The notes under the pieces were generated by a model, which saw nothing but the letters and a program-made list of their open reading frames with translations, made no database searches and was not told the DNA's origin. From Pedobacter sp. MR2016-24 (GTDB taxonomy: Bacteria; Bacteroidota; Bacteroidia; Sphingobacteriales; Sphingobacteriaceae): a DNA stretch of 64,000 nucleotides. Position 1 is the first letter of the stretch. The number at the start of each line of letters is the position of its first letter. The position numbers were made by a program, and so were the translations under genes. The stretch is taken from the NCBI RefSeq assembly GCF_026239655.1, contig NZ_JAPIVO010000002.1, forward strand, positions 310,001 to 374,000, given 5' to 3'. Positions 1-64,000 of the stretch are shown here, piece by piece.

Positions 1-160
1 AGGGGAGCGTTCTATTAATGCGGTGAATGTGCCGACCAATAAGGTGGATGTGCCGACAGAAAGTATCATTTTCAGCCACCTGATTTTTGTTGCAGAGCGG
101 CATTTCTGTCTTATTTCGGCTAAATCACTACATATTTGTCCCATTAATCAATATCTTTAA
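1..160. other. Window edge, unresolved
   Basis: Two short readings are open here and neither can be decided. On the minus strand an ATG at 68-66 opens a hydrophobic stretch (MILSVGTSTLLVGTF...) that runs off the left edge without a stop, as the N-terminus of a membrane protein would. On the plus strand a frame is open from base 2 to a TAA at 158-160, directly before the Nudix start. I favour the minus-strand reading because it has a start codon and a membrane-like composition, but 23 codons are too few for a firm call. Confidence 0.25.
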
Positions 161-559
161 ATGATGACTGACGTATCTTGTGCATTAATTCTGGATGATA
201 ATTATAACGTGCTGGTCGCTCAGAGGAGTGCTGTTATGCGTCTTCCTCTGAAGTGGGAATTTCCGGGCGGTAAAATAGAGGAGGGGGAAACTGCAGAAGA
301 ATGCCTGATCAGGGAGCTTATGGAAGAGTTGGGTGTGAAGGTTGAGGTTACTGATGTTATGCTGCCCAGTGCGTATAATGATGGAATGCAGTCCATCCGT
401 CTGTTTCCATTTCTGTGCAGAATTGTGGCAGGAGAAATCATACTCCATGAACATGCTGCCTATTTATGGCTGCCGGCTAATGAATTGACAGCGCTGGATT
501 GGGCGGCGGCAGATATTCCGGTGCTGGAAGCCTACTTGTTAAAACTATTCCCGTCATAG
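161..559 (+). CDS. Nudix hydrolase, MutT-like (8-oxo-dGTP diphosphatase type)
   Basis: A 132-residue Nudix pyrophosphohydrolase. The Nudix box GX5EX7REUXEEXGU lies at about residues 37-59: the Gly-Lys-Ile stretch from G37, then E43, REL at 51-53 and EE-LG before V59. The short single-domain form and the N-terminal pattern (ALILDDNYNVLVAQRS) resemble MutT-type sanitising enzymes that remove oxidised dNTPs; this substrate is inferred. The start is one of two adjacent ATGs (161 or 164). No partner gene points to another substrate, so a different nucleoside diphosphate derivative remains possible. Confidence 0.85.
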   Translation: MMTDVSCALILDDNYNVLVAQRSAVMRLPLKWEFPGGKIEEGETAEECLIRELMEELGVKVEVTDVMLPSAYNDGMQSIRLFPFLCRIVAGEIILHEHAAYLWLPANELTALDWAAADIPVLEAYLLKLFPS

Positions 560-584
560 GCTGTTTTGTAATAAATTTATATTT

Positions 585-758
585 ATGAACTCATTTTTCA
601 AAACGATCATAGCCGGCTGGGGCGCGAAGAAACTAGGGGGCGGTTGCCTGTCTACTATTGTAATATTTGTTATTATCTATATGGCTTTAGGCCAGTGCAG
701 CAGAACACCTCAGCGTGCTGCGCTGAATACTTCTCCTGCTACTGAAAACAGGAGATAA
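585..758 (+). CDS. Small membrane protein, 57 residues, unknown function
   Basis: An ATG at 585 opens 57 codons ending at TAA 756-758. The protein starts MNSFFKTIIAGWGAKKLGGG, followed by one strongly hydrophobic segment of about 17 residues (roughly 22-38) and a polar Arg/Thr/Pro tail. It is probably a single-pass inner-membrane protein. The amphipathic, glycine-rich N-terminus followed by one membrane segment resembles small proteins I associate with other Bacteroidota genomes, which supports a real gene, but I cannot name a function. It follows the Nudix gene by 25 bp and may share its transcript. A hairpin follows at 807-838. Confidence 0.6.
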   Translation: MNSFFKTIIAGWGAKKLGGGCLSTIVIFVIIYMALGQCSRTPQRAALNTSPATENRR

Positions 759-1056
759 TCTTCTAAACTTTAAAAGGACTGGATTACAGCATCAGTTGAA
801 ATAAGAAACGGGGAACAGCCAGGCGGCTGCTCCCCGTTATCTAATTAACGCTCTCAGGTATATAGACGAGTAAATATCTTTATTATTGTGCGCGGTGAAA
901 AATATTTTCAATCCTTCTGATATTTACTGCATATTCTATGCAGTTATTTGATATGTTCCTTCATGTATTGTAAGTTTGTGGTGATAAAACCAGATCTGAA
1001 CCCCCTTTATTTCACGTATGTGTAAATAATTGATTTAAACCAACCTGAACAGAGGA
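759..1056. other. Intergenic stretch of 298 bp
   Basis: It holds the hairpin at 807-838 and, after it, an AT-rich stretch with no convincing ORF on either strand, presumably the promoter region of the small gene at 1057. No RNA gene or repeat was recognised. Confidence 0.6.
807..838 (+). terminator. Hairpin terminator after the small membrane protein gene
   Basis: A 14-bp stem with one mismatch (AACGGGGAACAGCC against GGCTGCTCCCCGTT) and a 4-nt loop AGGC. The stem is strong, but only ATCTAATTAA follows, so there is no clean T-run. It may act as a weak or bidirectional terminator. Confidence 0.55.
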
Positions 1057-1302
1057 ATGAAAAACGCTGACCTTACCAGTCAAGAGAATATGTTTTACAG
1101 TCTTATTAATGAAATTGAAAAGGAATATTATATCTATTTCGGATTAAAGGCTATCCAGAAGTCACTGGAAACAGAACGTATTTATGATCATTTTATACTA
1201 GATAGTACTACCGGGCAACTGAATTTTCTCACAAATAGTGATTTGCCTGAAGAGATCAGAGAGATGATTCTCTCGGCCTATCAAAGATTTTTTCACCCAT
1301 AA
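1057..1302 (+). CDS. Hypothetical protein, 81 residues
   Basis: A short soluble protein with no signal peptide or membrane segment, rich in Glu, Ile and Tyr, and predicted largely helical. It begins MKNADLTSQENMFYSL and ends in FFHP. AGAGG lies just before the ATG and may serve as a ribosome binding site. The MFS gene follows after 21 bp, so both are probably co-transcribed. I do not recognise a family. Confidence 0.6.
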   Translation: MKNADLTSQENMFYSLINEIEKEYYIYFGLKAIQKSLETERIYDHFILDSTTGQLNFLTNSDLPEEIREMILSAYQRFFHP

Positions 1303-1323
1303 AAGCCCTTTACAAATAAATCA

Positions 1324-2532
1324 ATGCCCGGAATCATTAACCAGTTCAGCCTTGCCTATAAAAATTCGTTTACAGGACTAAGCAGGGAAACATGGTTACT
1401 GAGTATGGTTATGCTCATCAACAGGAGCAGTTCTATGGCAGTCCCCTTTATGAGCCTGTACATGACACAGTATCTGCACCGCCCGCCCTCCGATGCAGGT
1501 CTGATTATCACTTTATTTGGAATAGGCTCTATTCTTGGTGCGACAACGGGTGGAAAGCTAACTGACGTAGTTGGCTTCAGAACAGTACAGATCGTCTCTT
1601 CTGTAATTGGAGGTGTCTTTTTTATCTTTTTCTCCACGCTGACAAATTTCCATTTTTTATGTATACTGACAATTGTAATCAGTTTTTTCTCGGAGGCTTT
1701 CAGACCGGCCAATTTCGCGGCCATAGCCACATATGCTGCCCCCGGGACACAAACCAGGTCATATTCCCTTAACCGACTGGCCACTAACCTGGGCTGGGCC
1801 TTTGGAAGTAGTGTGGGAGGGATTGTAGCTTCTTTTAATTACCAACTGCTTTTTGTGATCGATGGATCGGTAAGCATCCTGGCAGGAGCACTGATATTGT
1901 TTCTGTTGCCTGCCCTGAAGGTACATGCTGGGGTAACAATGGAGGATCGGGCTGATGCTGCTGTTGTAAAACCCTGGAAGGATTTCTTATTTATTAAATT
2001 TTTACTGCTAACCACTTTATTAACCACCTGTTTTTTTCTGATGTTCAGAGTAGTACCGCTGTTCTATAAGGAAGAGTGGCATCTGGATGAGATGGTGATT
2101 GGCATCATACTGGGGATGAATGGTGTCATTATCGCATTGTTTGAAATGGTAATGATCAGTAAAATAGAGAATAAGCGTTCTCCTGTGTTTTATATCATGA
2201 CAGGAGTGCTGCTGATTGCGTCCTCTTACCTGATATTGATGCTGCCAGGACTTATTTCCGTTATTCTTGCCGTATTATCGATGATGATGTTTACGGTGGG
2301 GGAGATGTTTGCACTGCCATTTATTAACACCTTTGTGATGAGCAGGACCAATAGTGGCAACCGTGGTCAGTATGCTGCCGGTTATACGCTAAGCTGGTCG
2401 GTAGCCCAGGTAATTGGCCCTGCAAGTGGATTTTATCTGGCAGAACACTTTGGTTACAATTGGCTATGGTGTCTACTGGTGTTGTTACTTGCTGCCTGTG
2501 CTTACGGGTTCAGGTTACTTGGTGCTGATTGA
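1324..2532 (+). CDS. MFS transporter (drug/metabolite efflux type)
   Basis: A 402-residue major facilitator superfamily permease with about 12 hydrophobic segments. The loop between helices 2 and 3 carries the MFS signature form GGKLTDVVGFRTVQ (about residues 78-91), and the sequence around GIGSILGATTGG is typical of helix 2. Substrate is not readable from sequence; MdtG/YttB-like multidrug carriers are the closest type I can suggest. The 3' end overlaps the convergent PAS gene by 18 bp, so transcription of the two may interfere. Confidence 0.88.
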   Translation: MPGIINQFSLAYKNSFTGLSRETWLLSMVMLINRSSSMAVPFMSLYMTQYLHRPPSDAGLIITLFGIGSILGATTGGKLTDVVGFRTVQIVSSVIGGVFFIFFSTLTNFHFLCILTIVISFFSEAFRPANFAAIATYAAPGTQTRSYSLNRLATNLGWAFGSSVGGIVASFNYQLLFVIDGSVSILAGALILFLLPALKVHAGVTMEDRADAAVVKPWKDFLFIKFLLLTTLLTTCFFLMFRVVPLFYKEEWHLDEMVIGIILGMNGVIIALFEMVMISKIENKRSPVFYIMTGVLLIASSYLILMLPGLISVILAVLSMMMFTVGEMFALPFINTFVMSRTNSGNRGQYAAGYTLSWSVAQVIGPASGFYLAEHFGYNWLWCLLVLLLAACAYGFRLLGAD

Positions 2533-3123
2533 CATTTTCCTGATGGCCTCGTCAAGTTCTTTTGCACTTTCATCAATTCTGTCAAAGATACCCCTGATTG
2601 CAGGATCCATTTCCATCGTTTCCAGCAGCATGGTTAAGCCCATGATATTTGCGATTGGTTTTCTAACCCAGTGCGACTGTATATAGGTGATTTGTGCAAG
2701 ACTGAGCTGTGTTTTTATGAGTGACTCATTAGCTGATTTCAAATCAAAACTCGCCTGCATAAATTCCGTAATATCATGCCCTATGCAAAACATCCCTACT
2801 GGTTGACCATCCTGGTCAAACATTGCCTTATATTCCCATTGGGTGATGATAAAACCACCTTTACCGTCATGCTTTCTGATTACTGCGGGATACACATTTT
2901 CCGGATCACTGAAACACTGAGAGGAGACGGTATTGCAGATATGCAGGTCATCAGGATGAATCGTTACAGAATAATGCTGACCAATAAGATTACCATGCAT
3001 GCCATCGAATATACTTCTATAGCGGGAGTTTACATAATTGTAGGTACTGTCCATACTCACAGCGATCAGGTAATAAATACTGGAATTATCAAGAAGTGTT
3101 TTTATCTCTTCAAATTTTTGCAT
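2515..3123 (-). CDS. PAS-domain protein with a histidine-phosphotransfer-like helix, no kinase domain
   Basis: About 202 residues. An N-terminal PAS fold (about 15-125, ending in the PAC-like GMFCIGHDITEF) is followed by a long helix with IQSHWVRKPIANIMGL, which matches the H-box of two-component kinases (usual form SHEVRxPLxxIxGL) and keeps the phospho-acceptor His. The protein ends about 45 residues later, so the ATP-binding HATPase domain is absent. Role is inferred as a sensory or phosphotransfer adaptor working with another kinase. I start at ATG 3123; a TTG two codons upstream (3129) is the alternative. It is divergent from the unknown gene at 3249. Confidence 0.75.
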   Translation of the reverse strand: MQKFEEIKTLLDNSSIYYLIAVSMDSTYNYVNSRYRSIFDGMHGNLIGQHYSVTIHPDDLHICNTVSSQCFSDPENVYPAVIRKHDGKGGFIITQWEYKAMFDQDGQPVGMFCIGHDITEFMQASFDLKSANESLIKTQLSLAQITYIQSHWVRKPIANIMGLTMLLETMEMDPAIRGIFDRIDESAKELDEAIRKMSISTK

Positions 3124-3248
3124 AGACAAGTATTATAGGGATGTAGCTAATAAATTATACATTTGTGCTTTTTAATATGAAAAACCACTTACTCAATAAT
3201 CGGCGATTTACGTATTATAAATTACACTTATAGATTTAAAAAGTTTTT

Positions 3249-3854
3249 ATGTCAGATAAAAAATACACAGAGGATCAGTTTATTGGGATGATAGCGCAGA
3301 TTCTGAGCTTCGTGTCTATCAAATTCTGCGAGTACGGTTATCTCCTTGCTTTTGAAAAGGAGCTGCCTGATTTAAAGGGGCTGGTGGAACTGGATACGAT
3401 CTCGAATGCTGATTTTGAGTTGCTGGAGACCTTAGGGGATCCTGCGGTAAAGGTGGTAGTTAAATCTATTCACAAGGTTGAAGAGTGCCTGAAAAGTTAT
3501 ATGCTGATTAATAATCTTGATGAGTATGAGGTGCTGGATAATGAAGAATTCAGAGAGCTGGCAGCGGATGTATTTTTTGCTTATATGATCGATTATGAAG
3601 GTCAGACTTATACTGATGTACTGAATGATCTGAACGGTTTATATTATAATATTTATCAGCTTTTATACCATGCTACCCGGCAACTGGTATTAAAGGAGAT
3701 GGAAATCTATGACCAGGTATATGATGAGTTCTTTGAAATTGTTGATGACCTGCTTGCGAATAAATTGGAAACTGATAATAAAAATGTTGCCCTCTTGCAT
3801 AATCTGATCACTGCGCTGGCAGAAGACGAAAATCAGCTGGAGCATATTGAATAA
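3249..3854 (+). CDS. Hypothetical acidic helical protein, 201 residues
   Basis: No signal peptide or membrane span. It is very rich in Asp/Glu and predicted all-helical, with many aromatic residues in the middle (MIDYEGQTYTDVLNDLNG, YYNIYQLLYH). Such a composition suggests a small soluble interaction protein, but I recognise no family. A possible -7 element TACATTTG lies at about 3158-3165. The next gene at 3934 is also unknown and similarly acidic, so the two may form a pair. Confidence 0.65.
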   Translation: MSDKKYTEDQFIGMIAQILSFVSIKFCEYGYLLAFEKELPDLKGLVELDTISNADFELLETLGDPAVKVVVKSIHKVEECLKSYMLINNLDEYEVLDNEEFRELAADVFFAYMIDYEGQTYTDVLNDLNGLYYNIYQLLYHATRQLVLKEMEIYDQVYDEFFEIVDDLLANKLETDNKNVALLHNLITALAEDENQLEHIE

Positions 3855-3933
3855 TTTAAAATCAATTCTTTTTTTTTAGCGCAAACAATATACCCTGTTC
3901 AATCCTTTTTAGTGTATACATTAAGAAATTTTT

Positions 3934-4350
3934 ATGGACAGATTAGTAATAGAATCAATATTAGCGGATGTTGATGAGATATATTTATCAACTGACAACG
4001 AAAATCCTGCACTGAATCCATCTATTGTACTGGGCTTTAAGGCTGCGAATGTTGATCAGGTGATCAATGCGTTCACGGCTTTGAAGAAGATTACAGCGGA
4101 TAGCGATGTAGAATTCATTATTTGCAGGACACTGGTTTCGGGAATCTACGATCTGGAACTTAAAACGGAAGCATTAGACGAGCCGGTTCGAATACTGAAC
4201 AAAGCGATTTCGCATGAATTGCTGGAGCAGATTGAGGATCAGTTACAGCGAGATAAAAAGATTATTCTTGGGTCGAATGTATCTGAGGAAGAAAACTGGA
4301 TAGAAATATCAGCTGCCTCTGTAAAAGAATGCAGCGTGAAAGAAGGTTAA
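3934..4350 (+). CDS. Hypothetical protein, 138 residues
   Basis: A soluble acidic protein of mixed alpha/beta pattern (VDEIYLST, PSIVLGFKA, VEFIICRTL, KKIILGSNV). No motif that I recognise. It lies 79 bp downstream of the other unknown acidic gene and converges on the DUF3276 gene. The gap before it is AT-rich and could hold its own promoter. Function unknown. Confidence 0.62.
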   Translation: MDRLVIESILADVDEIYLSTDNENPALNPSIVLGFKAANVDQVINAFTALKKITADSDVEFIICRTLVSGIYDLELKTEALDEPVRILNKAISHELLEQIEDQLQRDKKIILGSNVSEEENWIEISAASVKECSVKEG

Positions 4351-4369
4351 TCTTAATTCAGGACACGCC

Positions 4370-4396
4370 AAAAAAAAGCCCCTGGTTAAGGAGCTT
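4370..4396 (-). terminator. Intrinsic terminator of the DUF3276 gene
   Basis: Read on the minus strand, an 8-bp stem (AAGCTCCT with AGGGGCTT, one G-U pair) with a 5-nt loop is followed by a run of eight T (the A-run 4370-4377 on the plus strand). Confidence 0.75.
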
Positions 4397-4413
4397 CGGT
4401 AAATAGTTAAAAT

Positions 4414-4740
4414 CTAGAATGAAAAATCGTCGTTTTGATTTTTACCGGAGCCTTCATGGTTCTCAGAATATTCATACCTTTTTTCTGTTACGTCCTGATG
4501 GTTTTTGATGTAATCCACTGTTTCAGTTAGTCCTTCAGCAAACTTTTCAAAGTCTTCTTTATAAAGGAAGATTTTATGCTTTACGAACACACCGTCTTCA
4601 AGTCTCTTTTTACTTTCTGTTAAGGTCAAATAATAGTCGCCCGTTCTTGTCGCTTTAACATCGAAAAAGTAAGTTCTCTTACCTGCTCTTACTTTCTTAG
4701 AAAAAACCTCTTCTCTCTCTTTGTTGTCAAATTCTCCCAT
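4414..4740 (-). CDS. DUF3276 / PUR-alpha-like nucleic-acid-binding protein
   Basis: 108 residues. The core (about 10-85: EEVFSKKVRAGKRTYFFDVK, then DYYLTLTESKK and YKEDFEKFAEGL) matches the DUF3276 family, which folds like the PUR repeat of Pur-alpha and binds single-stranded nucleic acid (family knowledge). The tail is polar and low-complexity, with Asn, Asp and Ser, and is probably disordered. These proteins are widespread in Bacteroidota; the cellular role is not settled. It has its own terminator at 4370-4396. Confidence 0.85.
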   Translation of the reverse strand: MGEFDNKEREEVFSKKVRAGKRTYFFDVKATRTGDYYLTLTESKKRLEDGVFVKHKIFLYKEDFEKFAEGLTETVDYIKNHQDVTEKRYEYSENHEGSGKNQNDDFSF

Positions 4741-4809
4741 GTTTGGTATTGATCTTGGTTTTGGTACGGGTAAATATAAAGTAATAATCAGTAAAGTTCA
4801 AAATAGAAG

Positions 4810-6600
4810 TTAAATAGATTTACTTTCTTCTTCAAGAAGTTGATTCTGGTACATCTCTTCATAGATACCATGCAGGTTAATGAGTTCATCATGAGTGCCT
4901 TGCTCGGCGATACGCCCCTCTTCAAGAACTAATATTTTATCCGCTTTTTTGATGGTTGAAATACGGTGGGCGATAAGAATACTCGTTTTTCCGCTCATCA
5001 TCTTACCCAGATTGTTTAATATTTCTTCTTCTGTTCTGGTATCTACTGCAGAAAGACAATCGTCGAAGATTAATATTTTAGGTGAGCCGATCAGCGCACG
5101 GGCGATAGAGACCCGCTGTTTTTGTCCGCCGGACAGGGTAATTCCCCGCTCGCCCAGCATCGTTTCAAACTTCAGTTCAAAATTGATAATGTTATCATAC
5201 ACTGCTGCATTTCTTGCTGCAGTTTCAATTTCTGCGTCTGTTACTTCGTCTAAACCAAATGCAATGTTATTTTTTATACTGTCCGAAAACAGGAATACTT
5301 CCTGAGGTACGAACCCTACCTGACTGCGGTAGGAATTCAAGTTGATTTGCGGCAATGGCATATGATCAATTGATATTGTACCGCTATCAGTATCGTACAT
5401 CCGCATGATCAGGTTGGCTAGGGTAGATTTACCAGAGCCTGTACGGCCAATAATGGCAACAAAAGAACCGGCTTCGATATCAAAACTTACATCCTTCAGT
5501 GCCTGAATGCCTGTATCCTGATAGGTGAAGCTTACCTGGTCAAAGCGGATATTTCCGGTAATCGCTTTTGCCGGCAGCTTCCCTGAAATAATATCGGGTT
5601 TCAGCTCAAGGAATTCATTGATCCTTTTTTGTGAAGCAGAAGCGCGTTGTACAAGAGTAGTTACCCATCCAAGCATCGTTACGGGGAAAGTGAGCTGGTT
5701 TACATAGACAATAAATTCCGCAATATTACCCGCGGTGATGGAGCCGTTCAAGACTTGCTCACCACCAATATAAACGGTTAATATGGTACTGAGGCCGACC
5801 AGCAAAAGCATCGTTGGATAGAACAATGCCTGAACTTTAACCAGACTCATTGCATTGGTTTTATAGGTTTCGCTCTCTCCGGCAAATATTTTCCTCGTAT
5901 AATCTTCACGTACATAGGATTTAATCACCCTGATTCCTGAAAATCTTTCCTGAACAAAACTGGACAGTCTGGATAACTGTTCCTGAATCTGCTCGCTTTT
6001 ATTGTTGATCTGTGTATTTACAAAATAGATAATGATCACGAGTACGGGTAAGGGCAGGAGACAAAACGTAGCCAGCCTGGGATTAACTGCATACATGGAA
6101 GTAATGATCAGTAAAAACAATACGGCGGTATTGATGGCATACATGATCGCGGGCCCAACGTACATTCTTACCCTGTTAACATCTTCTGTAGCCCTGTTCA
6201 TCAGGTCGCCAGTATTGTTGCGGCGATAAAATCCAAGACTGAGCTGCTGGTAGTGTGCATAGATCTCATTCTTCATATCAAACTCTATATGCCTGGACAT
6301 CAGGATGAGCGTCTGCCGCATAAAAAAGAGGAACAGCCCACGGATCAGGTAAAGGAAGAGCACCAATGCCCCGAAATAAAGGAGGCTGTAGCTGAATATA
6401 TCATAAATAATTTCCTGCCTTTCAAAACCATTGAAGAGACCATAAATCTGGATGTTTTCTGTAATGAGGTTAAATGCATGTCCGATCACCTGGGCGGGAA
6501 TTACACCGAATATATTGGAGATGATGACAAAGAAAACGCCTGGTATTATCCACCACTTATATTTATAGAAATGTTTGTTTAAAAAACGGAGGTGCTTCAT
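4810..6600 (-). CDS. ABC transporter, fused permease-ATPase (MsbA/LmrA type)
   Basis: 596 residues: six membrane segments in the first ~320, then a nucleotide-binding domain. Walker A is IIGRTGSGKST, the signature is LSGGQKQR, Walker B is ILIFDDCLSAVD and the H-loop is AHRIST. In Walker B the catalytic Glu is replaced by Asp-Asp-Cys (FDDCLSAVD), a form seen in some heterodimeric exporter halves. Lipid or drug export is inferred from architecture only. It is divergent from leucine dehydrogenase and monocistronic in this window. Confidence 0.88.
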   Translation of the reverse strand: MKHLRFLNKHFYKYKWWIIPGVFFVIISNIFGVIPAQVIGHAFNLITENIQIYGLFNGFERQEIIYDIFSYSLLYFGALVLFLYLIRGLFLFFMRQTLILMSRHIEFDMKNEIYAHYQQLSLGFYRRNNTGDLMNRATEDVNRVRMYVGPAIMYAINTAVLFLLIITSMYAVNPRLATFCLLPLPVLVIIIYFVNTQINNKSEQIQEQLSRLSSFVQERFSGIRVIKSYVREDYTRKIFAGESETYKTNAMSLVKVQALFYPTMLLLVGLSTILTVYIGGEQVLNGSITAGNIAEFIVYVNQLTFPVTMLGWVTTLVQRASASQKRINEFLELKPDIISGKLPAKAITGNIRFDQVSFTYQDTGIQALKDVSFDIEAGSFVAIIGRTGSGKSTLANLIMRMYDTDSGTISIDHMPLPQINLNSYRSQVGFVPQEVFLFSDSIKNNIAFGLDEVTDAEIETAARNAAVYDNIINFELKFETMLGERGITLSGGQKQRVSIARALIGSPKILIFDDCLSAVDTRTEEEILNNLGKMMSGKTSILIAHRISTIKKADKILVLEEGRIAEQGTHDELINLHGIYEEMYQNQLLEEESKSI

Positions 6601-6677
6601 GTGCTGTAAAGTTAGCCAATTGGGGAGGATTTTTGAAAACTGTTTAGTTAAAACAATGTAAATAATGTTTTTTTGCT

Positions 6678-6685
6678 TAGTTTTG
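6678..6685 (+). promoter_or_regulatory. -7 element of the leucine dehydrogenase promoter
   Basis: TAGTTTTG fits the Bacteroidota -7 consensus TAnnTTTG. It lies 24 bp before the ATG at 6710, which argues that the in-frame ATG at 6665 is upstream of the transcript start and is not used. Confidence 0.5.
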
Positions 6686-6709
6686 CTGCTCTCAGTTAAA
6701 CGAAATCAT

Positions 6710-7798
6710 ATGTCTGCTAATAGTTCTGTGGTAACCTCAATTTTAGATCAACTAAGTGCACTGGGACATAAAAAAGTCGTTTTTTGTAATGATCCTGATA
6801 GTGGCCTGAAAGCTATTATTGCGATTCATGATACTACGCTGGGCCCGGCTCTTGGCGGAACAAGGATGTGGAATTATGTTACAGAGACTGAGGCACTGGA
6901 AGATGTACTGAGATTATCGAGAAGCATGACTTATAAAGCTGCAATTACAGGGTTAAATCTGGGTGGCGGGAAGGCTGTGATTATCGGTGATTCAAGAAAA
7001 GGAAAGTCTGAGGCAATGATGCGCAGTTACGGTCGTTTTATTAAGAACCTTAACGGCGAATTTATTACTGCTGAAGATGTAGGAACTACCACCAGAGACA
7101 TGGAATATATCCGTATGGAGACAAGCCATGTTACAGGAGTACCTGAATCTATAGGTGGCGGGGGAGATCCTTCTGCCGTGGCAGCGAAAGGGGTATTTCT
7201 GGGTATTAAAGCCTGCGTAAAAGAAGTTTTTGGTACGGATATGCTGGCCGGAAGATCTGTGGTTGTACAGGGGACAGGACATGTTGGAGAACATCTTGTT
7301 GAGCTGCTGAGAAATGAAAATGTAGAGGTTTTTGTGAGTGATATTAACCAGGAACGCTTGCAGTATGTTGCCCGGAAATATAAGGCTAAACCGGTTGAGG
7401 GCGACAAAATATTTGGTCTGGATGTAGATATCTATGCGCCTTGTGCTTTAGGAGCGACGGTAAATGATATGACCATACCAAAAATGAAGTTTGCCATTAT
7501 CGCCGGATCAGCAAATAATCAGCTTGCTGATGAGCAGGTACATGGTAAATTACTGCTTGAAAAGAATATACTTTTTGCGCCTGATTATCTGATCAATGCA
7601 GGAGGATTAATTAATTGTTATTCGGAACTTACAGGTTTCGGAAAAAAGCGGACGATGCAGCTGACAGAAAATATTTATGACGCCACCAGGAATGTGATCA
7701 AACTATCAAAAGCAGATAATATACCAACAATCTGGGCAGCTAACCGGATTGCAGAACAAAGAATAATAGATATAAAGAAAATAAAATCATCATTTTAA
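6710..7798 (+). CDS. Leucine dehydrogenase (Glu/Leu/Phe/Val dehydrogenase family)
   Basis: 362 residues. It reversibly deaminates branched-chain amino acids to 2-oxo acids with NAD. The substrate site shows GGTRMW (49-54) and the paired lysines K76 and K88 in YKAAITGLNLGGGKAVI, which match the catalytic lysines of Leu/Phe dehydrogenases. The nucleotide fold has GTGHVG (about 194-199). I chose ATG 6710 rather than 6665: the extra 15 residues are hydrophobic and unrelated, and a -7 element lies at 6678. The nusB gene follows after 34 bp. Confidence 0.9.
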   Translation: MSANSSVVTSILDQLSALGHKKVVFCNDPDSGLKAIIAIHDTTLGPALGGTRMWNYVTETEALEDVLRLSRSMTYKAAITGLNLGGGKAVIIGDSRKGKSEAMMRSYGRFIKNLNGEFITAEDVGTTTRDMEYIRMETSHVTGVPESIGGGGDPSAVAAKGVFLGIKACVKEVFGTDMLAGRSVVVQGTGHVGEHLVELLRNENVEVFVSDINQERLQYVARKYKAKPVEGDKIFGLDVDIYAPCALGATVNDMTIPKMKFAIIAGSANNQLADEQVHGKLLLEKNILFAPDYLINAGGLINCYSELTGFGKKRTMQLTENIYDATRNVIKLSKADNIPTIWAANRIAEQRIIDIKKIKSSF

Positions 7799-7832
7799 TA
7801 ACCGGTAAAATTACCAACTCGTTCTTACATTC

Positions 7833-8783
7833 ATGTTAAATAGAAGGCACTTAAGAATTAAAGCTCTGCAAAACATTTTTGCTTGGCAAATGACAGACAA
7901 GAAGGATATCCTTACGTCTAAAAAAGCATTAATGCTTAGTATTGATAACGTATACGAAATGTACGTTAGAATGCTCGCATTGATCTCAGAAATCACGGAG
8001 TTCACAGCCGTTGATACGATAGAAAGGGCAAATAAACACTTCCCTACAGAAGAAGATCTACACCCTAATGAAAAACTGCTGCACAATAAATTTATCGTGC
8101 TTTTGCAGAAAAACCCCGAATATCAGTCGGCCATTAACAAATACCAGGTAAACTGGCATGCAGATCCCGATTTCATCAGGACGATCTATAACAAGCTTAA
8201 GACTACACCAGAGTATACTGCTTACCTTGCTGATGCTGACGATAGTCTGGAAGGCTCAAAGGAAATTATCAAATTTATTTTCAGGAAGATCATTTTAAAA
8301 AGCCAGAATATTATCCAGGCTTTTGAAGATAAATTTATCAACTGGCCGGTAGATAAAGAAGTAATGCAGGGTATGGTTGCAAAAACAATTAAAAACTTTG
8401 TTTCAGAAGATCCTTTCAAAAATAAGCTTACGCCAATCAGTGCAGACTGGAAAGAGGATAGCAAATTTGTAGAAGACCTCTTTGTGTATACGTTGAAAAA
8501 TAATAACGAATACCAGGGCTTAATTGCTGAACGTACTAAAAACTGGGAATCGGAGCGTATCGCTTTAATGGATACTATTCTGATGAAAATGGCAATCTGT
8601 GAGCTGATGAATTTTCCGTCTATCCCTGTTAAAGTTACAATAAATGAGTACCTGGATTTATCTAAAGATTACAGTACACCGAAAAGTAATTCTTTTATAA
8701 ACGGTATATTAGACAAAATTTTAGGCGACTTGAAACGCACAAACAGCATTAAGAAATTAGGCCGCGGATTAATAGAGGAATAA
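7833..8783 (+). CDS. nusB: Transcription antitermination protein NusB (long Bacteroidota form)
   Basis: 316 residues, about twice the length of enteric NusB. The N-terminus (MLNRRHLRIKALQNIFAWQ) and the C-terminal ~130 residues (with ERIALMDTILMKMAICELM and the closing SFINGILDKIL) carry the NusB fold; the long middle helical part is the lineage-specific insertion. NusB binds boxA RNA with S10 (NusE) to support rRNA antitermination (family knowledge). The lipoprotein gene follows 3 bp after its stop, so the two are co-transcribed with yajC. Confidence 0.9.
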   Translation: MLNRRHLRIKALQNIFAWQMTDKKDILTSKKALMLSIDNVYEMYVRMLALISEITEFTAVDTIERANKHFPTEEDLHPNEKLLHNKFIVLLQKNPEYQSAINKYQVNWHADPDFIRTIYNKLKTTPEYTAYLADADDSLEGSKEIIKFIFRKIILKSQNIIQAFEDKFINWPVDKEVMQGMVAKTIKNFVSEDPFKNKLTPISADWKEDSKFVEDLFVYTLKNNNEYQGLIAERTKNWESERIALMDTILMKMAICELMNFPSIPVKVTINEYLDLSKDYSTPKSNSFINGILDKILGDLKRTNSIKKLGRGLIEE

Positions 8784-8786
8784 ATT

Positions 8787-9254
8787 ATGAAAAGAGTATT
8801 ATTTTTAGCTTTTATAGCAGCTTCAATGTCTGCATGTAATAGTAATAAACCAGCAGAAACCACTGTAGCCGGAACAACGACTGAAGAAACAACTACTTCA
8901 ACGACTACCACTACAGTAGTATCACCCGATGCGCCGGTACTGAGCTTTGAAAATGGCATGTACAACTTCGGAAAGATTTTACAGGGAGAAAAAGTGCATT
9001 ACGATTTCAAGTTTAAGAACACTGGTAAAAGTCCCCTGATCATTACTAATGCTACTGCATCCTGCGGATGTACTGTTCCGGAGAAACCGAACGAGCCGAT
9101 CAAACCTGGTGATACAGGAGTAATCAAAGTTGTATTTAACAGTACTGGTAAAATGGGAATGCAGGATAAGGTAGTGACAATTACTTCAAATGGTAACCCT
9201 TCAACTTCTGAAGTTCACATTATTGGTGAAGTGAAAGAGGCTGCAAGTTTATAA
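8787..9254 (+). CDS. DUF1573 lipoprotein
   Basis: 155 residues. A short signal peptide ends at a likely lipobox Cys (C17, SMSAC). Then comes a low-complexity Thr/Glu linker (about 25-46, long runs of Thr) and a DUF1573 immunoglobulin-like domain with the hallmark ATASCGCTVPE and KPGDTGVIKVVF. DUF1573 domains are extracytoplasmic and common in Bacteroidota; function unknown. The linker probably spaces the domain from the membrane. It sits between nusB and yajC in one operon. Confidence 0.85.
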   Translation: MKRVLFLAFIAASMSACNSNKPAETTVAGTTTEETTTSTTTTTVVSPDAPVLSFENGMYNFGKILQGEKVHYDFKFKNTGKSPLIITNATASCGCTVPEKPNEPIKPGDTGVIKVVFNSTGKMGMQDKVVTITSNGNPSTSEVHIIGEVKEAASL

Positions 9255-9277
9255 TTTATAATAACAAACAAAACAAT

Positions 9278-9607
9278 ATGACATCTACAGTAATTTTACA
9301 GGCTGCCGGCGGTAGCAGTATGTTAAGTACATTGGTTCCAATGGTATTAATCATGGTAGTATTTTATTTCTTCATGATCAGACCTCAGGTTAAAAAAGCA
9401 AAAGATCATAAAAAACTGGTTGCCGACTTAAAAAAAGGGGACAAAATAGTTACTACGGCTGGTATCCATGGCAGAATTGTAGACATGAACGAAACTACAT
9501 TTTTGATTGAAGTAGAAGGCGGTACTAAAATACGTTTTGATAAAACGGCTATCTCTCTGGATGCTACTAAAGCATCTGCAGCACCTGCAGCATTACCAAA
9601 AGCTTAA
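9278..9607 (+). CDS. yajC: Preprotein translocase subunit YajC
   Basis: 109 residues: one N-terminal membrane helix (about 15-35, TLVPMVLIMVVFYFFMIRPQ), then the cytoplasmic YajC domain with KKGDKIVTTAGIHGRIV. YajC associates with SecDF, whose fused gene is at 25711-28656 in this window. It is the last gene of the nusB operon; a strong terminator follows at 9626-9657. Confidence 0.92.
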   Translation: MTSTVILQAAGGSSMLSTLVPMVLIMVVFYFFMIRPQVKKAKDHKKLVADLKKGDKIVTTAGIHGRIVDMNETTFLIEVEGGTKIRFDKTAISLDATKASAAPAALPKA

Positions 9608-9625
9608 TTTGTAAAAAGAAAATTG

Positions 9626-9657
9626 AAGCCGCTCCGTTTTGGTGCGGCTTTTTTTTA
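9626..9657 (+). terminator. Intrinsic terminator after yajC
   Basis: AAGCCGC pairs with GCGGCTT (extended by CC/GG beyond one mismatch), loop GTTTT, then a T-run. It overlaps the long N-terminal extension that would be possible for the next ORF, which supports the later start at 9686. Confidence 0.85.
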
Positions 9658-9685
9658 TTTTGCTAAAATTGATTACTTTACAGCC

Positions 9686-10633
9686 ATGGCATTCATAAAA
9701 CTTACAAAAATAGAGCAAAAGCGTTTTTTTGTTTTGGTTGGCTGCTTGCTGCTGGCAATAGCGGGCTGGCTTTTTATGGCCCTGAATAATAAGTATGTGT
9801 ATACAGCGAAGACGGTTTTAGTCTATGAAAACTTTCCGCAAAACAAAGCTTTTCATCCTTTACAGCCCGATACGGTTGATTTGCAGGTGGAAGGAACCGG
9901 CTGGCAGTTACTTTTTGCCCGTTTACGTGTCAATCCTCAATCTATCAGCATCAGTCTGGATAAACTGAGCAACAGAAATTTTATTCTTTTTTCTGAGCAA
10001 CTCTATAGTGTGAACAAGCAACTGGAGACTTCGCAGAAAATTATCTCTGTACGTCCGGATACGTTATATTTTGATTTTTCTAAAAGGACGGTGAAAAGAG
10101 TGCCCGTAAAATTGGTATCCAACCTTTCATTCGCTAATCAGTTTGGGATTTCGGACGACCTGGAGTTCAAACCTGATTACGTAACCGTTTCTGGTCCGCA
10201 GGAAGAGCTGGATAAAATCAAGGAATGGAAAACGGATACGCTGAAATTACAGCATATTCATGACTCTGTAGTCACCCGCGTTTCAATGAAACAAAACGTG
10301 TTTAAAAATGTGGATATCTTTCCGTCAAGTGTACAGGTGAAATTACCGGTAGATGAGTTTACGGAGAAGACGCTGGATCTGCCTGTCAAAATTATTAACA
10401 ATACAGAATACTATAATGTAAAGCTGTTTCCTAAAAAAGTAAGGATTACTTTTATGGTGGCTTTATCGAGTTATCAGCAGGTAAATGAGGATTTTATTGA
10501 TGCTGTGGTAGACATGAATGAGTGGAAATTACAAAAACATAGTCAGCTGACAATTAAACTGAACCGTTTTCCTGATTATTGCAGATTGGTTAAACTCACG
10601 CCTGACAAGGTAGATTTTATTATAGAAAGATAA
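9686..10633 (+). CDS. YbbR-like domain protein (CdaR type)
   Basis: 315 residues. One membrane helix near the N-terminus (about 13-33, FFVLVGCLLLAIAGWLFMAL) anchors an extracytoplasmic part that looks like repeated YbbR modules (segments such as PVKLVSNLSFANQFGI and LPVKIINNTEYYNVKLFPKKVRI). In Firmicutes YbbR/CdaR modulates the c-di-AMP cyclase CdaA; no cyclase gene is present here, so that role is only a guess. I chose ATG 9686 because the alternative start at 9623 lies in the yajC terminator. It overlaps coaE by one base (TAATG). Confidence 0.78.
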   Translation: MAFIKLTKIEQKRFFVLVGCLLLAIAGWLFMALNNKYVYTAKTVLVYENFPQNKAFHPLQPDTVDLQVEGTGWQLLFARLRVNPQSISISLDKLSNRNFILFSEQLYSVNKQLETSQKIISVRPDTLYFDFSKRTVKRVPVKLVSNLSFANQFGISDDLEFKPDYVTVSGPQEELDKIKEWKTDTLKLQHIHDSVVTRVSMKQNVFKNVDIFPSSVQVKLPVDEFTEKTLDLPVKIINNTEYYNVKLFPKKVRITFMVALSSYQQVNEDFIDAVVDMNEWKLQKHSQLTIKLNRFPDYCRLVKLTPDKVDFIIER

Positions 10634-11220
10634 TGCTGAAGATAGGTATAACCGGCGGTATTGGCAGTGGAAAAACCACTGTTTGCAGAATTTTTGAATC
10701 CCTGGGTATTCCCGTATTTTATGCAGATACTGTAGCCAAACAAATTATGGTTACTGACATGCTTCTGGTAGCAGGTGTAAAAGCTGCCTTTGGTGATGAA
10801 AGTTATACTATTGAAGGAAAATTAAACAATAAATATATAGCGCAGATCGTATTCAATGATCAGCAGGAACTGGATAAACTGAATGCTTTAGTGCATCCCG
10901 CCACCTTTCGTGCATTTGAACGCTGGATGAATACTGTACCAGCAGGTACACCTTATATCCTGAAAGAGGCTGCTTTATTATTTGAGAGCGGTTCTTATCG
11001 CCTGTGTGATAAAAGTGTGCTGGTTACGGCTCCTGTGGATATTAGAATCGCCCGGGTGATGGAACGTGACGAGGTGAGCCGAGAACAGGTAGCGTCCAGG
11101 ATAAACAAACAATTAAGTGATGAAATAAAGAAGGGTATGGCTGATTATTTTATAGAAAATAAGGAGACAGCTGCGCTCATCCCCCAGGTGCTGAAACTGC
11201 ACCATCAATTTTTAAAATAA
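10633..11220 (+). CDS. coaE: Dephospho-CoA kinase
   Basis: 195 residues, typical length. The P-loop GGIGSGKTT is at residues 8-16, followed by the CoaE pattern VFYADTVAKQ and KEAALLFESG. It phosphorylates dephospho-CoA in the last step of coenzyme A synthesis. Translation is probably coupled to the YbbR gene through the TAATG overlap; the pairing of the two genes appears common in this phylum. Confidence 0.93.
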   Translation: MLKIGITGGIGSGKTTVCRIFESLGIPVFYADTVAKQIMVTDMLLVAGVKAAFGDESYTIEGKLNNKYIAQIVFNDQQELDKLNALVHPATFRAFERWMNTVPAGTPYILKEAALLFESGSYRLCDKSVLVTAPVDIRIARVMERDEVSREQVASRINKQLSDEIKKGMADYFIENKETAALIPQVLKLHHQFLK

Positions 11221-11226
11221 TTATTA

Positions 11227-12168
11227 ATGATATTAGATGATTTTTTAGTGCCTACTAAGATTGGCTTGTTTTGCGCTTATGGTAATTTTTACCTCGATCC
11301 AAAAGAAGCGGTTAAAGAGGCGGTAATTTCCCATGCCCATGGTGACCATGCCGTGAGCGGGAATTTAAATGTTTATTGTACGGAGGCTACTTCTCTGTTC
11401 ATGCTTCAGCGCTATAAAAAATTCGCTGCGGCAGATTTTCATATTAAACCTTATCATACTGTTTTTGAACTGAATGGCGTGCGAATCAGTTTTATTCCGG
11501 CTGGTCATATTCTGGGCTCTGCATTGGTCATGATGGAATATAAAGGGATTAAATATTTGTACACGGGAGATTATAAACTGCAGCCTGATATTACCTGTGA
11601 GCCAGTTGAATTTGTTACGGCCGATGTATTGATTACAGAAACCACTTTTGCAAATCCGGATACTGCCCATCCGGATCCGGAGGGGGAGATTAAAAAGCTG
11701 AATACCACACGTAGTAATGTGATGCTTGGCGCATATGCGCTGGGGAAAAGCCAGCGGCTGATCCGCATGATCAACGATCACTGTCCTGAAAAAAGAATTT
11801 TAGTGCACCATAATATTGTCCCGTTTGTGAAAATATATGAAAAAATGGGTATCAATATGGGTAAATATGAGGTGTACGACAGAAAGGTCATGAAGTCGAA
11901 TCCCGAACACATGATCTATATCGTTCCTCCTATGGTCTACAGGAGTTATATCAGGGCAATTAACGTTATACGTGTTTTTGTGACTGGCTGGAAACATTTG
12001 CAAAACAATAATGAATTGCAAATTTATATATCAGATCATGTGGATTGGAAAGAGATTTTACTTACTATTGAAAAGGTTAATCCCAGGCAAGTATGGACAA
12101 CTCACGGGAGCGGTCATCAATTGAAAACTTTTTATGAAAACATTTTAGAAGTTAAATTGCTTAGTTGA
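11227..12168 (+). CDS. MBL-fold hydrolase, ligase-associated exonuclease-like
   Basis: 313 residues with the metallo-beta-lactamase motif HAHGDHAV (about 36-43), a second metal-site segment PAGHILGSALVMME, and YTGDYK. This combination is typical of the RNase/DNA-exonuclease branch (family members are annotated as ligase-associated DNA exonuclease or mRNA 3'-end processing-like). No ligase gene is next to it, so the DNA role is tentative. The stop overlaps the start of the DUF5522 gene (TGATG). Confidence 0.8.
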   Translation: MILDDFLVPTKIGLFCAYGNFYLDPKEAVKEAVISHAHGDHAVSGNLNVYCTEATSLFMLQRYKKFAAADFHIKPYHTVFELNGVRISFIPAGHILGSALVMMEYKGIKYLYTGDYKLQPDITCEPVEFVTADVLITETTFANPDTAHPDPEGEIKKLNTTRSNVMLGAYALGKSQRLIRMINDHCPEKRILVHHNIVPFVKIYEKMGINMGKYEVYDRKVMKSNPEHMIYIVPPMVYRSYIRAINVIRVFVTGWKHLQNNNELQIYISDHVDWKEILLTIEKVNPRQVWTTHGSGHQLKTFYENILEVKLLS

Positions 12169-12338
12169 TGGAAGAGGGGGTTGATTATTATTTTAATGAA
12201 GAAGGATTAATGGTATTTACTGCGGCATATCATCTGAAAAGGGGGTATTGCTGCAAGAATAAATGCAAACATTGTCCATGGGGTTTTGGAAAACCTAAAA
12301 ATGATAACGACGCCGCTGCACCTGAACAATTTAAATAA
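12168..12338 (+). CDS. DUF5522-like small Cys-rich protein, 56 residues
   Basis: ATG 12168 overlaps the preceding stop, and the frame ends with TAA 12336-12338. Key features are YYFNEEGLMVFTAAYHLKRG followed by a compact cluster CCKNKCKHCPWGF with four cysteines, which suggests a metal- or cluster-binding knuckle. This pattern matches small DUF5522 proteins of Bacteroidota and Proteobacteria as I recall them. Function unknown. It lies between an MBL nuclease-like gene and a MarR regulator, apparently in one operon. Confidence 0.75.
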   Translation: MEEGVDYYFNEEGLMVFTAAYHLKRGYCCKNKCKHCPWGFGKPKNDNDAAAPEQFK

Positions 12339-12342
12339 CAAA

Positions 12343-12801
12343 ATGATGCATGTACAAAAAGAATTAAGTAGTTCGGTAAAAGAGGTATTTCACCAGGCTA
12401 TGATTAATGTATTTTTAGCTTATAACAGGTGCAATGAAGATGTAAGGCACGCTGTTCTACCTTTTGATATTACCTCACAGCAATTTAATGTATTACGAAT
12501 ATTACGCGGGCAGCATCCCAAGCCTGCCACGATCAATCTGATCAAGGCAAAGATGCTGGATAAAATGTGTGATGCTTCCCGGATTGTGGACAGGTTAGTA
12601 CAGAAAAATCTGGTGGATAAAAATATCAATGCTTATGATAAGAGAGCGGTAGATATTGTTATCAGCGAGAAGGGTATACAGCTGTTGAAAAAAACGGATA
12701 AGGAAATTGACTTATCAGCTATCATTTCTGCCAGCCTCACCGCAGAGGAAGCTGAAGAATTAAATAGATTGCTGAATAAAATTACCGGTGAAAAAGATTA
12801 A
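12343..12801 (+). CDS. MarR-family transcriptional regulator
   Basis: About 152 residues. The winged-helix core is visible in LPFDITSQQFNVLRILRGQHPKPATINLIKAKML, the recognition part MCDASRIVDRLVQKNLVDK, and the wing with the conserved NAYDKRAVDIVISEKG. MarR proteins act as dimers and usually respond to small ligands; its targets are not evident. I start at ATG 12343, just after the DUF5522 stop. ATGs at 12286 and 12301 would overlap that gene and add non-family residues. Confidence 0.82.
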   Translation: MMHVQKELSSSVKEVFHQAMINVFLAYNRCNEDVRHAVLPFDITSQQFNVLRILRGQHPKPATINLIKAKMLDKMCDASRIVDRLVQKNLVDKNINAYDKRAVDIVISEKGIQLLKKTDKEIDLSAIISASLTAEEAEELNRLLNKITGEKD

Positions 12802-12816
12802 TACGCTGGACTATTT

Positions 12817-13536
12817 TTAGTGACCTGAAGTATAAAATCCAATAAGCGCAATGCTGATACCGAGCAGCACCGCAATCATTTTTCGTCTTGAAACCTTATG
12901 GTCTACGCTCGATTCAAAGAGGATAGTGGTAGAAATGTGTAAGAATATACCTATCACTATGCCCATCATTTTATTGAAATAGGTTTCTATACCACCTATG
13001 CTTCCGTTGCTGATGCCATAACTAAAGCAGAATCCCAAAGGGGCCATAAGCGCAAAGATAGCAACGTAAAAGATAATCCCACCGCGCTTTAACTTGTTTT
13101 GCATCAGGATACTGGACAATGCAAAGGCAGCAGGAATATGATGCAGGGAGATACCGAAAATCAGTGCGTTGTGCTGGTCGGCAGCCAGCGGCATTCCTTC
13201 CAGAAACGCATGCAAACATAAACTGATCATGATCCCGTAAGGAAAAATTTGTCCTTCTGCATGTTTATGGATATGGCCATGTTCTACACCTTCTGAAAAT
13301 TGCTCCAGGAAGATCTGCAGCAGAAATCCAATCAGAATAAAGATACCTATTTCATCGTGATCCGGACCGCTATAGGCTTCCGGAATAAGGTGCAGGACGG
13401 TGATTGCAAATAAATATGCGCCACTGAAAGAAAGTATCAGCTTTAACAGTTGTGATTTATCACTTTTAACCAAGAATATGGAGAGTCCGCCTAAAAAAGC
13501 ACAGAAGAACAAGATTAATATTTTCCAAATTTCCAT
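12817..13536 (-). CDS. ZIP-family metal transporter
   Basis: 239 residues with about eight hydrophobic segments. Helix 4 carries a His-rich metal path (LHAFLEGMPLAADQHN) and helix 5 has GISLHHIPAAFALSSILM, the paired motifs of ZIP permeases. A short His-rich loop, EHGHIHKHAEGQ, lies between helices 3 and 4. ZIP proteins import Zn or other divalent metals. It is the last gene of a three-gene minus operon with PAP2 (start next to its stop) and a methyltransferase. No dyad of the kind found at 58.8 kb lies upstream of this operon. Confidence 0.87.
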   Translation of the reverse strand: MEIWKILILFFCAFLGGLSIFLVKSDKSQLLKLILSFSGAYLFAITVLHLIPEAYSGPDHDEIGIFILIGFLLQIFLEQFSEGVEHGHIHKHAEGQIFPYGIMISLCLHAFLEGMPLAADQHNALIFGISLHHIPAAFALSSILMQNKLKRGGIIFYVAIFALMAPLGFCFSYGISNGSIGGIETYFNKMMGIVIGIFLHISTTILFESSVDHKVSRRKMIAVLLGISIALIGFYTSGH

Positions 13537-14099
13537 TAGTGTACTGGTTGTAATTTTTTAAAGAGCCGGCCTGTAAACAATCCTATAGCGGTACCCAGCA
13601 ATGCTCCTGCGAAGGTATCTATCGGATAATGAACGCCAACATATATTTGTGAGAATGAGATCAGGAAGGCCCATGCCAGGCCTATAGGCAAAATTGGCTT
13701 CCACCGTGAATAAAAAATAATAATCAGGAATACTGCAATGCCAAAATGATTAGTGGCATGTGCTGACGGAAAGCTGTATCCGGCGCCGCATGGCACCCTG
13801 TGTATAATCTGGTCAACCAACGCAATATCATTACAAGGCCTGATTCTGGCGACTGTGGGTTTAATAAACCGGGATGAAACAAAATCACCCAGGGCAAATG
13901 TCAGCAATAACAGCCCAATGATGTACCAGCCTTTTTTCTTATATTCCTTGAAACAAAAGATGAGAATAAACAGATAGAGCGGGGCCCAGAAGAAACGGTT
14001 ACGCATTAAGGGCAACAGCCAGTCAAAGAAACCATTTGATAGTCCGCGGTGGATTCTTAAAAAAAGATCCACATCAAATTCCTGCAGTGTAGCTATCAT
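13536..14099 (-). CDS. PAP2-superfamily membrane phosphatase
   Basis: 187 residues. The phosphatase signature is split as usual: KPTVARIRPC, then GYSFPSAHATNHFG, then SQIYVGVHYPIDTFAGALLG. These hold the catalytic Arg and His residues. Several membrane helices surround them. Likely substrates are lipid phosphates such as undecaprenyl or phosphatidylglycerol phosphate (family knowledge). It overlaps the methyltransferase gene upstream by 4 bp and shares its last base with the ZIP gene start. Confidence 0.9.
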   Translation of the reverse strand: MIATLQEFDVDLFLRIHRGLSNGFFDWLLPLMRNRFFWAPLYLFILIFCFKEYKKKGWYIIGLLLLTFALGDFVSSRFIKPTVARIRPCNDIALVDQIIHRVPCGAGYSFPSAHATNHFGIAVFLIIIFYSRWKPILPIGLAWAFLISFSQIYVGVHYPIDTFAGALLGTAIGLFTGRLFKKLQPVH

Positions 14100-14827
14100 A
14101 TCTTTTTACACACCAGGATCAGTCTGTCAGATTTTGTTTCATCGAATTCTTCCAGCGCATAATTACCGAATACTGCCTTAATAGCCAGACCGCTTTTTTC
14201 AAGCATCCGCTCGAAGTCAGACTTACTGAATGCCTGCACTCTTTCCTCAAAAGCGAAGTGTTTGCTTTTATGTTCAAAGTCGATGTTTTTGATGATTTTA
14301 CCATCTGACACATATTTGTGAATATCAAATTCAATACCTTCCACACTTTTGGTTTCCCTTTGTGTAAGATTTTTAATGATTTTCTGTGTATTGAAATAAT
14401 CTATAACCAGTGTACCGTCATCTTTTATACTTTTCCGGAACGATTTAAGCGCATTTACATGCTCTTTCTCTGTATCAAAGTAGCCAAAACTGGTAAACAT
14501 ATTCAGCGCGATGTCATAATAGTTGATATAACCGAGTTTGCGCATATCGTGTACAAAAAAATGAAGGTGTTTCTGTTCGAATTGTTTGGCATATTTGATG
14601 CTTTGTTCAGATAAGTCGATACCCGTTACATCGAATCCTTTTTTCTGTAAATAAATGGCATGGCGACCTCTTCCACAGGCAATATCAAGTATCCGGCTTT
14701 CTGCAGCGGGTCTTAAATAGGCGGTAAGATTATCAATTAAGAACTCTGCTTCTTCATCATTCCGCTGACTATATAAGATGTGATAATAGGGAGAATTGAA
14801 CCAGTATTGAAACCACTTACGCTGCAT
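14096..14827 (-). CDS. Class I SAM-dependent methyltransferase
   Basis: 243 residues. Motif I is ILDIACGRGRHAIYLQKKG (about 45-63), followed by the acidic loop DVTGIDLSEQSIKYAK, then a domain with INYYDIALNMFTSFGYF. A methyltransferase of the Methyltransf_25/UbiE-like type. Substrate unknown. First gene of the minus operon with PAP2 and ZIP; the 138-bp gap to glmM holds the divergent promoters. Confidence 0.87.
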   Translation of the reverse strand: MQRKWFQYWFNSPYYHILYSQRNDEEAEFLIDNLTAYLRPAAESRILDIACGRGRHAIYLQKKGFDVTGIDLSEQSIKYAKQFEQKHLHFFVHDMRKLGYINYYDIALNMFTSFGYFDTEKEHVNALKSFRKSIKDDGTLVIDYFNTQKIIKNLTQRETKSVEGIEFDIHKYVSDGKIIKNIDFEHKSKHFAFEERVQAFSKSDFERMLEKSGLAIKAVFGNYALEEFDETKSDRLILVCKKI

Positions 14828-14938
14828 AGAGACGGTATATTAATAAGCTTAAAAAAAACAAATATAAGGAATACTGTTCCATACACCCGATTTTTAGGTT
14901 CAATTGTTTTTAATTGGTCGTCCTTCTTAAATTTTTGC

Positions 14939-14946
14939 TATTTTTG
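14939..14946 (+). promoter_or_regulatory. -7 element of glmM
   Basis: TATTTTTG, fitting TAnnTTTG, 20 bp before the TTG start codon at 14966. Its closeness supports the TTG as the true start. Confidence 0.55.
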
Positions 14947-14965
14947 AAGAATAAAATTTATAGCG

Positions 14966-16354
14966 TTGACACTCATAAAATCTATCTCTGGAATTAGAGG
15001 AACCATAGGCGGAATAGCCGGAAACTCATTGACACCTATTGACATTGTTAAGTTTACTGCGGCTTACGGTTCATGGGTCATTCAAAATACAAATGTCAGG
15101 AAAATTGTAATAGGCAGGGATGCGCGCATCTCGGGAGATATGGTCAATAACCTGGTTACCGGCACGCTGCAGGGATTAGGTATTGAAGTAATTGACCTCG
15201 GTTTATCTACTACTCCTACAGTGGAAATTGCTGTTCCAATGGAAAAGGCAGGTGGAGGGATTATCCTTACAGCCAGTCACAATCCAAAACAATGGAATGC
15301 ATTGAAACTGCTGAATGATAAAGGTGAATTTATCAGTGATGACAATGGCAAGGAGATCCTGGAAATGGCAGAACGGGCAGATTTTGCTTTTGCTGAGGTA
15401 AATGATCTGGGTAAAGTAACTCATGATGATTCTTACCTGGAGAAACATATTGCAGCGGTGCTTGCACTTCCTTTAGTAGATATTGAGCTGATTAAAAAAG
15501 CGAATTTTAAGGTGGCTATCGATTGTGTTAATTCTACAGGAGGGATTTTCATTCCGGCTTTATTGAAAGCATTGGGCGTAACACAGGTTTTCGAGCTTTT
15601 CTGTACCCCGGACGGGGAGTTTCCTCATAATCCGGAGCCGCTACCGGAGAACCTGACTGAAATAGCTAAAGTGGTGCAAAGTCAGGGTGCAGACCTTGGT
15701 ATTGTGGTAGACCCGGATGTAGATCGTTTATGCTTCGTTTGTGAAGACGGATCTATGTTTGGTGAAGAATATACTTTAGTTGCTGTAGCAGATTATATCC
15801 TTAAAAATACACCTGGAAATACAGTGTCTAATCTGTCCTCTACCAGGGCATTGAAAGATGTTACCCTTAGGGCTGGTGGTGAATACCATGCCTCAGCTGT
15901 GGGTGAAGTAAATGTGGTAAACCAGATGAAAGCTACAAATGCCATTATCGGAGGAGAGGGGAATGGAGGAATCATTTATCCGGAACTTCATTATGGTCGT
16001 GATGCTTTAGTAGGTATTGCCTTATTTTTAACGCACTTAGCTAAGTTTGGGAAATCTGTTTCCCTGCTGCGTAGTAGTTACCCAAACTACCATATCTCTA
16101 AAAACAAAATTACACTGACACCGGAAATGGATATCGATGCTTTACTTGTTAAAGTACAGGAGAAATATAAAAGCCAGCCGAATAGTACAATAGACGGATT
16201 AAAGATTGAATTTGATAACGAGTGGGTTCATTTGCGCAGATCTAATACGGAGCCAATTATTCGTATTTACAGTGAAGCAGAAAATGAGACCGTGGCAGAA
16301 AACCTCGCTAAAAAAATCATATCTGATATCAAAGAAATTTTAAAACTGAATTAA
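14966..16354 (+). CDS. glmM: Phosphoglucosamine mutase (TTG start)
   Basis: 462 residues of the alpha-D-phosphohexomutase superfamily. The catalytic serine loop is TASHNP (102-107), the metal loop DPDVDRL (about 250-256), the sugar loop GGEGNGG and the phosphate loop RRSNTEPIIRIY. GlmM makes glucosamine-1-phosphate for peptidoglycan and LPS; some Bacteroidota members act broadly on hexoses, so phosphoglucomutase activity is possible. The start is TTG; the protein reads straight into the conserved TLIKSISGIRGT, and no in-frame ATG lies nearby. Confidence 0.88.
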   Translation: MTLIKSISGIRGTIGGIAGNSLTPIDIVKFTAAYGSWVIQNTNVRKIVIGRDARISGDMVNNLVTGTLQGLGIEVIDLGLSTTPTVEIAVPMEKAGGGIILTASHNPKQWNALKLLNDKGEFISDDNGKEILEMAERADFAFAEVNDLGKVTHDDSYLEKHIAAVLALPLVDIELIKKANFKVAIDCVNSTGGIFIPALLKALGVTQVFELFCTPDGEFPHNPEPLPENLTEIAKVVQSQGADLGIVVDPDVDRLCFVCEDGSMFGEEYTLVAVADYILKNTPGNTVSNLSSTRALKDVTLRAGGEYHASAVGEVNVVNQMKATNAIIGGEGNGGIIYPELHYGRDALVGIALFLTHLAKFGKSVSLLRSSYPNYHISKNKITLTPEMDIDALLVKVQEKYKSQPNSTIDGLKIEFDNEWVHLRRSNTEPIIRIYSEAENETVAENLAKKIISDIKEILKLN

Positions 16355-16359
16355 AAACG

Positions 16360-17508
16360 ATGACCAGGATCTATTTAGATAATGCTGCAACAACACCTCT
16401 TGATAAACAAGTGATGGCTGAAATGGTAAACGTAATGGAGAACTATTACGGCAATCCATCTTCGATTCATGGGCAGGGCCGTGAGGTTCGTACGCTGATT
16501 GAAAAAGCCAGAAAGACGGTTGCAGGATTATTAAATGCAGCCCCGGCGGAAGTATTTTTTACTTCCGGAGGGACGGAAGCAGATAACACCGCAATACGTG
16601 GTGGTATTGCCGCATTCGGACTTAAACATGCAATCACCTCGAAAATTGAGCACCATGCTGTAGAACATACGCTGGAGCAGTTATTGAAGGATGGAGTGAT
16701 TGATAAGTTGAGCTTTGTAAATATTGATGCTAAGGGAAATCTGGATTATGCTCATTTAGAGCAATTGCTGAAAGAAAACAGCCGTTCATTTGTTTCTTTG
16801 ATGCACGCAAATAATGAGCTGGGTACATTAAATGATATCGAACGTATAGGTGAAATCTGTGAGACTTACGATGCTATTTTTCATAGCGACACGGTGCAGA
16901 CAATGGGGCACTATGTGCATGATGTTAAAAAACTGAAAGCTCATTTTATTGTTTGTGCAGCACATAAATTCCACGGACCAAAAGGTGTTGGGTTTCTGTA
17001 TGTAAAACATAGTGTAAAAATCAGTCCTTTCATTTTTGGTGGTGCACAGGAGCGTAATATGCGTGGAGGAACGGAAAATGTTTATGGCATCGTAGGATTA
17101 GCGAAAGCACTTGAGATTGCCTATGCAGAAATGGAAGAGCATAAAAATTATATTCTTGAACTGAAAACATACCTGAAAGATAAATTGACAGCAGAAGTTC
17201 CGGGAATTAGTTTTAATGGCGAAACTGATGCTGAAAAAAGTTTATATACAGTATTGAATGTATCTTTCCCTGAAATGGACATGGCTGATATGTTATTGTT
17301 CAATCTGGATATTCAGGGTATTTCTGCTTCCGGCGGCAGTGCCTGTTCTTCGGGATCAAATATTGGTTCTCATGTATTAACAGGAATAGGGGTAGACCCG
17401 AACAGACCTTCTGTACGCTTCTCTTTCAGTAAATATAATACCAAAGCTGAACTGGATATTGTTGCAGAAAAAGTTAAACATATCGTAGAACAGAACATTG
17501 CTGTTTAA
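16360..17508 (+). CDS. Cysteine desulfurase (NifS/IscS type)
   Basis: 382 residues. The PLP lysine is K203 in AAHKFHGPKG, and the persulfide cysteine is C329 in SGGSACSSGS, a group I desulfurase pattern. It supplies sulfur for Fe-S clusters or tRNA thiolation. No isc/suf scaffold genes are beside it, so the acceptor is unknown. It starts 5 bp after glmM, hence co-transcribed, and is followed by a good terminator. Confidence 0.92.
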   Translation: MTRIYLDNAATTPLDKQVMAEMVNVMENYYGNPSSIHGQGREVRTLIEKARKTVAGLLNAAPAEVFFTSGGTEADNTAIRGGIAAFGLKHAITSKIEHHAVEHTLEQLLKDGVIDKLSFVNIDAKGNLDYAHLEQLLKENSRSFVSLMHANNELGTLNDIERIGEICETYDAIFHSDTVQTMGHYVHDVKKLKAHFIVCAAHKFHGPKGVGFLYVKHSVKISPFIFGGAQERNMRGGTENVYGIVGLAKALEIAYAEMEEHKNYILELKTYLKDKLTAEVPGISFNGETDAEKSLYTVLNVSFPEMDMADMLLFNLDIQGISASGGSACSSGSNIGSHVLTGIGVDPNRPSVRFSFSKYNTKAELDIVAEKVKHIVEQNIAV

Positions 17509-17535
17509 CGGGATTCTTAATTTGAGAAAATCACT

Positions 17536-17564
17536 AGCTCTGGCCAACTGTCAGAGCTTTTTTT
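17536..17564 (+). terminator. Intrinsic terminator after the desulfurase gene
   Basis: AGCTCTG pairs with CAGAGCT (loop of 9), followed by seven T. Confidence 0.85.
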
Positions 17565-17578
17565 ATGTTTTATAATTT

Positions 17579-18118
17579 ATGATTAGATATTTATCAGTTA
17601 CCGCTGTTGATGATCCATATATATCCTATGTGCAGGAATTATATATGGCGACTTTTCCGGAGAAAGAACGGAGAGATTGGAGCCAGCTCTTGGATATGAT
17701 TGAAAATACTCCCGAGATGTGGTTGCAGCTGATTGAGGCAGATGAACAGGTAATTGGATTCCTGGTGTTATGGGCTCTGGAGGAGTGGTTATTTGTGGAA
17801 TATTTTGCCATTGATCCTGAACATCGAGGAAAAAACTATGGAGCACAGGTAATGCAGGATCTAACTGGTCTGAATCATACAAAACTGATCCTGGAAGTAG
17901 AGCCTCCTCAAACTGATGATGCTGTACGCAGGATTCACTTTTATAAAAGAAATGGACTGACCTGTCTGCCTTTCGATTATTTGCAGCCATCTTATTCTAA
18001 TCCTGAACAATCATATCCAATGTTACTGATGAGTAATGCTGTTGAAAAAGAGGAAGTATATTTTACTGAGGTCATTAGCTTCATCAAGCGTTGCGTATAT
18101 TTTAAAGGGTGTAAATAA
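17579..18118 (+). CDS. GNAT-family N-acetyltransferase
   Basis: 179 residues. The acetyl-CoA binding strand and loop appear as YFAIDPEHRGKNYGAQVMQDL (the R-G-x-x-Y-G variant of motif A), followed by LILEVEPPQ and the closing HFYKRNGLT. Substrate unknown. Expressed on its own, after the desulfurase terminator. Confidence 0.85.
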   Translation: MIRYLSVTAVDDPYISYVQELYMATFPEKERRDWSQLLDMIENTPEMWLQLIEADEQVIGFLVLWALEEWLFVEYFAIDPEHRGKNYGAQVMQDLTGLNHTKLILEVEPPQTDDAVRRIHFYKRNGLTCLPFDYLQPSYSNPEQSYPMLLMSNAVEKEEVYFTEVISFIKRCVYFKGCK

Positions 18119-18215
18119 AATATCCATTCCGTTCCAAGGAAGATTTATTAAACAAAGCTAACCTTCACCTGTTATTTAGGTAGTTCATATAATTATTCAT
18201 CAAAATATATTTGTT

Positions 18216-18422
18216 ATGATAACTCCGGAAGAACAACATCAGGAAGAAGAAAATAAAAAAACTGTGTATAAAGAAACTACAGAAGAGGAAGAGTTGAACA
18301 GTGGCGAAACCTCTTCTCCGGGTCAGTCCGGCAGATCAGAATTTACACGCCACCCGGATAGAAAGAACCCGCCTTTAGGATCAAGTCATGAGCCGGGTGT
18401 AACACCAGGAAGAGACTTCTAA
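18216..18422 (+). CDS. Small disordered hypothetical protein, 68 residues
   Basis: Highly charged and low in hydrophobic residues: a Glu-rich N-terminal half (EEQHQEEENKK, TEEEELNSGE) and a Gly/Pro/Ser/Arg tail. It is predicted intrinsically disordered. A clean terminator directly downstream and its isolated position suggest a real gene. Function unknown. Confidence 0.6.
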   Translation: MITPEEQHQEEENKKTVYKETTEEEELNSGETSSPGQSGRSEFTRHPDRKNPPLGSSHEPGVTPGRDF

Positions 18423-18444
18423 AAAAGAAATGATCAAAATTTGG

Positions 18445-18475
18445 CCCTGAGATATAAAAATCTCAGGGTTTTTTT
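18445..18475 (+). terminator. Intrinsic terminator
   Basis: CCCTGAGAT pairs perfectly with ATCTCAGGG (6-nt loop), followed by seven T. Confidence 0.9.
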
Positions 18476-18615
18476 ATGTCCTTTCCAGAGTAAATATTAC
18501 GATATAAATTTGGCTGTTAAGAAATTCTCCATTACATTAGAGCGTTGAACATATTAAATATTTTTTAATAACAAGGAATAATTGATATGCTAAAACGTTT
18601 TAAATAATAAATTGT

Positions 18616-19296
18616 ATGAACAGACACCACTTTCGCTATTTAGCCGCAATTCTATTCTTATTTTCATTGTCAGTTTCTGTTTCAGCACAGGACAAGGAAG
18701 TATTTAGGCAAAAAGGATATATCCTGACGTTTATCAATCAGGAGCAGGCTTTCGATCCGGCATTAAGGACAAGGATGATAAAGACATTTTTTAAAGTCTA
18801 TCCGGAATTGTGTAAAGCCTATAATCCTGCAGCTGTAAAGGAAATTACTTTTGTAATTGATACCGCATATAAGGGAGTAGCAGCAACAAGCGATGCCCGT
18901 GTTGCGTACAGTCCGGTCTGGTTTAAAAAGAATCCCGGAGATATTGATGTGGTAACTCATGAAGTGATGCATATTGTGCAGGCATATGGTCAGAGCAATG
19001 GTCCATGGTGGGTGACAGAAGGAATTGCAGATTATGTAAGATACAAATACGGGGTAGATAACGTTGGTGCCAAATGGACCCTGCCAGCATATCAAGCCGG
19101 TCAGAATTATGATAACGGATACCGTATCACCGCAAGGTTTCTGGCCTGGCTGGAAAAAAACGGGAATGCCGGAATTGTGAAAACACTGGATCAGCACATG
19201 CGCAATCACAGCTATACAGAAGAAATATGGAAAATAAAGACAGGTAAAACTTTAGCTGATTTATGGACCGCCTACACAATAAATCCTACATTGTAA
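18616..19296 (+). CDS. Secreted basic secretory protein (BSP)-type putative metallopeptidase
   Basis: 226 residues with a signal peptide ending near SVSAQ (residue 25). The zinc motif THEVMHIVQ (H115, E116, H119) is followed by WWVTEGIADYVRYKYG, as in the plant basic secretory protein family, a gluzincin-like fold. It probably acts in the periplasm or outside the cell as a peptidase, though activity of the family is poorly proven. It precedes the GH92 gene by 27 bp, so the two may be co-transcribed to degrade glycoproteins (inference). Confidence 0.82.
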   Translation: MNRHHFRYLAAILFLFSLSVSVSAQDKEVFRQKGYILTFINQEQAFDPALRTRMIKTFFKVYPELCKAYNPAAVKEITFVIDTAYKGVAATSDARVAYSPVWFKKNPGDIDVVTHEVMHIVQAYGQSNGPWWVTEGIADYVRYKYGVDNVGAKWTLPAYQAGQNYDNGYRITARFLAWLEKNGNAGIVKTLDQHMRNHSYTEEIWKIKTGKTLADLWTAYTINPTL

Positions 19297-19323
19297 AACC
19301 AACAATAATATAAACCTATAATA

Positions 19324-21615
19324 ATGATTAAACAATTCTTATCAGTACTGCTGTTCTCTGCCGCATTGCCGGCCCTGGCACAGCAGACTGCTCAAATTAC
19401 TGATCCGGTTGAATGGATCAATCCTTTAATGGGAACTGCCAGTAAACCGGATCTGTCTAATGGAAATACGTACCCTGCTATTGCTTTACCCTGGGGAATG
19501 AACTTCTGGACGCCACAGACAGGTAAAATGGGTGACGGATGGGCATATACCTATGATGCCGATAAAATTAAAGGCTTTAAACAGACTCACCAGCCATCTC
19601 CCTGGATGAATGATTACGGACAGTTTTCTGTAATGCCGGTAACGGGTAAAAAGAGATTTTCACAGACGGATCGCGAGAGCTGGTTTTCCCATAAAGCCGA
19701 AACAGCTAAACCCTACTATTACAGTGTTTACCTGGCTGATGCTGATGTGACCACAGAAATTACACCTACAGAAAGAGCAGCGCAATTTCGTTTTACTTTC
19801 CCACAATCTGACAGTTCTTTTGTTGTAGTCGATGCTTTCGACAAAGGGTCTTACGTTAAGGTAATCCCTAAAGAGGGAAAAATCATTGGCTACAGTACAA
19901 AATATGCAAGGGGACCATTACCTAATTTCAAAAACTACTTCGTTATTTATTTTGATAAGCCAATTGTATCAGCAGATACATGGCATGGTAATCAGCTGGC
20001 AAAAGATACGCTGGAGTTAAAGAGTAATCATTCCGGTGCTATAGTCGGCTTTAAAACAAAAAAAGGCGAGCAGGTTGGGATGAAGGTAGCTTCCTCATTC
20101 ATCAGCATAGAACAGGCTGAGCTAAACTTAAAGCGTGAGCTGGCAAATGACAGTTTCGACGTCACCAAACAAAAAGCTAAAGCCATCTGGAATAAAACCC
20201 TGAACAGGATAAATGTGGAAGGAGGAACGGTAGATCAGACACGTACATTCTATTCTAGTTTATACCGTACATTGTTTTTTCCTAACAAAATGTATGAACT
20301 CGATGCATCCAATAAAATTGTACACTGGAGTCCGTATAATGGTAAAACCCTGCCAGGCTACATGTTTGCTGGAACTGGCTTCTGGGATACTTTCAGGGCA
20401 TTATATCCATTCTTAAATCTGGTGTACCCATCTATTAATAAAGAGATGCAGGAAGGTCTGATCAATGATTATAAAGAAGGCGGATGGTTGCCTGAATGGT
20501 CAAGCCCGGGTTATGCCAATATCATGGTGGGCAACAATTCAGCTTCCGTAGTGGCCGATGCCTATATCAAAGGTATGCGCGGTTATGACATTGAAAAGTT
20601 GTACGAAGCATTGACACATGGCGCGAATAATGAAGGTCCGATAGAGGCAGTAGGCAGAAATGGTGTGAAATATTATAATGAACTGGGTTATGTTCCTTTT
20701 GATGTGAAGATCTCTGAAAATGCCGCCAAAACACTGGAATATGCTTATGATGATTTTACTATTTACCAGTTAGGGAGAGCATTAAACAAACCGAAATCAG
20801 AGACTGATATATACGCCAAAAGAGCGATGAACTATAAGAACCTGTTTGATCCTTCTTCAGGATTGATGCGTGGTAAAAATAAAGATGGGTCCTTCCAGTC
20901 GCCATTCAGCCCTTTTAAATGGGGTGGTGCATTTACTGAAGGTAACAGCTGGCATTATTCATGGTCAGTATTCCAGGATATTGATGGTTTAGCTACATTA
21001 ATGGGTGGTAAAGATAAATTCGCTACCAAACTGGATTCCGTATTTTCATTGCCTCCGGTATTTGATGAGAGTGAATACGGTGGTGTGATCCATGAGATCC
21101 GTGAGATGCAGATTGCGAATATGGGACAGTATGCACATGGTAACCAGCCCATTCAGCATATGACTTATCTGTACAATTATGCAGGTCAGCCATGGAAGAC
21201 ACAGTACTGGGTAAGAGAAGTGATGGACAGGATGTATAAAGCTACGCCTGACGGGTATTGCGGTGATGAAGACAATGGTCAGACTTCTGCCTGGTATGTT
21301 TTCTCTGCTTTAGGTTTTTATCCGGTTACACCTGCTGTGGATCAGTACGTATTGGGTGCGCCTTTGTTTAAAAAGGTAACACTTAACCTGGAGAACGGGA
21401 AAAAGGTAGTATTGAATGCCGCCAATAACAGTGCAGACAACAGGTATATACAATCTTTGAAATTCAACACCAAAGAGTATGGTAAAAATTACCTTACCCA
21501 CTCAGAATTACTGAAAGGAGCAACGCTTGATTTTAATATGACAGCGCAGCCAAATAAGAAAAGAGGAGTACACACTACTGATTTTCCTTATTCCTTGTCT
21601 ACTGACAAAAAGTAA
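19324..21615 (+). CDS. GH92-family alpha-mannosidase (secreted)
   Basis: 763 residues with a signal peptide (cleavage near LPALAQ). The N-terminal beta-sandwich begins at VEWINPLMGTASKPD, and the catalytic (alpha/alpha)6 domain has TGFWDTFRALYPF, WLPEWSSPGY, GNQPIQHMTYLYNYAGQPW and GYCGDEDNGQTSAWYVFSALG. These are GH92 hallmarks, a calcium-dependent exo-mannosidase family. Enzymes of this family trim N-glycans or mannans. No SusC/SusD genes lie nearby, so it is outside a polysaccharide utilisation locus. It ends at a long bidirectional terminator. Confidence 0.92.
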   Translation: MIKQFLSVLLFSAALPALAQQTAQITDPVEWINPLMGTASKPDLSNGNTYPAIALPWGMNFWTPQTGKMGDGWAYTYDADKIKGFKQTHQPSPWMNDYGQFSVMPVTGKKRFSQTDRESWFSHKAETAKPYYYSVYLADADVTTEITPTERAAQFRFTFPQSDSSFVVVDAFDKGSYVKVIPKEGKIIGYSTKYARGPLPNFKNYFVIYFDKPIVSADTWHGNQLAKDTLELKSNHSGAIVGFKTKKGEQVGMKVASSFISIEQAELNLKRELANDSFDVTKQKAKAIWNKTLNRINVEGGTVDQTRTFYSSLYRTLFFPNKMYELDASNKIVHWSPYNGKTLPGYMFAGTGFWDTFRALYPFLNLVYPSINKEMQEGLINDYKEGGWLPEWSSPGYANIMVGNNSASVVADAYIKGMRGYDIEKLYEALTHGANNEGPIEAVGRNGVKYYNELGYVPFDVKISENAAKTLEYAYDDFTIYQLGRALNKPKSETDIYAKRAMNYKNLFDPSSGLMRGKNKDGSFQSPFSPFKWGGAFTEGNSWHYSWSVFQDIDGLATLMGGKDKFATKLDSVFSLPPVFDESEYGGVIHEIREMQIANMGQYAHGNQPIQHMTYLYNYAGQPWKTQYWVREVMDRMYKATPDGYCGDEDNGQTSAWYVFSALGFYPVTPAVDQYVLGAPLFKKVTLNLENGKKVVLNAANNSADNRYIQSLKFNTKEYGKNYLTHSELLKGATLDFNMTAQPNKKRGVHTTDFPYSLSTDKK

Positions 21616-21619
21616 TTAT

Positions 21620-21674
21620 CTTTTATACAAGAAAGCCCGGTTAACATTGTCAACCGGGCTTTCTTGTATAAAAG
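21620..21674. terminator. Bidirectional terminator between GH92 and accD
   Basis: A perfect 23-bp inverted repeat (21620-21642 with 21652-21674) with a 9-nt loop. The arm ends CTTTT... and ...AAAAG give short T-runs on both strands, fitting two convergent genes. Confidence 0.9.
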
Positions 21675-21679
21675 ACATA

Positions 21680-22525
21680 TTAGTTCTTTACCATCTTAAG
21701 GAATGACGCGAGTTTAGCTTTCATTGCCCTGCGGTCTACTATAAAATCAAGGAATCCGTGCTCTTGTACAAATTCTGCCGTCTGGAATCCTTTCGGTAAA
21801 TCCTTTTTTATGGTTTCTTTAATTACCCTCGGACCGGCAAAGCCGATCAATGCACCTGGCTCTGCGATGTTGATATCACCAAGCATTGCATATGAAGCCG
21901 TTACACCACCTGTAGTCGGATCTGTAAGCAAAGAGATGTAGGGTACTTTCGCCTGACTCAGCAAAGCTAATTTAGCCGATGTTTTTGCCATTTGCATCAG
22001 TGAGAATGCAGCTTCCATCATTCTTGCTCCGCCAGATTTAGAAATCATCAGGAATGGAATTTTATGTTTTATGCTATAATCGATAGAGCGGGCAATTTTT
22101 TCTCCTACCACTGACCCCATGGAGCCACCAATAAAGTTGAAATCCATACAGGCGATAACCAGCTCTTCACCTTCAATTTTACCTACGCCGGCACGTATAG
22201 CATCTTTTAAACCTGTTTTAGCCATAGTATCTACCAGGCGTTCTGTATAAGGTTTGCTATCTATAAAGTTAAGCGGATCTCCTGAAGTCAGGTCGCTGAA
22301 AAGTTCAGTAAAATCGTTATTATCAAATAATACCTCAAAATATTCTTTAGAGCCCACTCTTAAGTGATAGTCACAATAGTGGCAAACATATTTATTTTCG
22401 GTAAGGTCTGCGCTATGTAATGCTTTTTTGCAATTAGGACATTTGTTCCATAAGCCATCCGGCGCTTCTTTTTTTTCTTCAGTCAGCGTACTGATACCTT
22501 TTTTTTCTCTCTTAAACCAAGCCAT
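21680..22525 (-). CDS. accD: Acetyl-CoA carboxylase carboxyltransferase subunit beta
   Basis: 281 residues. The N-terminal zinc ribbon has C29, C32, C48 and C51 (CPNC and CHYC), then the crotonase-like carboxyltransferase domain with [17 protein letters not shown] and SGGARMMEA. It transfers the carboxyl group to acetyl-CoA in the first step of fatty acid synthesis. accA is not in the window. The promoter lies in the 151-bp gap shared with the divergent aldolase gene. Confidence 0.93.
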
Positions 22526-22676
22526 GTTATTCGTTGAAAAATGCGATTACAAAGAAACGAAAAAAAATTAGAACAGTTTAACCTAGTTTCAGGATTACTT
22601 TGGCTAAATAATGACACAAGAGATTTGCCCACCCTGATATTTTTCCTAACTTCGGCATATATAAAATCTAATAACA

Positions 22677-23756
22677 ATGAGTTTAAAAGGCTATAAAGGC
22701 GTAATTTACGGAGATGCCGTTCAGGAATTATTTGAACAGGCTAAAAAACATCAGTTTGCATTACCTGCAGTTAATGTTACCGGTACAAATACGGTCAACG
22801 CGGTTATGGAAACTGCAAAAGCGGTGAATTCACCAGTAATGATCCAGTTATCTAATGGTGGCGCGCAGTTTTACGCGGGCAAAACGTTAAATAATGACAA
22901 CTTAAATGCATGTATCCTTGGTGCAGTATCTGCAGCAAAACATGTTCATTTGTTAGCAGAGCATTACGGTGTTGCTGTTGTTCTGCATACAGACCATGCT
23001 GCTAAAAAGTTATTGCCATGGATTGATGGATTGTTGGATCACGGAGAAAAATTCTTTGCTGAAACCGGAAAACCGTTGTTTTCTTCGCATATGATTGACC
23101 TTTCTGAAGAGTCTATCGAAGAAAACATGGAAATCTCTGTGAAATATTTAGCGCGTATGGCCAAGATGGGCATGACGCTGGAAATTGAATTAGGTGTAAC
23201 AGGTGGTGAAGAAGATGGTGTTGATAACAGTGATGTTGACAGCTCTAAGTTATATACTCAACCTTCGGAAGTAGCTTATGCTTATGAAGAATTAAGTAAA
23301 GTAAGTGATAAATTTACTGTTGCTGCGGCTTTCGGTAATGTTCATGGTGTTTACAAGCCAGGTAATGTGAAATTGCAACCGGTAATTCTGAAGCACTCCC
23401 AGGATTTCGTGAAAGAGAAATTTAACCTTACTGCTGAAAAGCCGGTTAACTTTGTATTCCATGGTGGATCTGGTTCTTCTACTGAAGAAATCAGAGAAGC
23501 AATTTCTTATGGTGCTATCAAAATGAATATCGATACGGATATGCAATGGGCATACTGGGAAGGTATCCTTGATTATTATAAAGCGAATGAAGCTTATCTG
23601 CAAGGTCAGATTGGTAATCCTGATGGTGAAGATAAACCTAACAAAAAGTATTATGATCCACGCGTTTGGTTGCGCAAAGGTGAAGAAGCTTTTGTTAAGC
23701 GTTTAACCCAGGCTTTTGAAGATTTAAACTGCAGAAATGCAAGTGATAAATTATAA
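22677..23756 (+). CDS. fbaA: Class II fructose-bisphosphate aldolase
   Basis: 359 residues, the long class IIA form. Zinc ligands are in VVLHTDHAAKK (His) and ELGVTGGEEDGVDN, plus GNVHGVY and FHGGSGSS. It interconverts fructose-1,6-bisphosphate with DHAP and glyceraldehyde-3-phosphate. It is a single gene with its own terminator. Confidence 0.94.
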   Translation: MSLKGYKGVIYGDAVQELFEQAKKHQFALPAVNVTGTNTVNAVMETAKAVNSPVMIQLSNGGAQFYAGKTLNNDNLNACILGAVSAAKHVHLLAEHYGVAVVLHTDHAAKKLLPWIDGLLDHGEKFFAETGKPLFSSHMIDLSEESIEENMEISVKYLARMAKMGMTLEIELGVTGGEEDGVDNSDVDSSKLYTQPSEVAYAYEELSKVSDKFTVAAAFGNVHGVYKPGNVKLQPVILKHSQDFVKEKFNLTAEKPVNFVFHGGSGSSTEEIREAISYGAIKMNIDTDMQWAYWEGILDYYKANEAYLQGQIGNPDGEDKPNKKYYDPRVWLRKGEEAFVKRLTQAFEDLNCRNASDKL

Positions 23757-23772
23757 TCCTTATCAATAGGTT

Positions 23773-23810
23773 AAAAACCGCTTTCTGAATTTCAGAAAGC
23801 GGTTTTTTTT
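23773..23810 (+). terminator. Intrinsic terminator after the aldolase gene
   Basis: A perfect dyad of about 17 bp arms (the sequence around ACCGCTTTCTGA and its complement) with a minimal loop, ending in a run of T. Confidence 0.92.
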
Positions 23811-23868
23811 TGTCATTTAAAATCGATGCAATCATTAATATATATATTAGTAAAATAAAATTAAGGTC

Positions 23869-24333
23869 ATGGAATCCACCGCTCAGAATAAAAATCTATT
23901 TGAACGTTTTTCAAATGCTGCAACAAAATTTACGGGTAGTTCTTCTGCCTTTGTCATTGCGCTGGTCACGGTAATCTTGTGGGCGGTTACAGGGCCGTTG
24001 TTCCATTACTCTGAAACATGGCAGCTGGTCATTAATACCGGAACTACGATCATTACATTCCTGATGGTATTCCTGATCCAGAAAGCACAGAACAAGGATG
24101 GTAAGGCTATTCAGCTGAAATTGAATGAACTGATTGCTGCACATGAAAGGGCAAGTAACAGGATGGTTGATATAGAAGATTTAACTGAAGCTGAGCTTGA
24201 CCAGCTGCATAAATTCTATGTTACATTGTCCTCTTTGGCAAAACAAGAAACCGATATTCATTGTTCTCATTCTATAGATGCAGCGCAGGAGATAAACGAG
24301 ATTAAAACAAAACATTCCCACAAAAATAATTAA
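23869..24333 (+). CDS. Low-affinity iron permease family protein
   Basis: 154 residues. Two membrane segments (about 25-45 and 50-70, SAFVIALVTVILWAVTGPLF and TGTTIITFLMVFLIQ) followed by QNKDGKAIQLKLNELI, the conserved pattern of the Iron_permease family (similar to half of yeast Fet4). The cytoplasmic tail is rich in Glu and His. Transport function of bacterial members is not proven. The GNAT gene starts 7 bp later. Confidence 0.85.
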   Translation: MESTAQNKNLFERFSNAATKFTGSSSAFVIALVTVILWAVTGPLFHYSETWQLVINTGTTIITFLMVFLIQKAQNKDGKAIQLKLNELIAAHERASNRMVDIEDLTEAELDQLHKFYVTLSSLAKQETDIHCSHSIDAAQEINEIKTKHSHKNN

Positions 24334-24340
24334 AATAACG

Positions 24341-24763
24341 ATGGAAATACTGCAGGTGAATAAGATCAGGACTCAGGAAGAATTGGAAAGTGCATTCGCT
24401 GTCCGTAAGAAAGTTTTTGTGGAAGAACAGCACTGCCCGCCAGAACTGGAATATGAAAATGAAGACGTATCAACACATTTTCTCGCCTTAATGGATAACC
24501 ATCCTTGTGGGGCCTGTCGCTGGCGTAAAACAGACAAGGGTTATAAGCTGGAGCGTTTTGCTGTGCTAAAAGAATTCAGAGGCAAAAGAGTAGGACAAGC
24601 CATGCTGGCTGCTGTTCTGGACGATCTGCCTGCTGACGCGGATCTGATATATCTGCATGCGCAGTTGGATGCAGTTGGACTGTATGCAAAATTTGGTTTT
24701 GCAGTAGAGGGAGAACAGTTTGAAGAAGCCGGGATCAAACACTTCAAAATGGTGAAACGTTAA
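24341..24763 (+). CDS. GNAT-family N-acetyltransferase (YjcF/ElaA-like)
   Basis: 140 residues. EELESAFAVRKKVFVEEQ at the N-terminus and LERFAVLKEFRGKRVGQAML with LHAQLDAVGLYAKFGF are typical of the YjcF/ElaA branch of GNAT. Substrate unknown. Only 4 bp separate its stop from that of the convergent HMG-CoA lyase gene. Confidence 0.87.
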   Translation: MEILQVNKIRTQEELESAFAVRKKVFVEEQHCPPELEYENEDVSTHFLALMDNHPCGACRWRKTDKGYKLERFAVLKEFRGKRVGQAMLAAVLDDLPADADLIYLHAQLDAVGLYAKFGFAVEGEQFEEAGIKHFKMVKR

Positions 24764-24767
24764 AAGC

Positions 24768-25631
24768 TCAGGTTTTAAATACCTGCGCTGATAAGCTCAA
24801 TGCTTCCTGCCATTTACTGGTATCCAGATTCAGGACTTCTCCGCGTGCTTCAAGGAAAGCAATCAGTTCTTCCGTGGCCAGATTACCTGTAAGGTCATCT
24901 GCCGCCATTGGACAACCGCCAAAGCCTTTTGCAGCACTATCAAATCTTCTGCAGCCGCTGTTATAGGCGGCTTCAATTTTTTCCAGACTTGTCTCTGGTG
25001 TACTGTGGAGGTGAAGACCTATTTCGGCCGACCCGCATTTATTATTTAACAGCGGAATTAGTTCTGCTATCTTTTCCGGGCTTGATACTCCGGTGGTGTC
25101 TGACAGGGAAAGAATTTTTGTACCACGTTCTGTCAGTGCAGTAGCCCATTGTTCTACAACTTCTTTGTGATATGGATCACCGTAAGGATTTCCAAATCCC
25201 ATGGACAAATAAATAACCGCAGTTTTCTGATGTTTGTCACACAGTTCCAGCAATTGCTCCACCGTATGCAGAGATTCTGCGATAGAGGAGTTTGTATTCC
25301 TTTGCTGGAAGGTCTCAGAGATAGAAAAAGGGAAGCCTATATAACTGATCTCCGGAAAGGTCATCGCGTCTTCAGCACCTCTCAAATTGGCTACAATAGC
25401 CAGTAATTTACTCCTGGTTTCACTCAGATCAAGTTGTGCCAGCACTTCCCTCGTATCGGTCAGTTGAGGTATTGCCCTGGCGGACACAAAACTTCCAAAA
25501 TCAATGGTATCAAATCCTACCGCTAACAGCGAATTGATATAAGCCGCTTTCAGGGCAGTAGGAATAAAATCGTGAATACCCTGCATTGCATCTCTTGGGC
25601 ATTCTATCAGTTTAACCGGTTGCTGTTTCAT
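24768..25631 (-). CDS. Hydroxymethylglutaryl-CoA lyase
   Basis: 287 residues of the HMGL/DRE-TIM aldolase family. The family signature GFGGCPMAADDLTGNL (Cys in the active-site loop) is near residue 240, and the metal His pair appears in IGLHLHST. It cleaves HMG-CoA to acetyl-CoA and acetoacetate in leucine degradation, which fits the presence of leucine dehydrogenase elsewhere in the window. Monocistronic. Confidence 0.88.
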   Translation of the reverse strand: MKQQPVKLIECPRDAMQGIHDFIPTALKAAYINSLLAVGFDTIDFGSFVSARAIPQLTDTREVLAQLDLSETRSKLLAIVANLRGAEDAMTFPEISYIGFPFSISETFQQRNTNSSIAESLHTVEQLLELCDKHQKTAVIYLSMGFGNPYGDPYHKEVVEQWATALTERGTKILSLSDTTGVSSPEKIAELIPLLNNKCGSAEIGLHLHSTPETSLEKIEAAYNSGCRRFDSAAKGFGGCPMAADDLTGNLATEELIAFLEARGEVLNLDTSKWQEALSLSAQVFKT

Positions 25632-25665
25632 GGGGCTTCAAAATAGGTAAAAATTGGCAGAAACG

Positions 25666-25691
25666 AAAAAAGGCACCATCGGGTGCCTTTT
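25666..25691 (-). terminator. Intrinsic terminator of secDF
   Basis: On the minus strand AAAAGGCACC pairs with GGTGCCTTTT around a 4-nt loop and is followed by T residues. Confidence 0.88.
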
Positions 25692-25710
25692 GATATTTGT
25701 TAAGCGTAGC

Positions 25711-28656
25711 TTATTTTGCTTTTTTCTGACCCAAGTCGATTACAATCGGAGTAGAGATACATAACGATGAGTAAGTACCAATGATACGGCCGATCAATAA
25801 GGCGAAGATAAATCCGCGGATACTTTCACCGCCGAAGATAAAGATTACCAGTAATACAAAGAATACAGTCAGTGAAGTTAAGATGGTACGACTCAATGTG
25901 CTGTTCAGTGCAAAGTTGATAAGTGTATTACGTTCTTCGCCATATAAATCTTCTTTACCCGCTTCTGCAAGTTTCTCACGAATACGGTCAAATACTACAA
26001 CTGTTTCCGTCATGGTATAAGACATTACCGTTAAGATTGCAGCAATGAAATCCTGACCAATTTCTAATGAGAACGGCAATACACCGTCTAATATAGTATA
26101 GAAAGATAGTACCAGTAAAACATCATGGAATAATGCGATAACTGCTCCCAGACCATAGTTAAGTTTCTTGAACCTTACAATGATGTAGATAAACATCACT
26201 AAACAAGAAAATAGGATTGCACCATAAGCGCTGTAAACAAGGTCACTCGCAATGATAGGACCAACTTTCTGGTTACTTTCAATGGTATATTTAGCACCTG
26301 TTTTATCCAGGCCTCCTCTTAAAGCATTTTCTACCAGTTTATCTGCACCAGCATCCTGGTCAGTAATGTGGTAAGTAGTTGTAATTTTCAACTGGTTATC
26401 ACCGCCTGCTGTTTTAACCTGAATTTCTTCATGTTCAAAGCTTGGTGCCAGTTTAGCTTTTACATCTTCAGTATCCATTCCTTTATCGAAATGAACGATA
26501 TAAGTTCTTCCACCTTTAAAGTCGATACCTAATCTTAAACCACCGTTTTTGAAGTAGAATACAATACCTAAAAGGATGATGACAGAAGAGATGATATAAT
26601 AGATCTTTCTGCGTCCAACGAAATCAAATGCAATGTTTTTGAAAGCGTGGATAGTTGCCTTGTTACCAAAAGTGATGTTTGCATTTTTATTCAGCAGCCC
26701 TTCAAATACAACACGTGAAATTAATACTGCACAGAATAATGAAGAAAGGATACCGATACATAATGTAGTTGCAAAGCCCTGAACAGGACCGCTACCGAAT
26801 ACATAAAGGATAACGCCCAGGATTAAGATCGTAACATTGGAGTCAATGATAGAAGGCATTGCATGTTTGAAACCTTCCTTGATTGCTGCAGCAGTACTTT
26901 TGCCATGATTTAACTCTTCTCTTACACGTTCGAAGATCAGAATGTTGGCATCGACAGATAAACCAATTACTAAAATGATACCCGCAATACCAGGTAAGGT
27001 TAATACCGCACCTAATGATACCAGGATACCAACGATAAAGAATAAGTTGATAACCAATGCAAGGTTGGCAACCCACCCTGCTTTGTTGTAATACAAGGCC
27101 ATGAACACAAGGATCACGATAAACGCCAGAACGAATGAAAGTAAACCATCATCAATAGCTGCCTGACCTAATGAAGGACCTACAACGAACTCTCCAACGA
27201 TACGTGCCGGAGCAGGTAATTTACCCGCTTTCAAGATATTCGCTAAATCCTGTGTTTCATTTACAGTGAAGTTACCAGAGATCGAAGATGTTCCGTTAGG
27301 AATTTCATTCTGAACAGTAGGGGCAGAGTAAACTGCGTTATCCAATACAATGGCAATGGCTTTTTTGTTGTTTTGATCAGCTGAAGCTTCAGCTGTAATT
27401 TTTTTCCATTTCTGAGCACCGTCGCCAGTCATCATCATGGTCACATCAGGATTACCTTTCTGATCGTAGTCAGCACGGGCATCGCTGATAGCTTCGCCAC
27501 CTAAATCTGGTTTTCCGTCAGGATTTACAGATTTGATCGCATACAATTCAAATACTTTCGAACCGTCCATCGGTCTGACACTCCACATGAACTTAAAACT
27601 CTGAGGAATGATAGCTGCAATTTGTGGTAATCTGAAATATGAATTTACTTTAGCAGTATCTTTTTGAGCTACCCATCCAACAGTCGGACCCGGACGTAAA
27701 GCAGGTTGTCCGTTTTCTCCCTGGTAAGTAGGAATATTTAAAACAGCGAATAAAGGATTCGATTTCGAAAGCTCCTGAGTTTTCAGTGCAGTGGAGTCTT
27801 TTCCTTTTGCTGCAGTTTGAGCTCCCAGACCAGCTAAAGCACTTCCTTTAGCTGCAGTGTCTGTAACTTTTGTTGCTGATGTATCTTTTAAAGTTGCTGC
27901 AAGCGTTTTGTTGATGTTTTCCATCACAGAATAAACTTCTTCATTCTGATATACCTGCCAGAATTGTAATTCTGCAGAACCTTGCAATAATTTGTGAACC
28001 CTTTCAATATCCTGAACACCTGGCATCTCAATCAGGATACGGTTAGTACCTTCCTGTTTCTGCATGTTCGGGCTTACTACACCAAATCCGTCGATACGGC
28101 TTCTGATGATGAAGAATGAACGGTCGATTGCGCTTTCAGCTTCTTTTGATAAGTAAGTCTTAACCTCAGAATTGCTTGCACTGGCTTTCAGCTGTGCTGC
28201 ATTATCCTGATTAGCGAAATAATCTGCAAGTTTTACATTAGGGCTGATTTTTTCAAATTCATTAACAAACAAACTAATGAAATCTTTACCACCAGCATTC
28301 AACTGAGTTTGTGCTGTTGATAATGCTTTGTTAAAGTTTGCATCGTCGGTATTATTGGCTAGTGATTTAACCAGTTCGCCTAACGAGATTTCCATCGTTA
28401 CGTTCATACCACCTTTAAGGTCAAGACCCAGGTTGATTTCTTTCCCTTTGCAGAACTGGTAGTCAAATCCGAAGATCGGATAAACCGGAACAGCCGCCAT
28501 AGAGTCCAAATAAGCTTTTTCTTTAACTAAGTCGCCTTTGGCATATGCTTTAGCGTCTTTTTCTACCTTCGAAGTAACGAGATTAAACGAGAGGGAATAC
28601 ACACAGACAATACCTAATAGTATTGCCATAAATTTAATGAAACCTTTACCTTGCAT
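25711..28656 (-). CDS. secDF: SecDF fused protein-export membrane protein
   Basis: 981 residues. SecD and SecF are one polypeptide, as is common in Bacteroidota. The SecD half has LGLDLKGGMNVTME, the periplasmic P1 region, and LVIGLSVDANILIFERVREEL; the SecF half begins near LGIDFKGGRTYIVHF and has VVVFDRIREKL. Twelve membrane helices are expected. The P1 head contains a Thr/Ala-rich insertion (about 250-290). It uses the proton gradient to drive late steps of export with YajC. Single gene with its own terminator. Confidence 0.95.
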   Translation of the reverse strand: MQGKGFIKFMAILLGIVCVYSLSFNLVTSKVEKDAKAYAKGDLVKEKAYLDSMAAVPVYPIFGFDYQFCKGKEINLGLDLKGGMNVTMEISLGELVKSLANNTDDANFNKALSTAQTQLNAGGKDFISLFVNEFEKISPNVKLADYFANQDNAAQLKASASNSEVKTYLSKEAESAIDRSFFIIRSRIDGFGVVSPNMQKQEGTNRILIEMPGVQDIERVHKLLQGSAELQFWQVYQNEEVYSVMENINKTLAATLKDTSATKVTDTAAKGSALAGLGAQTAAKGKDSTALKTQELSKSNPLFAVLNIPTYQGENGQPALRPGPTVGWVAQKDTAKVNSYFRLPQIAAIIPQSFKFMWSVRPMDGSKVFELYAIKSVNPDGKPDLGGEAISDARADYDQKGNPDVTMMMTGDGAQKWKKITAEASADQNNKKAIAIVLDNAVYSAPTVQNEIPNGTSSISGNFTVNETQDLANILKAGKLPAPARIVGEFVVGPSLGQAAIDDGLLSFVLAFIVILVFMALYYNKAGWVANLALVINLFFIVGILVSLGAVLTLPGIAGIILVIGLSVDANILIFERVREELNHGKSTAAAIKEGFKHAMPSIIDSNVTILILGVILYVFGSGPVQGFATTLCIGILSSLFCAVLISRVVFEGLLNKNANITFGNKATIHAFKNIAFDFVGRRKIYYIISSVIILLGIVFYFKNGGLRLGIDFKGGRTYIVHFDKGMDTEDVKAKLAPSFEHEEIQVKTAGGDNQLKITTTYHITDQDAGADKLVENALRGGLDKTGAKYTIESNQKVGPIIASDLVYSAYGAILFSCLVMFIYIIVRFKKLNYGLGAVIALFHDVLLVLSFYTILDGVLPFSLEIGQDFIAAILTVMSYTMTETVVVFDRIREKLAEAGKEDLYGEERNTLINFALNSTLSRTILTSLTVFFVLLVIFIFGGESIRGFIFALLIGRIIGTYSSLCISTPIVIDLGQKKAK

Positions 28657-28768
28657 TTTTTGTTTGTAATTATTTGTCTATGCTGTATTGTTTTTCAACA
28701 AGTCGGCAAATCTAATTATTTTTTTAATTAATAGTCAGCCTAATATAATATTTATTGATGATATGAAA

Positions 28769-29254
28769 CTATTTCCGGATAAGGGTGGAAAATGTGTATC
28801 CGAAGGCGTTTTTTTCATCCGGTTCAAAGCTGATACTTTCTGTTTCTTCCCAGTTGTTTGGGTCGATTTCAGGAAAAAACGTATCTGCATCAAATATTCC
28901 CTTCACCACAGTCAGGTAAATTTTGTCAGTCAGTGACATCGCCATTTTATAAATTTCAGCGCCGCCCCCTATAAATACTTCTTCGTGTTCATCGCAAAGC
29001 GCCAGTGCCTCTTCCAATGTATGTACAACTTCTACACCGGGTATTTCCAATCCGTTTTTCCGTGTAATTACAATGTTACGGCGATTGGGCAAAGGTTTAC
29101 CTACCGAGTCATAGGTTTTACGGCCCATGATAATGGTATGACCAGTGGTAACTTCCCTGAAATGTTTCAGGTCTGCCGGCAGGTGCCACAGTAGTTTATT
29201 CTCTTTTCCTATCGCGTTATTCTCCGCGATAGCTACAACGATAGATATGATCAT
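28769..29254 (-). CDS. folA: Dihydrofolate reductase
   Basis: 161 residues, typical length. [32 protein letters not shown] is the conserved N-terminal region with the active-site Asp, and [22 protein letters not shown] is the NADPH region. It regenerates tetrahydrofolate, which thymidylate synthase oxidises. The start overlaps the thyA stop as ATGA, giving translational coupling. Confidence 0.95.
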
Positions 29255-30045
29255 ACTGCAACTATTCCTTTAATGTGCGGATGTGGTTCGTAATTTTTTA
29301 AGGTGAAGTCTTCATAAGTAAAACTGAAAATATCTTTCACGTCAGGATTGATTTCCATTACGGGCAATGGTTTCGCCTCTCTGCTTAACTGTAATTTTGC
29401 CTGTTCAATGTGGTTATTGTACAAATGCGCATCGCCAAGGGTATGGATAAAATCACCACATTCCAGGTTGCATACCTGTGCCACCATCATGGTGAGCAAT
29501 GCATAAGAGGCAATATTAAATGGAACACCCAAAAATATATCGGCACTGCGCTGATAAAGCTGGCAGCTGAGTTTACCATCGGCCACGTAAAATTGAAAAA
29601 AGGCATGACATGGCGGAAGTGCCATGTTTTCGATCTCTGCAACGTTCCATGCCGACACAATAATCCTGCGGGAATCGGGATTGGTCTTGATGGTATTGAT
29701 GATCTGGCTGATCTGGTCAATCTGTCCTCCGTTAGGCGCAGGCCATGAACGCCACTGTGATCCATAAACAGGACCAAGGTTACCTTGCTCATCTGCCCAT
29801 TCATCCCAGATCTTTACATTATTGTCTTTTAAGTATTTGATGTTGGTATCTCCGCTTAAAAACCAGATCAGTTCATGTATGATAGATTTAAGGTGTAATT
29901 TTTTAGTAGTAACCATAGGAAAACCTTCCTGCAGGTTGAAGCGCATCTGATAACCAAATACACTGATCGTACCTGTTCCTGTGCGGTCGTGTTTCTGTGC
30001 GCCGTGATCAAGCACGTGCTGCATTAAGTCCAAATATTGTTTCAT
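29251..30045 (-). CDS. thyA: Thymidylate synthase
   Basis: 264 residues, the same length as E. coli ThyA. The catalytic cysteine is C146 in [20 protein letters not shown] and the phosphate-binding RTGTGT region are present. It methylates dUMP to dTMP using methylene-tetrahydrofolate. I use the ATG at 30045; an upstream in-frame ATG at 30075 would add ten non-family residues. Forms an operon with folA. Confidence 0.95.
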
Positions 30046-30182
30046 GATAAAAGTTAAGCGTTTGCTCTTTTGCAAAACTAGGCAAATCGGTCTTATGAAA
30101 ATAATATGTTTTGCGCATTTGTGTATAAATTACGAGTTGTGTATAAAAACAGATATCCCTTAGATGGATTAAATGATTTTTA

Positions 30183-30190
30183 TATGTTTG
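30183..30190 (+). promoter_or_regulatory. -7 element of ispE
   Basis: TATGTTTG fits TAnnTTTG and lies 25 bp before the ispE ATG. No clear -33 TTG was seen. Confidence 0.4.
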
Positions 30191-30215
30191 TGACCAAACC
30201 TTTAAAAACATAAGG

Positions 30216-31019
30216 ATGCTCACATTCGCCAATGCCAAAATAAATCTGGGTTTACATGTTACAGAGAAAAGGAGCGATGGCTACCATAATCTGGAAACTG
30301 TGTTTTATCCTGTAAAGTTACATGATGTGCTGGAAATCACTGATGCGGAAAAAACCAGCTGCGTAACTGAGGGTATAACGGTGCCGGGAGATACGGCAGA
30401 TAATATCTGTATGAAAGCATATGAGTTGCTGAAAAAGGATTTTGACTTGCCTGCACAGCAAATTACATTGTTGAAAAATATCCCTGTAGGGGCAGGTCTG
30501 GGTGGTGGCTCTTCGGACGCTGCTTTTCTGATTAAACTGTTGAATGAAAAATTTAAACTTGGAATTTCCGCAGAACGTATGGAAGATTATGCCCGGCAGC
30601 TTGGCGCCGATTGTGCCTTCTTTATTAAGAATAAACCAGTTTACGCCACTGGTAAAGGAGATGAATTCGCTGAATTGTCCGTAGCGCTGTCGCGCTATTT
30701 CATGGTACTGGTCAAGCCTCCTGTTCATGTATCGACTGCTGATGCTTATGCCGGCCTTGTTCCGGTTAAACCTTCAGTCTCGCTTAAAGAGCTGATCGCT
30801 TCCCCTGTTGAGGAATGGCGGGACTTAATGAAGAATGATTTTGAGCAACATGTTTTTGTAAAATATCCCGAAATCGCGCTTATTAAAGATCAGCTTTACG
30901 CTGCAGGTGCTACATTTGCATTAATGAGTGGCAGTGGATCAAGTGTGTATGCAATTTTTGAAGAGGCTGTAAGGCTGCCCGGACTGGAAAAAGAGAATAA
31001 AGTGTTTTATAATATTTAG
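30216..31019 (+). CDS. ispE: 4-diphosphocytidyl-2-C-methyl-D-erythritol kinase
   Basis: 267 residues of the GHMP kinase family. The phosphate loop [14 protein letters not shown] is near residues 90-103, with [19 protein letters not shown] at the N-terminus and [12 protein letters not shown] near the C-terminus. It carries out the ATP-dependent step of the non-mevalonate isoprenoid pathway. OsmC follows after 4 bp. Confidence 0.93.
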
Positions 31020-31023
31020 CGAA

Positions 31024-31440
31024 ATGGAAATTAACCTGGTACGTAAAAACAATAAGTTCAATTTTGAAGCGGAAAGTAGTTCCGGACAAAAGGTAGAACT
31101 GGATGCCAATCCTGCAATAGGTGGTGAAGGGAAAGGATTCAGACCAATGGAGATGCTGCTGGTAGGTCTGGGAGGATGTAGCGGTATTGATATGGTGAAT
31201 GTGCTGACCAAGCAGAAAGAGCCTTTGGAAAATATTAAAATCAATATTAAGGCTACACGTAAGGAGGAGGAGACACCTGCCATATTTGATGTAATCAATA
31301 TCCATTTTGATCTCCAGGGAACATTGAATGTACAAAAGGTTGAACGTGCACTTGCGCTTACTTTTGAAAAATATTGCTCGGTATCTAATATTCTTGGCCG
31401 CTCGGCAACGATTAATTTTTCTTACGCTATCCAGGAATAA
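31024..31440 (+). CDS. OsmC/Ohr-family protein
   Basis: 138 residues. The two reactive cysteines of the family are in LVGLGGCSGIDMVNVL and EKYCSVSNIL. OsmC-like proteins reduce organic hydroperoxides or bind acyl ligands; this is the YhfA-like branch judging from the short N-terminus. Co-transcribed with ispE and ended by the hairpin at 31464. Confidence 0.87.
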   Translation: MEINLVRKNNKFNFEAESSSGQKVELDANPAIGGEGKGFRPMEMLLVGLGGCSGIDMVNVLTKQKEPLENIKINIKATRKEEETPAIFDVINIHFDLQGTLNVQKVERALALTFEKYCSVSNILGRSATINFSYAIQE

Positions 31441-31463
31441 ACTGGCAGGCTGACTTAAAATAT

Positions 31464-31500
31464 AAATCCCCTTTTCTTAAACAGGAAAGGGGATTTTTTT
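31464..31500. terminator. Terminator between OsmC and the LapA-like gene
   Basis: AAATCCCCTTT pairs with AAAGGGGATTT; a run of seven T follows on the plus strand. It sits between two convergent genes. Confidence 0.85.
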
Positions 31501-31507
31501 GTCAGTT

Positions 31508-31804
31508 TTAGCTGATATATTCACGGTCTTCGTCGCTAAGACCATCTTTTGGCTGCTCGGGTTTAGCAGGCTCAGTGTGATGATTATTTTCAAACCTGTC
31601 ATCGTAAGTGCTGACTACAGTTTTTGGTCGCCCTGCCCAGTATCCCAGTACAAATCCAATAAAAGTACATACACCCACGACCAGTAATTTGGAGATGTCC
31701 TTCTCTACAAAAATGAAATCGAATTTAACAGGTTCAGTGTTCATCATCAAAAAAATGGTGATTAAGACGGTGAAAACAATGATGAAGATGGTTCTGGTGC
31801 GCAT
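31508..31804 (-). CDS. LapA-domain membrane protein
   Basis: 98 residues with two membrane helices (about 5-23 and 38-58) and the motif NTEPVKFDFIF between them, matching the LapA/DUF1049 family (LPS assembly protein A domain). The C-terminal 40 residues are polar, rich in Pro, Glu and His, and probably disordered. It follows the 940-residue gene after 4 bp, so it is the second gene of that transcript. Confidence 0.75.
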   Translation of the reverse strand: MRTRTIFIIVFTVLITIFLMMNTEPVKFDFIFVEKDISKLLVVGVCTFIGFVLGYWAGRPKTVVSTYDDRFENNHHTEPAKPEQPKDGLSDEDREYIS

Positions 31805-31808
31805 AATG

Positions 31809-34631
31809 TTAAAAAGTATAATTTACAATGACTTCAAATATAGGGTTCTGATGGTATTCCCGGTTTACGAATACAAATCTTGTACCTAAATCAAAAACCG
31901 GCTGATACCGCAGCAGGTTCATACTGCTGTACAATTCAAAGCCGTAAGTCTTGGGCTGCGACAGGTTGGTGTCTTTTCCGATATTTTCATAATGGCAGAA
32001 AAGTCCGCCTCTGACATTCGTAATATAAGCCAGGGGGCCGATTTCTGCGTCCGGAAATGCAATCGGGAAACGATAGTTAAACAGCAAGGTATTTTCCAGT
32101 TTACTTTTTGCCGCAATATTGTTATATCCATAGACCCTGCCAATTTCGGAGGTATTTGTACGGATGCCGCTGGATTCCTGATAATTAAAATTGGCCAGAA
32201 AGGTATGGTTTCTCGCGATCCCGGGAAAGTAGAGGAAACTCTCCACTGCAAAGAGGTTTCCGCTCAGCTGCTTGTCGAAAGGCTGACTCAGGTAAGTAAA
32301 CCGGAGTATCTGTGCCCACCTTGGTGCAATATCTCTTTCTGCGGCACGGATGCTATGGGAAAGCGTGAAGCCAGTTTCCATTGGAAAGAGGATTCGGGTT
32401 ACATAATCTGCTGGCATATTTTCGGGCATGTACCGCTGGGTATAACTGGTGCCGAGATTGAACGAAAAGTTATAATTATGATTTTGTGCACTGAGGCTTA
32501 CCGGGACAATTGCCTGCAGCCTTACATAATTTTCTCTCCATTCTCCCAGCTGTAGTCCGCGCGTAGTTCCGTAAAACGTACTACGCGGCCTGTTCCTGTA
32601 ATCCAGATTGAAAATAGGGTAGAGACTTTTAAAGCTGATTCCCGCATTGTACTCAAACCTCCTCAGGTCACTTTCATAATCTACACCCGCATAAGCGTCG
32701 AACGTATTCAGCAGATTATTTGACTTTAACTGGATCCCTCCCTGATTTTCGTTCTCTATGACAGGAATGATACTATGGAAATTGAAAAGGTTACCCAGTT
32801 TTTTATAAGGTTTTGAAGAAAAAGTACTGTCTGTCGGCACGCTGGCAAATACGTTTCCAGCGTTTTCCTGTTTCTCCGCTGCCGCACCAAAATAAATAAA
32901 ATTGTTTTTCCCGGTTTTAACCGGCGCAATTTTAGTTTCAGCTACCGAATAGCCGAATAATTTGTAATCATTAAACAAAATTGAATCAGTACCTGCTACT
33001 ACTGTAGGGTTGAATGCACCGTATTTAGCGTTGCTCAGCGCGCTTATCTTCTTTGAGTTGATGTCAACAATGTAAATGTTATCTATGCCGCTGTAGTGGG
33101 CGTTAAATGCAATATTGTTATTGATGAATACCGGGCGGCTGATTTGTTGTGGCGTATCTTTTATAATTTGGCGTGTTTTACCGTCTGCATCAGCAATCCA
33201 GAGTGATTTTCCGCTTTCCTTCACACTGATGTAGGCAACTCTTGTTCCTGTCTGATCAAATGATGGCGTCTGGATCAGCAGGTTTTCTGGATTCGGATAA
33301 GTTCGTAACACCGATCCGTTCCGTGCATCAAGCACTATCATGCTGATTTTGTTACTGAGGTCAATTTCTACAGCCACAATTTTTGATCCGTCAGCAGACA
33401 GGGCAGGGGAGAAAATTCTAGATCTTGAACTCAGCTTGCGAACCTTCCCGGTTTTCATATCATAGCTGCAGATGACACTATAGCTTCGCTGTCTGAATCT
33501 CGGATCGAACCTGATTTCATCCCAAACAATTTTACCGCTGGCATAACTGAACCATGACTGTTCCTGCTGACCGATCCCCTGGATCTTTTTTTCTTTTTTA
33601 TCCGGGGAGATCAGTACAAAGTGTGGCGGCTCAGCCTTACTTTGTTTCAGTGCTAAAATGTTTCCATCAGGGAGCTTTACAGGTAACTGATAATTTGTGG
33701 CAAAGCTGACCGGTCTGTTCAGTAAAGCATAGTTTTCTGAAGGTGTAATTTTCGCTTGATGTTCCCAGTCTCCTGTCAGTTTTTCTGTTGCGAAATCGTA
33801 CCATTCTTTACCATTTTTTCCAGAATATTTTTTAAGACTTTTGGCAAAAGGATAGATGCGCAGGGGACGATTTTTAATGTCGGTCAGCACACTGTCGAAA
33901 ACGAACTTTCCAGCCTTCTCTCTGATGAGTGAGCTGAGCAGATAACCGAGTTGATAGTAACCAGGTGTAACGTCTTTTTGCGAGCCAAAATTTGCCTTGC
34001 TGTAAGATAGTTTTTTACCTTCCAGCAGTGTTGCACGATAAGGCATAATCCAGCTTGGCTGTCGCCCGCGCCCTGCGTGTGTGAGCGAAGTTTCCGTACT
34101 GACTGCGTCACCTTCAAAAAACCAGAGTGGAATGCTCGCACCCATCCATGCGAAATAAACTTCTTCAGGAAAAGGATAGGGTCTTCCATTAACCAGTTTA
34201 TCAAATTGTGCAGCATGTCTAAGCTCGTGCACGGCAAGATTATTCAGCCAGTCCTGACTATCAAATTGCTGAGGGGGAGTAGTGAAGAATTCCGACTTTT
34301 TAGGTGCAAGCTGCACATAGCCGTTTGCTACCACTCCGCGGTTTTGGAAAAGAATAGGAATGGTTGTTTTTTTTACGTTTAAACTCCGGCCAACGGCAGG
34401 AAAAATATAGCGGATGGTATTAGCCATACGTTGTGCTTCACTTTCCAGTTCTACCGGATAAATTACTCTAAAGCCCGAAGTGTTAATTTCTCTCCAATTT
34501 ACACTCAGCGGATTTTGTTCTCCGCCAAAAATCTGCGCTTCACTTTTAGATGAGATAAATATTAATATAAAATATGTTAAAGTACTGATTATTAACTTTG
34601 TATTGTGTTTCCAGGATAGCTTAATTTGCAT
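31809..34631 (-). CDS. Large secreted metallopeptidase-like protein with TolB-type propeller and beta-barrel-like C-terminus
   Basis: 940 residues. A signal peptide ends near SSKSEAQ (33). The N-terminal domain (about 40-300) has a gluzincin motif HELRH (H135, E136, H139) and PLWFFEGDAVSTE with E173 as a possible third ligand. The middle (about 320-600) contains TolB/WD-like repeats (SADGSKIVAVE, FDQTGTRVAYISV). The last ~330 residues alternate hydrophobic and polar residues and end in an aromatic residue (VIVNYTF), as in outer-membrane barrels. Domain limits are estimates; peptidase activity is inferred from the motif. Confidence 0.75.
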   Translation of the reverse strand: MQIKLSWKHNTKLIISTLTYFILIFISSKSEAQIFGGEQNPLSVNWREINTSGFRVIYPVELESEAQRMANTIRYIFPAVGRSLNVKKTTIPILFQNRGVVANGYVQLAPKKSEFFTTPPQQFDSQDWLNNLAVHELRHAAQFDKLVNGRPYPFPEEVYFAWMGASIPLWFFEGDAVSTETSLTHAGRGRQPSWIMPYRATLLEGKKLSYSKANFGSQKDVTPGYYQLGYLLSSLIREKAGKFVFDSVLTDIKNRPLRIYPFAKSLKKYSGKNGKEWYDFATEKLTGDWEHQAKITPSENYALLNRPVSFATNYQLPVKLPDGNILALKQSKAEPPHFVLISPDKKEKKIQGIGQQEQSWFSYASGKIVWDEIRFDPRFRQRSYSVICSYDMKTGKVRKLSSRSRIFSPALSADGSKIVAVEIDLSNKISMIVLDARNGSVLRTYPNPENLLIQTPSFDQTGTRVAYISVKESGKSLWIADADGKTRQIIKDTPQQISRPVFINNNIAFNAHYSGIDNIYIVDINSKKISALSNAKYGAFNPTVVAGTDSILFNDYKLFGYSVAETKIAPVKTGKNNFIYFGAAAEKQENAGNVFASVPTDSTFSSKPYKKLGNLFNFHSIIPVIENENQGGIQLKSNNLLNTFDAYAGVDYESDLRRFEYNAGISFKSLYPIFNLDYRNRPRSTFYGTTRGLQLGEWRENYVRLQAIVPVSLSAQNHNYNFSFNLGTSYTQRYMPENMPADYVTRILFPMETGFTLSHSIRAAERDIAPRWAQILRFTYLSQPFDKQLSGNLFAVESFLYFPGIARNHTFLANFNYQESSGIRTNTSEIGRVYGYNNIAAKSKLENTLLFNYRFPIAFPDAEIGPLAYITNVRGGLFCHYENIGKDTNLSQPKTYGFELYSSMNLLRYQPVFDLGTRFVFVNREYHQNPIFEVIVNYTF

Positions 34632-35000
34632 TTACTAAAATAGTTAGTTTTTTTAAAGATTTGGATGTTTGGTCTATGTAAATTAAACTGTTGCGTTTTT
34701 GTGTTTAATGTGCTGATAAACTTAATGATATAAAATAAGGATCTGTAAATATGGAATGAATTAACGTTTTTTTTCTAAGAAATCAAGGCTTGTTTCCTAC
34801 ATTATTCCTGTGCTTTTTTTCTGCTGTTTAATGTAGGTTGAAGATACACTATTTACACTTAATAGAAGAAAAAAAAATTGCTTTCAAAGCCTCTCGTTAT
34901 CCTTCTGATTCCGATAGTTATGAATCTTATTTCTTCATTTTCCAGTATATTAATCAATTCATAAACAAAAATATACCTTATCTTGTAAACAATAAAAATG
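34632..35000. other. AT-rich intergenic stretch without recognised gene
   Basis: Only short AT-driven ORFs are present and none looks protein-like. It contains the upstream region of the 940-residue gene (right of 34631). No tRNA, repeat or clear terminator was found. Confidence 0.6.
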
Positions 35001-35189
35001 CTAGGTTTTCGAGGCTTTATCTTCCAGTATTGTCTTGCAAAAAGTAATAGAAGATGCTGACTCAAATCCGTATCGCCTGATGATAAGGACCTCATCAGGT
35101 CCGGCGGGGAGACTGATCTTGATATGAAAATGACCTGCCGGGATAAGTACTGTGTAGATGGAATCTATATGGCTCTTAAACGGTTTGGA
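35001..35189 (-). pseudogene. Start-less open frame in phase with the EamA gene
   Basis: Directly after the EamA stop, the same frame stays open for 62 codons to a TAG (35003-35001). It has no ATG, GTG or TTG. The translation looks protein-like in part (YTVLIPAGHFHIKISLPAG, then PDEVLIIRRYGFES). It could be a remnant of a lost gene, a former C-terminal extension, or chance. A hairpin (CCTGATGA with TCATCAGG) lies inside at 35076-35099. I name no family. Confidence 0.25.
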
Positions 35190-36092
35190 TTAACGTTCCT
35201 GGTTTTTGCTTTGCCGTTTTTTATAGATGGGATACAAAAATACTGCACCCAGAATAAGGATAGAACCCATATAAAATCCGGCAGACATCGTTTCTTTGTG
35301 ACCGAAAAAAAGGAAGGCTAAAATAATACCGTAAACGGGTTCCAGATTACTGATCAGCGCAACGCGAAAAGCGGATAGCGTACGCATCACGGATACACCG
35401 GCTATATAGGCTAGTGCTGTGCAGATCGTACCCAGAACAGTTAACCAGATCCAGTCCATTACGCTGAGATCAAATGTTTCATGAAGTAGTGTGTGGTCAA
35501 ACAGGCGGTAAACTGTAATCCAGAAAAATGCTCCTGCAAGTTCGTAGAAGCCAATCACCCTGGCATCACTCTTTTGCGCAAAGGTAGAATTCATAATGGA
35601 AAACAGGCTCGAGGCAACCGCTGCTGAGAGTCCGAAAATAATGCCTGATGTATATTTTGTTTCGAATTTAAATATCAGGTAGATGCCTAAAATGATAATC
35701 AGCCCAATCACAATATCGCCCACCTGTATGGCAGTTTTCTTGACAATAGGTTCCAGGATAGCAGTGAAAAGGGTGAAAGAAGATAAGCAAACCAGCGTAA
35801 CCGATACAGTAGATACTTTAATGGCATGAAAAAACAGGATCCAGTGGAGGGCGACGATACTGCCTGTAAAAAAGAATTGCAGGAATTCTTTCCGTGTTAC
35901 AGTCAGGTCCAGACCGGTTGCCTTGAAATATATAAATAAGGTTACACTGGCAATAAGTACCCTGTACCATACCATTTGCACCGCGTCAACTGAAATTAGT
36001 GCGCCCAGGATTCCCGTAAATCCCCATATAAATACAGTAAAATGAAGTATTAAAAGGTTTTTATTGACGCTGGAAGGAGATAGGGCATTCAT
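35190..36092 (-). CDS. EamA/DMT-family transporter
   Basis: 300 residues with ten hydrophobic segments in two homologous EamA halves (the first with WGFTGILGALISVDAVQMVWYRVLIAS, the second with ISNLEPVYGIILAFLFFGHKE). Such carriers export amino acids or other metabolites; substrate unknown. Last gene of the tgt - LptF/G - EamA operon, starting right after the LptF/G stop. Confidence 0.87.
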   Translation of the reverse strand: MNALSPSSVNKNLLILHFTVFIWGFTGILGALISVDAVQMVWYRVLIASVTLFIYFKATGLDLTVTRKEFLQFFFTGSIVALHWILFFHAIKVSTVSVTLVCLSSFTLFTAILEPIVKKTAIQVGDIVIGLIIILGIYLIFKFETKYTSGIIFGLSAAVASSLFSIMNSTFAQKSDARVIGFYELAGAFFWITVYRLFDHTLLHETFDLSVMDWIWLTVLGTICTALAYIAGVSVMRTLSAFRVALISNLEPVYGIILAFLFFGHKETMSAGFYMGSILILGAVFLYPIYKKRQSKNQER

Positions 36093-37196
36093 TTATTTTG
36101 GTGCTTTTCGTAATAAGTACATGCCTAAAAGGCCGAAGAAAATTGTTGGGATCAATACCGCCAGCAAAGGGGGGACGCCGCCTTTTAAAGAGAACATTTT
36201 TGCAAACTGATTCAGTACAATATAAGCAAAACTTAGTATGATACCTATTCCAAGGGGTAAACCAACACCGCCTCTTACCTTACGGGACGAGAGCGCAACG
36301 CCTATCAGTGTCAATACAAAGGCTGATAATGGCTGCAGGTAACGTTTGTATTGTTCAAATAACAGATCATTCCAGATCCCTGTACCTCTGATTTTTTCTT
36401 TCTTAATTTTATCGGACAATTCCCTGTTAGTTAGGTTTTCATAGACGTTTTCATAGGCAGAGAAGTCATCCGGCCGCATATCAAGTATGGTATCTTTGGT
36501 CTTTGCAGAACCACTGATCATACTTTCTTTTAATCCGCTCACATTCCTGATGGAGTAGTTTGTTATTTTCCAGCTCCGCTTTAAAGAATCCCAGGTAATC
36601 TGATCTGCAACCAGCTTTTTAACCAACACATCACCTTTGAAGTTATCCAGGGAGAAGTGATAACCCGACTTACTCTTGTTATCGAAACTTTCCATATAGA
36701 TATAAGTGTTCTCATCCAGTTTCATATGGATGTTGTTCTTGCTGGAAGGATCGTTTTTCTTTACGTAAGTGTTTTCAAAGCTGTTTTTAAGCTGATTCGT
36801 ATAAGGCAACACATATAAATTTGCCCCCAGATTTGCAGCAAAAATGATAAATGCGGAGATAAAATAGGGCAATAAAAAGCGGTTAAAACTTACGCCACCA
36901 CTAAGGATCGGAACAATTTCCGTTTGATCTGCCATTTTTGCAGTAAAGAAAATTACTGCAATAAAGTTGATCAAAGGAGACAACATGTTCACATAGAAAG
37001 GAATCGATCCTGCATAATACAAGGAAATAACCTGCCAGAAAGTAAGGTTGTTCCCCAGGAAATCATCCAGTTTTTCAGAAAGATCAAAAATAACAATAAT
37101 GACTACGAAGATAGTCAGGGTATAAATAAATGTACCCAGATACTTCCCGATAATATAGCGGTCGATAATCTTTATATTGTTCCTGATGATATTCAT
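36093..37196 (-). CDS. LptF/LptG-family LPS export permease
   Basis: 367 residues. Membrane helices near the N-terminus (IIGKYLGTFIYTLTIFVVIIVIF), the conserved IPFYVNMLSPLINFIAVIFF, a periplasmic beta-rich domain (about 125-270) and three C-terminal helices (PLSAFVLTLIGVALSSRKVRGG) match YjgP/YjgQ. It is a permease half of the LptB2FG machine that moves LPS to the outer membrane. Whether F or G cannot be told. Tightly packed behind tgt. Confidence 0.88.
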   Translation of the reverse strand: MNIIRNNIKIIDRYIIGKYLGTFIYTLTIFVVIIVIFDLSEKLDDFLGNNLTFWQVISLYYAGSIPFYVNMLSPLINFIAVIFFTAKMADQTEIVPILSGGVSFNRFLLPYFISAFIIFAANLGANLYVLPYTNQLKNSFENTYVKKNDPSSKNNIHMKLDENTYIYMESFDNKSKSGYHFSLDNFKGDVLVKKLVADQITWDSLKRSWKITNYSIRNVSGLKESMISGSAKTKDTILDMRPDDFSAYENVYENLTNRELSDKIKKEKIRGTGIWNDLLFEQYKRYLQPLSAFVLTLIGVALSSRKVRGGVGLPLGIGIILSFAYIVLNQFAKMFSLKGGVPPLLAVLIPTIFFGLLGMYLLRKAPK

Positions 37197-38327
37197 TTAC
37201 AGCTTGTTCCCTAATATAGTAACCATTTTATTCTTCCATGCATTAAATTCACCAGCAATGATTTTTTCTCTGGCTGTTTTAACCAGCCACATATAAAAAT
37301 GAAGATTATGCAGTGTAGCGATCTGAGCGCCCAGCATCTCTTTAGAGTGCATCAGGTGACGTAGATAGGCTTTGGAATATACCTGATCTGCGTATAAATC
37401 ACTTTCTGCGTCAATCGGCGAAAAGTCATCTGCCCATTTTTTATTGCCGATATTAATAATACCATTACGCGTAAATAACATCCCGTTCCGCGCGTTTCTG
37501 GTAGGCATCACACAGTCAAACATATCAATACCTAACGCAATATTCTCTAAAATATTGATTGGTGTACCTACACCCATCAGGTACCTTGGTTTGTCAGCCG
37601 GCAGAATATTACACACCACTTCAGTCATGCCATACATTTCTTCTGCAGGTTCCCCCACCGATAAACCACCAATTGCATTGCCTTCGCGATCCATTGAAGC
37701 AATAAATTCGGCCGATTTCATTCTCAGGTCTTTATATACCGAACCCTGTACAATTGGGAACAGGGTCTGATCAAAGCCATATTTAGGTTCCGTGGTATCA
37801 AAGCGCTTACAGCAGCGCTTTAACCAGCGATGGGTCATATTGATGGAGTTCGCCGCATATTTATAATCGCATGGATAAGGAGTACACTCATCAAATGCCA
37901 TAATAATATCGGCACCAATTGTACGCTGGATATCCATTGCATTTTCAGGGCTGAACAAATGTTTTGACCCGTCAATATGCGAGCGGAAGGTTACACCTTC
38001 TTCTTTTATTTTGTTTACTTTGCTCAGAGAATACACCTGGTAGCCTCCGCTATCGGTTAAAATCGGACGGTCCCAGCCGATAAATTTATGCAGACCACCG
38101 GCTTTTTCAATCACATCCAATCCCGGTCGTAGGTATAAATGGTAAGTATTTCCAAGTATTATCTTTGCATTTATATCATTTTCCAGCTCCCGCTGGTGCA
38201 CCGCTTTTACCGTTCCGGCAGTACCTACAGGCATAAAAATGGGTGTTTGGATCTCGCCATGCGCGGTGGTAACTGTTCCGGCTCTAGCTTTTGATTGTGT
38301 ATCGTTTGCCTCTAAGGTAAATTTCAT
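37197..38327 (-). CDS. tgt: Queuine/preQ1 tRNA-guanine transglycosylase, lacking the zinc cysteines
   Basis: 376 residues. Catalytic regions are present: TDSGGYQVYS with D92, FDECTPYP, and DMFDCVMPTRNARNG with the nucleophile region. The zinc site of the E. coli and Zymomonas enzymes (CxCxxC before the AYLHHL helix) reads S309-D-L311-Y-A-D314 here, so all three cysteines are replaced, while the following VYSKAYLRHL and a His in TLHNLHFY remain. It exchanges guanine 34 for preQ1 in GUN tRNAs. First gene of the operon. Confidence 0.92.
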   Translation of the reverse strand: MKFTLEANDTQSKARAGTVTTAHGEIQTPIFMPVGTAGTVKAVHQRELENDINAKIILGNTYHLYLRPGLDVIEKAGGLHKFIGWDRPILTDSGGYQVYSLSKVNKIKEEGVTFRSHIDGSKHLFSPENAMDIQRTIGADIIMAFDECTPYPCDYKYAANSINMTHRWLKRCCKRFDTTEPKYGFDQTLFPIVQGSVYKDLRMKSAEFIASMDREGNAIGGLSVGEPAEEMYGMTEVVCNILPADKPRYLMGVGTPINILENIALGIDMFDCVMPTRNARNGMLFTRNGIINIGNKKWADDFSPIDAESDLYADQVYSKAYLRHLMHSKEMLGAQIATLHNLHFYMWLVKTAREKIIAGEFNAWKNKMVTILGNKL

Positions 38328-38537
38328 TAGTAATATTATTTTTAACGTTTATGAAGCCTGCACAAAATTGCCATTAATTTGCAGAGCTGTCTGATACAGA
38401 TTCACACATGTTTGTGCGATTCGAAAAATCTGCGCAAAAGTAGCAAAAAACGCGCGATAAGCCTGCTAAAATTTTTATCAACAAAAACGAACATTACAAA
38501 TTTAAAATCAGAAATTTGAGCCAATCAATACTAAATC

Positions 38538-39659
38538 GTGGAATTAACCTTATTAGAGAGCTGCCTGTTAGGCGCCCTCGTTTTTTGTTTTGCTGTTCAA
38601 CTCTATTTCAGCCTCTTTGTACATTTAAAATTAGCACGATTTAAGGTAGAGGATATCCCTCTCGCTGCCCGTCAACCTGTCAGTGTGATTATCTGCGCAC
38701 GTAATGAAGCAGAGAACCTTAACAGGTTTTTACCGGTGGTAATGGCGCAGGAATACCCTGATTTTGAGGTGATCGTGGTGGACGACCGCTCATGGGACGG
38801 CACAAGGGATATACTGGAAGAATTTTCAAAAGCTTATAAAAACCTCAAAGTAGTTACTGTAAATGATGGTGGAAAATTTATCGCCGGTAAGAAGTTTGCG
38901 GTAACAATGGGAATTAAAGCGGCATCTAATGAGTGGCTTGTCTTTACTGATGCAGATTGTATGCCTGCTTCACCGCATTGGTTAATGGGAATGCAGCAGC
39001 CCGAGCAGGATTCAACTGCTATAGTTTTAGGTTATTCGCCTTATCTGAAAAAGCGCGGGTTATTGAACAGCCTTATCCGCTTCGAAACCTTTTTTACGGC
39101 AGTAAATTATCTTTCTTATGCCATTAAAGGAATGCCTTATATGGGGGTGGGCAGGAATATGGCCTATAAAAAGTCGCTGTTTTTCAAGAATAAAGGTTTC
39201 GCCGCACATATGCATATCCCCTCGGGTGACGATGATTTGTTTGTGAATGCACATGCTACCCATTCCAATACGGAGATCCGGATCAATAGTCAAACGCATG
39301 TATGGTCTGCCCCAAATGCTACATTTGGAGCATATCTAAGGCAGAAGAAGAGACATTTTGGTGCGGGTAAGTTTTATAAGGCAAAGCATAAGTTCATTTT
39401 ATCTGCACAGATTGTTTTCCAGTTTCTCTTTTACCTGTTTTTTGTACTGTTACTGCTGTTTAAATCGACATTATATATAAGTATTGGGATTTTTCTCCTG
39501 AGCGTAATCACTAGATGTTTTATTTATCCGCGACTTCTCAAGCGATTAAACTACGCAGATTTACGGTGGTGGTTTCCATTTCTTGATATTCTATTGTTCA
39601 TTTTCTTAGTCTTTAACGGCTTTCTGTCTATATTTGTCAAAAAAGTAAAGTGGAAATAA
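38538..39659 (+). CDS. Family 2 glycosyltransferase, membrane-anchored (GTG start)
   Basis: 373 residues. One N-terminal helix (about 8-28), a GT-A catalytic domain with VSVIICARNEAENL, VVDDRSWDGT, FTDADC and SGDDDLFVN, then QKKRHFGAGKFY in the place of the QxxRW motif, and three C-terminal helices. This is a processive or lipid-linked sugar transferase type; the product is unknown. It starts with GTG at 38538; no in-frame ATG occurs before the catalytic domain. It overlaps rsmG by 10 bp. Confidence 0.85.
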   Translation: MELTLLESCLLGALVFCFAVQLYFSLFVHLKLARFKVEDIPLAARQPVSVIICARNEAENLNRFLPVVMAQEYPDFEVIVVDDRSWDGTRDILEEFSKAYKNLKVVTVNDGGKFIAGKKFAVTMGIKAASNEWLVFTDADCMPASPHWLMGMQQPEQDSTAIVLGYSPYLKKRGLLNSLIRFETFFTAVNYLSYAIKGMPYMGVGRNMAYKKSLFFKNKGFAAHMHIPSGDDDLFVNAHATHSNTEIRINSQTHVWSAPNATFGAYLRQKKRHFGAGKFYKAKHKFILSAQIVFQFLFYLFFVLLLLFKSTLYISIGIFLLSVITRCFIYPRLLKRLNYADLRWWFPFLDILLFIFLVFNGFLSIFVKKVKWK

Positions 39660-40282
39660 CCTCATCTCTAATTCAAAAATACTTCAAGAATCTTACTGCG
39701 GAACAGATTTCACAGTTTGACCGTTTATATGATTTATACAGTTTCTGGAATGCGCAGATCAATGTGATTTCACGTAAAGACATCGAAGAATTGTATGAAA
39801 GACATATTCTTCACTCTCTGGGAATTGCTAAATTCTGTACTTTCAGGCCTGGAGAAAAAGTGCTGGATGTGGGTACTGGTGGTGGATTTCCGGGTATTCC
39901 CTTGGCTATCTTGTTTCCTGAAACACAGTTTCATCTGGTAGATTCTATTGGTAAAAAGATCAAGGTAGTAAACGAAGTGGCAACAGCTTTAGGACTAACG
40001 AATGTTAAAGCGAGTCATTTAAGAGCAGAGCAGGTGGCCGATAAGTATGATTTTGTCGTGTCGCGTGCGGTAACCAGATTAATAGACTTTTATCCATGGG
40101 TGCAGGGCAAGTTCAATAAAGATTCAAAAAATGCCATTCCTAACGGTATACTTTATTTAAAAGGTGGTGAACTCGCGGAAGAAATTTCAGAATCGCGGTT
40201 AAAAGCGGAGTTATATCCATTGTCTGCCTACTTTGAAGAGGACTTTTTTGACACCAAGTTCGTGGTCTACATCCCGCAATAG
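39650..40282 (+). CDS. rsmG: 16S rRNA (guanine-527-N7) methyltransferase (GTG start)
   Basis: 210 residues. SAM motif I is VLDVGTGGGFPGIPLAIL (about 69-86), then HLVDSIGKKIKVVNEVA, and DFVVSRAVTRL. It methylates G527 of 16S rRNA; loss of it is a known route to low-level streptomycin resistance. It starts with GTG inside the end of the GT2 gene, suggesting translational coupling. Confidence 0.92.
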   Translation: MEITSSLIQKYFKNLTAEQISQFDRLYDLYSFWNAQINVISRKDIEELYERHILHSLGIAKFCTFRPGEKVLDVGTGGGFPGIPLAILFPETQFHLVDSIGKKIKVVNEVATALGLTNVKASHLRAEQVADKYDFVVSRAVTRLIDFYPWVQGKFNKDSKNAIPNGILYLKGGELAEEISESRLKAELYPLSAYFEEDFFDTKFVVYIPQ

Positions 40283-40347
40283 CATTAATTTCCGGAGCTG
40301 CTATTAATACATTACCATTTATTGGTTTATGTGTATTAATTTAGCTT

Positions 40348-41448
40348 ATGAGTTTAATCCATCAAATTGCGCTGACATTAATCAGGAATGTCGGACATAT
40401 AAATGCAAAGCGTCTGCTGGATCGATATGGATCGGCAGAGGCTGTTTTTAGTGCTGATAAGCAATCTCTGCTGCAGATTCCTGGTGTCGGCGAAGTGATT
40501 GCGAGCCAGATCTTAAGTACCAATGCACTCGCATTAGCTGCAGAACAGCTGAGGTTTATTGAAAAACATAAAATTGAGTTGCTTTTTTATACGTCAGATC
40601 GATATCCCCGGCGACTGAAAGAATGTTATGATGCCCCTGTACTGCTTTATTACAAAGGCAATGCAGATCTTAACCACCCCAGGATAGTTAGTGTAGTAGG
40701 CACGCGTAACGCAAGCAAATATGGGCAGGCATTATGCCGGCAGCTGGCAGAAACTTTACAACCTTACAACGTATTAATAGTGAGCGGCCTTGCCTACGGT
40801 ATAGATGTGGCAGCTCATCGGGAAAGTCTGGCTTTTAATATTCCTACAGTTGGTGTGCTGGGGCATGGTCTGGACCGGATGTACCCTTCTGTACACAAGC
40901 AGATCGCAAATCAAATGCTTAAAAATGGGGGACTGCTGACCGAATTCCCTTTGCAAACAAATCCGGATAAAGAGAATTTTCCTAAGCGGAACCGTATCAT
41001 TGCGGGCATGGCAGATGTAACGGTAGTGGTTGAAGCAGCGATGAAAGGAGGCGCGCTGATCACTGCCGAAATCGCAAATTCATATGACAGGGATGTCTTC
41101 GCATTTCCCGGGAAAGTGTCTGACGAATACAGTAAAGGTTGTAATTTTTTGATCAAAACCAATAGAGCTGGACTGATATCAGATCCCAGAGACCTCGTTT
41201 ATTATATGGGCTGGGACGATGTACTGCCTGTATCACCTGCGAGGCAAACTGAGCTTCCGCTAAATCTGTCTAAAGAGGAAAGTAAGATCATGACCCTGCT
41301 CGTGCAGGCTCCTTTAAGGATAGATGAATTGGGTATCAGGGCAGAAATACAGCAAAGTAAACTCGCTATACACCTGCTCAATCTGGAACTGAAGGGATCA
41401 ATAATTTCCCTTCCGGGTAAGATTTATCAACTAAATATGATACCTTAA
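40348..41448 (+). CDS. dprA: DNA processing protein DprA
   Basis: 366 residues. An N-terminal HhH-like region (about 1-70, LLQIPGVGEVIASQIL), the Rossmann-like core with VSVVGTRNASKYG, VSGLAYGIDVAAHR, GLDRMYP, GGLLTEFP and NFPKRNRIIAGMA, and a C-terminal winged-helix region (about 300-366). DprA loads RecA on incoming single-stranded DNA during transformation. It is full length. Confidence 0.93.
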   Translation: MSLIHQIALTLIRNVGHINAKRLLDRYGSAEAVFSADKQSLLQIPGVGEVIASQILSTNALALAAEQLRFIEKHKIELLFYTSDRYPRRLKECYDAPVLLYYKGNADLNHPRIVSVVGTRNASKYGQALCRQLAETLQPYNVLIVSGLAYGIDVAAHRESLAFNIPTVGVLGHGLDRMYPSVHKQIANQMLKNGGLLTEFPLQTNPDKENFPKRNRIIAGMADVTVVVEAAMKGGALITAEIANSYDRDVFAFPGKVSDEYSKGCNFLIKTNRAGLISDPRDLVYYMGWDDVLPVSPARQTELPLNLSKEESKIMTLLVQAPLRIDELGIRAEIQQSKLAIHLLNLELKGSIISLPGKIYQLNMIP

Positions 41449-41582
41449 AAGGTCCGAAACCGATATATTATTGGTTGTGTAGCGCATTTTTAAGTGGATT
41501 CAGAATATTATTTCATGAACGTCATTAATTCAGAATTTGATTATGAATAATTATTTGCAATAAAAATCTAGCAAACAAGTCG

Positions 41583-41590
41583 TATTTTTG
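41583..41590 (+). promoter_or_regulatory. -7 element directly before the CBS-type gene
   Basis: TATTTTTG matches TAnnTTTG, but its last base is only 5 nt from the ATG at 41595. If used, the mRNA would be leaderless or nearly so. Confidence 0.45.
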
Positions 41591-41594
41591 TAAC

Positions 41595-42956
41595 ATGTGG
41601 TATAACAATATTTTAGAAACAATTGGCAATACGCCATTGGTTAAATTGAATAACATTACAAAGGATATTCAAGCGACAGTTCTGGCAAAAGTGGAAACCA
41701 CTAACCCTGGAAATTCCATTAAAGACCGTATGGCGGTTAAGATGATTGAGGATGCTGAAAAGAGCGGTAAGCTTAAACCCGGCGGAACAATCATAGAAGG
41801 TACTTCTGGTAATACCGGAATGGGGCTGGCTATGGCCGCGATCATTAAGGGATATAAATGTATTTTCACTACTACAGATAAACAGTCGAAAGAAAAAGTT
41901 GATGCTTTACGTGCTTTCGGAGCAGAAGTAATTGTATGTCCGACGAATGTTGAACCGGAAGATCCGCGATCATATTATTCCGTTTCTTCCCGCTTAGAGC
42001 GCGAAGTACCGAATTCATGGAAGCCAAATCAATATGATAACCTTGCAAATACGCAGGCACATTATGAGTCTACCGGACCCGAAATCTGGGCACAGACTGA
42101 GGGTAAGATTACCCATTTAGTGGTTGGTGTAGGTACAGGAGGAACGATTTCAGGTACCGGGAAGTACTTAAAAGAGCAGAATCCAGATATTAAAGTGTGG
42201 GGTATCGATACTTACGGTTCAGTATTCAAGAAATATAAAGAGACGGGTATTCTGGACAAAAATGAGATTTATCCTTACATCACGGAAGGGATAGGGGAAG
42301 ATTTCCTGCCTCAGAATGTGGATTTTGATATTATTGATTTGTTTGAAAAAGTAACGGATAAGGATGCTGCTTTAATGACGCGTGATATTGCCCGTAAGGA
42401 GGGTATTTTTGTTGGAAACTCTGCAGGTTCAGCAATTGCCGGATTGCTGCAATTGAGGGATAAATTGAAACCCGAAGATGTGGTAGTGGTTATTTTCCAT
42501 GACCACGGCAGCAGGTACATGGGTAAAATGTACAATGAGGACTGGTTAAGGGAGCGTGGATTCTTAACGGACGAAAAGCTGACGGCTAAGGCAATTATTG
42601 CTAAAAAAGAACAGTCGGAGATTGTTACCATAGATTGTGAAAAGACCATTCTTGAAGCTATTAATACGATGAACAGCTTGAATATTTCTCAGATTCCCGT
42701 TACGCAAAAGGGCATGATTGTGGGTAAATTAGCTGAAGGTGATATATTAAAGGCTTTATTAGAGAATCCGTCGCTGAAGTCTGCACCGGTGCAGGAAGTG
42801 ATGTCTGCTACTTTTCCTTTTGTAGATATGAATACGTCTATTGATAAGATTTCTGCATTGATTAATAAAGAAAATAGTGCGGTGTTAGTGGAGGATGAAA
42901 ATGGTCATTTTGAGATTATTACGCAGTATGATATTATTAATGCGATCTCAGGATAA
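41595..42956 (+). CDS. Cystathionine beta-synthase-like PLP enzyme with CBS domains
   Basis: 453 residues. Fold-type II PLP domain (1-~320) with NTPLVKL, the PLP lysine K43 in NSIKDRMAVKM, GTSGNTGMGLA and GVGTGGTISGTG; then two CBS modules (about 335-453). There is no N-terminal haem domain. It condenses serine (or O-acetylserine) with homocysteine or sulfide; sequence alone does not fix the acceptor. The CBS pair may bind an adenosyl ligand. Its transcript ends in the long hairpin at 42981-43061. Confidence 0.9.
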   Translation: MWYNNILETIGNTPLVKLNNITKDIQATVLAKVETTNPGNSIKDRMAVKMIEDAEKSGKLKPGGTIIEGTSGNTGMGLAMAAIIKGYKCIFTTTDKQSKEKVDALRAFGAEVIVCPTNVEPEDPRSYYSVSSRLEREVPNSWKPNQYDNLANTQAHYESTGPEIWAQTEGKITHLVVGVGTGGTISGTGKYLKEQNPDIKVWGIDTYGSVFKKYKETGILDKNEIYPYITEGIGEDFLPQNVDFDIIDLFEKVTDKDAALMTRDIARKEGIFVGNSAGSAIAGLLQLRDKLKPEDVVVVIFHDHGSRYMGKMYNEDWLRERGFLTDEKLTAKAIIAKKEQSEIVTIDCEKTILEAINTMNSLNISQIPVTQKGMIVGKLAEGDILKALLENPSLKSAPVQEVMSATFPFVDMNTSIDKISALINKENSAVLVEDENGHFEIITQYDIINAISG

Positions 42957-42980
42957 TTAGGGAAGGTCTGAACAAATATA

Positions 42981-43061
42981 AAAAAAGGGATCACCTGTTT
43001 TTGACTGCCTATCTCTTGTTGCGCAAGACATAGAAGGCCGAGAACAGGTAGTCCCTTTTTT
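42981..43061. terminator. Long composite bidirectional hairpin
   Basis: Outer stem AAAAAAGGGA with TCCCTTTTTT, then ACCTGTT with AACAGGT, then an imperfect inner arm closing near CTTG/CAAG around TTGCG. About 81 nt in total. A-run on the left and T-run on the right make it usable from both sides, between the convergent CBS-type gene and murA. Longer than a normal terminator. Confidence 0.75.
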
Positions 43062-43135
43062 AATGCATACCGGTATCGTGGACAGCAATGATTAATGTGT
43101 AGAATTTATGTTTTCTGAGCCGATTTTCTGGGCAT

Positions 43136-43168
43136 AAAAAAAGGGAATCTGCTAAGATTCCCCTTTTT
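43136..43168 (-). terminator. Terminator of murA
   Basis: AAAAAGGGGAATC pairs with GATTCCCTTTTTT (one bulged G) on the minus strand, with a short loop and a T-run, 14 bp after the murA stop. Confidence 0.82.
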
Positions 43169-43181
43169 AACGTCGTATTTT

Positions 43182-44507
43182 TTAGTGGCTTGGTCCTGAT
43201 CCGTCAACACGTTTAATCTGTGCACCTAATGCACGCAGACGTGTATCGATATCCTGGTAGCCGCGCTCTATCTGTTCAATATTAAAGATGGTAGAGGTTC
43301 CTTCTGCTGATAATGCAGCAATCAATAATGATACACCTGCACGGATATCCGGCGAAGTCATGCTGATTCCTCTTAACTTATATTGTTTGTCAATACCGTT
43401 TACAGTAGCTCTGTGTGGATCGCAAAGGATAATCTGAGCACCCATTTCTATTAGTTTATCTACAAAGAAAAGACGGCTTTCGAACATTTTCTGGTGAACC
43501 AGAATTGATCCTTTGGCTTGGGTAGCTACAACCAATACAATACTGAGCAGGTCAGGCGTAAAGCCCGGCCATGGTGAATCAGCAATAGTAAGGATTGATC
43601 CATCGATAAATGTATCGATGATATAATGTTTTTGAGATGGGATAAAAATATCGTCACCTCTCAATTCGAAGTTGATACCTAGTTTTCTGAATACATCAGG
43701 TATCACACCCAGTTCCGAATAACATACATTTTTGATGGTGATTTCTGACTCTGTCATTGCCGCAAGGCCGATGAAAGAGCCGATTTCAATCATGTCAGGC
43801 AGCATACGGTGTTCTGTGCCACCTAGTTTAGTTACCCCTTCTATCGTTAGCAGGTTTGATCCTATGCCTGAAATTTTTGCGCCCATGCGGTTAAGCATTT
43901 TGCAGAGCTGCTGCAGGTAAGGTTCACAGGCTGCATTATAGATAGTCGTGATGCCTTTAGCCAATACAGCGGCCATTACGATGTTGGCAGTCCCGGTTAC
44001 AGAAGCCTCGTCTAAAAGAATATATGCACCTTTAAGATCGGTGGCATCTACATTGAAAAAGGATTCTTTAGCATCGTAAACGAATTTTGCGCCCAATTTT
44101 TCAAAACCTAAGAAGTGGGTATCCAATCTTCTTCTTCCGATTTTGTCTCCGCCCGGTTTAGGGATAGCAGCCTGACCAAAACGTGCGAGTAAAGGACCTA
44201 CAATCATGATAGATCCTCTTAAACTTCCGCCTTTTGATTTAAAGGTAGCAGATTTAAAGAAGTCAAGGTTGATGTTTTTTGCTTCAAAAGTGTAAGTGTC
44301 TTTTGAAATGCGTTCTACCTGAACGCCAAGGTCTCCTAATAATTCAATCAGTTTATTTACATCTTTGATGTCTGGGATGTTGCTGACGGTGATCTTTTCC
44401 TCAGTAAGTAAAACTGCAGATATGATCTGAAGGGCTTCGTTTTTGGCGCCTTGTGGATGGATTTCGCCTTTTAACTTCTTCCCGCCTATAATTTCAAATG
44501 CGTTCAT
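43182..44507 (-). CDS. murA: UDP-N-acetylglucosamine 1-carboxyvinyltransferase (Cys-to-Asp active site)
   Basis: 441 residues of the EPSP synthase fold. KNEALQIISAVLL (substrate Lys-Asn), RGSIMIVGPLLARFG, DMIEIGSFIGLAAM and LSAEGTSTI are typical. In the mobile loop the fosfomycin-reactive Cys (C115 in E. coli) is D121: PGGDKIGRRRLDTHF. Asp at this position is active and gives intrinsic fosfomycin resistance in mycobacteria and chlamydiae (established). First committed step of peptidoglycan synthesis. Transcribed after the DUF4290 gene, 39 bp apart. Confidence 0.95.
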   Translation of the reverse strand: MNAFEIIGGKKLKGEIHPQGAKNEALQIISAVLLTEEKITVSNIPDIKDVNKLIELLGDLGVQVERISKDTYTFEAKNINLDFFKSATFKSKGGSLRGSIMIVGPLLARFGQAAIPKPGGDKIGRRRLDTHFLGFEKLGAKFVYDAKESFFNVDATDLKGAYILLDEASVTGTANIVMAAVLAKGITTIYNAACEPYLQQLCKMLNRMGAKISGIGSNLLTIEGVTKLGGTEHRMLPDMIEIGSFIGLAAMTESEITIKNVCYSELGVIPDVFRKLGINFELRGDDIFIPSQKHYIIDTFIDGSILTIADSPWPGFTPDLLSIVLVVATQAKGSILVHQKMFESRLFFVDKLIEMGAQIILCDPHRATVNGIDKQYKLRGISMTSPDIRAGVSLLIAALSAEGTSTIFNIEQIERGYQDIDTRLRALGAQIKRVDGSGPSH

Positions 44508-44546
44508 GTGCTTTAACCTGTAATAATAATGTAAATGCTGCTTGTA

Positions 44547-45230
44547 TTAGTGTCTTTGTTTCGGGTTGTTGTTATTGCTGCGGGGAGGACGGTTATTGTT
44601 GTTTTGTCTTCCTTTGTTATTGTTGTTGCTATTGCTGCGTCCGCGGTTATTATTCGTTGCAGCCCTGTTTACAGGAGGTCTGAATTCCACTTTATTCAGG
44701 TTCACATTTTCATCCAGTTGTAACTGACCACCGGATAGTTCACGTAAGTTTTTGATAATGGTCTCATCAGCCACACTGTCTTTATTCCAGGTTACATAAG
44801 CCATTTTCATGAAGTTAGCGATACCTTGTACCATTGCGGCTCTGCGCTCTGGCTCGTCAACAGCCTTAGCTCTTTCGATCAGTACTTCAACAGTTTTACC
44901 GTAATGTTTATAGGTAATTCTTTTTTGAGGATAGCCTATATGTGCTGGTTTTACAAGCGCCATTTCCGGAGTCGGCTTCGGATAAGGACTGTCAACTTCT
45001 ATTTTGTAACCCGAGATGATGTGTAAATGATCCCAGAGTTTATGTTTAAAATCAGCCACATCACGTAAATGCGGATTTAAAAAGCCCATCAGATCAATGA
45101 CTGCCTGAGCATATTTATTGCGTTCTTCTAAATCAGGTAATTCGCAAATGTACTTTACCATATTTTGTACATTACGGCCGTATTCTGCAAGAATTAACTC
45201 GTTTCTTGTGGTATTATAATCGAAATTCAT
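44547..45230 (-). CDS. DUF4290 protein with Asn-rich tail
   Basis: 227 residues. The N-terminal ~170 residues (NTTRNELILAEYGRNVQNMVKY, HLRDVADFKHKLWDHLHII, RRAAMVQGIANFMKMAY) match DUF4290, a helical family of Bacteroidota. The tail (about 185-227) is almost only Asn, Arg, Gly and Pro, with runs of three to four Asn, and is surely disordered. Function unknown. Its conserved place before murA suggests a link to cell-wall synthesis (inference). Confidence 0.85.
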   Translation of the reverse strand: MNFDYNTTRNELILAEYGRNVQNMVKYICELPDLEERNKYAQAVIDLMGFLNPHLRDVADFKHKLWDHLHIISGYKIEVDSPYPKPTPEMALVKPAHIGYPQKRITYKHYGKTVEVLIERAKAVDEPERRAAMVQGIANFMKMAYVTWNKDSVADETIIKNLRELSGGQLQLDENVNLNKVEFRPPVNRAATNNNRGRSNSNNNNKGRQNNNNRPPRSNNNNPKQRH

Positions 45231-45310
45231 TCTATATTATCTAATGGCAAGTCGTAGAAGGGAATAACGACACCGTGCCTGTTTTGGTATATTTTGTTTA
45301 AAGATAAACC

Positions 45311-47620
45311 TTATTTTACAATTCGCAATTTAGCAAATTTTAATAACAAAGCTTTATTTCCTAATCCCTGGAAAAAAACAGTCGCTTTTACGTCTGGTAA
45401 AGTGCCTTCAAGATTGATGATCTTGCCAAATCCGAACTTCTCATGCTCCACATCCATGCCGTTCTGGAAAGCTTTAGCCTCATCGGGTGCAAAACCTGGT
45501 GTAGGTATGTGTGCTTTCGGAAGAATAGATGTTGTTTTTGGTCGCGGTGCCTGTGCTGTGCCACTTGCAGTGCCCGCAGAGGCAGGTTTTGGTTTGCTAA
45601 AACTATCTCTTTGTTGTGACCATGACCTGCGTTCATTATCAAAACTGCCGGAATCCATATTGCTTTTTGGTGCTTTTACAGTCTCCAGCTCCAGATACCT
45701 GGCATTGATTTCATTGATAAACCTGCTTGGCTCACAGCTGGTCAGCGTTCCCCAGCGGTAGCGCGAGGTGGCGTAGGTGAGGGTCAGTTTTTTTTCTGCA
45801 CGCGTAATGGCAACGTAAAACAGGCGGCGTTCCTCCTCTAAATCTGTCCTTGAAGTGAGCGACATTTGTGAAGGGAAGAGGTTTTCTTCGAGGCCTACCA
45901 CAAATACGTTCTTAAACTCCAGTCCTTTAGCGGAGTGGATCGTCATTAATGAAACGGTATCTTTAGTCTTGTCATCCTGCCTGTCGTCATTGGTCAGCAG
46001 GGCAATGTCCTGCATGAAAATAGCCAGACTACGGTCTTCAATATCTTCACGTTCAGCAAATTCCTTGATCCCGTTCAGTAATTCCTGAATGTTTTCATAC
46101 CGGCTGCGGCCTTCTACACTATCATCAGTATGTAATTCCTTCAAAATGCCGGAATGCTGTGCAATATATAAGGCAGTTTCATAGGCATCCAGTTTTTTGG
46201 ATTCTGCCATGAAGCTTTTAATCAGCATCGAAAAGTCGTTCAGCTGATTGGCAATCCTGCCAGCTATATAGGTTTGTGGCTCACAGATCACTTCCCACAT
46301 CGTGATGTTATGCTGATCTGCTGCTACGATAATCTTGTCTACTGTGGTATCCCCTAATCCTCTTTTTGGATAGTTGATCACACGTTTAATCGCCTCTTCA
46401 TCACTTGGATTGAAGGTTAAACGGAAATAGGCAATTAAATCTTTAATCTCTTTACGCTGATAAAAAGAGAGTCCCCCGAATATTTTGTAAGGGATATTTA
46501 ATTTTCTTAAACCTTCCTCCATTGCCCGCGACTGTGCGTTGGTACGATAAAGGATAGCAAAATCACTGAAGTTTAAACCATTAGTAGAACGATCCTGTAC
46601 GATGGCTTCGGCCACAATTTTACCTTCCTCATTGTCTGTAAAGGCACGGGATACCTTGATTCTGTCGCCCGACTCATTTTCTGAGAAAACGTTTTTCTCC
46701 AGCTGGTTCTTGTTATTGGCAATAATACTGTTGGCTACTTCTACAATATTTTGTGTAGAGCGGTAGTTCTGCTCTAATTTATATACCTGTAATTCGGGAT
46801 AATCTTTCTCAAAGTTCAGGATGTTCTGGATATTTGCCCCCCTGAAACCATAAATACTCTGCGCATCGTCACCCACCACACAAATGTTCTGGTATGCTGC
46901 GGCCAGCTTTTTCACAATAGTATATTGCGAAAAGTTAGTATCCTGGTACTCATCCACCATCAGGTATTTGAATTTCTGCTGGTATTTATTCAATACATCA
47001 GGATGATCCTTCAGTAATACATTGGTTTTGAATAGTAAATCATCAAAATCCATTGCACCTGCTTTGAAGCACCTTTTAGTATAGGTTTCGTAAATCACGC
47101 CTGTAAGTGGACGTTTATTGCTGATATCTTCTGCCTGGATCTCCGCATTATTCAGGTACTCCCCGTGGCTCACCAGGTTATTTTTAGCAGATGAAATACG
47201 GTTGTAAACAAAATTAGCATTGTATAACTTATCATCCAGCTGCATTTCCCGGAGTATGGCACGGATCAGACTTTTACTGTCATCCGTATCATAGATCGTG
47301 AAATTCGAAGGATAGCCGATTTTTTCTGCTTCAACACGTAATATTTTCGCAAACACAGAGTGAAAAGTTCCCATCCAGAGGTTTTTCGCTTCCGTACCCA
47401 CCACTTTGGAAATTCGCTCGCGCATATCTTTTGAAGCCTTATTGGTAAAGGTGAGGACCAGGATATTGAAAGGATCTACACCCTTTTCAATAAGGTGGGC
47501 TACCCTATAGGTAATTACCCTGGTTTTACCCGATCCTGCACCTGCAACAATCATTGCCGGTCCCTGGGTATTCTCTACTGCTGCACGTTGTTGGGGGTTT
47601 AATCCTGCTAAATAATCCAA
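45311..47620 (-). CDS. pcrA: ATP-dependent DNA helicase, PcrA/UvrD type (TTG start)
   Basis: 769 residues with all superfamily 1 motifs: Walker A GAGSGKT, VLTFTNKAS, DEYQDTN, GDDAQSIYGFRGA, YRTNAQSRAMEE, TIHSAKGLEF and VAITRAEKKL. The C-terminal part ends in a Tudor-like segment after a Ser/Pro/Ala linker. It unwinds DNA in repair and replication. I start at TTG 47620 (reads DYLAGLNPQQ); an ATG at 47785 is in frame, but its extra 55 residues are not family sequence and a -7 element lies at 47652-47659. Confidence 0.9.
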   Translation of the reverse strand: MDYLAGLNPQQRAAVENTQGPAMIVAGAGSGKTRVITYRVAHLIEKGVDPFNILVLTFTNKASKDMRERISKVVGTEAKNLWMGTFHSVFAKILRVEAEKIGYPSNFTIYDTDDSKSLIRAILREMQLDDKLYNANFVYNRISSAKNNLVSHGEYLNNAEIQAEDISNKRPLTGVIYETYTKRCFKAGAMDFDDLLFKTNVLLKDHPDVLNKYQQKFKYLMVDEYQDTNFSQYTIVKKLAAAYQNICVVGDDAQSIYGFRGANIQNILNFEKDYPELQVYKLEQNYRSTQNIVEVANSIIANNKNQLEKNVFSENESGDRIKVSRAFTDNEEGKIVAEAIVQDRSTNGLNFSDFAILYRTNAQSRAMEEGLRKLNIPYKIFGGLSFYQRKEIKDLIAYFRLTFNPSDEEAIKRVINYPKRGLGDTTVDKIIVAADQHNITMWEVICEPQTYIAGRIANQLNDFSMLIKSFMAESKKLDAYETALYIAQHSGILKELHTDDSVEGRSRYENIQELLNGIKEFAEREDIEDRSLAIFMQDIALLTNDDRQDDKTKDTVSLMTIHSAKGLEFKNVFVVGLEENLFPSQMSLTSRTDLEEERRLFYVAITRAEKKLTLTYATSRYRWGTLTSCEPSRFINEINARYLELETVKAPKSNMDSGSFDNERRSWSQQRDSFSKPKPASAGTASGTAQAPRPKTTSILPKAHIPTPGFAPDEAKAFQNGMDVEHEKFGFGKIINLEGTLPDVKATVFFQGLGNKALLLKFAKLRIVK

Positions 47621-47651
47621 ATCGAATCCTGTTTTTTGCGTCTTTAATTTG

Positions 47652-47659
47652 CAAAAATA
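47652..47659 (-). promoter_or_regulatory. -7 element of the pcrA promoter
   Basis: TATTTTTG on the minus strand, 31 nt upstream of the TTG start at 47620. It lies inside the longer alternative reading frame, which argues against the upstream ATG. Confidence 0.5.
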
Positions 47660-47791
47660 ACAAATATCGGCTGTTATTCCAGCACAATATATTTTCTTTT
47701 TAAATAGCGGACAGCCGGATTTGCATGGAGCTGCAGACCGGTTTATTGATTTTATCCAACCGGTTTTTTCACAATCGGATTTCAATTATTC

Positions 47792-47799
47792 TATATTTG
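47792..47799 (+). promoter_or_regulatory. -7 element of the M20 peptidase gene
   Basis: TATATTTG fits TAnnTTTG, 17 bp before the ATG at 47817. Confidence 0.5.
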
Positions 47800-47816
47800 C
47801 CTAAAATCATTTTGTT

Positions 47817-49187
47817 ATGCAGGAGATAAAAAAATATGTAGAAGATAACAAACAGCGCTTTTTAGATGAGTTGTTTGTATTGTTACGTTTTCCATCAGTA
47901 AGTGCTGATCCTAAATATAAAGCGGACGTGTTAAAAACGGCTGATTTTGTTGCTGAAAAGCTGAAAGAAGCTGGTGCCGATAAGGTCGAAGTTTGCGAGA
48001 CAGCGGGTTATCCGATTATATATGGAGAGAAACTTATTGATGAAAAACTACCTACAGTATTAATATACGGGCATTATGATGTGCAGCCGGCAGATCCGCT
48101 TGAATTATGGGATACACCGCCGTTTGAGCCCACTGTGCGCGATGGTAAGATCTACGCTCGTGGTTCTGCAGATGATAAAGGGCAGTTCTATATGCATGTA
48201 AAGGCATTCGAACTGATGATGCAGACCAATACGCTGGCCTGTAATGTGAAGTTCATGATTGAGGGAGAAGAAGAAGTAGGATCAAGCAATCTGGGAATCT
48301 TTGTTAAAGACAATGCAGAACGTTTAAAAGCGGATGTAGTACTGATCTCCGATACGTCAATGATCAGCATGGAAAATCCTTCTATCGAAACAGGATTACG
48401 CGGACTGGCTTATATGGAAGTAGAAGTAGTAGGCCCGAACAGGGATCTTCACTCGGGTGTTTATGGTGGTGCTGTAGCTAATCCGGCTACTATTTTATGT
48501 AAAATGATTGCTTCGTTACATGATGAAAATAACCATATCACTATTCCTGAATTTTATGATAAGGTGATTGAATTGACCGAAGAAGAGAAAGCAGCGTTAA
48601 ATTCAGCTCCTTTCGAACTGGATGCATATAAAAAAGACCTGGGTATTGATGCTGAATGGGGAGAGAAAGGATATTCTACTTTAGAGCGCACGGGAACAAG
48701 ACCTACTTTAGAAGTGAATGGGATCTGGAGTGGATATATCGGGGAAGGTGCAAAAACGGTATTGCCTTCAAAGGCAAATGCAAAGATTTCTATGCGCCTC
48801 GTGCCTCACCAGAGTTCAGAAGAGATAGCTGCTATCTTCCAGAAACACTTTGAAAGCATTGCTCCTGAATTTGTAAAGGTTAAAGTGATGTCGCACCATG
48901 GTGGTGAGCCGGTAGTAACGCCAACGGACAGCACTGCCTACCGTGCTGCTGAAAAAGCTATTCTGGACAGTTTTGGTAAAAAACCAATCCCTACAAGGGG
49001 AGGGGGAAGTATCCCGATTGTTGCTTTATTTGAGGATGTACTGGGTATTAAATCTGTACTCTTCGGTTTCGGTTTGGATAGTGATGCTTTACACTCGCCT
49101 AATGAGAAATATGACATTTATAACTATTATAAAGGCATAGAAACTTTACCGCTGTTTCATAAGTACTTTGCAGAACTGAGTAAATAA
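47817..49187 (+). CDS. M20-family metallodipeptidase
   Basis: 456 residues. Metal ligands appear in YGHYDVQP, then ARGSADDKGQF and EGEEEVGSSN (bridging Glu region), with LHSPNEKYD near the C-terminus; the lid domain is inserted at about 185-340. Members of the M20 dipeptidase branch cleave dipeptides in the cytoplasm. It is divergent from pcrA and ended by the hairpin at 49207. Confidence 0.9.
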   Translation: MQEIKKYVEDNKQRFLDELFVLLRFPSVSADPKYKADVLKTADFVAEKLKEAGADKVEVCETAGYPIIYGEKLIDEKLPTVLIYGHYDVQPADPLELWDTPPFEPTVRDGKIYARGSADDKGQFYMHVKAFELMMQTNTLACNVKFMIEGEEEVGSSNLGIFVKDNAERLKADVVLISDTSMISMENPSIETGLRGLAYMEVEVVGPNRDLHSGVYGGAVANPATILCKMIASLHDENNHITIPEFYDKVIELTEEEKAALNSAPFELDAYKKDLGIDAEWGEKGYSTLERTGTRPTLEVNGIWSGYIGEGAKTVLPSKANAKISMRLVPHQSSEEIAAIFQKHFESIAPEFVKVKVMSHHGGEPVVTPTDSTAYRAAEKAILDSFGKKPIPTRGGGSIPIVALFEDVLGIKSVLFGFGLDSDALHSPNEKYDIYNYYKGIETLPLFHKYFAELSK

Positions 49188-49206
49188 TTTCAGATAAATT
49201 TGTTGG

Positions 49207-49232
49207 AAAGGGCGGCTGTTAGGCTGCCCTTT
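49207..49232 (+). terminator. Terminator after the M20 peptidase gene
   Basis: AAAGGGCGGC pairs with GCTGCCCTTT (one G-T pair), followed by a T-rich tail. Confidence 0.8.
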
Positions 49233-49246
49233 TGTATTTTTACAAC

Positions 49247-50206
49247 GTGCCACCTATAAAGAAAAAGCCAGCAACAGCTAAAGAACTAACAGAAATTGAG
49301 AATCCACTGGCTGTGAAACCATCCGCAAAACCAGTGTCAAAAACGCCTGTAAGCAAAAGTAAGCCTGTAGCCAGAAAACCCGCGACGAGGAAAACCGCTG
49401 TTAAGAGAAAACAGGGTTTGTCACTGCAATGGAAATTCGTCATCGCCGGATTGCTGCTGATTCTGTTCTCTCCTTTATATTATGGTTATGTACTCAAAGT
49501 TTTCACTTCTACCGGAAGATGGATTATGGACATCGGTGAAGACCCCAATTACAGAACGTATAAAAGCTACGATATCCAGATCCCTAAACGCTATTCTGTA
49601 CATGGGATAGATGTATCTTCTTATCAGGGTAAGATCAACTGGAAAAAGGTAAAGGCCATGAAAGAGGATGATGTACATGTTACTTTTGCTTTTATCAAGG
49701 CTACGGAAGGGGTTTCCAGTGTAGATCCTTATTTTCAGCGTAACTGGAGGGAAGCACCTAAAGTAGGTATAGTATGCGGTGCTTATCACTATTTTATCCC
49801 GAAAAAGTCGGGTTTATGGCAGGCACGTTTTTTCCTGCAAACGGTGAAGTTTGAACAGGGAGATCTTCCCCCAGTGGTGGATGTAGAGCAGCTGAGTGGT
49901 GTATCACCGGCAAAAATGCGAATGGAGCTGAGCGATTTTCTTATGCATGTTGAAGAAAAGACAAAGGTTAAACCGATCATTTATTCGGGACTGGTCTTCT
50001 ATAAAGATTACCTGAAAGGGCATTTTGATGCATATCCCTTATGGATAGCGCATTACTATAAAAAGGACCTGAAAGCAGGTGCGGATACGAAATGGTTCTT
50101 CTGGCAGCACTCGGACAAAGCCAGGATCACGGGAATCAACCATGTGGTAGACTTTAATGCTTTCAAGGGAGACAGCCTGTCTTTTCAGCAAATGCTGATC
50201 AGGTAA
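49247..50206 (+). CDS. GH25 lysozyme, membrane-anchored (GTG start)
   Basis: About 319 residues. The first ~60 residues are Lys/Pro/Ala-rich and cytoplasmic; a single membrane helix follows (about 67-85, FVIAGLLLILFSPLYYGYVL), then the GH25 domain with HGIDVSSYQGKINW, FAFIKATEG, CGAYHYF, PPVVDVEQ and FFWQHSD. The acidic pair is as in Chalaropsis-type muramidases. It cuts peptidoglycan. GTG 49247 is chosen; a TTG at 49232 lies at the edge of the preceding terminator. Confidence 0.85.
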   Translation: MPPIKKKPATAKELTEIENPLAVKPSAKPVSKTPVSKSKPVARKPATRKTAVKRKQGLSLQWKFVIAGLLLILFSPLYYGYVLKVFTSTGRWIMDIGEDPNYRTYKSYDIQIPKRYSVHGIDVSSYQGKINWKKVKAMKEDDVHVTFAFIKATEGVSSVDPYFQRNWREAPKVGIVCGAYHYFIPKKSGLWQARFFLQTVKFEQGDLPPVVDVEQLSGVSPAKMRMELSDFLMHVEEKTKVKPIIYSGLVFYKDYLKGHFDAYPLWIAHYYKKDLKAGADTKWFFWQHSDKARITGINHVVDFNAFKGDSLSFQQMLIR

Positions 50207-50207
50207 A

Positions 50208-52145
50208 TTACCGCGTAAGCCATATCCATCCGCTCAAAACAGGGCTATTGTTTCTAAGGTCTATCGTATAATAATATGTACCCACGGGCAGTTGTGAACC
50301 ATTATTTGTACCGTCCCATGGCTTGTCATAGCCAGTACTTTTATAAACCAGACTGCCGTTCCTGTTAAAGACAGAGACTAAAGCCCTGGTATAACCATCC
50401 AGGGCAGTCACATTCCATACTTCGTTAATGCCATCCCCATTGGGAGAAAAGGTATTCGGGATCACGATCTTTCCATAAACAGTAACAGTTACCTGATCCT
50501 GTACAATAGCACAACCCGCAGCAGAAGTTACATTGAGTGTATAAGTAATATTCTTGTCGGGCGACGCCACGGGATTAAGTAAATTCGGATCATCAAGAAA
50601 GTCTGTCGGCGTCCAGTAATAGCCGATGTTAGTACCGGCAACTTTCCCGGATAATTGAACGGAATTACCTTTAATCATATTCTTATTCGGCCCGGCATCA
50701 GCAACAGGCTTAGCTACAACTTTCACGGTAACGTCTTCCCGGATCGGACAAGGGGAGTCATCGCTGGTTACTGTAACGGTATAAATTGTCGTTGCTGTTG
50801 GTGTGGCTATAGGGTTCGCAATATTTGGGTCGGATAAACCTGTGGCGGGCGACCATAGATAGGTAGTGCCTCCGCCAGCGTTTAAGGTCGTACTGCTGCC
50901 TTCGCAGATTTCTATATCGCCACTGGTACTGACAATTGGACGCGGTGAAACCACTACTTCTACTGAGGCAGAACTGGTGCAGCCGCCAGTGGTGGTTGCA
51001 GTTACGGTATAGGTGCCGGACTGCGCTGGTCCGGCTGTACTGATTCCATTTGCAGCCGTATTTGAAGTGAAATTACCAGGACCGGACCACTGGAAGGTCG
51101 CGCCCCCTGTAGCATTCAGTGAGAGTACATCTCCGGCACAAACCGGACTGTTGGTTGTAATAACGATAGCTGGTGCGTCTTTAACAGTGATGCTTACGAC
51201 ACTTGATACGACACGGCAGCTGACTGAAACGGCACCTTCGCCAACGGATAAACGGTATTGATAGCTTCCTGTTGCTGACTGGCTGACGGTGGTCGACAAG
51301 CTCGTTGCATTTGGAATATCCGTCCAGCCAGTGTTATTCGTATTTTCCTGCCATTGATAATCAGGATTAAGGTAATTTGCATTTATAGTTGCTTTCAGGT
51401 TATAACTGGTCGTGGATCCGGAACAGGTTTCCAATATAGTTGGTTCATTAGGAATCTCTATATAGGTCTTTATTTCCGGCCCGCAGGGGCGAAAGGTAAT
51501 GTCATCCAGCACCAGATCATTCGCCGGACTTCCCCCCGGACTGATATTCTTCATGGTTAATACGACATCAGTAACTCCAGGAGGAGTTGAAAAGTTGAAA
51601 CCGAACTGTTTCCATATCGGGGAATTTTCTCTGGCTATTGTACCTGTAGTATACTTACCTAACAGTGTGCCTGCAGTACTTTGTATAGTGAACTCGATGT
51701 TTGGTGGACTTATATCATTCGTTTTCAGTAGATTCATAATCCAGGAAGCAAATTCATAGGTCGTACTCCCGCACAACCCGGTAACTGTCTGTTTGTAAAA
51801 ATAGTCGCTCACCGAAGTACGTGCATTGACCATCATCATATAACCTCCTGTATTTCCCGTGTGGTCCGTAGTTACCCACCAGCCCTGGGCACCCCCTGCT
51901 GTTGTATTCTCAATAGTATAATAACCATCCTGAGGAAAACTATTTGCTGTATAAGTATAATTTGTGATCCCGTTGGCCAGCGCTGGAGCGATAGGAGACG
52001 GACCTGCACCAAAAGTGATATTCACTACCGGATCCCCTAAACTTCCTGTACACAACTGAGCTGAAGCAATACCAGGTAGTAAAAGTATACAACTCAAAAA
52101 GACTAAGCTTATAGATGTGAATAGTTGTTTGCGTAATGATCTCAT
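50208..52145 (-). CDS. T9SS cargo: cell-surface protein with Ig-like repeats and type B (CHU_C) sorting domain
   Basis: 645 residues. Signal peptide (cleavage near GIASAQ), an N-terminal lectin-like domain (about 35-225), then three to four Ig/PKD-like repeats (SNPVCAGDVLSLNATGGATF, ICEGSSTTLNAGGGTTYLWSP) and the C-terminal domain VIPNTFSPNGDGINEVW...GWIWLTR typical of gliding-motility-associated type B sorting signals. It would be exported by the type IX system and held at the surface. Encoded just after PorP/SprF. Confidence 0.88.
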   Translation of the reverse strand: MRSLRKQLFTSISLVFLSCILLLPGIASAQLCTGSLGDPVVNITFGAGPSPIAPALANGITNYTYTANSFPQDGYYTIENTTAGGAQGWWVTTDHTGNTGGYMMMVNARTSVSDYFYKQTVTGLCGSTTYEFASWIMNLLKTNDISPPNIEFTIQSTAGTLLGKYTTGTIARENSPIWKQFGFNFSTPPGVTDVVLTMKNISPGGSPANDLVLDDITFRPCGPEIKTYIEIPNEPTILETCSGSTTSYNLKATINANYLNPDYQWQENTNNTGWTDIPNATSLSTTVSQSATGSYQYRLSVGEGAVSVSCRVVSSVVSITVKDAPAIVITTNSPVCAGDVLSLNATGGATFQWSGPGNFTSNTAANGISTAGPAQSGTYTVTATTTGGCTSSASVEVVVSPRPIVSTSGDIEICEGSSTTLNAGGGTTYLWSPATGLSDPNIANPIATPTATTIYTVTVTSDDSPCPIREDVTVKVVAKPVADAGPNKNMIKGNSVQLSGKVAGTNIGYYWTPTDFLDDPNLLNPVASPDKNITYTLNVTSAAGCAIVQDQVTVTVYGKIVIPNTFSPNGDGINEVWNVTALDGYTRALVSVFNRNGSLVYKSTGYDKPWDGTNNGSQLPVGTYYYTIDLRNNSPVLSGWIWLTR

Positions 52146-52160
52146 AGCGTTAAATGATCT

Positions 52161-53171
52161 TTAAAATTGTCTCTGCGGACATTTCACATGATACCTGTTA
52201 TTTAGTAAAATTCCGAGAATAATCTCATGACTGCCATTGGATACGGATTGAAGCGCAGAAGTGGTTGCATCGTATGAGTAGCTGAGGTTAATGAGGCTGC
52301 TCACATTAAATCCAACCATACCTGAAAATGCGTCGTTGTGGCGGTAACCGGCACCCACCCAAAACTTATCCTGATAAGCGATCTTGGCATTGATATCGTA
52401 AGAGAGAGGGGCCCCGGCGCTGTATTTTAACATGATGGATGGTATAGCAGCAAAGTTATCATCCATATAAATTTTGTATCCTGCAGTGGCAAAAACGTGG
52501 TTTACCAGTTTTCCCTCCTTGTACTGGTCGTCAGTCGTGTAACTGATCCGCTGTGCATAAATCTGCTGACCGGAAATGCCGGCAAAAAACCTTGGTCCGT
52601 ATAACCATAATCCAGCACCTAAATAAGGCTTGAACTGAGTAGTGATGGCTTCTGCCATTGTCGGATCAAAATTTTCAGTCGTAAGTGCCGAATAGTCTAA
52701 ATTGAATCTTGTGACCCCGGCACTAACTCCCAATGCGAGGTTAAAATCACTGCTGATCCCGATATGATAAGCATAGGCGGCCGATATATTGCTCTGGCGC
52801 AAGGGACCTGCCTGATCCGTTAACGCAGAAAGCCCGATTCCATGATGAGGTTCTGCTGCCCGGTATTCCTGCACAAAACTTCTGCTCATCGGATTATTGC
52901 CTTCGCCGGAAAACGAATTAGCATTGCCATAAAGATAGTTATTACCCAAAGGCATGTTTACAGAAACAAAACCTGTAGTAGGTGCGCCGTTTATGCCTGA
53001 CCATTGCTTGCGGTAACCCAGCTTCACATCAGTATAATTCTCAATCCCTGCTACTGCAGGATTAATGAGGAAACTGTTAAAAATGTACTGTGTATATTGA
53101 GGGAGCTGTTGTGCAGATGCGGAATTTATAATTAAAAATAAGAGCAGAGAGATTTTAATTATAATCTTCAT
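52161..53171 (-). CDS. PorP/SprF-family T9SS outer-membrane protein
   Basis: 336 residues with a signal peptide (SASAQQLPQYTQYIFNSFLINPA, the typical PorP start after cleavage). The rest alternates in the manner of a beta-barrel (GLSALTDQAGPLRQS, AGYKIYMDDNFAAIPS). PorP/SprF proteins are commonly encoded beside one CHU_C cargo and help anchor it, as here (15 bp gap). It is the first gene of that two-gene operon. Confidence 0.9.
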   Translation of the reverse strand: MKIIIKISLLLFLIINSASAQQLPQYTQYIFNSFLINPAVAGIENYTDVKLGYRKQWSGINGAPTTGFVSVNMPLGNNYLYGNANSFSGEGNNPMSRSFVQEYRAAEPHHGIGLSALTDQAGPLRQSNISAAYAYHIGISSDFNLALGVSAGVTRFNLDYSALTTENFDPTMAEAITTQFKPYLGAGLWLYGPRFFAGISGQQIYAQRISYTTDDQYKEGKLVNHVFATAGYKIYMDDNFAAIPSIMLKYSAGAPLSYDINAKIAYQDKFWVGAGYRHNDAFSGMVGFNVSSLINLSYSYDATTSALQSVSNGSHEIILGILLNNRYHVKCPQRQF

Positions 53172-53282
53172 ATAGAGCTTGGAGCGTTAATTTTTTAATG
53201 GTACTAACCTACACATAAAAACAATAAAATGGAATCATTTCCCTGCTATGCTACATTTTTATGGGTAAATAAAAAAACAATA

Positions 53283-53290
53283 TAACTTTG
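53283..53290 (+). promoter_or_regulatory. -7 element of the YyaL-type gene
   Basis: TAACTTTG fits TAnnTTTG, 20 bp before the ATG at 53311. Confidence 0.4.
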
Positions 53291-53310
53291 TCTTTGTAGA
53301 AGAATACAAT

Positions 53311-55323
53311 ATGAAAGCAGTACCAAATAATCTGATCAATGCCTCATCCCCATACCTTTTGCAACATGCTTATAATCCTGTTGAATGGTATGAATGGGGT
53401 GAGGAAGCATTATTGAAAGCAAAGCAGGAAAACAAACTGATCCTGGTCAGTATAGGTTATTCTGCCTGTCACTGGTGCCATGTCATGGAGCGCGAAAGTT
53501 TTGAGTTGCAGGAGGTGGCAGAAGTGATGAACAAACATTTTGTTTGTATCAAGGTAGACAGGGAAGAACGGCCTGATATTGACCAGATCTATATGACGGC
53601 AGTACAACTGATGACTGGCAGCGGAGGCTGGCCACTCAACTGTATTTGTTTGCCAGACCAGCGCCCAATCTATGGTGGAACTTATTTTAAGAAAGACGAT
53701 TGGATCAATATATTGATAAATGTTGCAGATCTCTGGGAAAATGAACCGGAAAAGGCAGAACAGTATGCAGAAAGGCTGACTGATGGTATACGCAGTGCAG
53801 AAAAAGTGATTCCTAATATCCAGACACAACCTTATAATGCAGAAGATCTTAAAGATATTGTTATCCCATGGAAGGGAACTTTCGATTTATCTGATGGGGG
53901 TTATAACCGGGCACCAAAGTTTCCTTTGCCCAATAACTGGCAGTTTTTACTGCGTTATGGTCACCTGATGAATAACCAGGTCATCCAGGGAGCTGTGCTG
54001 ACTACTTTAGAAAAGATGGCATTGGGCGGAATTTACGACCAGCTTGGTGGAGGTTTTGCCAGGTATTCCGTAGATGCGCAATGGCATGTCCCGCACTTTG
54101 AGAAAATGCTGTATGACAATGCTCAGCTGGTTAGCTTATATACCGAAGCGTATCAGTATAGTGGAAATGTAATTTTTAAGGAAGTTGCAGAAGAGACGAT
54201 GCAATGGCTGGAAAGAGATATGACTTCTGCGGAAGGATTATTTTATTCCGCACTGGATGCAGATAGTGAAGGTATAGAGGGTAAGTACTATGTATGGGAC
54301 CTGCAGGAATTTGAGCAGATACTGGGAGAAGACGCGGCCTTGATGGCCGATTATTTTACGGTTAGTACAGCCGGCAACTGGGAGGAGGAAGAAACCAATA
54401 TCCTGCTGAGACGAAAAACCGCTACTGCCTTTGCAGACCTTAAAGGTATTCCGCTGGAAGAACTTCATTTAAAAATCAGTCGGGCTAAAGAAAAATTGCT
54501 TGAGGTACGAGATAAGAGAATCAAACCCGGACTGGACGATAAATGTCTGACGGCCTGGAATGCGATGATGATCAAAGCACTTGCAGAAAGCAGCAGCGTA
54601 TTTGGAAATGAATCATATTATTTGTCAGCTAAAAAAGCCGCGGCTTTTATACTTTCAGATCTGACGACCGCAAAAGGCGGTCTGTTCCGTAACTACAAAA
54701 ATGGAAAAGCTTCAATCACCGCTTTCCTGGACGATTATGCCTTTTTTATCGCTGCATTGATCGCCTTATATGAAGTAGATTTTGATGAAACCTGGTTGTC
54801 AGAAGCCAAAAAACTGACTGAATATGTATTAACGAACTTCAGGGATCTGGATAGTCCGATGTTATTTTATACGGCCGCCAACGGAGAGAAGCTGATTGCC
54901 CGTAAACATGAAATTATGGATAATGTAATTCCTTCGGCAAATTCTGTGATGACGCAGAATCTGAAACATCTGGGTTTGTTATTTGATGAAATCAGATTTC
55001 TGGATAAAGCCGAAGCAATGCTGGCCGCGGTTTTCCCCCAGATCAAAACCTATGGCTCTGCGTATTCCAACTGGGCCATACAACTGCTGAATGAGGTTTG
55101 CGGAATAAATGAAATCGCGCTGACGGGTGATTCCGCACTAAAAATGCGGAAAGAACTGAGTAAGAGCTATATTCCAAATAAAATAATATTGGCAGGAACA
55201 AATTCTTCACTTCCTTTGTTAAAAGATAAGCAAAGCATTGAAACAAAAATCTATATTTGCCGGAATAAATCATGTCAGCTGCCTGTAACAACAGTTGAAG
55301 AAGCATTAAAATTAATTAACTAA
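53311..55323 (+). CDS. Thioredoxin-domain protein of the YyaL/SSP411 family
   Basis: 670 residues. An N-terminal thioredoxin-like domain (DUF255) with [15 protein letters not shown] and the CxxC site in [14 protein letters not shown], then [13 protein letters not shown], and a C-terminal (alpha/alpha)6-barrel region (about 230-560, [28 protein letters not shown]). Homologous to human SPATA20. The biochemical role is not known. The FKBP gene follows after 11 bp. Confidence 0.9.
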
Positions 55324-55334
55324 ATAAGATTCCA

Positions 55335-55835
55335 ATGAGTATTAAACCCAATACAGTAGTTTCATTAACGTACGAATTGCATACGACTAATGAAGAGGGA
55401 CAACAAGTTTTCGTAGAAAAAGCTGATGAGCAAAACGCATTGGTCTTCTTATACGGTACAGGTATGATGTTACCTAAATTTGAAGAGCATTTAGCTGGAC
55501 TGAATGTAGGTGATGAATATAAATTTGAGTTAAGCGCAGCTGACGGTTACGGAGAAAAAGATCCGGGAGCTTTTGCTGACTTGCCAAAGGATATGTTCAA
55601 AGAAGTAGATCTGCCGAATGTTGGTGACGTTATTCCGCTACAGGATAATGAAGGTAACCACTTCAGAGCTGGTGTAACTGCGATTCATGACGAGACGATC
55701 TCGGTAGACTTAAATCACCCGATGGCTGGTAAAAACCTTATTTTCGGTGGTACTATCCTTGCTGTACGTGAGGCAACTGAAGAAGAATTAAGTCACGGTC
55801 ATGCACATGGTGCAGACGGACACGCTGGACACTAG
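55335..55835 (+). CDS. FKBP-type peptidyl-prolyl isomerase, SlyD-like
   Basis: 166 residues. The FKBP fold with an inserted IF chaperone domain is recognisable: NTVVSLTYELHTTNEEG, FLYGTGMMLPKFEEHLAGLNVGDEYKFEL, then DGYGEKDP and VDLNHPMAGKNLIFGG. It ends in a His-rich tail (HGHAHGADGHAGH), which in SlyD binds Ni or Zn. It isomerises prolyl bonds and chaperones proteins in the cytoplasm. It lies next to the metal regulon, though on the other strand. Confidence 0.9.
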   Translation: MSIKPNTVVSLTYELHTTNEEGQQVFVEKADEQNALVFLYGTGMMLPKFEEHLAGLNVGDEYKFELSAADGYGEKDPGAFADLPKDMFKEVDLPNVGDVIPLQDNEGNHFRAGVTAIHDETISVDLNHPMAGKNLIFGGTILAVREATEEELSHGHAHGADGHAGH

Positions 55836-55850
55836 TCCTGATATCTTTTT

Positions 55851-55891
55851 AACAGCAAAGGGCCGGAAATATTTTCCGGCCCTTTGCTGTT
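55851..55891. terminator. Strong hairpin between slyD-like and Fur-family genes
   Basis: A perfect 19-bp stem (55851-55869 with 55873-55891) with a 3-nt loop. Only short T/A runs flank it, but its place between convergent genes fits a bidirectional terminator. Confidence 0.8.
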
Positions 55892-55927
55892 AAAGATTAA
55901 GCTGATTGATCGTTATGCAGTCAATCG

Positions 55928-56377
55928 TTATTTCGATACCATAACACTGCACTTCTCACAAATGCCGTAAGCAGTAGTATGCATCGTTGCAGCAGTAAAA
56001 CCCTGAGGCATTTTTATCTGCGGTAGCACTACATCCAGGCAATATATTTTTGTACAATTGGTACAGTTGAAATGTACATGCTCATCATGGTGATGGTCCT
56101 CGGAGCAGGAAGATGAACAAATAGCATAATTTGCCGTCCCGTTCATATCCATTATTCTATGCAGAATCCCCTTATCCTCATAAATATTCAGTATCCTGTA
56201 TAAGGTTACCCTGTCTATCTCTTTACCCAGCTTTTTCTCCAGCTCTGGCTGTGAAATGGCCACGGTATCCAACGCAATCTCTTCTAAAACACGGATCCTT
56301 TGTTTGGTATGTTTAAGGGAATGCTCTTTTAGTATATTAACCGGATCGATAGTCATATTATTGGATTGATTTTGCAT
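55928..56377 (-). CDS. Fur-family metalloregulator, probably Zur
   Basis: 149 residues. Winged-helix part (about 10-80: LKHTKQRIRVLEEI, ISQPELEKKLG, DRVTLYRILNIYEDKGILHRI), then the dimer/metal domain. Structural zinc ligands are CTNC (105, 108) and CEKC (140, 143); the regulatory site is HHHDEHVHF (95-103). Its operon (ABC transporter with His-rich loop, secreted CxxC protein) and the divergent CobW gene point to zinc sensing; iron is less likely. Last gene of the operon, overlapping the preceding gene by 20 bp, so it should regulate itself. Confidence 0.88.
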   Translation of the reverse strand: MQNQSNNMTIDPVNILKEHSLKHTKQRIRVLEEIALDTVAISQPELEKKLGKEIDRVTLYRILNIYEDKGILHRIMDMNGTANYAICSSSCSEDHHHDEHVHFNCTNCTKIYCLDVVLPQIKMPQGFTAATMHTTAYGICEKCSVMVSK

Positions 56378-56798
56378 TAGTTAACACTATTGGTGGATTG
56401 TCCATTGCATTACCTGAATTTAATTTCAGTGTGCCCTTAATCATCACGGTCTGGTAGGTGAACTTAATAGGTTCGGCGAGTTCAACAAGCACCATAATGG
56501 GTACACCGTTTTTCCCACAGAAATAACACTGGTTAATGGGCAGGGTAGAAAGCATAAATTTTGTCTGCTTCATTCCATCTTTAATCGGCACCATATAACC
56601 TTCCAGTTCGAAAGGTTTATTCATGTGTTTTTTGATTTCCGGTGTGAATACAGGTAGCATCTGCGTGTCTTTTACAATTTTAAAATCAACGCCTCCGATA
56701 ACTTCCCAGTTGGCAGACATAATCTGATCATTGGGATCATGTTGTGCTTTTACTGCAAAGCCGGAAAATAGTAAACATATCAGGAGTAACTTCTTCAT
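56358..56798 (-). CDS. Secreted CxxC protein, DUF3299-like
   Basis: 146 residues with a signal peptide (cleavage near AVKAQ, residue 19). The mature part has FTPEIKKHMNKPFELEGYMVPI, a CYFC pair (C91, C94) and PIMVLVELAEPIKF, which resembles DUF3299 family proteins that often travel with MacB-like transporters in zinc-responsive loci. Probably a periplasmic metal-handling or assembly factor (inference). I use ATG 56798; the ATG at 56828 adds ten residues before the signal peptide. Confidence 0.75.
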   Translation of the reverse strand: MKKLLLICLLFSGFAVKAQHDPNDQIMSANWEVIGGVDFKIVKDTQMLPVFTPEIKKHMNKPFELEGYMVPIKDGMKQTKFMLSTLPINQCYFCGKNGVPIMVLVELAEPIKFTYQTVMIKGTLKLNSGNAMDNPPIVLTNAKSIQ

Positions 56799-56831
56799 AT
56801 TTTTATTTTTAAGGGTTATGAAAATCATAAC

Positions 56832-58121
56832 CTAGTTTTTGGACAGTATTTTTGAAATATTGGATCTGTACGCCTGCACCGCAGGTATAATGGCTGCAAA
56901 TATACCAATCGCCAGCCCTGCAACAAATAAATATATCTCCGTACCAAGGAAAATCAAACCACTTAAACGGGCCTGACTGCTTTCCTGGTATGCGCCAATA
57001 AACTGCAGGACAAGGTGACCTAATGCAATGCCAATAACTGTACCAGCGAAAGTTAAAAGTATCCCTTCAAATATAATAATCTGAAATAACTGCCCCCGGG
57101 AAGCACCAAGCGTGCGCATGATAGCAAGATCGTAATTACGTTCTTTTAGAGAATTATAGAGATTAACGAATACACTGATCGCAGCAATGAGCATGATGAG
57201 TATAGCAAACCATTGCAAGGTATCGACCCCTACGCCAATTAATGAGAATAAACGTGTGCTCTCCATCGCGGGAGAGGCGGCTTGCAGGGCAGTAGACTGG
57301 TTTACCATTCTTGGAAACATCACTACAGACATAGGTGACCTGTACTGTATCAGTAAAGCGGTAATCTCTCTTCCACTATCCGCTCCACCCTGGTCAGGCC
57401 TTGTCTCCTTCTCATGATCTCCTGTTTCTTCCTGTTGCTGACCTTCTGTTTTTTCATGGTGATGTGCTGATCGCTGATGTTGTTCCGTAGCTTCCTCTTT
57501 TTCATGATCGTCATGCATTCTCCATACACTTGCGATATTGGTGAGAATCAGGTTATCTGTCACATTGCCCTGAGGTGTTAAAATGCCGGCTACCTTATAG
57601 GCATGAGTTTTATGGACGTCCGTACTGCCGGTTAAACCATGGGCACCGAAAAAAGTATCTCCGATTTTAAGTTTTTTGGTCGCTGCAACGGTCGCCCCAA
57701 CGGTGACTTCGAAGTCGGCCGACCAGAACTTTCCACTGCTTGTAGTTAGTTTATATACACGCACAAAGTTGCTGTCTGTACCTACAATCCTGATCCCTTC
57801 GTAATTGTCGCCCTGCGCCAGTGGGACCGCTCTTTTAACGAATGGGCTATGTGAAAGCTCCTGTGCATCTTTCAAAGGAATGTTGCCCGTAGGAAAGTCT
57901 ATATAATAAATACTGCTCAGGATCAGTTGCAGCGGACTCCCTTTGGCGCCCACTACCAGGTCAATATCTTTTGAATTGTTATCTAGTTTCTGACTGATCT
58001 GTGTGGATGCCAGTAGCAAAATGGTAAGGATACCTGTACCAAACGCAATGAGCATGATATTTAATGCGGATGACAGCGGTTTAGACCATAAACTTTTCCA
58101 GCTGATTTTTATAGGGCTCAT
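56832..58121 (-). CDS. FtsX/MacB-type ABC permease with His-rich loop
   Basis: 429 residues: one N-terminal helix (about 17-40), a large periplasmic domain, then three C-terminal helices (about 290-320, 345-370, 395-420) as in the FtsX/MacB permease fold. The periplasmic domain contains a long His/Glu/Gln-rich stretch (about 203-245, DDHEKEE, HQRSAHHHEKTE, GDHEKE) that looks like a zinc-binding loop. Its start shares one base with the ATPase stop (TAATG). With the ATPase it forms a metal-regulated ABC system. Confidence 0.87.
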   Translation of the reverse strand: MSPIKISWKSLWSKPLSSALNIMLIAFGTGILTILLLASTQISQKLDNNSKDIDLVVGAKGSPLQLILSSIYYIDFPTGNIPLKDAQELSHSPFVKRAVPLAQGDNYEGIRIVGTDSNFVRVYKLTTSSGKFWSADFEVTVGATVAATKKLKIGDTFFGAHGLTGSTDVHKTHAYKVAGILTPQGNVTDNLILTNIASVWRMHDDHEKEEATEQHQRSAHHHEKTEGQQQEETGDHEKETRPDQGGADSGREITALLIQYRSPMSVVMFPRMVNQSTALQAASPAMESTRLFSLIGVGVDTLQWFAILIMLIAAISVFVNLYNSLKERNYDLAIMRTLGASRGQLFQIIIFEGILLTFAGTVIGIALGHLVLQFIGAYQESSQARLSGLIFLGTEIYLFVAGLAIGIFAAIIPAVQAYRSNISKILSKN

Positions 58122-58747
58122 TATAATTCGTAAGTATTGGTAAATGCGTCTTTAACTCTTTTATCGTGTGTAGCTACAATTAGGGTAGCCTGATTTAAAC
58201 CTGATTGTTCCACTAGTAAATTGAGCACGGCAATGGCGTTTTTATCGTCCAGACTAGAGGTCGGCTCATCTGCAATTAATAAAGCTGGTTTATTAATCAC
58301 GGCCCTTGCTATGGACACCCGCTGTAACTGACCCTGACTCAGCTCGTTTGGATAAGCATCTTTTTTCTCTATAATTCCAAGCGAGTGGAGCACTTCGTTT
58401 ATACGCTCCGGATTTTCTGGCAGTTTGGCAAAGCTTTGTGCCAATAACAGGTTTTCTTTAATCGTCAGGCTTTTTATCAGGTGCGGACGTTGAAAAATGA
58501 TACCTATGTTTCTACCCCTGAACTGATCCAGTGCTCTCGATGAAAGTGAGTACACCGATGTACCATCCATATTAACTTCGCCTTCTTCGGGCTTTAGAAT
58601 TCCCGTGAGGATATGGAGTAGGGTGGTTTTACCGCTGCCAGACTCGCCTAAAAGGAGCCATTGGTCGCCATTATTGATTTCCCAGTCCTTAAAGCTGATA
58701 CGTAAAGCATTGCTGTAACTGTGCGAAACTGATTTGATGGATATCAT
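58121..58747 (-). CDS. ABC transporter ATP-binding protein (LolD/MacB-type)
   Basis: 208 residues. Walker A is LLGESGSGKTT, the signature is LSQGQLQRVSIARA, Walker B is ALLIADEPTSSLD and the H-loop is VATHDKRV. The LolD/MacB/FtsE branch is suggested by length and by its partner permease. First gene of the operon ATPase - permease - CxxC protein - Fur-family regulator. A promoter and operator lie just upstream at 58782-58823. Confidence 0.9.
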   Translation of the reverse strand: MISIKSVSHSYSNALRISFKDWEINNGDQWLLLGESGSGKTTLLHILTGILKPEEGEVNMDGTSVYSLSSRALDQFRGRNIGIIFQRPHLIKSLTIKENLLLAQSFAKLPENPERINEVLHSLGIIEKKDAYPNELSQGQLQRVSIARAVINKPALLIADEPTSSLDDKNAIAVLNLLVEQSGLNQATLIVATHDKRVKDAFTNTYEL

Positions 58748-58788
58748 TGATGTTTTGGTGTAGAAATGATTTAAAGCTAAAATACAGA

Positions 58789-58823
58789 CAAAAATAGTAT
58801 TTGCAAGTCAATTGCAACTACTA
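58789..58823 (-). promoter_or_regulatory. Promoter and operator of the ABC/regulator operon
   Basis: On the minus strand TTG (58817-58815) - 18 nt - TATTTTTG (58796-58789), a full Bacteroidota promoter, about 42 nt before the ATG. A dyad TGCAAGTCAATTGCA (58802-58816) fills the space between the two elements; outer bases extend it (ATAGTA... and ...TACTAT, one mismatch). Bound repressor would block RNA polymerase. Binding by the Fur-family regulator of this operon is inferred. Confidence 0.7.
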
Positions 58824-58867
58824 TCTGTATCATCATATAAACAAAATTTTGATTTAAAATAAGTCTC

Positions 58868-58882
58868 CTGTCTGGTAGACAG
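58868..58882. repeat. Short inverted repeat in the divergent promoter region
   Basis: CTGTCT and AGACAG around a 3-nt centre, between the two operators. It does not resemble the TGCAAT dyads and may bind another factor or be chance. Confidence 0.35.
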
Positions 58883-58921
58883 ATAACGATACATTTTTTT
58901 GATTGTTGTAAAACATAAAAT

Positions 58922-58978
58922 ATAAATGCAATAGTATTGCATTTATGATCTAATCTGTATATTTGCAACTATATTGCA
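58922..58978 (+). promoter_or_regulatory. Promoter of the CobW-type gene with two operators
   Basis: TTG (58937-58939) - 18 nt - TATATTTG (58958-58965). A perfect 12-1-12 palindrome (58922-58946, core TGCAATAGTATTGCA) covers the -33 element, and a second dyad TGCAACTATATTGCA (58964-58978) overlaps the end of the -7 element and the start site. The ATG at 58986 follows closely. This is a classic Fur/Zur-type repression layout; the regulator identity is inferred. Confidence 0.75.
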
Positions 58979-58985
58979 TTAACGT

Positions 58986-60191
58986 ATGAAACAGAAATTA
59001 TTACCTGTAAGTGTGCTGAGCGGATTTCTTGGCAGCGGTAAAACAACTTTATTGAACCACATTCTCCACAATAAGGAGAATCTTAAGGTGGCGCTGATTG
59101 TGAATGATATGAGTGAGATCAATATAGACGCGCGAACTGTTGAGGGCGAAAATATATTGTCACGTACAGAAGAGCGGCTGGTGGAGATGAGTAATGGATG
59201 TATCTGTTGCACACTTCGTGAAGATCTGGTAGCCGAAGTAGAGAAGCTGGCCAGAGAAAACCGTTTTGATTACCTGATTATTGAAAGTACCGGTATCTCT
59301 GAACCGATCCCTGTTGCGCAAACGTTTAGTTATATTGATGAGGAGAAGGGAATCGATCTCAGCAAGTTCAGTCAGCTGGATACGATGGTGACTGTGGTGG
59401 ACTGCTTTAACTTTAAAAAAGATTTCGGTACGAGTGAGCTATTATTGGATCGCGACTGGGTAGATGATACTGCAGATCGGCGTACGATCGTAAATCTGCT
59501 TACAGATCAGATAGAATTTGCGAATGTAATTGTCCTCAATAAAATTGATTTAATCTCTGCAGACGATCTTAAATTGCTGAAAGCACTCATCAGCAGGCTG
59601 AATCCTTCAGCAAAGCAAATAGCGTCTTCTTTTAGTAAGGTTGATCTCAGGGAAATTCTCCATACCGGATTATTTGATTTTAACGAGGCTGCACAGGGCG
59701 CGGGCTGGATTAAAGAGCTGAGTGCTGAACATCAGCCTGAAACTGAAGAGTATGGTATCAGCAGTACAGTTTTTCGGTCCGCTAAACCTTTCCATCCGGA
59801 GCGCCTCTGGAACTATTTAAACCTGCAATTTCCACCTAATGTAATCAGAACCAAAGGTTTGTTCTGGCTGGCAGCAATGCCGGATGCCGCGCTTAATTTT
59901 TCGCAGGCAGGTGGCTCCCTGCGCGTAGAAAGTGCTGGCAGCTGGTGGGCTTCAATGGTATTAGCTGACCGTCTTAATGATATAAATTTCGTAGAAAACC
60001 GTACAGCTATAGAAAGCAGATGGGATGAGAAATTCGGCGATCGGCTAAATGAGCTGGTTTTCATTGCGCAGGATTTGAAAAAGGAAGACTTACATGCAGA
60101 GCTGAACGCTTGTTTATTAACAGATGTGGAGATAGACAACTACCACGATAAGAAAGATTTTATTAATCCTTTTGCGAATGTGATTCAGTAA
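58986..60191 (+). CDS. CobW/COG0523-family G3E GTPase (putative zinc metallochaperone)
   Basis: 401 residues. P-loop GFLGSGKT (13-20), the metal motif GCICC (C72, C74, C75), ESTGISEP and the guanine-specificity motif NKID; the C-terminal CobW_C domain covers about 265-385. It lacks a His-rich tail. COG0523 GTPases of the ZigA/YciC/ZNG1 type move zinc to client proteins when zinc is scarce. Its control by two dyads and its place opposite the ABC operon support a low-zinc function. Cobalamin genes are absent from the window. Confidence 0.9.
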   Translation: MKQKLLPVSVLSGFLGSGKTTLLNHILHNKENLKVALIVNDMSEINIDARTVEGENILSRTEERLVEMSNGCICCTLREDLVAEVEKLARENRFDYLIIESTGISEPIPVAQTFSYIDEEKGIDLSKFSQLDTMVTVVDCFNFKKDFGTSELLLDRDWVDDTADRRTIVNLLTDQIEFANVIVLNKIDLISADDLKLLKALISRLNPSAKQIASSFSKVDLREILHTGLFDFNEAAQGAGWIKELSAEHQPETEEYGISSTVFRSAKPFHPERLWNYLNLQFPPNVIRTKGLFWLAAMPDAALNFSQAGGSLRVESAGSWWASMVLADRLNDINFVENRTAIESRWDEKFGDRLNELVFIAQDLKKEDLHAELNACLLTDVEIDNYHDKKDFINPFANVIQ

Positions 60192-60214
60192 AAAAAGGGA
60201 GTAAAAATAATAGA

Positions 60215-60255
60215 TGCAATTTAGTTGCAGGTGTTAATGTGAATAGATATATTTG
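60215..60255 (+). promoter_or_regulatory. Fourth dyad and promoter downstream of the CobW gene
   Basis: Dyad TGCAATTTAGTTGCA (60215-60229, 6 of 7 arm bases match) contains the TTG -33 element (60225-60227), followed by 20 nt and TATATTTG (60248-60255). The layout equals that of the other two promoters. No ORF follows; the transcript would start near 60262 and end at the terminator at 60278-60327. Confidence 0.6.
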
Positions 60256-60261
60256 TTATTC

Positions 60262-60327
60262 ATTATTTAGTTGAGCAGAAAGCATTGCAACAGGACTCAT
60301 CACCTTATTGCGGTGCTTTCATTTTTT
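60262..60327 (+). ncRNA. Candidate small RNA under the metal regulator, about 66 nt
   Basis: It lies between a promoter (TATATTTG ending at 60255) and a strong intrinsic terminator. It has no ATG on its strand. Most of the RNA would be the terminator hairpin with a 17-nt loop (60291-60307), plus a short single-stranded 5' part of about 16 nt. Function unknown; both parts could pair with target mRNAs. Existence as a separate RNA is inferred. Confidence 0.4.
60278..60327 (+). terminator. Intrinsic terminator (CobW gene and candidate sRNA)
   Basis: GAAAGCATTGCAA (60278-60290) pairs with TTGCGGTGCTTTC (60308-60320) over 13 bp with two G-U pairs, loop of 17, followed by six T at 60322-60327. Confidence 0.85.
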
Positions 60328-60332
60328 AATAG

Positions 60333-60521
60333 CTACTCATTTTCAAGGAAATCTATTCCTTTTTGTGTAATGGTTGCTGAAGGATGTGCTTCATCATCGT
60401 GCAGAACTATATATCCCAGACTTGCCAGTTCGCTGTAAGTATCTTCCATGCCACCTAAAATTGAAGAGCTTACCTGTTGTTCAATTGACGCTAAAAGCGT
60501 CTTTATTTCTTCTCTTTCCAT
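60333..60521 (-). CDS. Small hypothetical protein, 62 residues
   Basis: A short acidic, mostly helical protein (MEREEIKTLLASIEQQVSSS...) ending in TITQKGIDFLENE, which recalls the wing and last helix of a winged-helix domain. No membrane segment. It starts 76 bp downstream of the ABC-F stop on the same strand, with a hairpin in between. Function unknown. Confidence 0.55.
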   Translation of the reverse strand: MEREEIKTLLASIEQQVSSSILGGMEDTYSELASLGYIVLHDDEAHPSATITQKGIDFLENE

Positions 60522-60542
60522 AATCTCGTTTAGGTATAAAAC

Positions 60543-60578
60543 AAAACGGGCACTGTAAAGTTTTACAGCGCCCGTTTC
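60543..60578 (-). terminator. Terminator of the ABC-F gene
   Basis: AAACGGGC-x-CTGTAAA pairs with TTTACAG-x-GCCCGTTT (one A-C mismatch) with a tiny loop; T-rich sequence follows on the minus strand. Confidence 0.8.
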
Positions 60579-60597
60579 TATTTCGTTTTATGTATGA

Positions 60598-62220
60598 TTA
60601 TTTATAGAGTTCAGCTCTTAATTGTGCTATTTCATCACTATTGATATATTCATCATAGCTCATCATTTTATCAATTGTACCTTTAGGTGTAATCTCTATG
60701 ATGCGTGTAGCCACAGATTCAGTTAAGGCATGATCCCTTGAAGTAAACAAGGCTGTACCTCTGAAGTCCTTCATGCCGTTGTTTAAAGCGGTAATAGATT
60801 CCAGGTCAAGGTGATTGGTAGGCTCATCAAACATCAGCAGATTCGCATGCTTTAACATCATCTGAGAAAACATACATCTCATTTTTTCTCCTCCTGACAG
60901 GACTTTCACATTTTTCAGTACCTCTTCACCAGAGAATAACATCCTGCCAAGGAAACTCCTTACAAACTGCTCATCCTGATCAGTGCCTGAATATTCACGC
61001 AACCAGTCTACCAGATTTTCGTCCTTACCTTCAAAATATGGCGAATTATCATTAGGAATATCTGCTACATTGATCGTTACTCCAAATTTAAATTCTCCTG
61101 TATAATTTGTCTCTCTTCCGCTCAATACATTGTAAAATGCAGTGGTAGCTAAGCTATTTTGAGAGAGTACAGCAATTTTATCGCCTTTGTTGACCATGAA
61201 ATTGATGTTCTTGAACATCACCTCGCCATTTAGCGTGCAGGATAGATTTTCCACTTGTAAAATCTGATCACCAGCCTCTCTGCCCAGGTTATTGAATAAT
61301 ATAGCCGGATATTTCCTGCTGGATGCCTTAATTTCAGAGATATCAATTTTATCCAAAGCTTTCTTTCTGGAAGTTGCCTGTTTCGATTTCGAAGCATTTG
61401 CACTGAAACGCTGGATAAATTCCTGCAGTTCCTTCACTTTCTCTTCCAGCTTTTTATTCTGATCACCACGTTGTTTCAGTGCCAGCTGACTTGATTCATA
61501 CCAGAAAGTGTAGTTACCTGAATAAATACTCATTTTGCTGAAATCAATATCCACAATATGCGTACATACTGCATCTAAAAAGTGCCTGTCGTGTGATACC
61601 ACCAATACAATGCTTTGGTAATCTGCTAAAAAGTTCTCCAGCCACGCGATTGTCTCGATGTCAAGATCATTCGTAGGCTCATCCAGTAACAGGATATCAG
61701 GATTACCAAATAAGGCCTGTGCTAATAATACACGTACTTTCTGGTTACCGTCAAGCTCTTTTAGTTGTTTATAATGGTGCTCTTCTTTAATTCCAAGATT
61801 GCTCAGCATGGTAGCTGCATTGCTTTCCATATTCCATCCGTCCATCTCAGCAAACCTGTTCTCAAGTTCACCGGCACGCTCGCCGTCTTTATCAGTGAAA
61901 TCTTCTTTCAGATAAATAGCATCCTTCTCCTTCATGATGTCATATAACTCCTTATGGCCAATCATTACGGTTTCAATTACAGGGAACTCGTCAAACTGAT
62001 AGTGATTTTGATTTAAAACGGCCATGCGCTCACCTGGAGTGAAAGCAACGGTACCGGAAGTCTGGTTCACCTCACCTGAAAGGATCTTTAAGAAAGTTGA
62101 TTTACCCGCGCCGTTCGCTCCAATTACACCATAGCAATTGCCTTGGTTAAATTTTAAGTTGACATCTTCAAATAGGGTACGTTTTCCGTAACGCAGGGAT
62201 AAATTAGAAACTGAAATCAT
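60598..62220 (-). CDS. ABC-F protein, YbiT-like, with degenerate second ATPase site
   Basis: 540 residues. NBD1 has Walker A GANGAGKST (34-42), Walker B ILLLDEPTNDLD and SHDRHFLD. The inter-domain linker is at about 245-305 (SANASKSKQATSRKKALDKI). In NBD2 the Walker A is replaced by SQNSLATT (353-360), while LSGGEKMR and LLMFDEPTNHLD remain and the H-switch is SRDH. NBD1 has a variant signature LDGNQKVR. ABC-F proteins bind the ribosomal E site; YbiT homologues tune translation. I start at ATG 62220, supported by -7 elements at 62227-62234 and 62240-62247; the ATG at 62292 lies upstream of both. Confidence 0.9.
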   Translation of the reverse strand: MISVSNLSLRYGKRTLFEDVNLKFNQGNCYGVIGANGAGKSTFLKILSGEVNQTSGTVAFTPGERMAVLNQNHYQFDEFPVIETVMIGHKELYDIMKEKDAIYLKEDFTDKDGERAGELENRFAEMDGWNMESNAATMLSNLGIKEEHHYKQLKELDGNQKVRVLLAQALFGNPDILLLDEPTNDLDIETIAWLENFLADYQSIVLVVSHDRHFLDAVCTHIVDIDFSKMSIYSGNYTFWYESSQLALKQRGDQNKKLEEKVKELQEFIQRFSANASKSKQATSRKKALDKIDISEIKASSRKYPAILFNNLGREAGDQILQVENLSCTLNGEVMFKNINFMVNKGDKIAVLSQNSLATTAFYNVLSGRETNYTGEFKFGVTINVADIPNDNSPYFEGKDENLVDWLREYSGTDQDEQFVRSFLGRMLFSGEEVLKNVKVLSGGEKMRCMFSQMMLKHANLLMFDEPTNHLDLESITALNNGMKDFRGTALFTSRDHALTESVATRIIEITPKGTIDKMMSYDEYINSDEIAQLRAELYK

Positions 62221-62226
62221 ATTGCA

Positions 62227-62247
62227 CAAAAATAAGCCGCAAAGGTA
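62227..62247 (-). promoter_or_regulatory. Two possible -7 elements of the ABC-F gene
   Basis: On the minus strand TACCTTTG (62247-62240) and TATTTTTG (62234-62227) both fit TAnnTTTG. The first gives a leader of about 13 nt; the second would give a leaderless mRNA. Confidence 0.4.
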
Positions 62248-62308
62248 GTGATAATAAAATAAAATGATAAAATTCATTACCAGACTAATCATCCTGACCC
62301 TTAAATGT

Positions 62309-62316
62309 TACTTTTG
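62309..62316 (+). promoter_or_regulatory. -7 element of the nitroreductase gene
   Basis: TACTTTTG fits TAnnTTTG, 13 nt before the ATG at 62330; it lies inside the longer alternative ORF. Confidence 0.45.
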
Positions 62317-62329
62317 TTTTTTAAGCTTT

Positions 62330-62908
62330 ATGGAAAAAGAAATAGATATCTTAAGTTCGGTTATACAGCGCAGACGCAGTATTTTTCCGCCTAGTTATAC
62401 AAAGGAAGAGATTCCGTCAGCAATTATTGAGCAGGTCCTGGAAAGTGCAAATTATGCACCAACACATAAGTTAACCCAGCCATGGCGTTTTATTGTTTAC
62501 CGTAATGAAGGTAAACACCGTCTCGGCGAAGAAATGGCGCGTTTATATAAGGAGATGACTCCTGAAGAACAATTTCTGCAGAAGAAGTACGATGCCATAG
62601 TAGATAAATTTGATCAGTCGAGCTGTGTAATTGCTTTAAATGCACAATTTCATCCAGAAATACTGCCAGAGTGGGAAGAGATTGCCTCATTTGCCTGTGC
62701 AGTACAAAACATGGCATTAACGGCAGAAGCTTTAAAGCTGGGTGCTTATTGGAGCTCACCAGGTACCATTACTGAACTGGGAGAATATATGGAGCTTGCA
62801 CCAAATGAAAAATGCTTTGGCCTGTTTTATATGGGCTATCATAATGAAGCACCCCGTTTAGCAAAGCGTACATCAATGGCACAGAAGGTTAAATGGGTTG
62901 AGGATTAA
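62330..62908 (+). CDS. Nitroreductase-family flavoprotein
   Basis: 192 residues. FMN-binding pattern: VIQRRRSIFPPSYTKEEIP near the N-terminus, ANYAPTHKLTQPWRFIVY, and GLFYMGYHNEAP near the C-terminus. Oxidoreductase of the YdjA-like type; physiological substrate unknown. ATG 62330 is preferred over 62264, since the extra residues form a hydrophobic non-family stretch upstream of the promoter element. The next gene begins 1 bp after its stop. Confidence 0.87.
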   Translation: MEKEIDILSSVIQRRRSIFPPSYTKEEIPSAIIEQVLESANYAPTHKLTQPWRFIVYRNEGKHRLGEEMARLYKEMTPEEQFLQKKYDAIVDKFDQSSCVIALNAQFHPEILPEWEEIASFACAVQNMALTAEALKLGAYWSSPGTITELGEYMELAPNEKCFGLFYMGYHNEAPRLAKRTSMAQKVKWVED

Positions 62909-62909
62909 T

Positions 62910-63362
62910 ATGGAAGATTTTAAATCGGGATTGTATGCACTGTGTCTAAGCTTTATTGCACAGCGTATCGAGACTGCAGAAACGGCTTTGCAGCAGGCGC
63001 AGGAGGCAAGCAATGATGACACAAAGAGCAGTGCGGGTGATAAGTTTGAGACCACGCGTGAAATGATGCAACAGGATATTGCAAGAAACAAAAACCTGTT
63101 ATTTGATGGTCAGCAGAACCTTGCTATGCTCAAATCTCTGGCAAATATGCCGGTAGGAGATACCGTGAGAAACGGTAGCCTGGTTTACACTTCTAACGGC
63201 ATTTTTTATATAGCAATCAGTGCAGGTTTACTGAAATTGGATAATCAGCGGGTCTTCGCTGTTTCTGCAGCATCACCGATAGGTGCTTTGCTGATCGGTA
63301 AGCAGACTGGTGATGCTTTTAGTTTTAATAAAAACGAATATACTATTGTAAGTATCGCATAA
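62910..63362 (+). CDS. GreA/GreB-like factor (often misnamed 3-oxoacyl-ACP synthase)
   Basis: 150 residues. The N-terminal half is a helical hairpin (about 10-70, RIETAETALQQAQEASNDDTKSS, then a second helix), and the C-terminal half has a Gre-type FKBP-like beta domain: GSLVYTSNGIFYIAISAG and FAVSAASPIGALLIGKQTGDAF, close to the GreA pattern SPxGxALLGKxxGD. It may bind RNA polymerase like Gre or Rnk factors (inference). I start at ATG 62910; an ATG at 62898 overlaps the nitroreductase gene. Confidence 0.72.
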   Translation: MEDFKSGLYALCLSFIAQRIETAETALQQAQEASNDDTKSSAGDKFETTREMMQQDIARNKNLLFDGQQNLAMLKSLANMPVGDTVRNGSLVYTSNGIFYIAISAGLLKLDNQRVFAVSAASPIGALLIGKQTGDAFSFNKNEYTIVSIA

Positions 63363-63454
63363 GCGGTAATCAAAAATGACGAAAAATCTGTGAAGAGCAT
63401 ATGTCTATAGTAAGCTCTTCGTAAGGATGAGCACGGATCTTTAAATCCATTCAT

Positions 63455-63495
63455 GCAAAAGCGCCCTGTTATTTAAAATAACAGGGCGCTTTTGC
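63455..63495. terminator. Bidirectional terminator
   Basis: A perfect 20-bp inverted repeat (63455-63474 with 63476-63495) around one central base, with the core GCGCCCTGTTATTT. Short T-runs inside both arms; it lies between convergent genes. Confidence 0.88.
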
Positions 63496-63511
63496 CTATA
63501 AAAGAGTAGTT

Positions 63512-64000
63512 CTAGAAGCTGTTCTTGATGCTATTGCTCAGTGTTTTTGGCGTCCAGTATCCGCTTGCTATAATTCTTCTGATCGTAAACAACGGATCAT
63601 TTTCATCACGTTTGGTAGAAAGGATAAATGCACTTTTAAATCCTCTTTTCTTTAACTCAGGAATTGCTTCCGGATTCCATAATCCAAATGGATAAGCAAA
63701 GTGATAGATCTTTTTGCCGGTAATTTCTTCAAGGGTTTTTGTAGGTTTATCAATTTGAGTTTCCCAGTCTTTACCCTGGTATTTTTTAACGTTATGGTGA
63801 TCCCATGTATGTGAGCCGATATCCTGACCCTGATCCGAAAGATCTTTAACCTGTGCCTTGCTCATATAGTTGGGGCGACCAAGGGAGACGGTCATCACAA
63901 AAAATGCACCTTTAAAGCCGTATTTTTTCATTTCCGGGGCTGCAATTGTATATTGATCAAGATCTGTATCATCAAATGTCAATACTATAGGTTTGCTTGG
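63512..64000 (-). CDS. Polysaccharide deacetylase family protein (5' part outside window)
   Basis: The C-terminal 162 codons are visible; the frame is open to the right edge. The NodB motifs are present: KPIVLTFDDTDLDQY (motif 1, with the usual TFDDG as TFDDT), HTWDHHN (motif 2, metal His residues) and IYHFAYPFGLWN (motif 3). It removes acetyl groups from N-acetylated glycans such as peptidoglycan or poly-GlcNAc. Substrate and localisation cannot be judged without the N-terminus. Confidence 0.85.
   Translation of the reverse strand, partial: PSKPIVLTFDDTDLDQYTIAAPEMKKYGFKGAFFVMTVSLGRPNYMSKAQVKDLSDQGQDIGSHTWDHHNVKKYQGKDWETQIDKPTKTLEEITGKKIYHFAYPFGLWNPEAIPELKKRGFKSAFILSTKRDENDPLFTIRRIIASGYWTPKTLSNSIKNSF

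Follow-up and report, generated by a model that had tools for sequence, protein, structure and literature searches.

A conserved Pedobacter locus predicted to encode a Zur-repressed small RNA complementary to the start codons of two M28 peptidases

Introduction

RyhB is a Fur-repressed, iron-sparing small RNA (sRNA) which ends in an intrinsic terminator, pairs with the start regions of metalloenzyme mRNAs, and acts with Hfq. The class of sparing sRNAs to which it belongs is covered in a 2022 review, the available text of which expects sRNA-dependent zinc-sparing responses to exist (PMC9294342). Table 1 of that review enters 'NR' (none reported) for a cognate sRNA of Zur, and lists metal-limitation sRNAs tied to metal sensors, namely RsaC of S. 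aureus (Mn), NikS of H. pylori (Ni) and s-SodF of S. coelicolor (Ni), all of which concern other metals. In the portion available of a 2016 paper on B. subtilis Zur, no evidence was seen there for a zinc-sparing response like the iron-sparing one of RyhB (PMC5007448). S. aureus, in which ten sRNAs change under metal starvation by calprotectin (excerpted text of PMC11253595), also carries RsaX20, an sRNA gene behind a Zur motif which is co-expressed with the Zur regulon; the likeness is one of description only, as RsaX20 belongs to a Firmicute, is called 'possibly associated with metal homeostasis', and is given no target in the sections available (PMC5826253). The small RNA s479 of Haloferax volcanii is likewise tied to zinc, and differs in being archaeal and CRISPR-Cas-linked; its deletion raises zinc importer gene expression (PMC8155600), so that its action is on uptake rather than on zinc enzymes. 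Among Bacteroidota, GibS of Bacteroides thetaiotaomicron is an sRNA from a genus in which no Hfq or ProQ homologue is obvious, and is comparable by description only: its context is metabolism, and the word zinc is absent from the text available (PMC7366714). No zinc-sparing sRNA was found among the titles listed in our search of the open-licence literature.

Here we analyze a locus of Pedobacter sp. MR2016-24 (the host) within a 64,000-nt stretch of its DNA (the window), for which a metal-repressed, RyhB-like zinc sRNA had been proposed, together with a guess at its novelty. The sequence comparisons reported below support the proposal, with the qualification that S. aureus RsaX20 provides an earlier example of a Zur motif before an sRNA gene. 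Like RyhB and its fellow iron-sparing sRNAs under Fur, the predicted RNA ends in an intrinsic terminator; it is further predicted to resemble them in having its promoter under a Fur-family operator and in pairing at the start region of metalloenzyme mRNAs. It departs from them in serving zinc instead of iron, in its Bacteroidota promoter, in lacking an Rfam match, in pairing across the AUG itself, and in carrying one seed at its extreme 5' end and a second in the terminator loop. It is RyhB-like by predicted function, not by homology: no family reached its gathering score when the 64-kb window was searched with Rfam, in which the lone match at E up to 1 was snR4 (E 0.77), and a known RNA family, including RyhB by homology, is thereby ruled out. 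We consider it probable, from sequence comparison, that the locus is a conserved gene for a 68-nt Zur-repressed RNA which is released at low zinc and blocks the start codons of two M28 peptidases.

Results

Predicted promoter, operator, and terminator

The element occupies the interval between a zigA-like gene (58986-60191, +) and a convergent 62-aa open reading frame (ORF; 60333-60521, -), and comprises the following features:

60215-60229, unstranded: dyad TGCAATTTAGTTGCA with core TGCAA-N5-TTGCA, predicted operator of a Fur-family (Zur-like) repressor
60225-60227, + strand: -33 TTG, part of the dyad's right arm
60248-60255, + strand: -7 element TATATTTG, 20 nt after the dyad TTG, invariant in 13 of 13 homologues
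60259-60272, + strand: TTCATTATTTAGTT, invariant RNA 5' end, predicted first seed (anti-start-codon)
60260-60327, + strand: predicted small RNA of about 68 nt, with a predicted start at about 60260 and its end at the T-run
60278-60320, + strand: terminator hairpin, co-varying (folding and alignment of homologues)
60297-60302, + strand: TCATCA, hairpin loop, predicted second seed, unpaired and invariant in 13 of 13 homologues
60322-60327, + strand: T6 tail of the terminator (sequence)

These coordinates bear out most of the original prediction, which had placed a dyad after the stop of the CobW gene (60191), overlapping the -33 TTG of a TTG-N20-TATATTTG promoter, with no ATG after the start (there is none within 60260-60327) and a 13-bp terminator hairpin whose T6 tail ends at 60327. 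The layout proposed for the RNA also stood, while its figures, a start near 60262 and a length of about 66 nt, required correction. The Flavobacterium -7 element spans -12 to -5 in the available text of PMC6847099, and the -7 consensus is TANNTTTG (PMC6847099; PMC7366714, as excerpted); with this numbering the start falls at about 60260 and the RNA measures about 68 nt. The first base of TTCATTATTTAGTT then lies one before the predicted +1.

The folding energy of the hairpin is -20.3 kcal/mol (z -4.35, with 1 of 200 shuffles as low), its outer stem comprising 13 bp (60278-60290/60308-60320) to which 3 inner pairs are added. The 5' region is mostly unpaired, with a mean unpaired probability of 0.81 across the RNA's first 15 nt. 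A simple terminator scan of the window did not list the hairpin ending at 60327, in our reading because its loop and inner bulges lie beyond the rules of the scan.

A shared dyad and a neighboring Fur-family regulator

The dyad belongs, as claimed for it, to the same class as three others at 58.8-58.98 kb. TGCAA-N5-TTGCA occurs four times in the window against a mean of 0.17 in shuffled sequence (none of 100 shuffles reached four), and all four copies lie within 58802-60229. The other features of this neighborhood are:

58802-58816, unstranded: dyad in front of the leftward cluster of ABC-transporter and Fur-family genes
58927-58941, unstranded: dyad upstream of zigA (pattern count)
58964-58978, unstranded: dyad overlapping the end of TATATTTG in the predicted zigA promoter
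58986-60191, + strand: zigA-like COG0523 GTPase gene, predicted zinc chaperone (PF02492, cobW; PF07683, CobW_C)
55928-56377, - strand: Fur-family regulator gene closing the leftward cluster, predicted from its context to encode Zur

The same dyad type is thus common to the promoter of the RNA, to zigA, and to the regulator's own cluster, and would serve as operator for the Fur-family protein encoded 4 kb leftward. Putative Zur sites ahead of COG0523 genes are familiar from a paper whose available text does not contain the word Bacteroidetes (PMC2770081). The zigA-like GTPase scores 533.9 bits against the ZigA model NF038288, under the curated cut-off of 600. In the 5.83-Mb host genome the exact dyad core occurs ten times, four of them at the zigA/RNA locus. 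A wide dyad regulon was considered and rejected: of the six exact dyads elsewhere, four lie inside an ORF (one of these also 73 nt before a divergent start), and the remaining two lie 31 and 97 nt before ORFs.

The dyad might instead be the site of a second Fur-family protein, responsive to iron or peroxide, in which case the RNA would answer to another metal or signal and not to Zur. Two Fur-family genes of the host genome score over the cut-off, including the local one (PF01475, 34.9 bits against 23.1); a third match falls below it and looks BlaI-type. The local regulator scores 32.9 bits against the NCBIfam Zur model PRK11639 (cut-off 167) and 38.5 bits against the NCBIfam Fur model (cut-off 146), and, as these scores, both far below their cut-offs, separate neither Zur from Fur nor one sensed metal from another, it is Zur-like from context only. 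That context nevertheless makes a second sensor unlikely in our judgment: the dyads cluster at the zigA-like gene and before the cluster of the local Fur-family gene, and the candidate targets described below belong to a zinc peptidase family.

Conservation across Pedobacter

When 60192-60335 was searched against 145 genomes of the genus, 13 of the 16 DNA matches (the host included) proved to be the same element. The pattern TATATTTG-N2..5-TTCATTATTTAGTT picks out the same 13 genomes, once each, and its reversed control none of the 145. Alignment of the 13 sequences shows the dyad arms TGCAAT and GTTGCA, TATATTTG, TTCATTATTTAGTT and the loop TCATCA to be invariant, with the TTG separated from the -7 element by N19 or N20 throughout. 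Conservation of the dyad and -7 element had been set as the test by which the prediction might fail, and that of the loop and 5' tail as a further check; all four are unchanged in these 13 genomes. The hairpin stem has changed by co-variation: 6 of its 14 pairs are changed on both sides, 93.9% of cells remain paired, and the co-variation score of the 13 sequences exceeds that of 500 of 500 shuffles (a version with 11 sequences was also run). Conservation is highest in the unpaired 5' end and the loop rather than in the stem, and the invariance of the 14-nt 5' end and of the loop speaks against the earlier suggestion that the promoter is a fossil.

Two models built from the element extended the family within the genus. 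Model R1, from which G020 (stem misaligned) and G076 were excluded, recovered one further, diverged member in G049, which has the dyad, promoter, hairpin and TCATCA loop; its matches in G053 and G065 were rejected for want of dyad and promoter. Model R2, from which G020 was again excluded, recovered another diverged member in G019, with 5' end TTTTCATCATTTAGTTTATAG and another loop. The G019 locus (L258, about 1501-1626) shows a dyad, a weak -7 box, the 5' end TTTTCATCATTTAG and a different hairpin, and by eye the M28 start of this genome holds TGATGAAAA, complementary to UUUUCAUCA of the RNA 5' end. Outside the genus, R2 matched 17 genomes of other genera (best E 0.0067), with no strong match (E under 1e-3) among 399 sampled genomes of the family; the five matches inspected (L261, L264, L268, L271, L275) are dyad promoters without the RNA. 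In a collection of named species the sequence pattern was found in 10 stretches, 8 of them from Pedobacter, and the Maribacter and Saprospiraceae matches were rejected by eye as lacking dyad and hairpin.

The DNA-search matches in G002 and G119 are not the same RNA. G035 (L030, 1501-1553) and G094 (L075, about 1501-1576) were likewise set aside, and retain beside the 62-aa gene only a hairpin remnant, with neither dyad nor promoter, which looks like the result of decay of the RNA gene; G035 has only a remote COG0523 match, and its M28 start lacks the complement. The 62-aa ORF of the host, convergent with the RNA gene, matches nothing in Pfam or NCBIfam, and a relative adjoins these remnants also.

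A first candidate target following tatC

The search for targets which the original prediction had called for yielded two M28 peptidase genes. At the conserved 5' end, UUCAUUAUUUAGUUAA is complementary to UUAACUAAAUAAUGAA, which reads as a leader rich in A followed by a start codon, and the 16-nt complement TTAACTAAATAATGAA was fixed from the alignment ahead of the target search. Its single perfect site in the host genome is the leader and AUG of the M28 peptidase gene that follows tatC. With up to three mismatches the 16-mer shows no enrichment in the host genome (192 sites, against 218 for the reversed control), and the signal therefore lies in the perfect site. The host RNA is predicted to pair with this start at -19.6 kcal/mol.

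Start-region duplexes were compared over 70 first-M28 starts, one from each of 70 of the 145 genomes (30 loci and 40 further ones); in this set the diverged G049 counts as a non-carrier, the misread start of G087 was left in, and G096, a carrier, is missing for lack of a full-length first M28. A duplex of -9.4 kcal/mol or better forms in 11 of 12 carriers against 2 of 58 non-carriers (G074 and G062, which reach -10.7), the remaining 56 non-carrier orthologues giving no match; the one-sided p for start-region duplexes in carriers versus non-carriers is 1.7e-7, kinship being ignored. The nearest relatives of the host protein (G035, G139, G115; 76% identity) have neither the RNA nor the complement. 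Carriers are spread over more than one clade of the M28 protein tree (5 changes, at least 4), from which the misread G087 row was dropped for the contrast test. Four independent contrasts are well supported, of which three or four go with the complement and none against; this is not significant, because four are too few. Complementarity to the two M28 start regions goes with presence of the RNA gene, within the limits that kinship sets on these statistics.

The carrier that fails is G076, whose first M28 start mismatches the invariant 5' end. In both G076 and G049 the M28 start CTGATGAAAAA pairs over 11 bp with the genome's own loop UUUUUCAUCAG, at -13.6 kcal/mol. G110, in which the RNA was not detected, has the same TGATGAAAA first-M28 start as G076. 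On the pattern of complementarity, we predict that pairing with the first M28 relies mainly on the 5' end as seed, and that the loop TCATCA, whose complement is TGATGA, is a second seed which would serve for the first M28 in G076 and G049, and for the second M28.

A second M28 peptidase

The 12-nt core ACTAAATAATGA has four exact sites in the host genome (three for the reversed control): the RNA gene itself, two M28 starts, and one site with only a 10-aa ORF. The second target protein is an M28 peptidase (PF04389, 6e-37), and the two targets score 113.9 and 127.7 bits against the Pfam gathering score of 21.3. The second matches the aminopeptidases 2ek8 and 1rtq at a distance, the latter a di-zinc enzyme, and their metal-site motifs align by eye. 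Zinc dependence of both proteins is predicted from their family, and by eye both starts are signal-peptide-like.

Loop and 5' end may both contribute at this gene. Thirteen carriers were compared with 9 of 15 non-carriers (the other six gave split matches), with p 0.0013 for the seed and 0.005 for the loop, both ignoring kinship. TGATGA is found at the second M28 start in 12 of 13 carriers against 2 of 9 non-carriers (Fisher 0.0015, rising to 0.0032 when G101 is omitted for want of a located start); the start in G017 has neither complement. In the cryoconitis group the leader TTAACTAAATTATGATGAAA places most of the 5'-end complement beside the loop complement. At the second M28 the sites do not run colinear with both seeds of a single RNA.

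Background of start-codon matches

It might be argued that the RNA is real and trans-acting, with its true targets elsewhere, and that its complementarity to M28 genes arises incidentally from A/T-rich leaders. The seed is itself A/T-rich, and of the 133 other host ORF starts 4 also reach -9.4 kcal/mol. These figures come from a background of ORF starts drawn from the window (62) and from loci (73), which is if anything too strict, as most loci were chosen for holding a near-match. Across the 134 distinct host starts the best duplex is that of the second M28 (-13.9, against a median of -4.6), and the first M28 start reaches -15.8 against the same median; TGATGA lies near the start in 5 of the 134. 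The host genome's four other M28 matches give no match (-2.7 to -6.5), as do nearly all of the non-carrier orthologues of the first target. Chance complementarity is on this evidence a rather improbable account of the M28 matches.

Other starts with complementarity were noted. An FKBP-like ORF with a His-rich tail (55335-55835, +) has a leader (55310-55335) which holds TTAACTAAATAA, complementary to the RNA 5' end; the duplex of -10.5 kcal/mol is the second best of the 134 starts, and this gene may be a further target. At L104 (about 1501-1516) in the host, a basic ORF of 61 aa has a one-mismatch 16-mer site, TTAACTAAATAAAGAA, a few bases ahead of its ATG. In G052 (L183, 1501-1512), a zinc-type alcohol dehydrogenase gene (PF00107) has ACTAAATAATGA at its start codon, and is a possible zinc target in one species. 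This and the other single-genome ACTAAATAATGA start sites (an AcrB-family gene in G015, a condensation-domain gene in G014, an alpha/beta hydrolase in G045) were set aside as targets, there being no recurrence in the exact-match list.

Relation to zigA

The element could also form the 3' end of the zigA mRNA, terminator included, its dyad and -7 box being a decoy or a weak internal promoter, and its hairpin without a role in trans, much as the original prediction had allowed. The distance from the end of zigA to the dyad is 1 to 59 nt in 11 of the 13 carriers and 238 nt in G017; as the scan lists nothing else in the interval up to the convergent gene, the hairpin is probably where zigA transcripts stop. 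The same RNA is nevertheless present without adjacent zigA in two genomes: G045, a carrier, has no zigA match in its whole genome, and in G049 zigA is on another contig than the RNA gene. In both, the RNA gene lies between an opposite-strand gene (MerC-like by eye) and an ABC-F gene, with an 84-aa ORF also in between in G049; an ABC-F gene stands beyond the RNA in the 64-kb window as well. The element is therefore not merely a zigA terminator. Its best-conserved parts, moreover, are the unpaired 5' end and the loop, which match M28 start codons. Conversely, a close zigA homologue is found in 71 of 145 genomes and any match in 75, the other 4 having a remote paralogue only; as the RNA is found in 13, most zigA carriers are without a detectable copy of it. 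Taken together, the terminator with a decoy operator is an improbable explanation of the locus. That the locus instead encodes a small protein, as some short intergenic transcripts do encode peptides, is scarcely credible for an RNA which has no ATG and in which two of the three frames meet a stop inside the first 20 nt (host and a cryoconitis-group sequence).

Discussion

The invariant parts of this RNA, its 5' end and its loop, are the same parts that fit the start codons of one enzyme family. Under zinc-replete conditions, repressor bound to the dyad would cover the -33 element and no RNA would be made; when zinc is poor, the RNA would be transcribed alongside the zinc chaperone. At two M28 zinc peptidase mRNAs, whose products are predicted to be secreted, the AUG would then be covered by its 5' end and loop, so that initiation would be blocked and zinc left to other proteins. 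Bacteroidota mRNAs lack Shine-Dalgarno sequences (PMC6847099, as excerpted), and covering the AUG would thus be a natural block on initiation. We infer that pairing of this kind represses M28 translation, and that the benefit would be zinc spared from two metallopeptidases while the neighboring zinc chaperone is made.

A bolder reading, toward which our confidence stops a little short of even, is that this is the first zinc-sparing sRNA, Zur-repressed and equipped with two anti-start-codon seeds, whose control of M28 has been kept while the seed in use was swapped. The same tentative reading would have the 5' end in use in most species, the loop in G076 and G049, and a rearranged 5' end in G019. 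The locus in any case offers a concrete candidate for a zinc-sparing sRNA, repeated over species and with named targets. If the prediction is true, it would constitute a Bacteroidota sRNA-target pair in which pairing falls on the AUG itself, and so could be used to ask how sRNAs act where mRNAs are without Shine-Dalgarno sequences.

Two minor observations concern the genes around zigA. The FtsX/MacB-type permease of the dyad-controlled leftward cluster (56832-58121, -) has by eye a His- and acid-rich insertion, which may bind metal. In other loci (L043, L049, L053, L059, L060, L061), the gene divergent from zigA is a small membrane protein, MerC-like by eye, and a dyad or near-dyad together with TATATTTG lies between the two genes.
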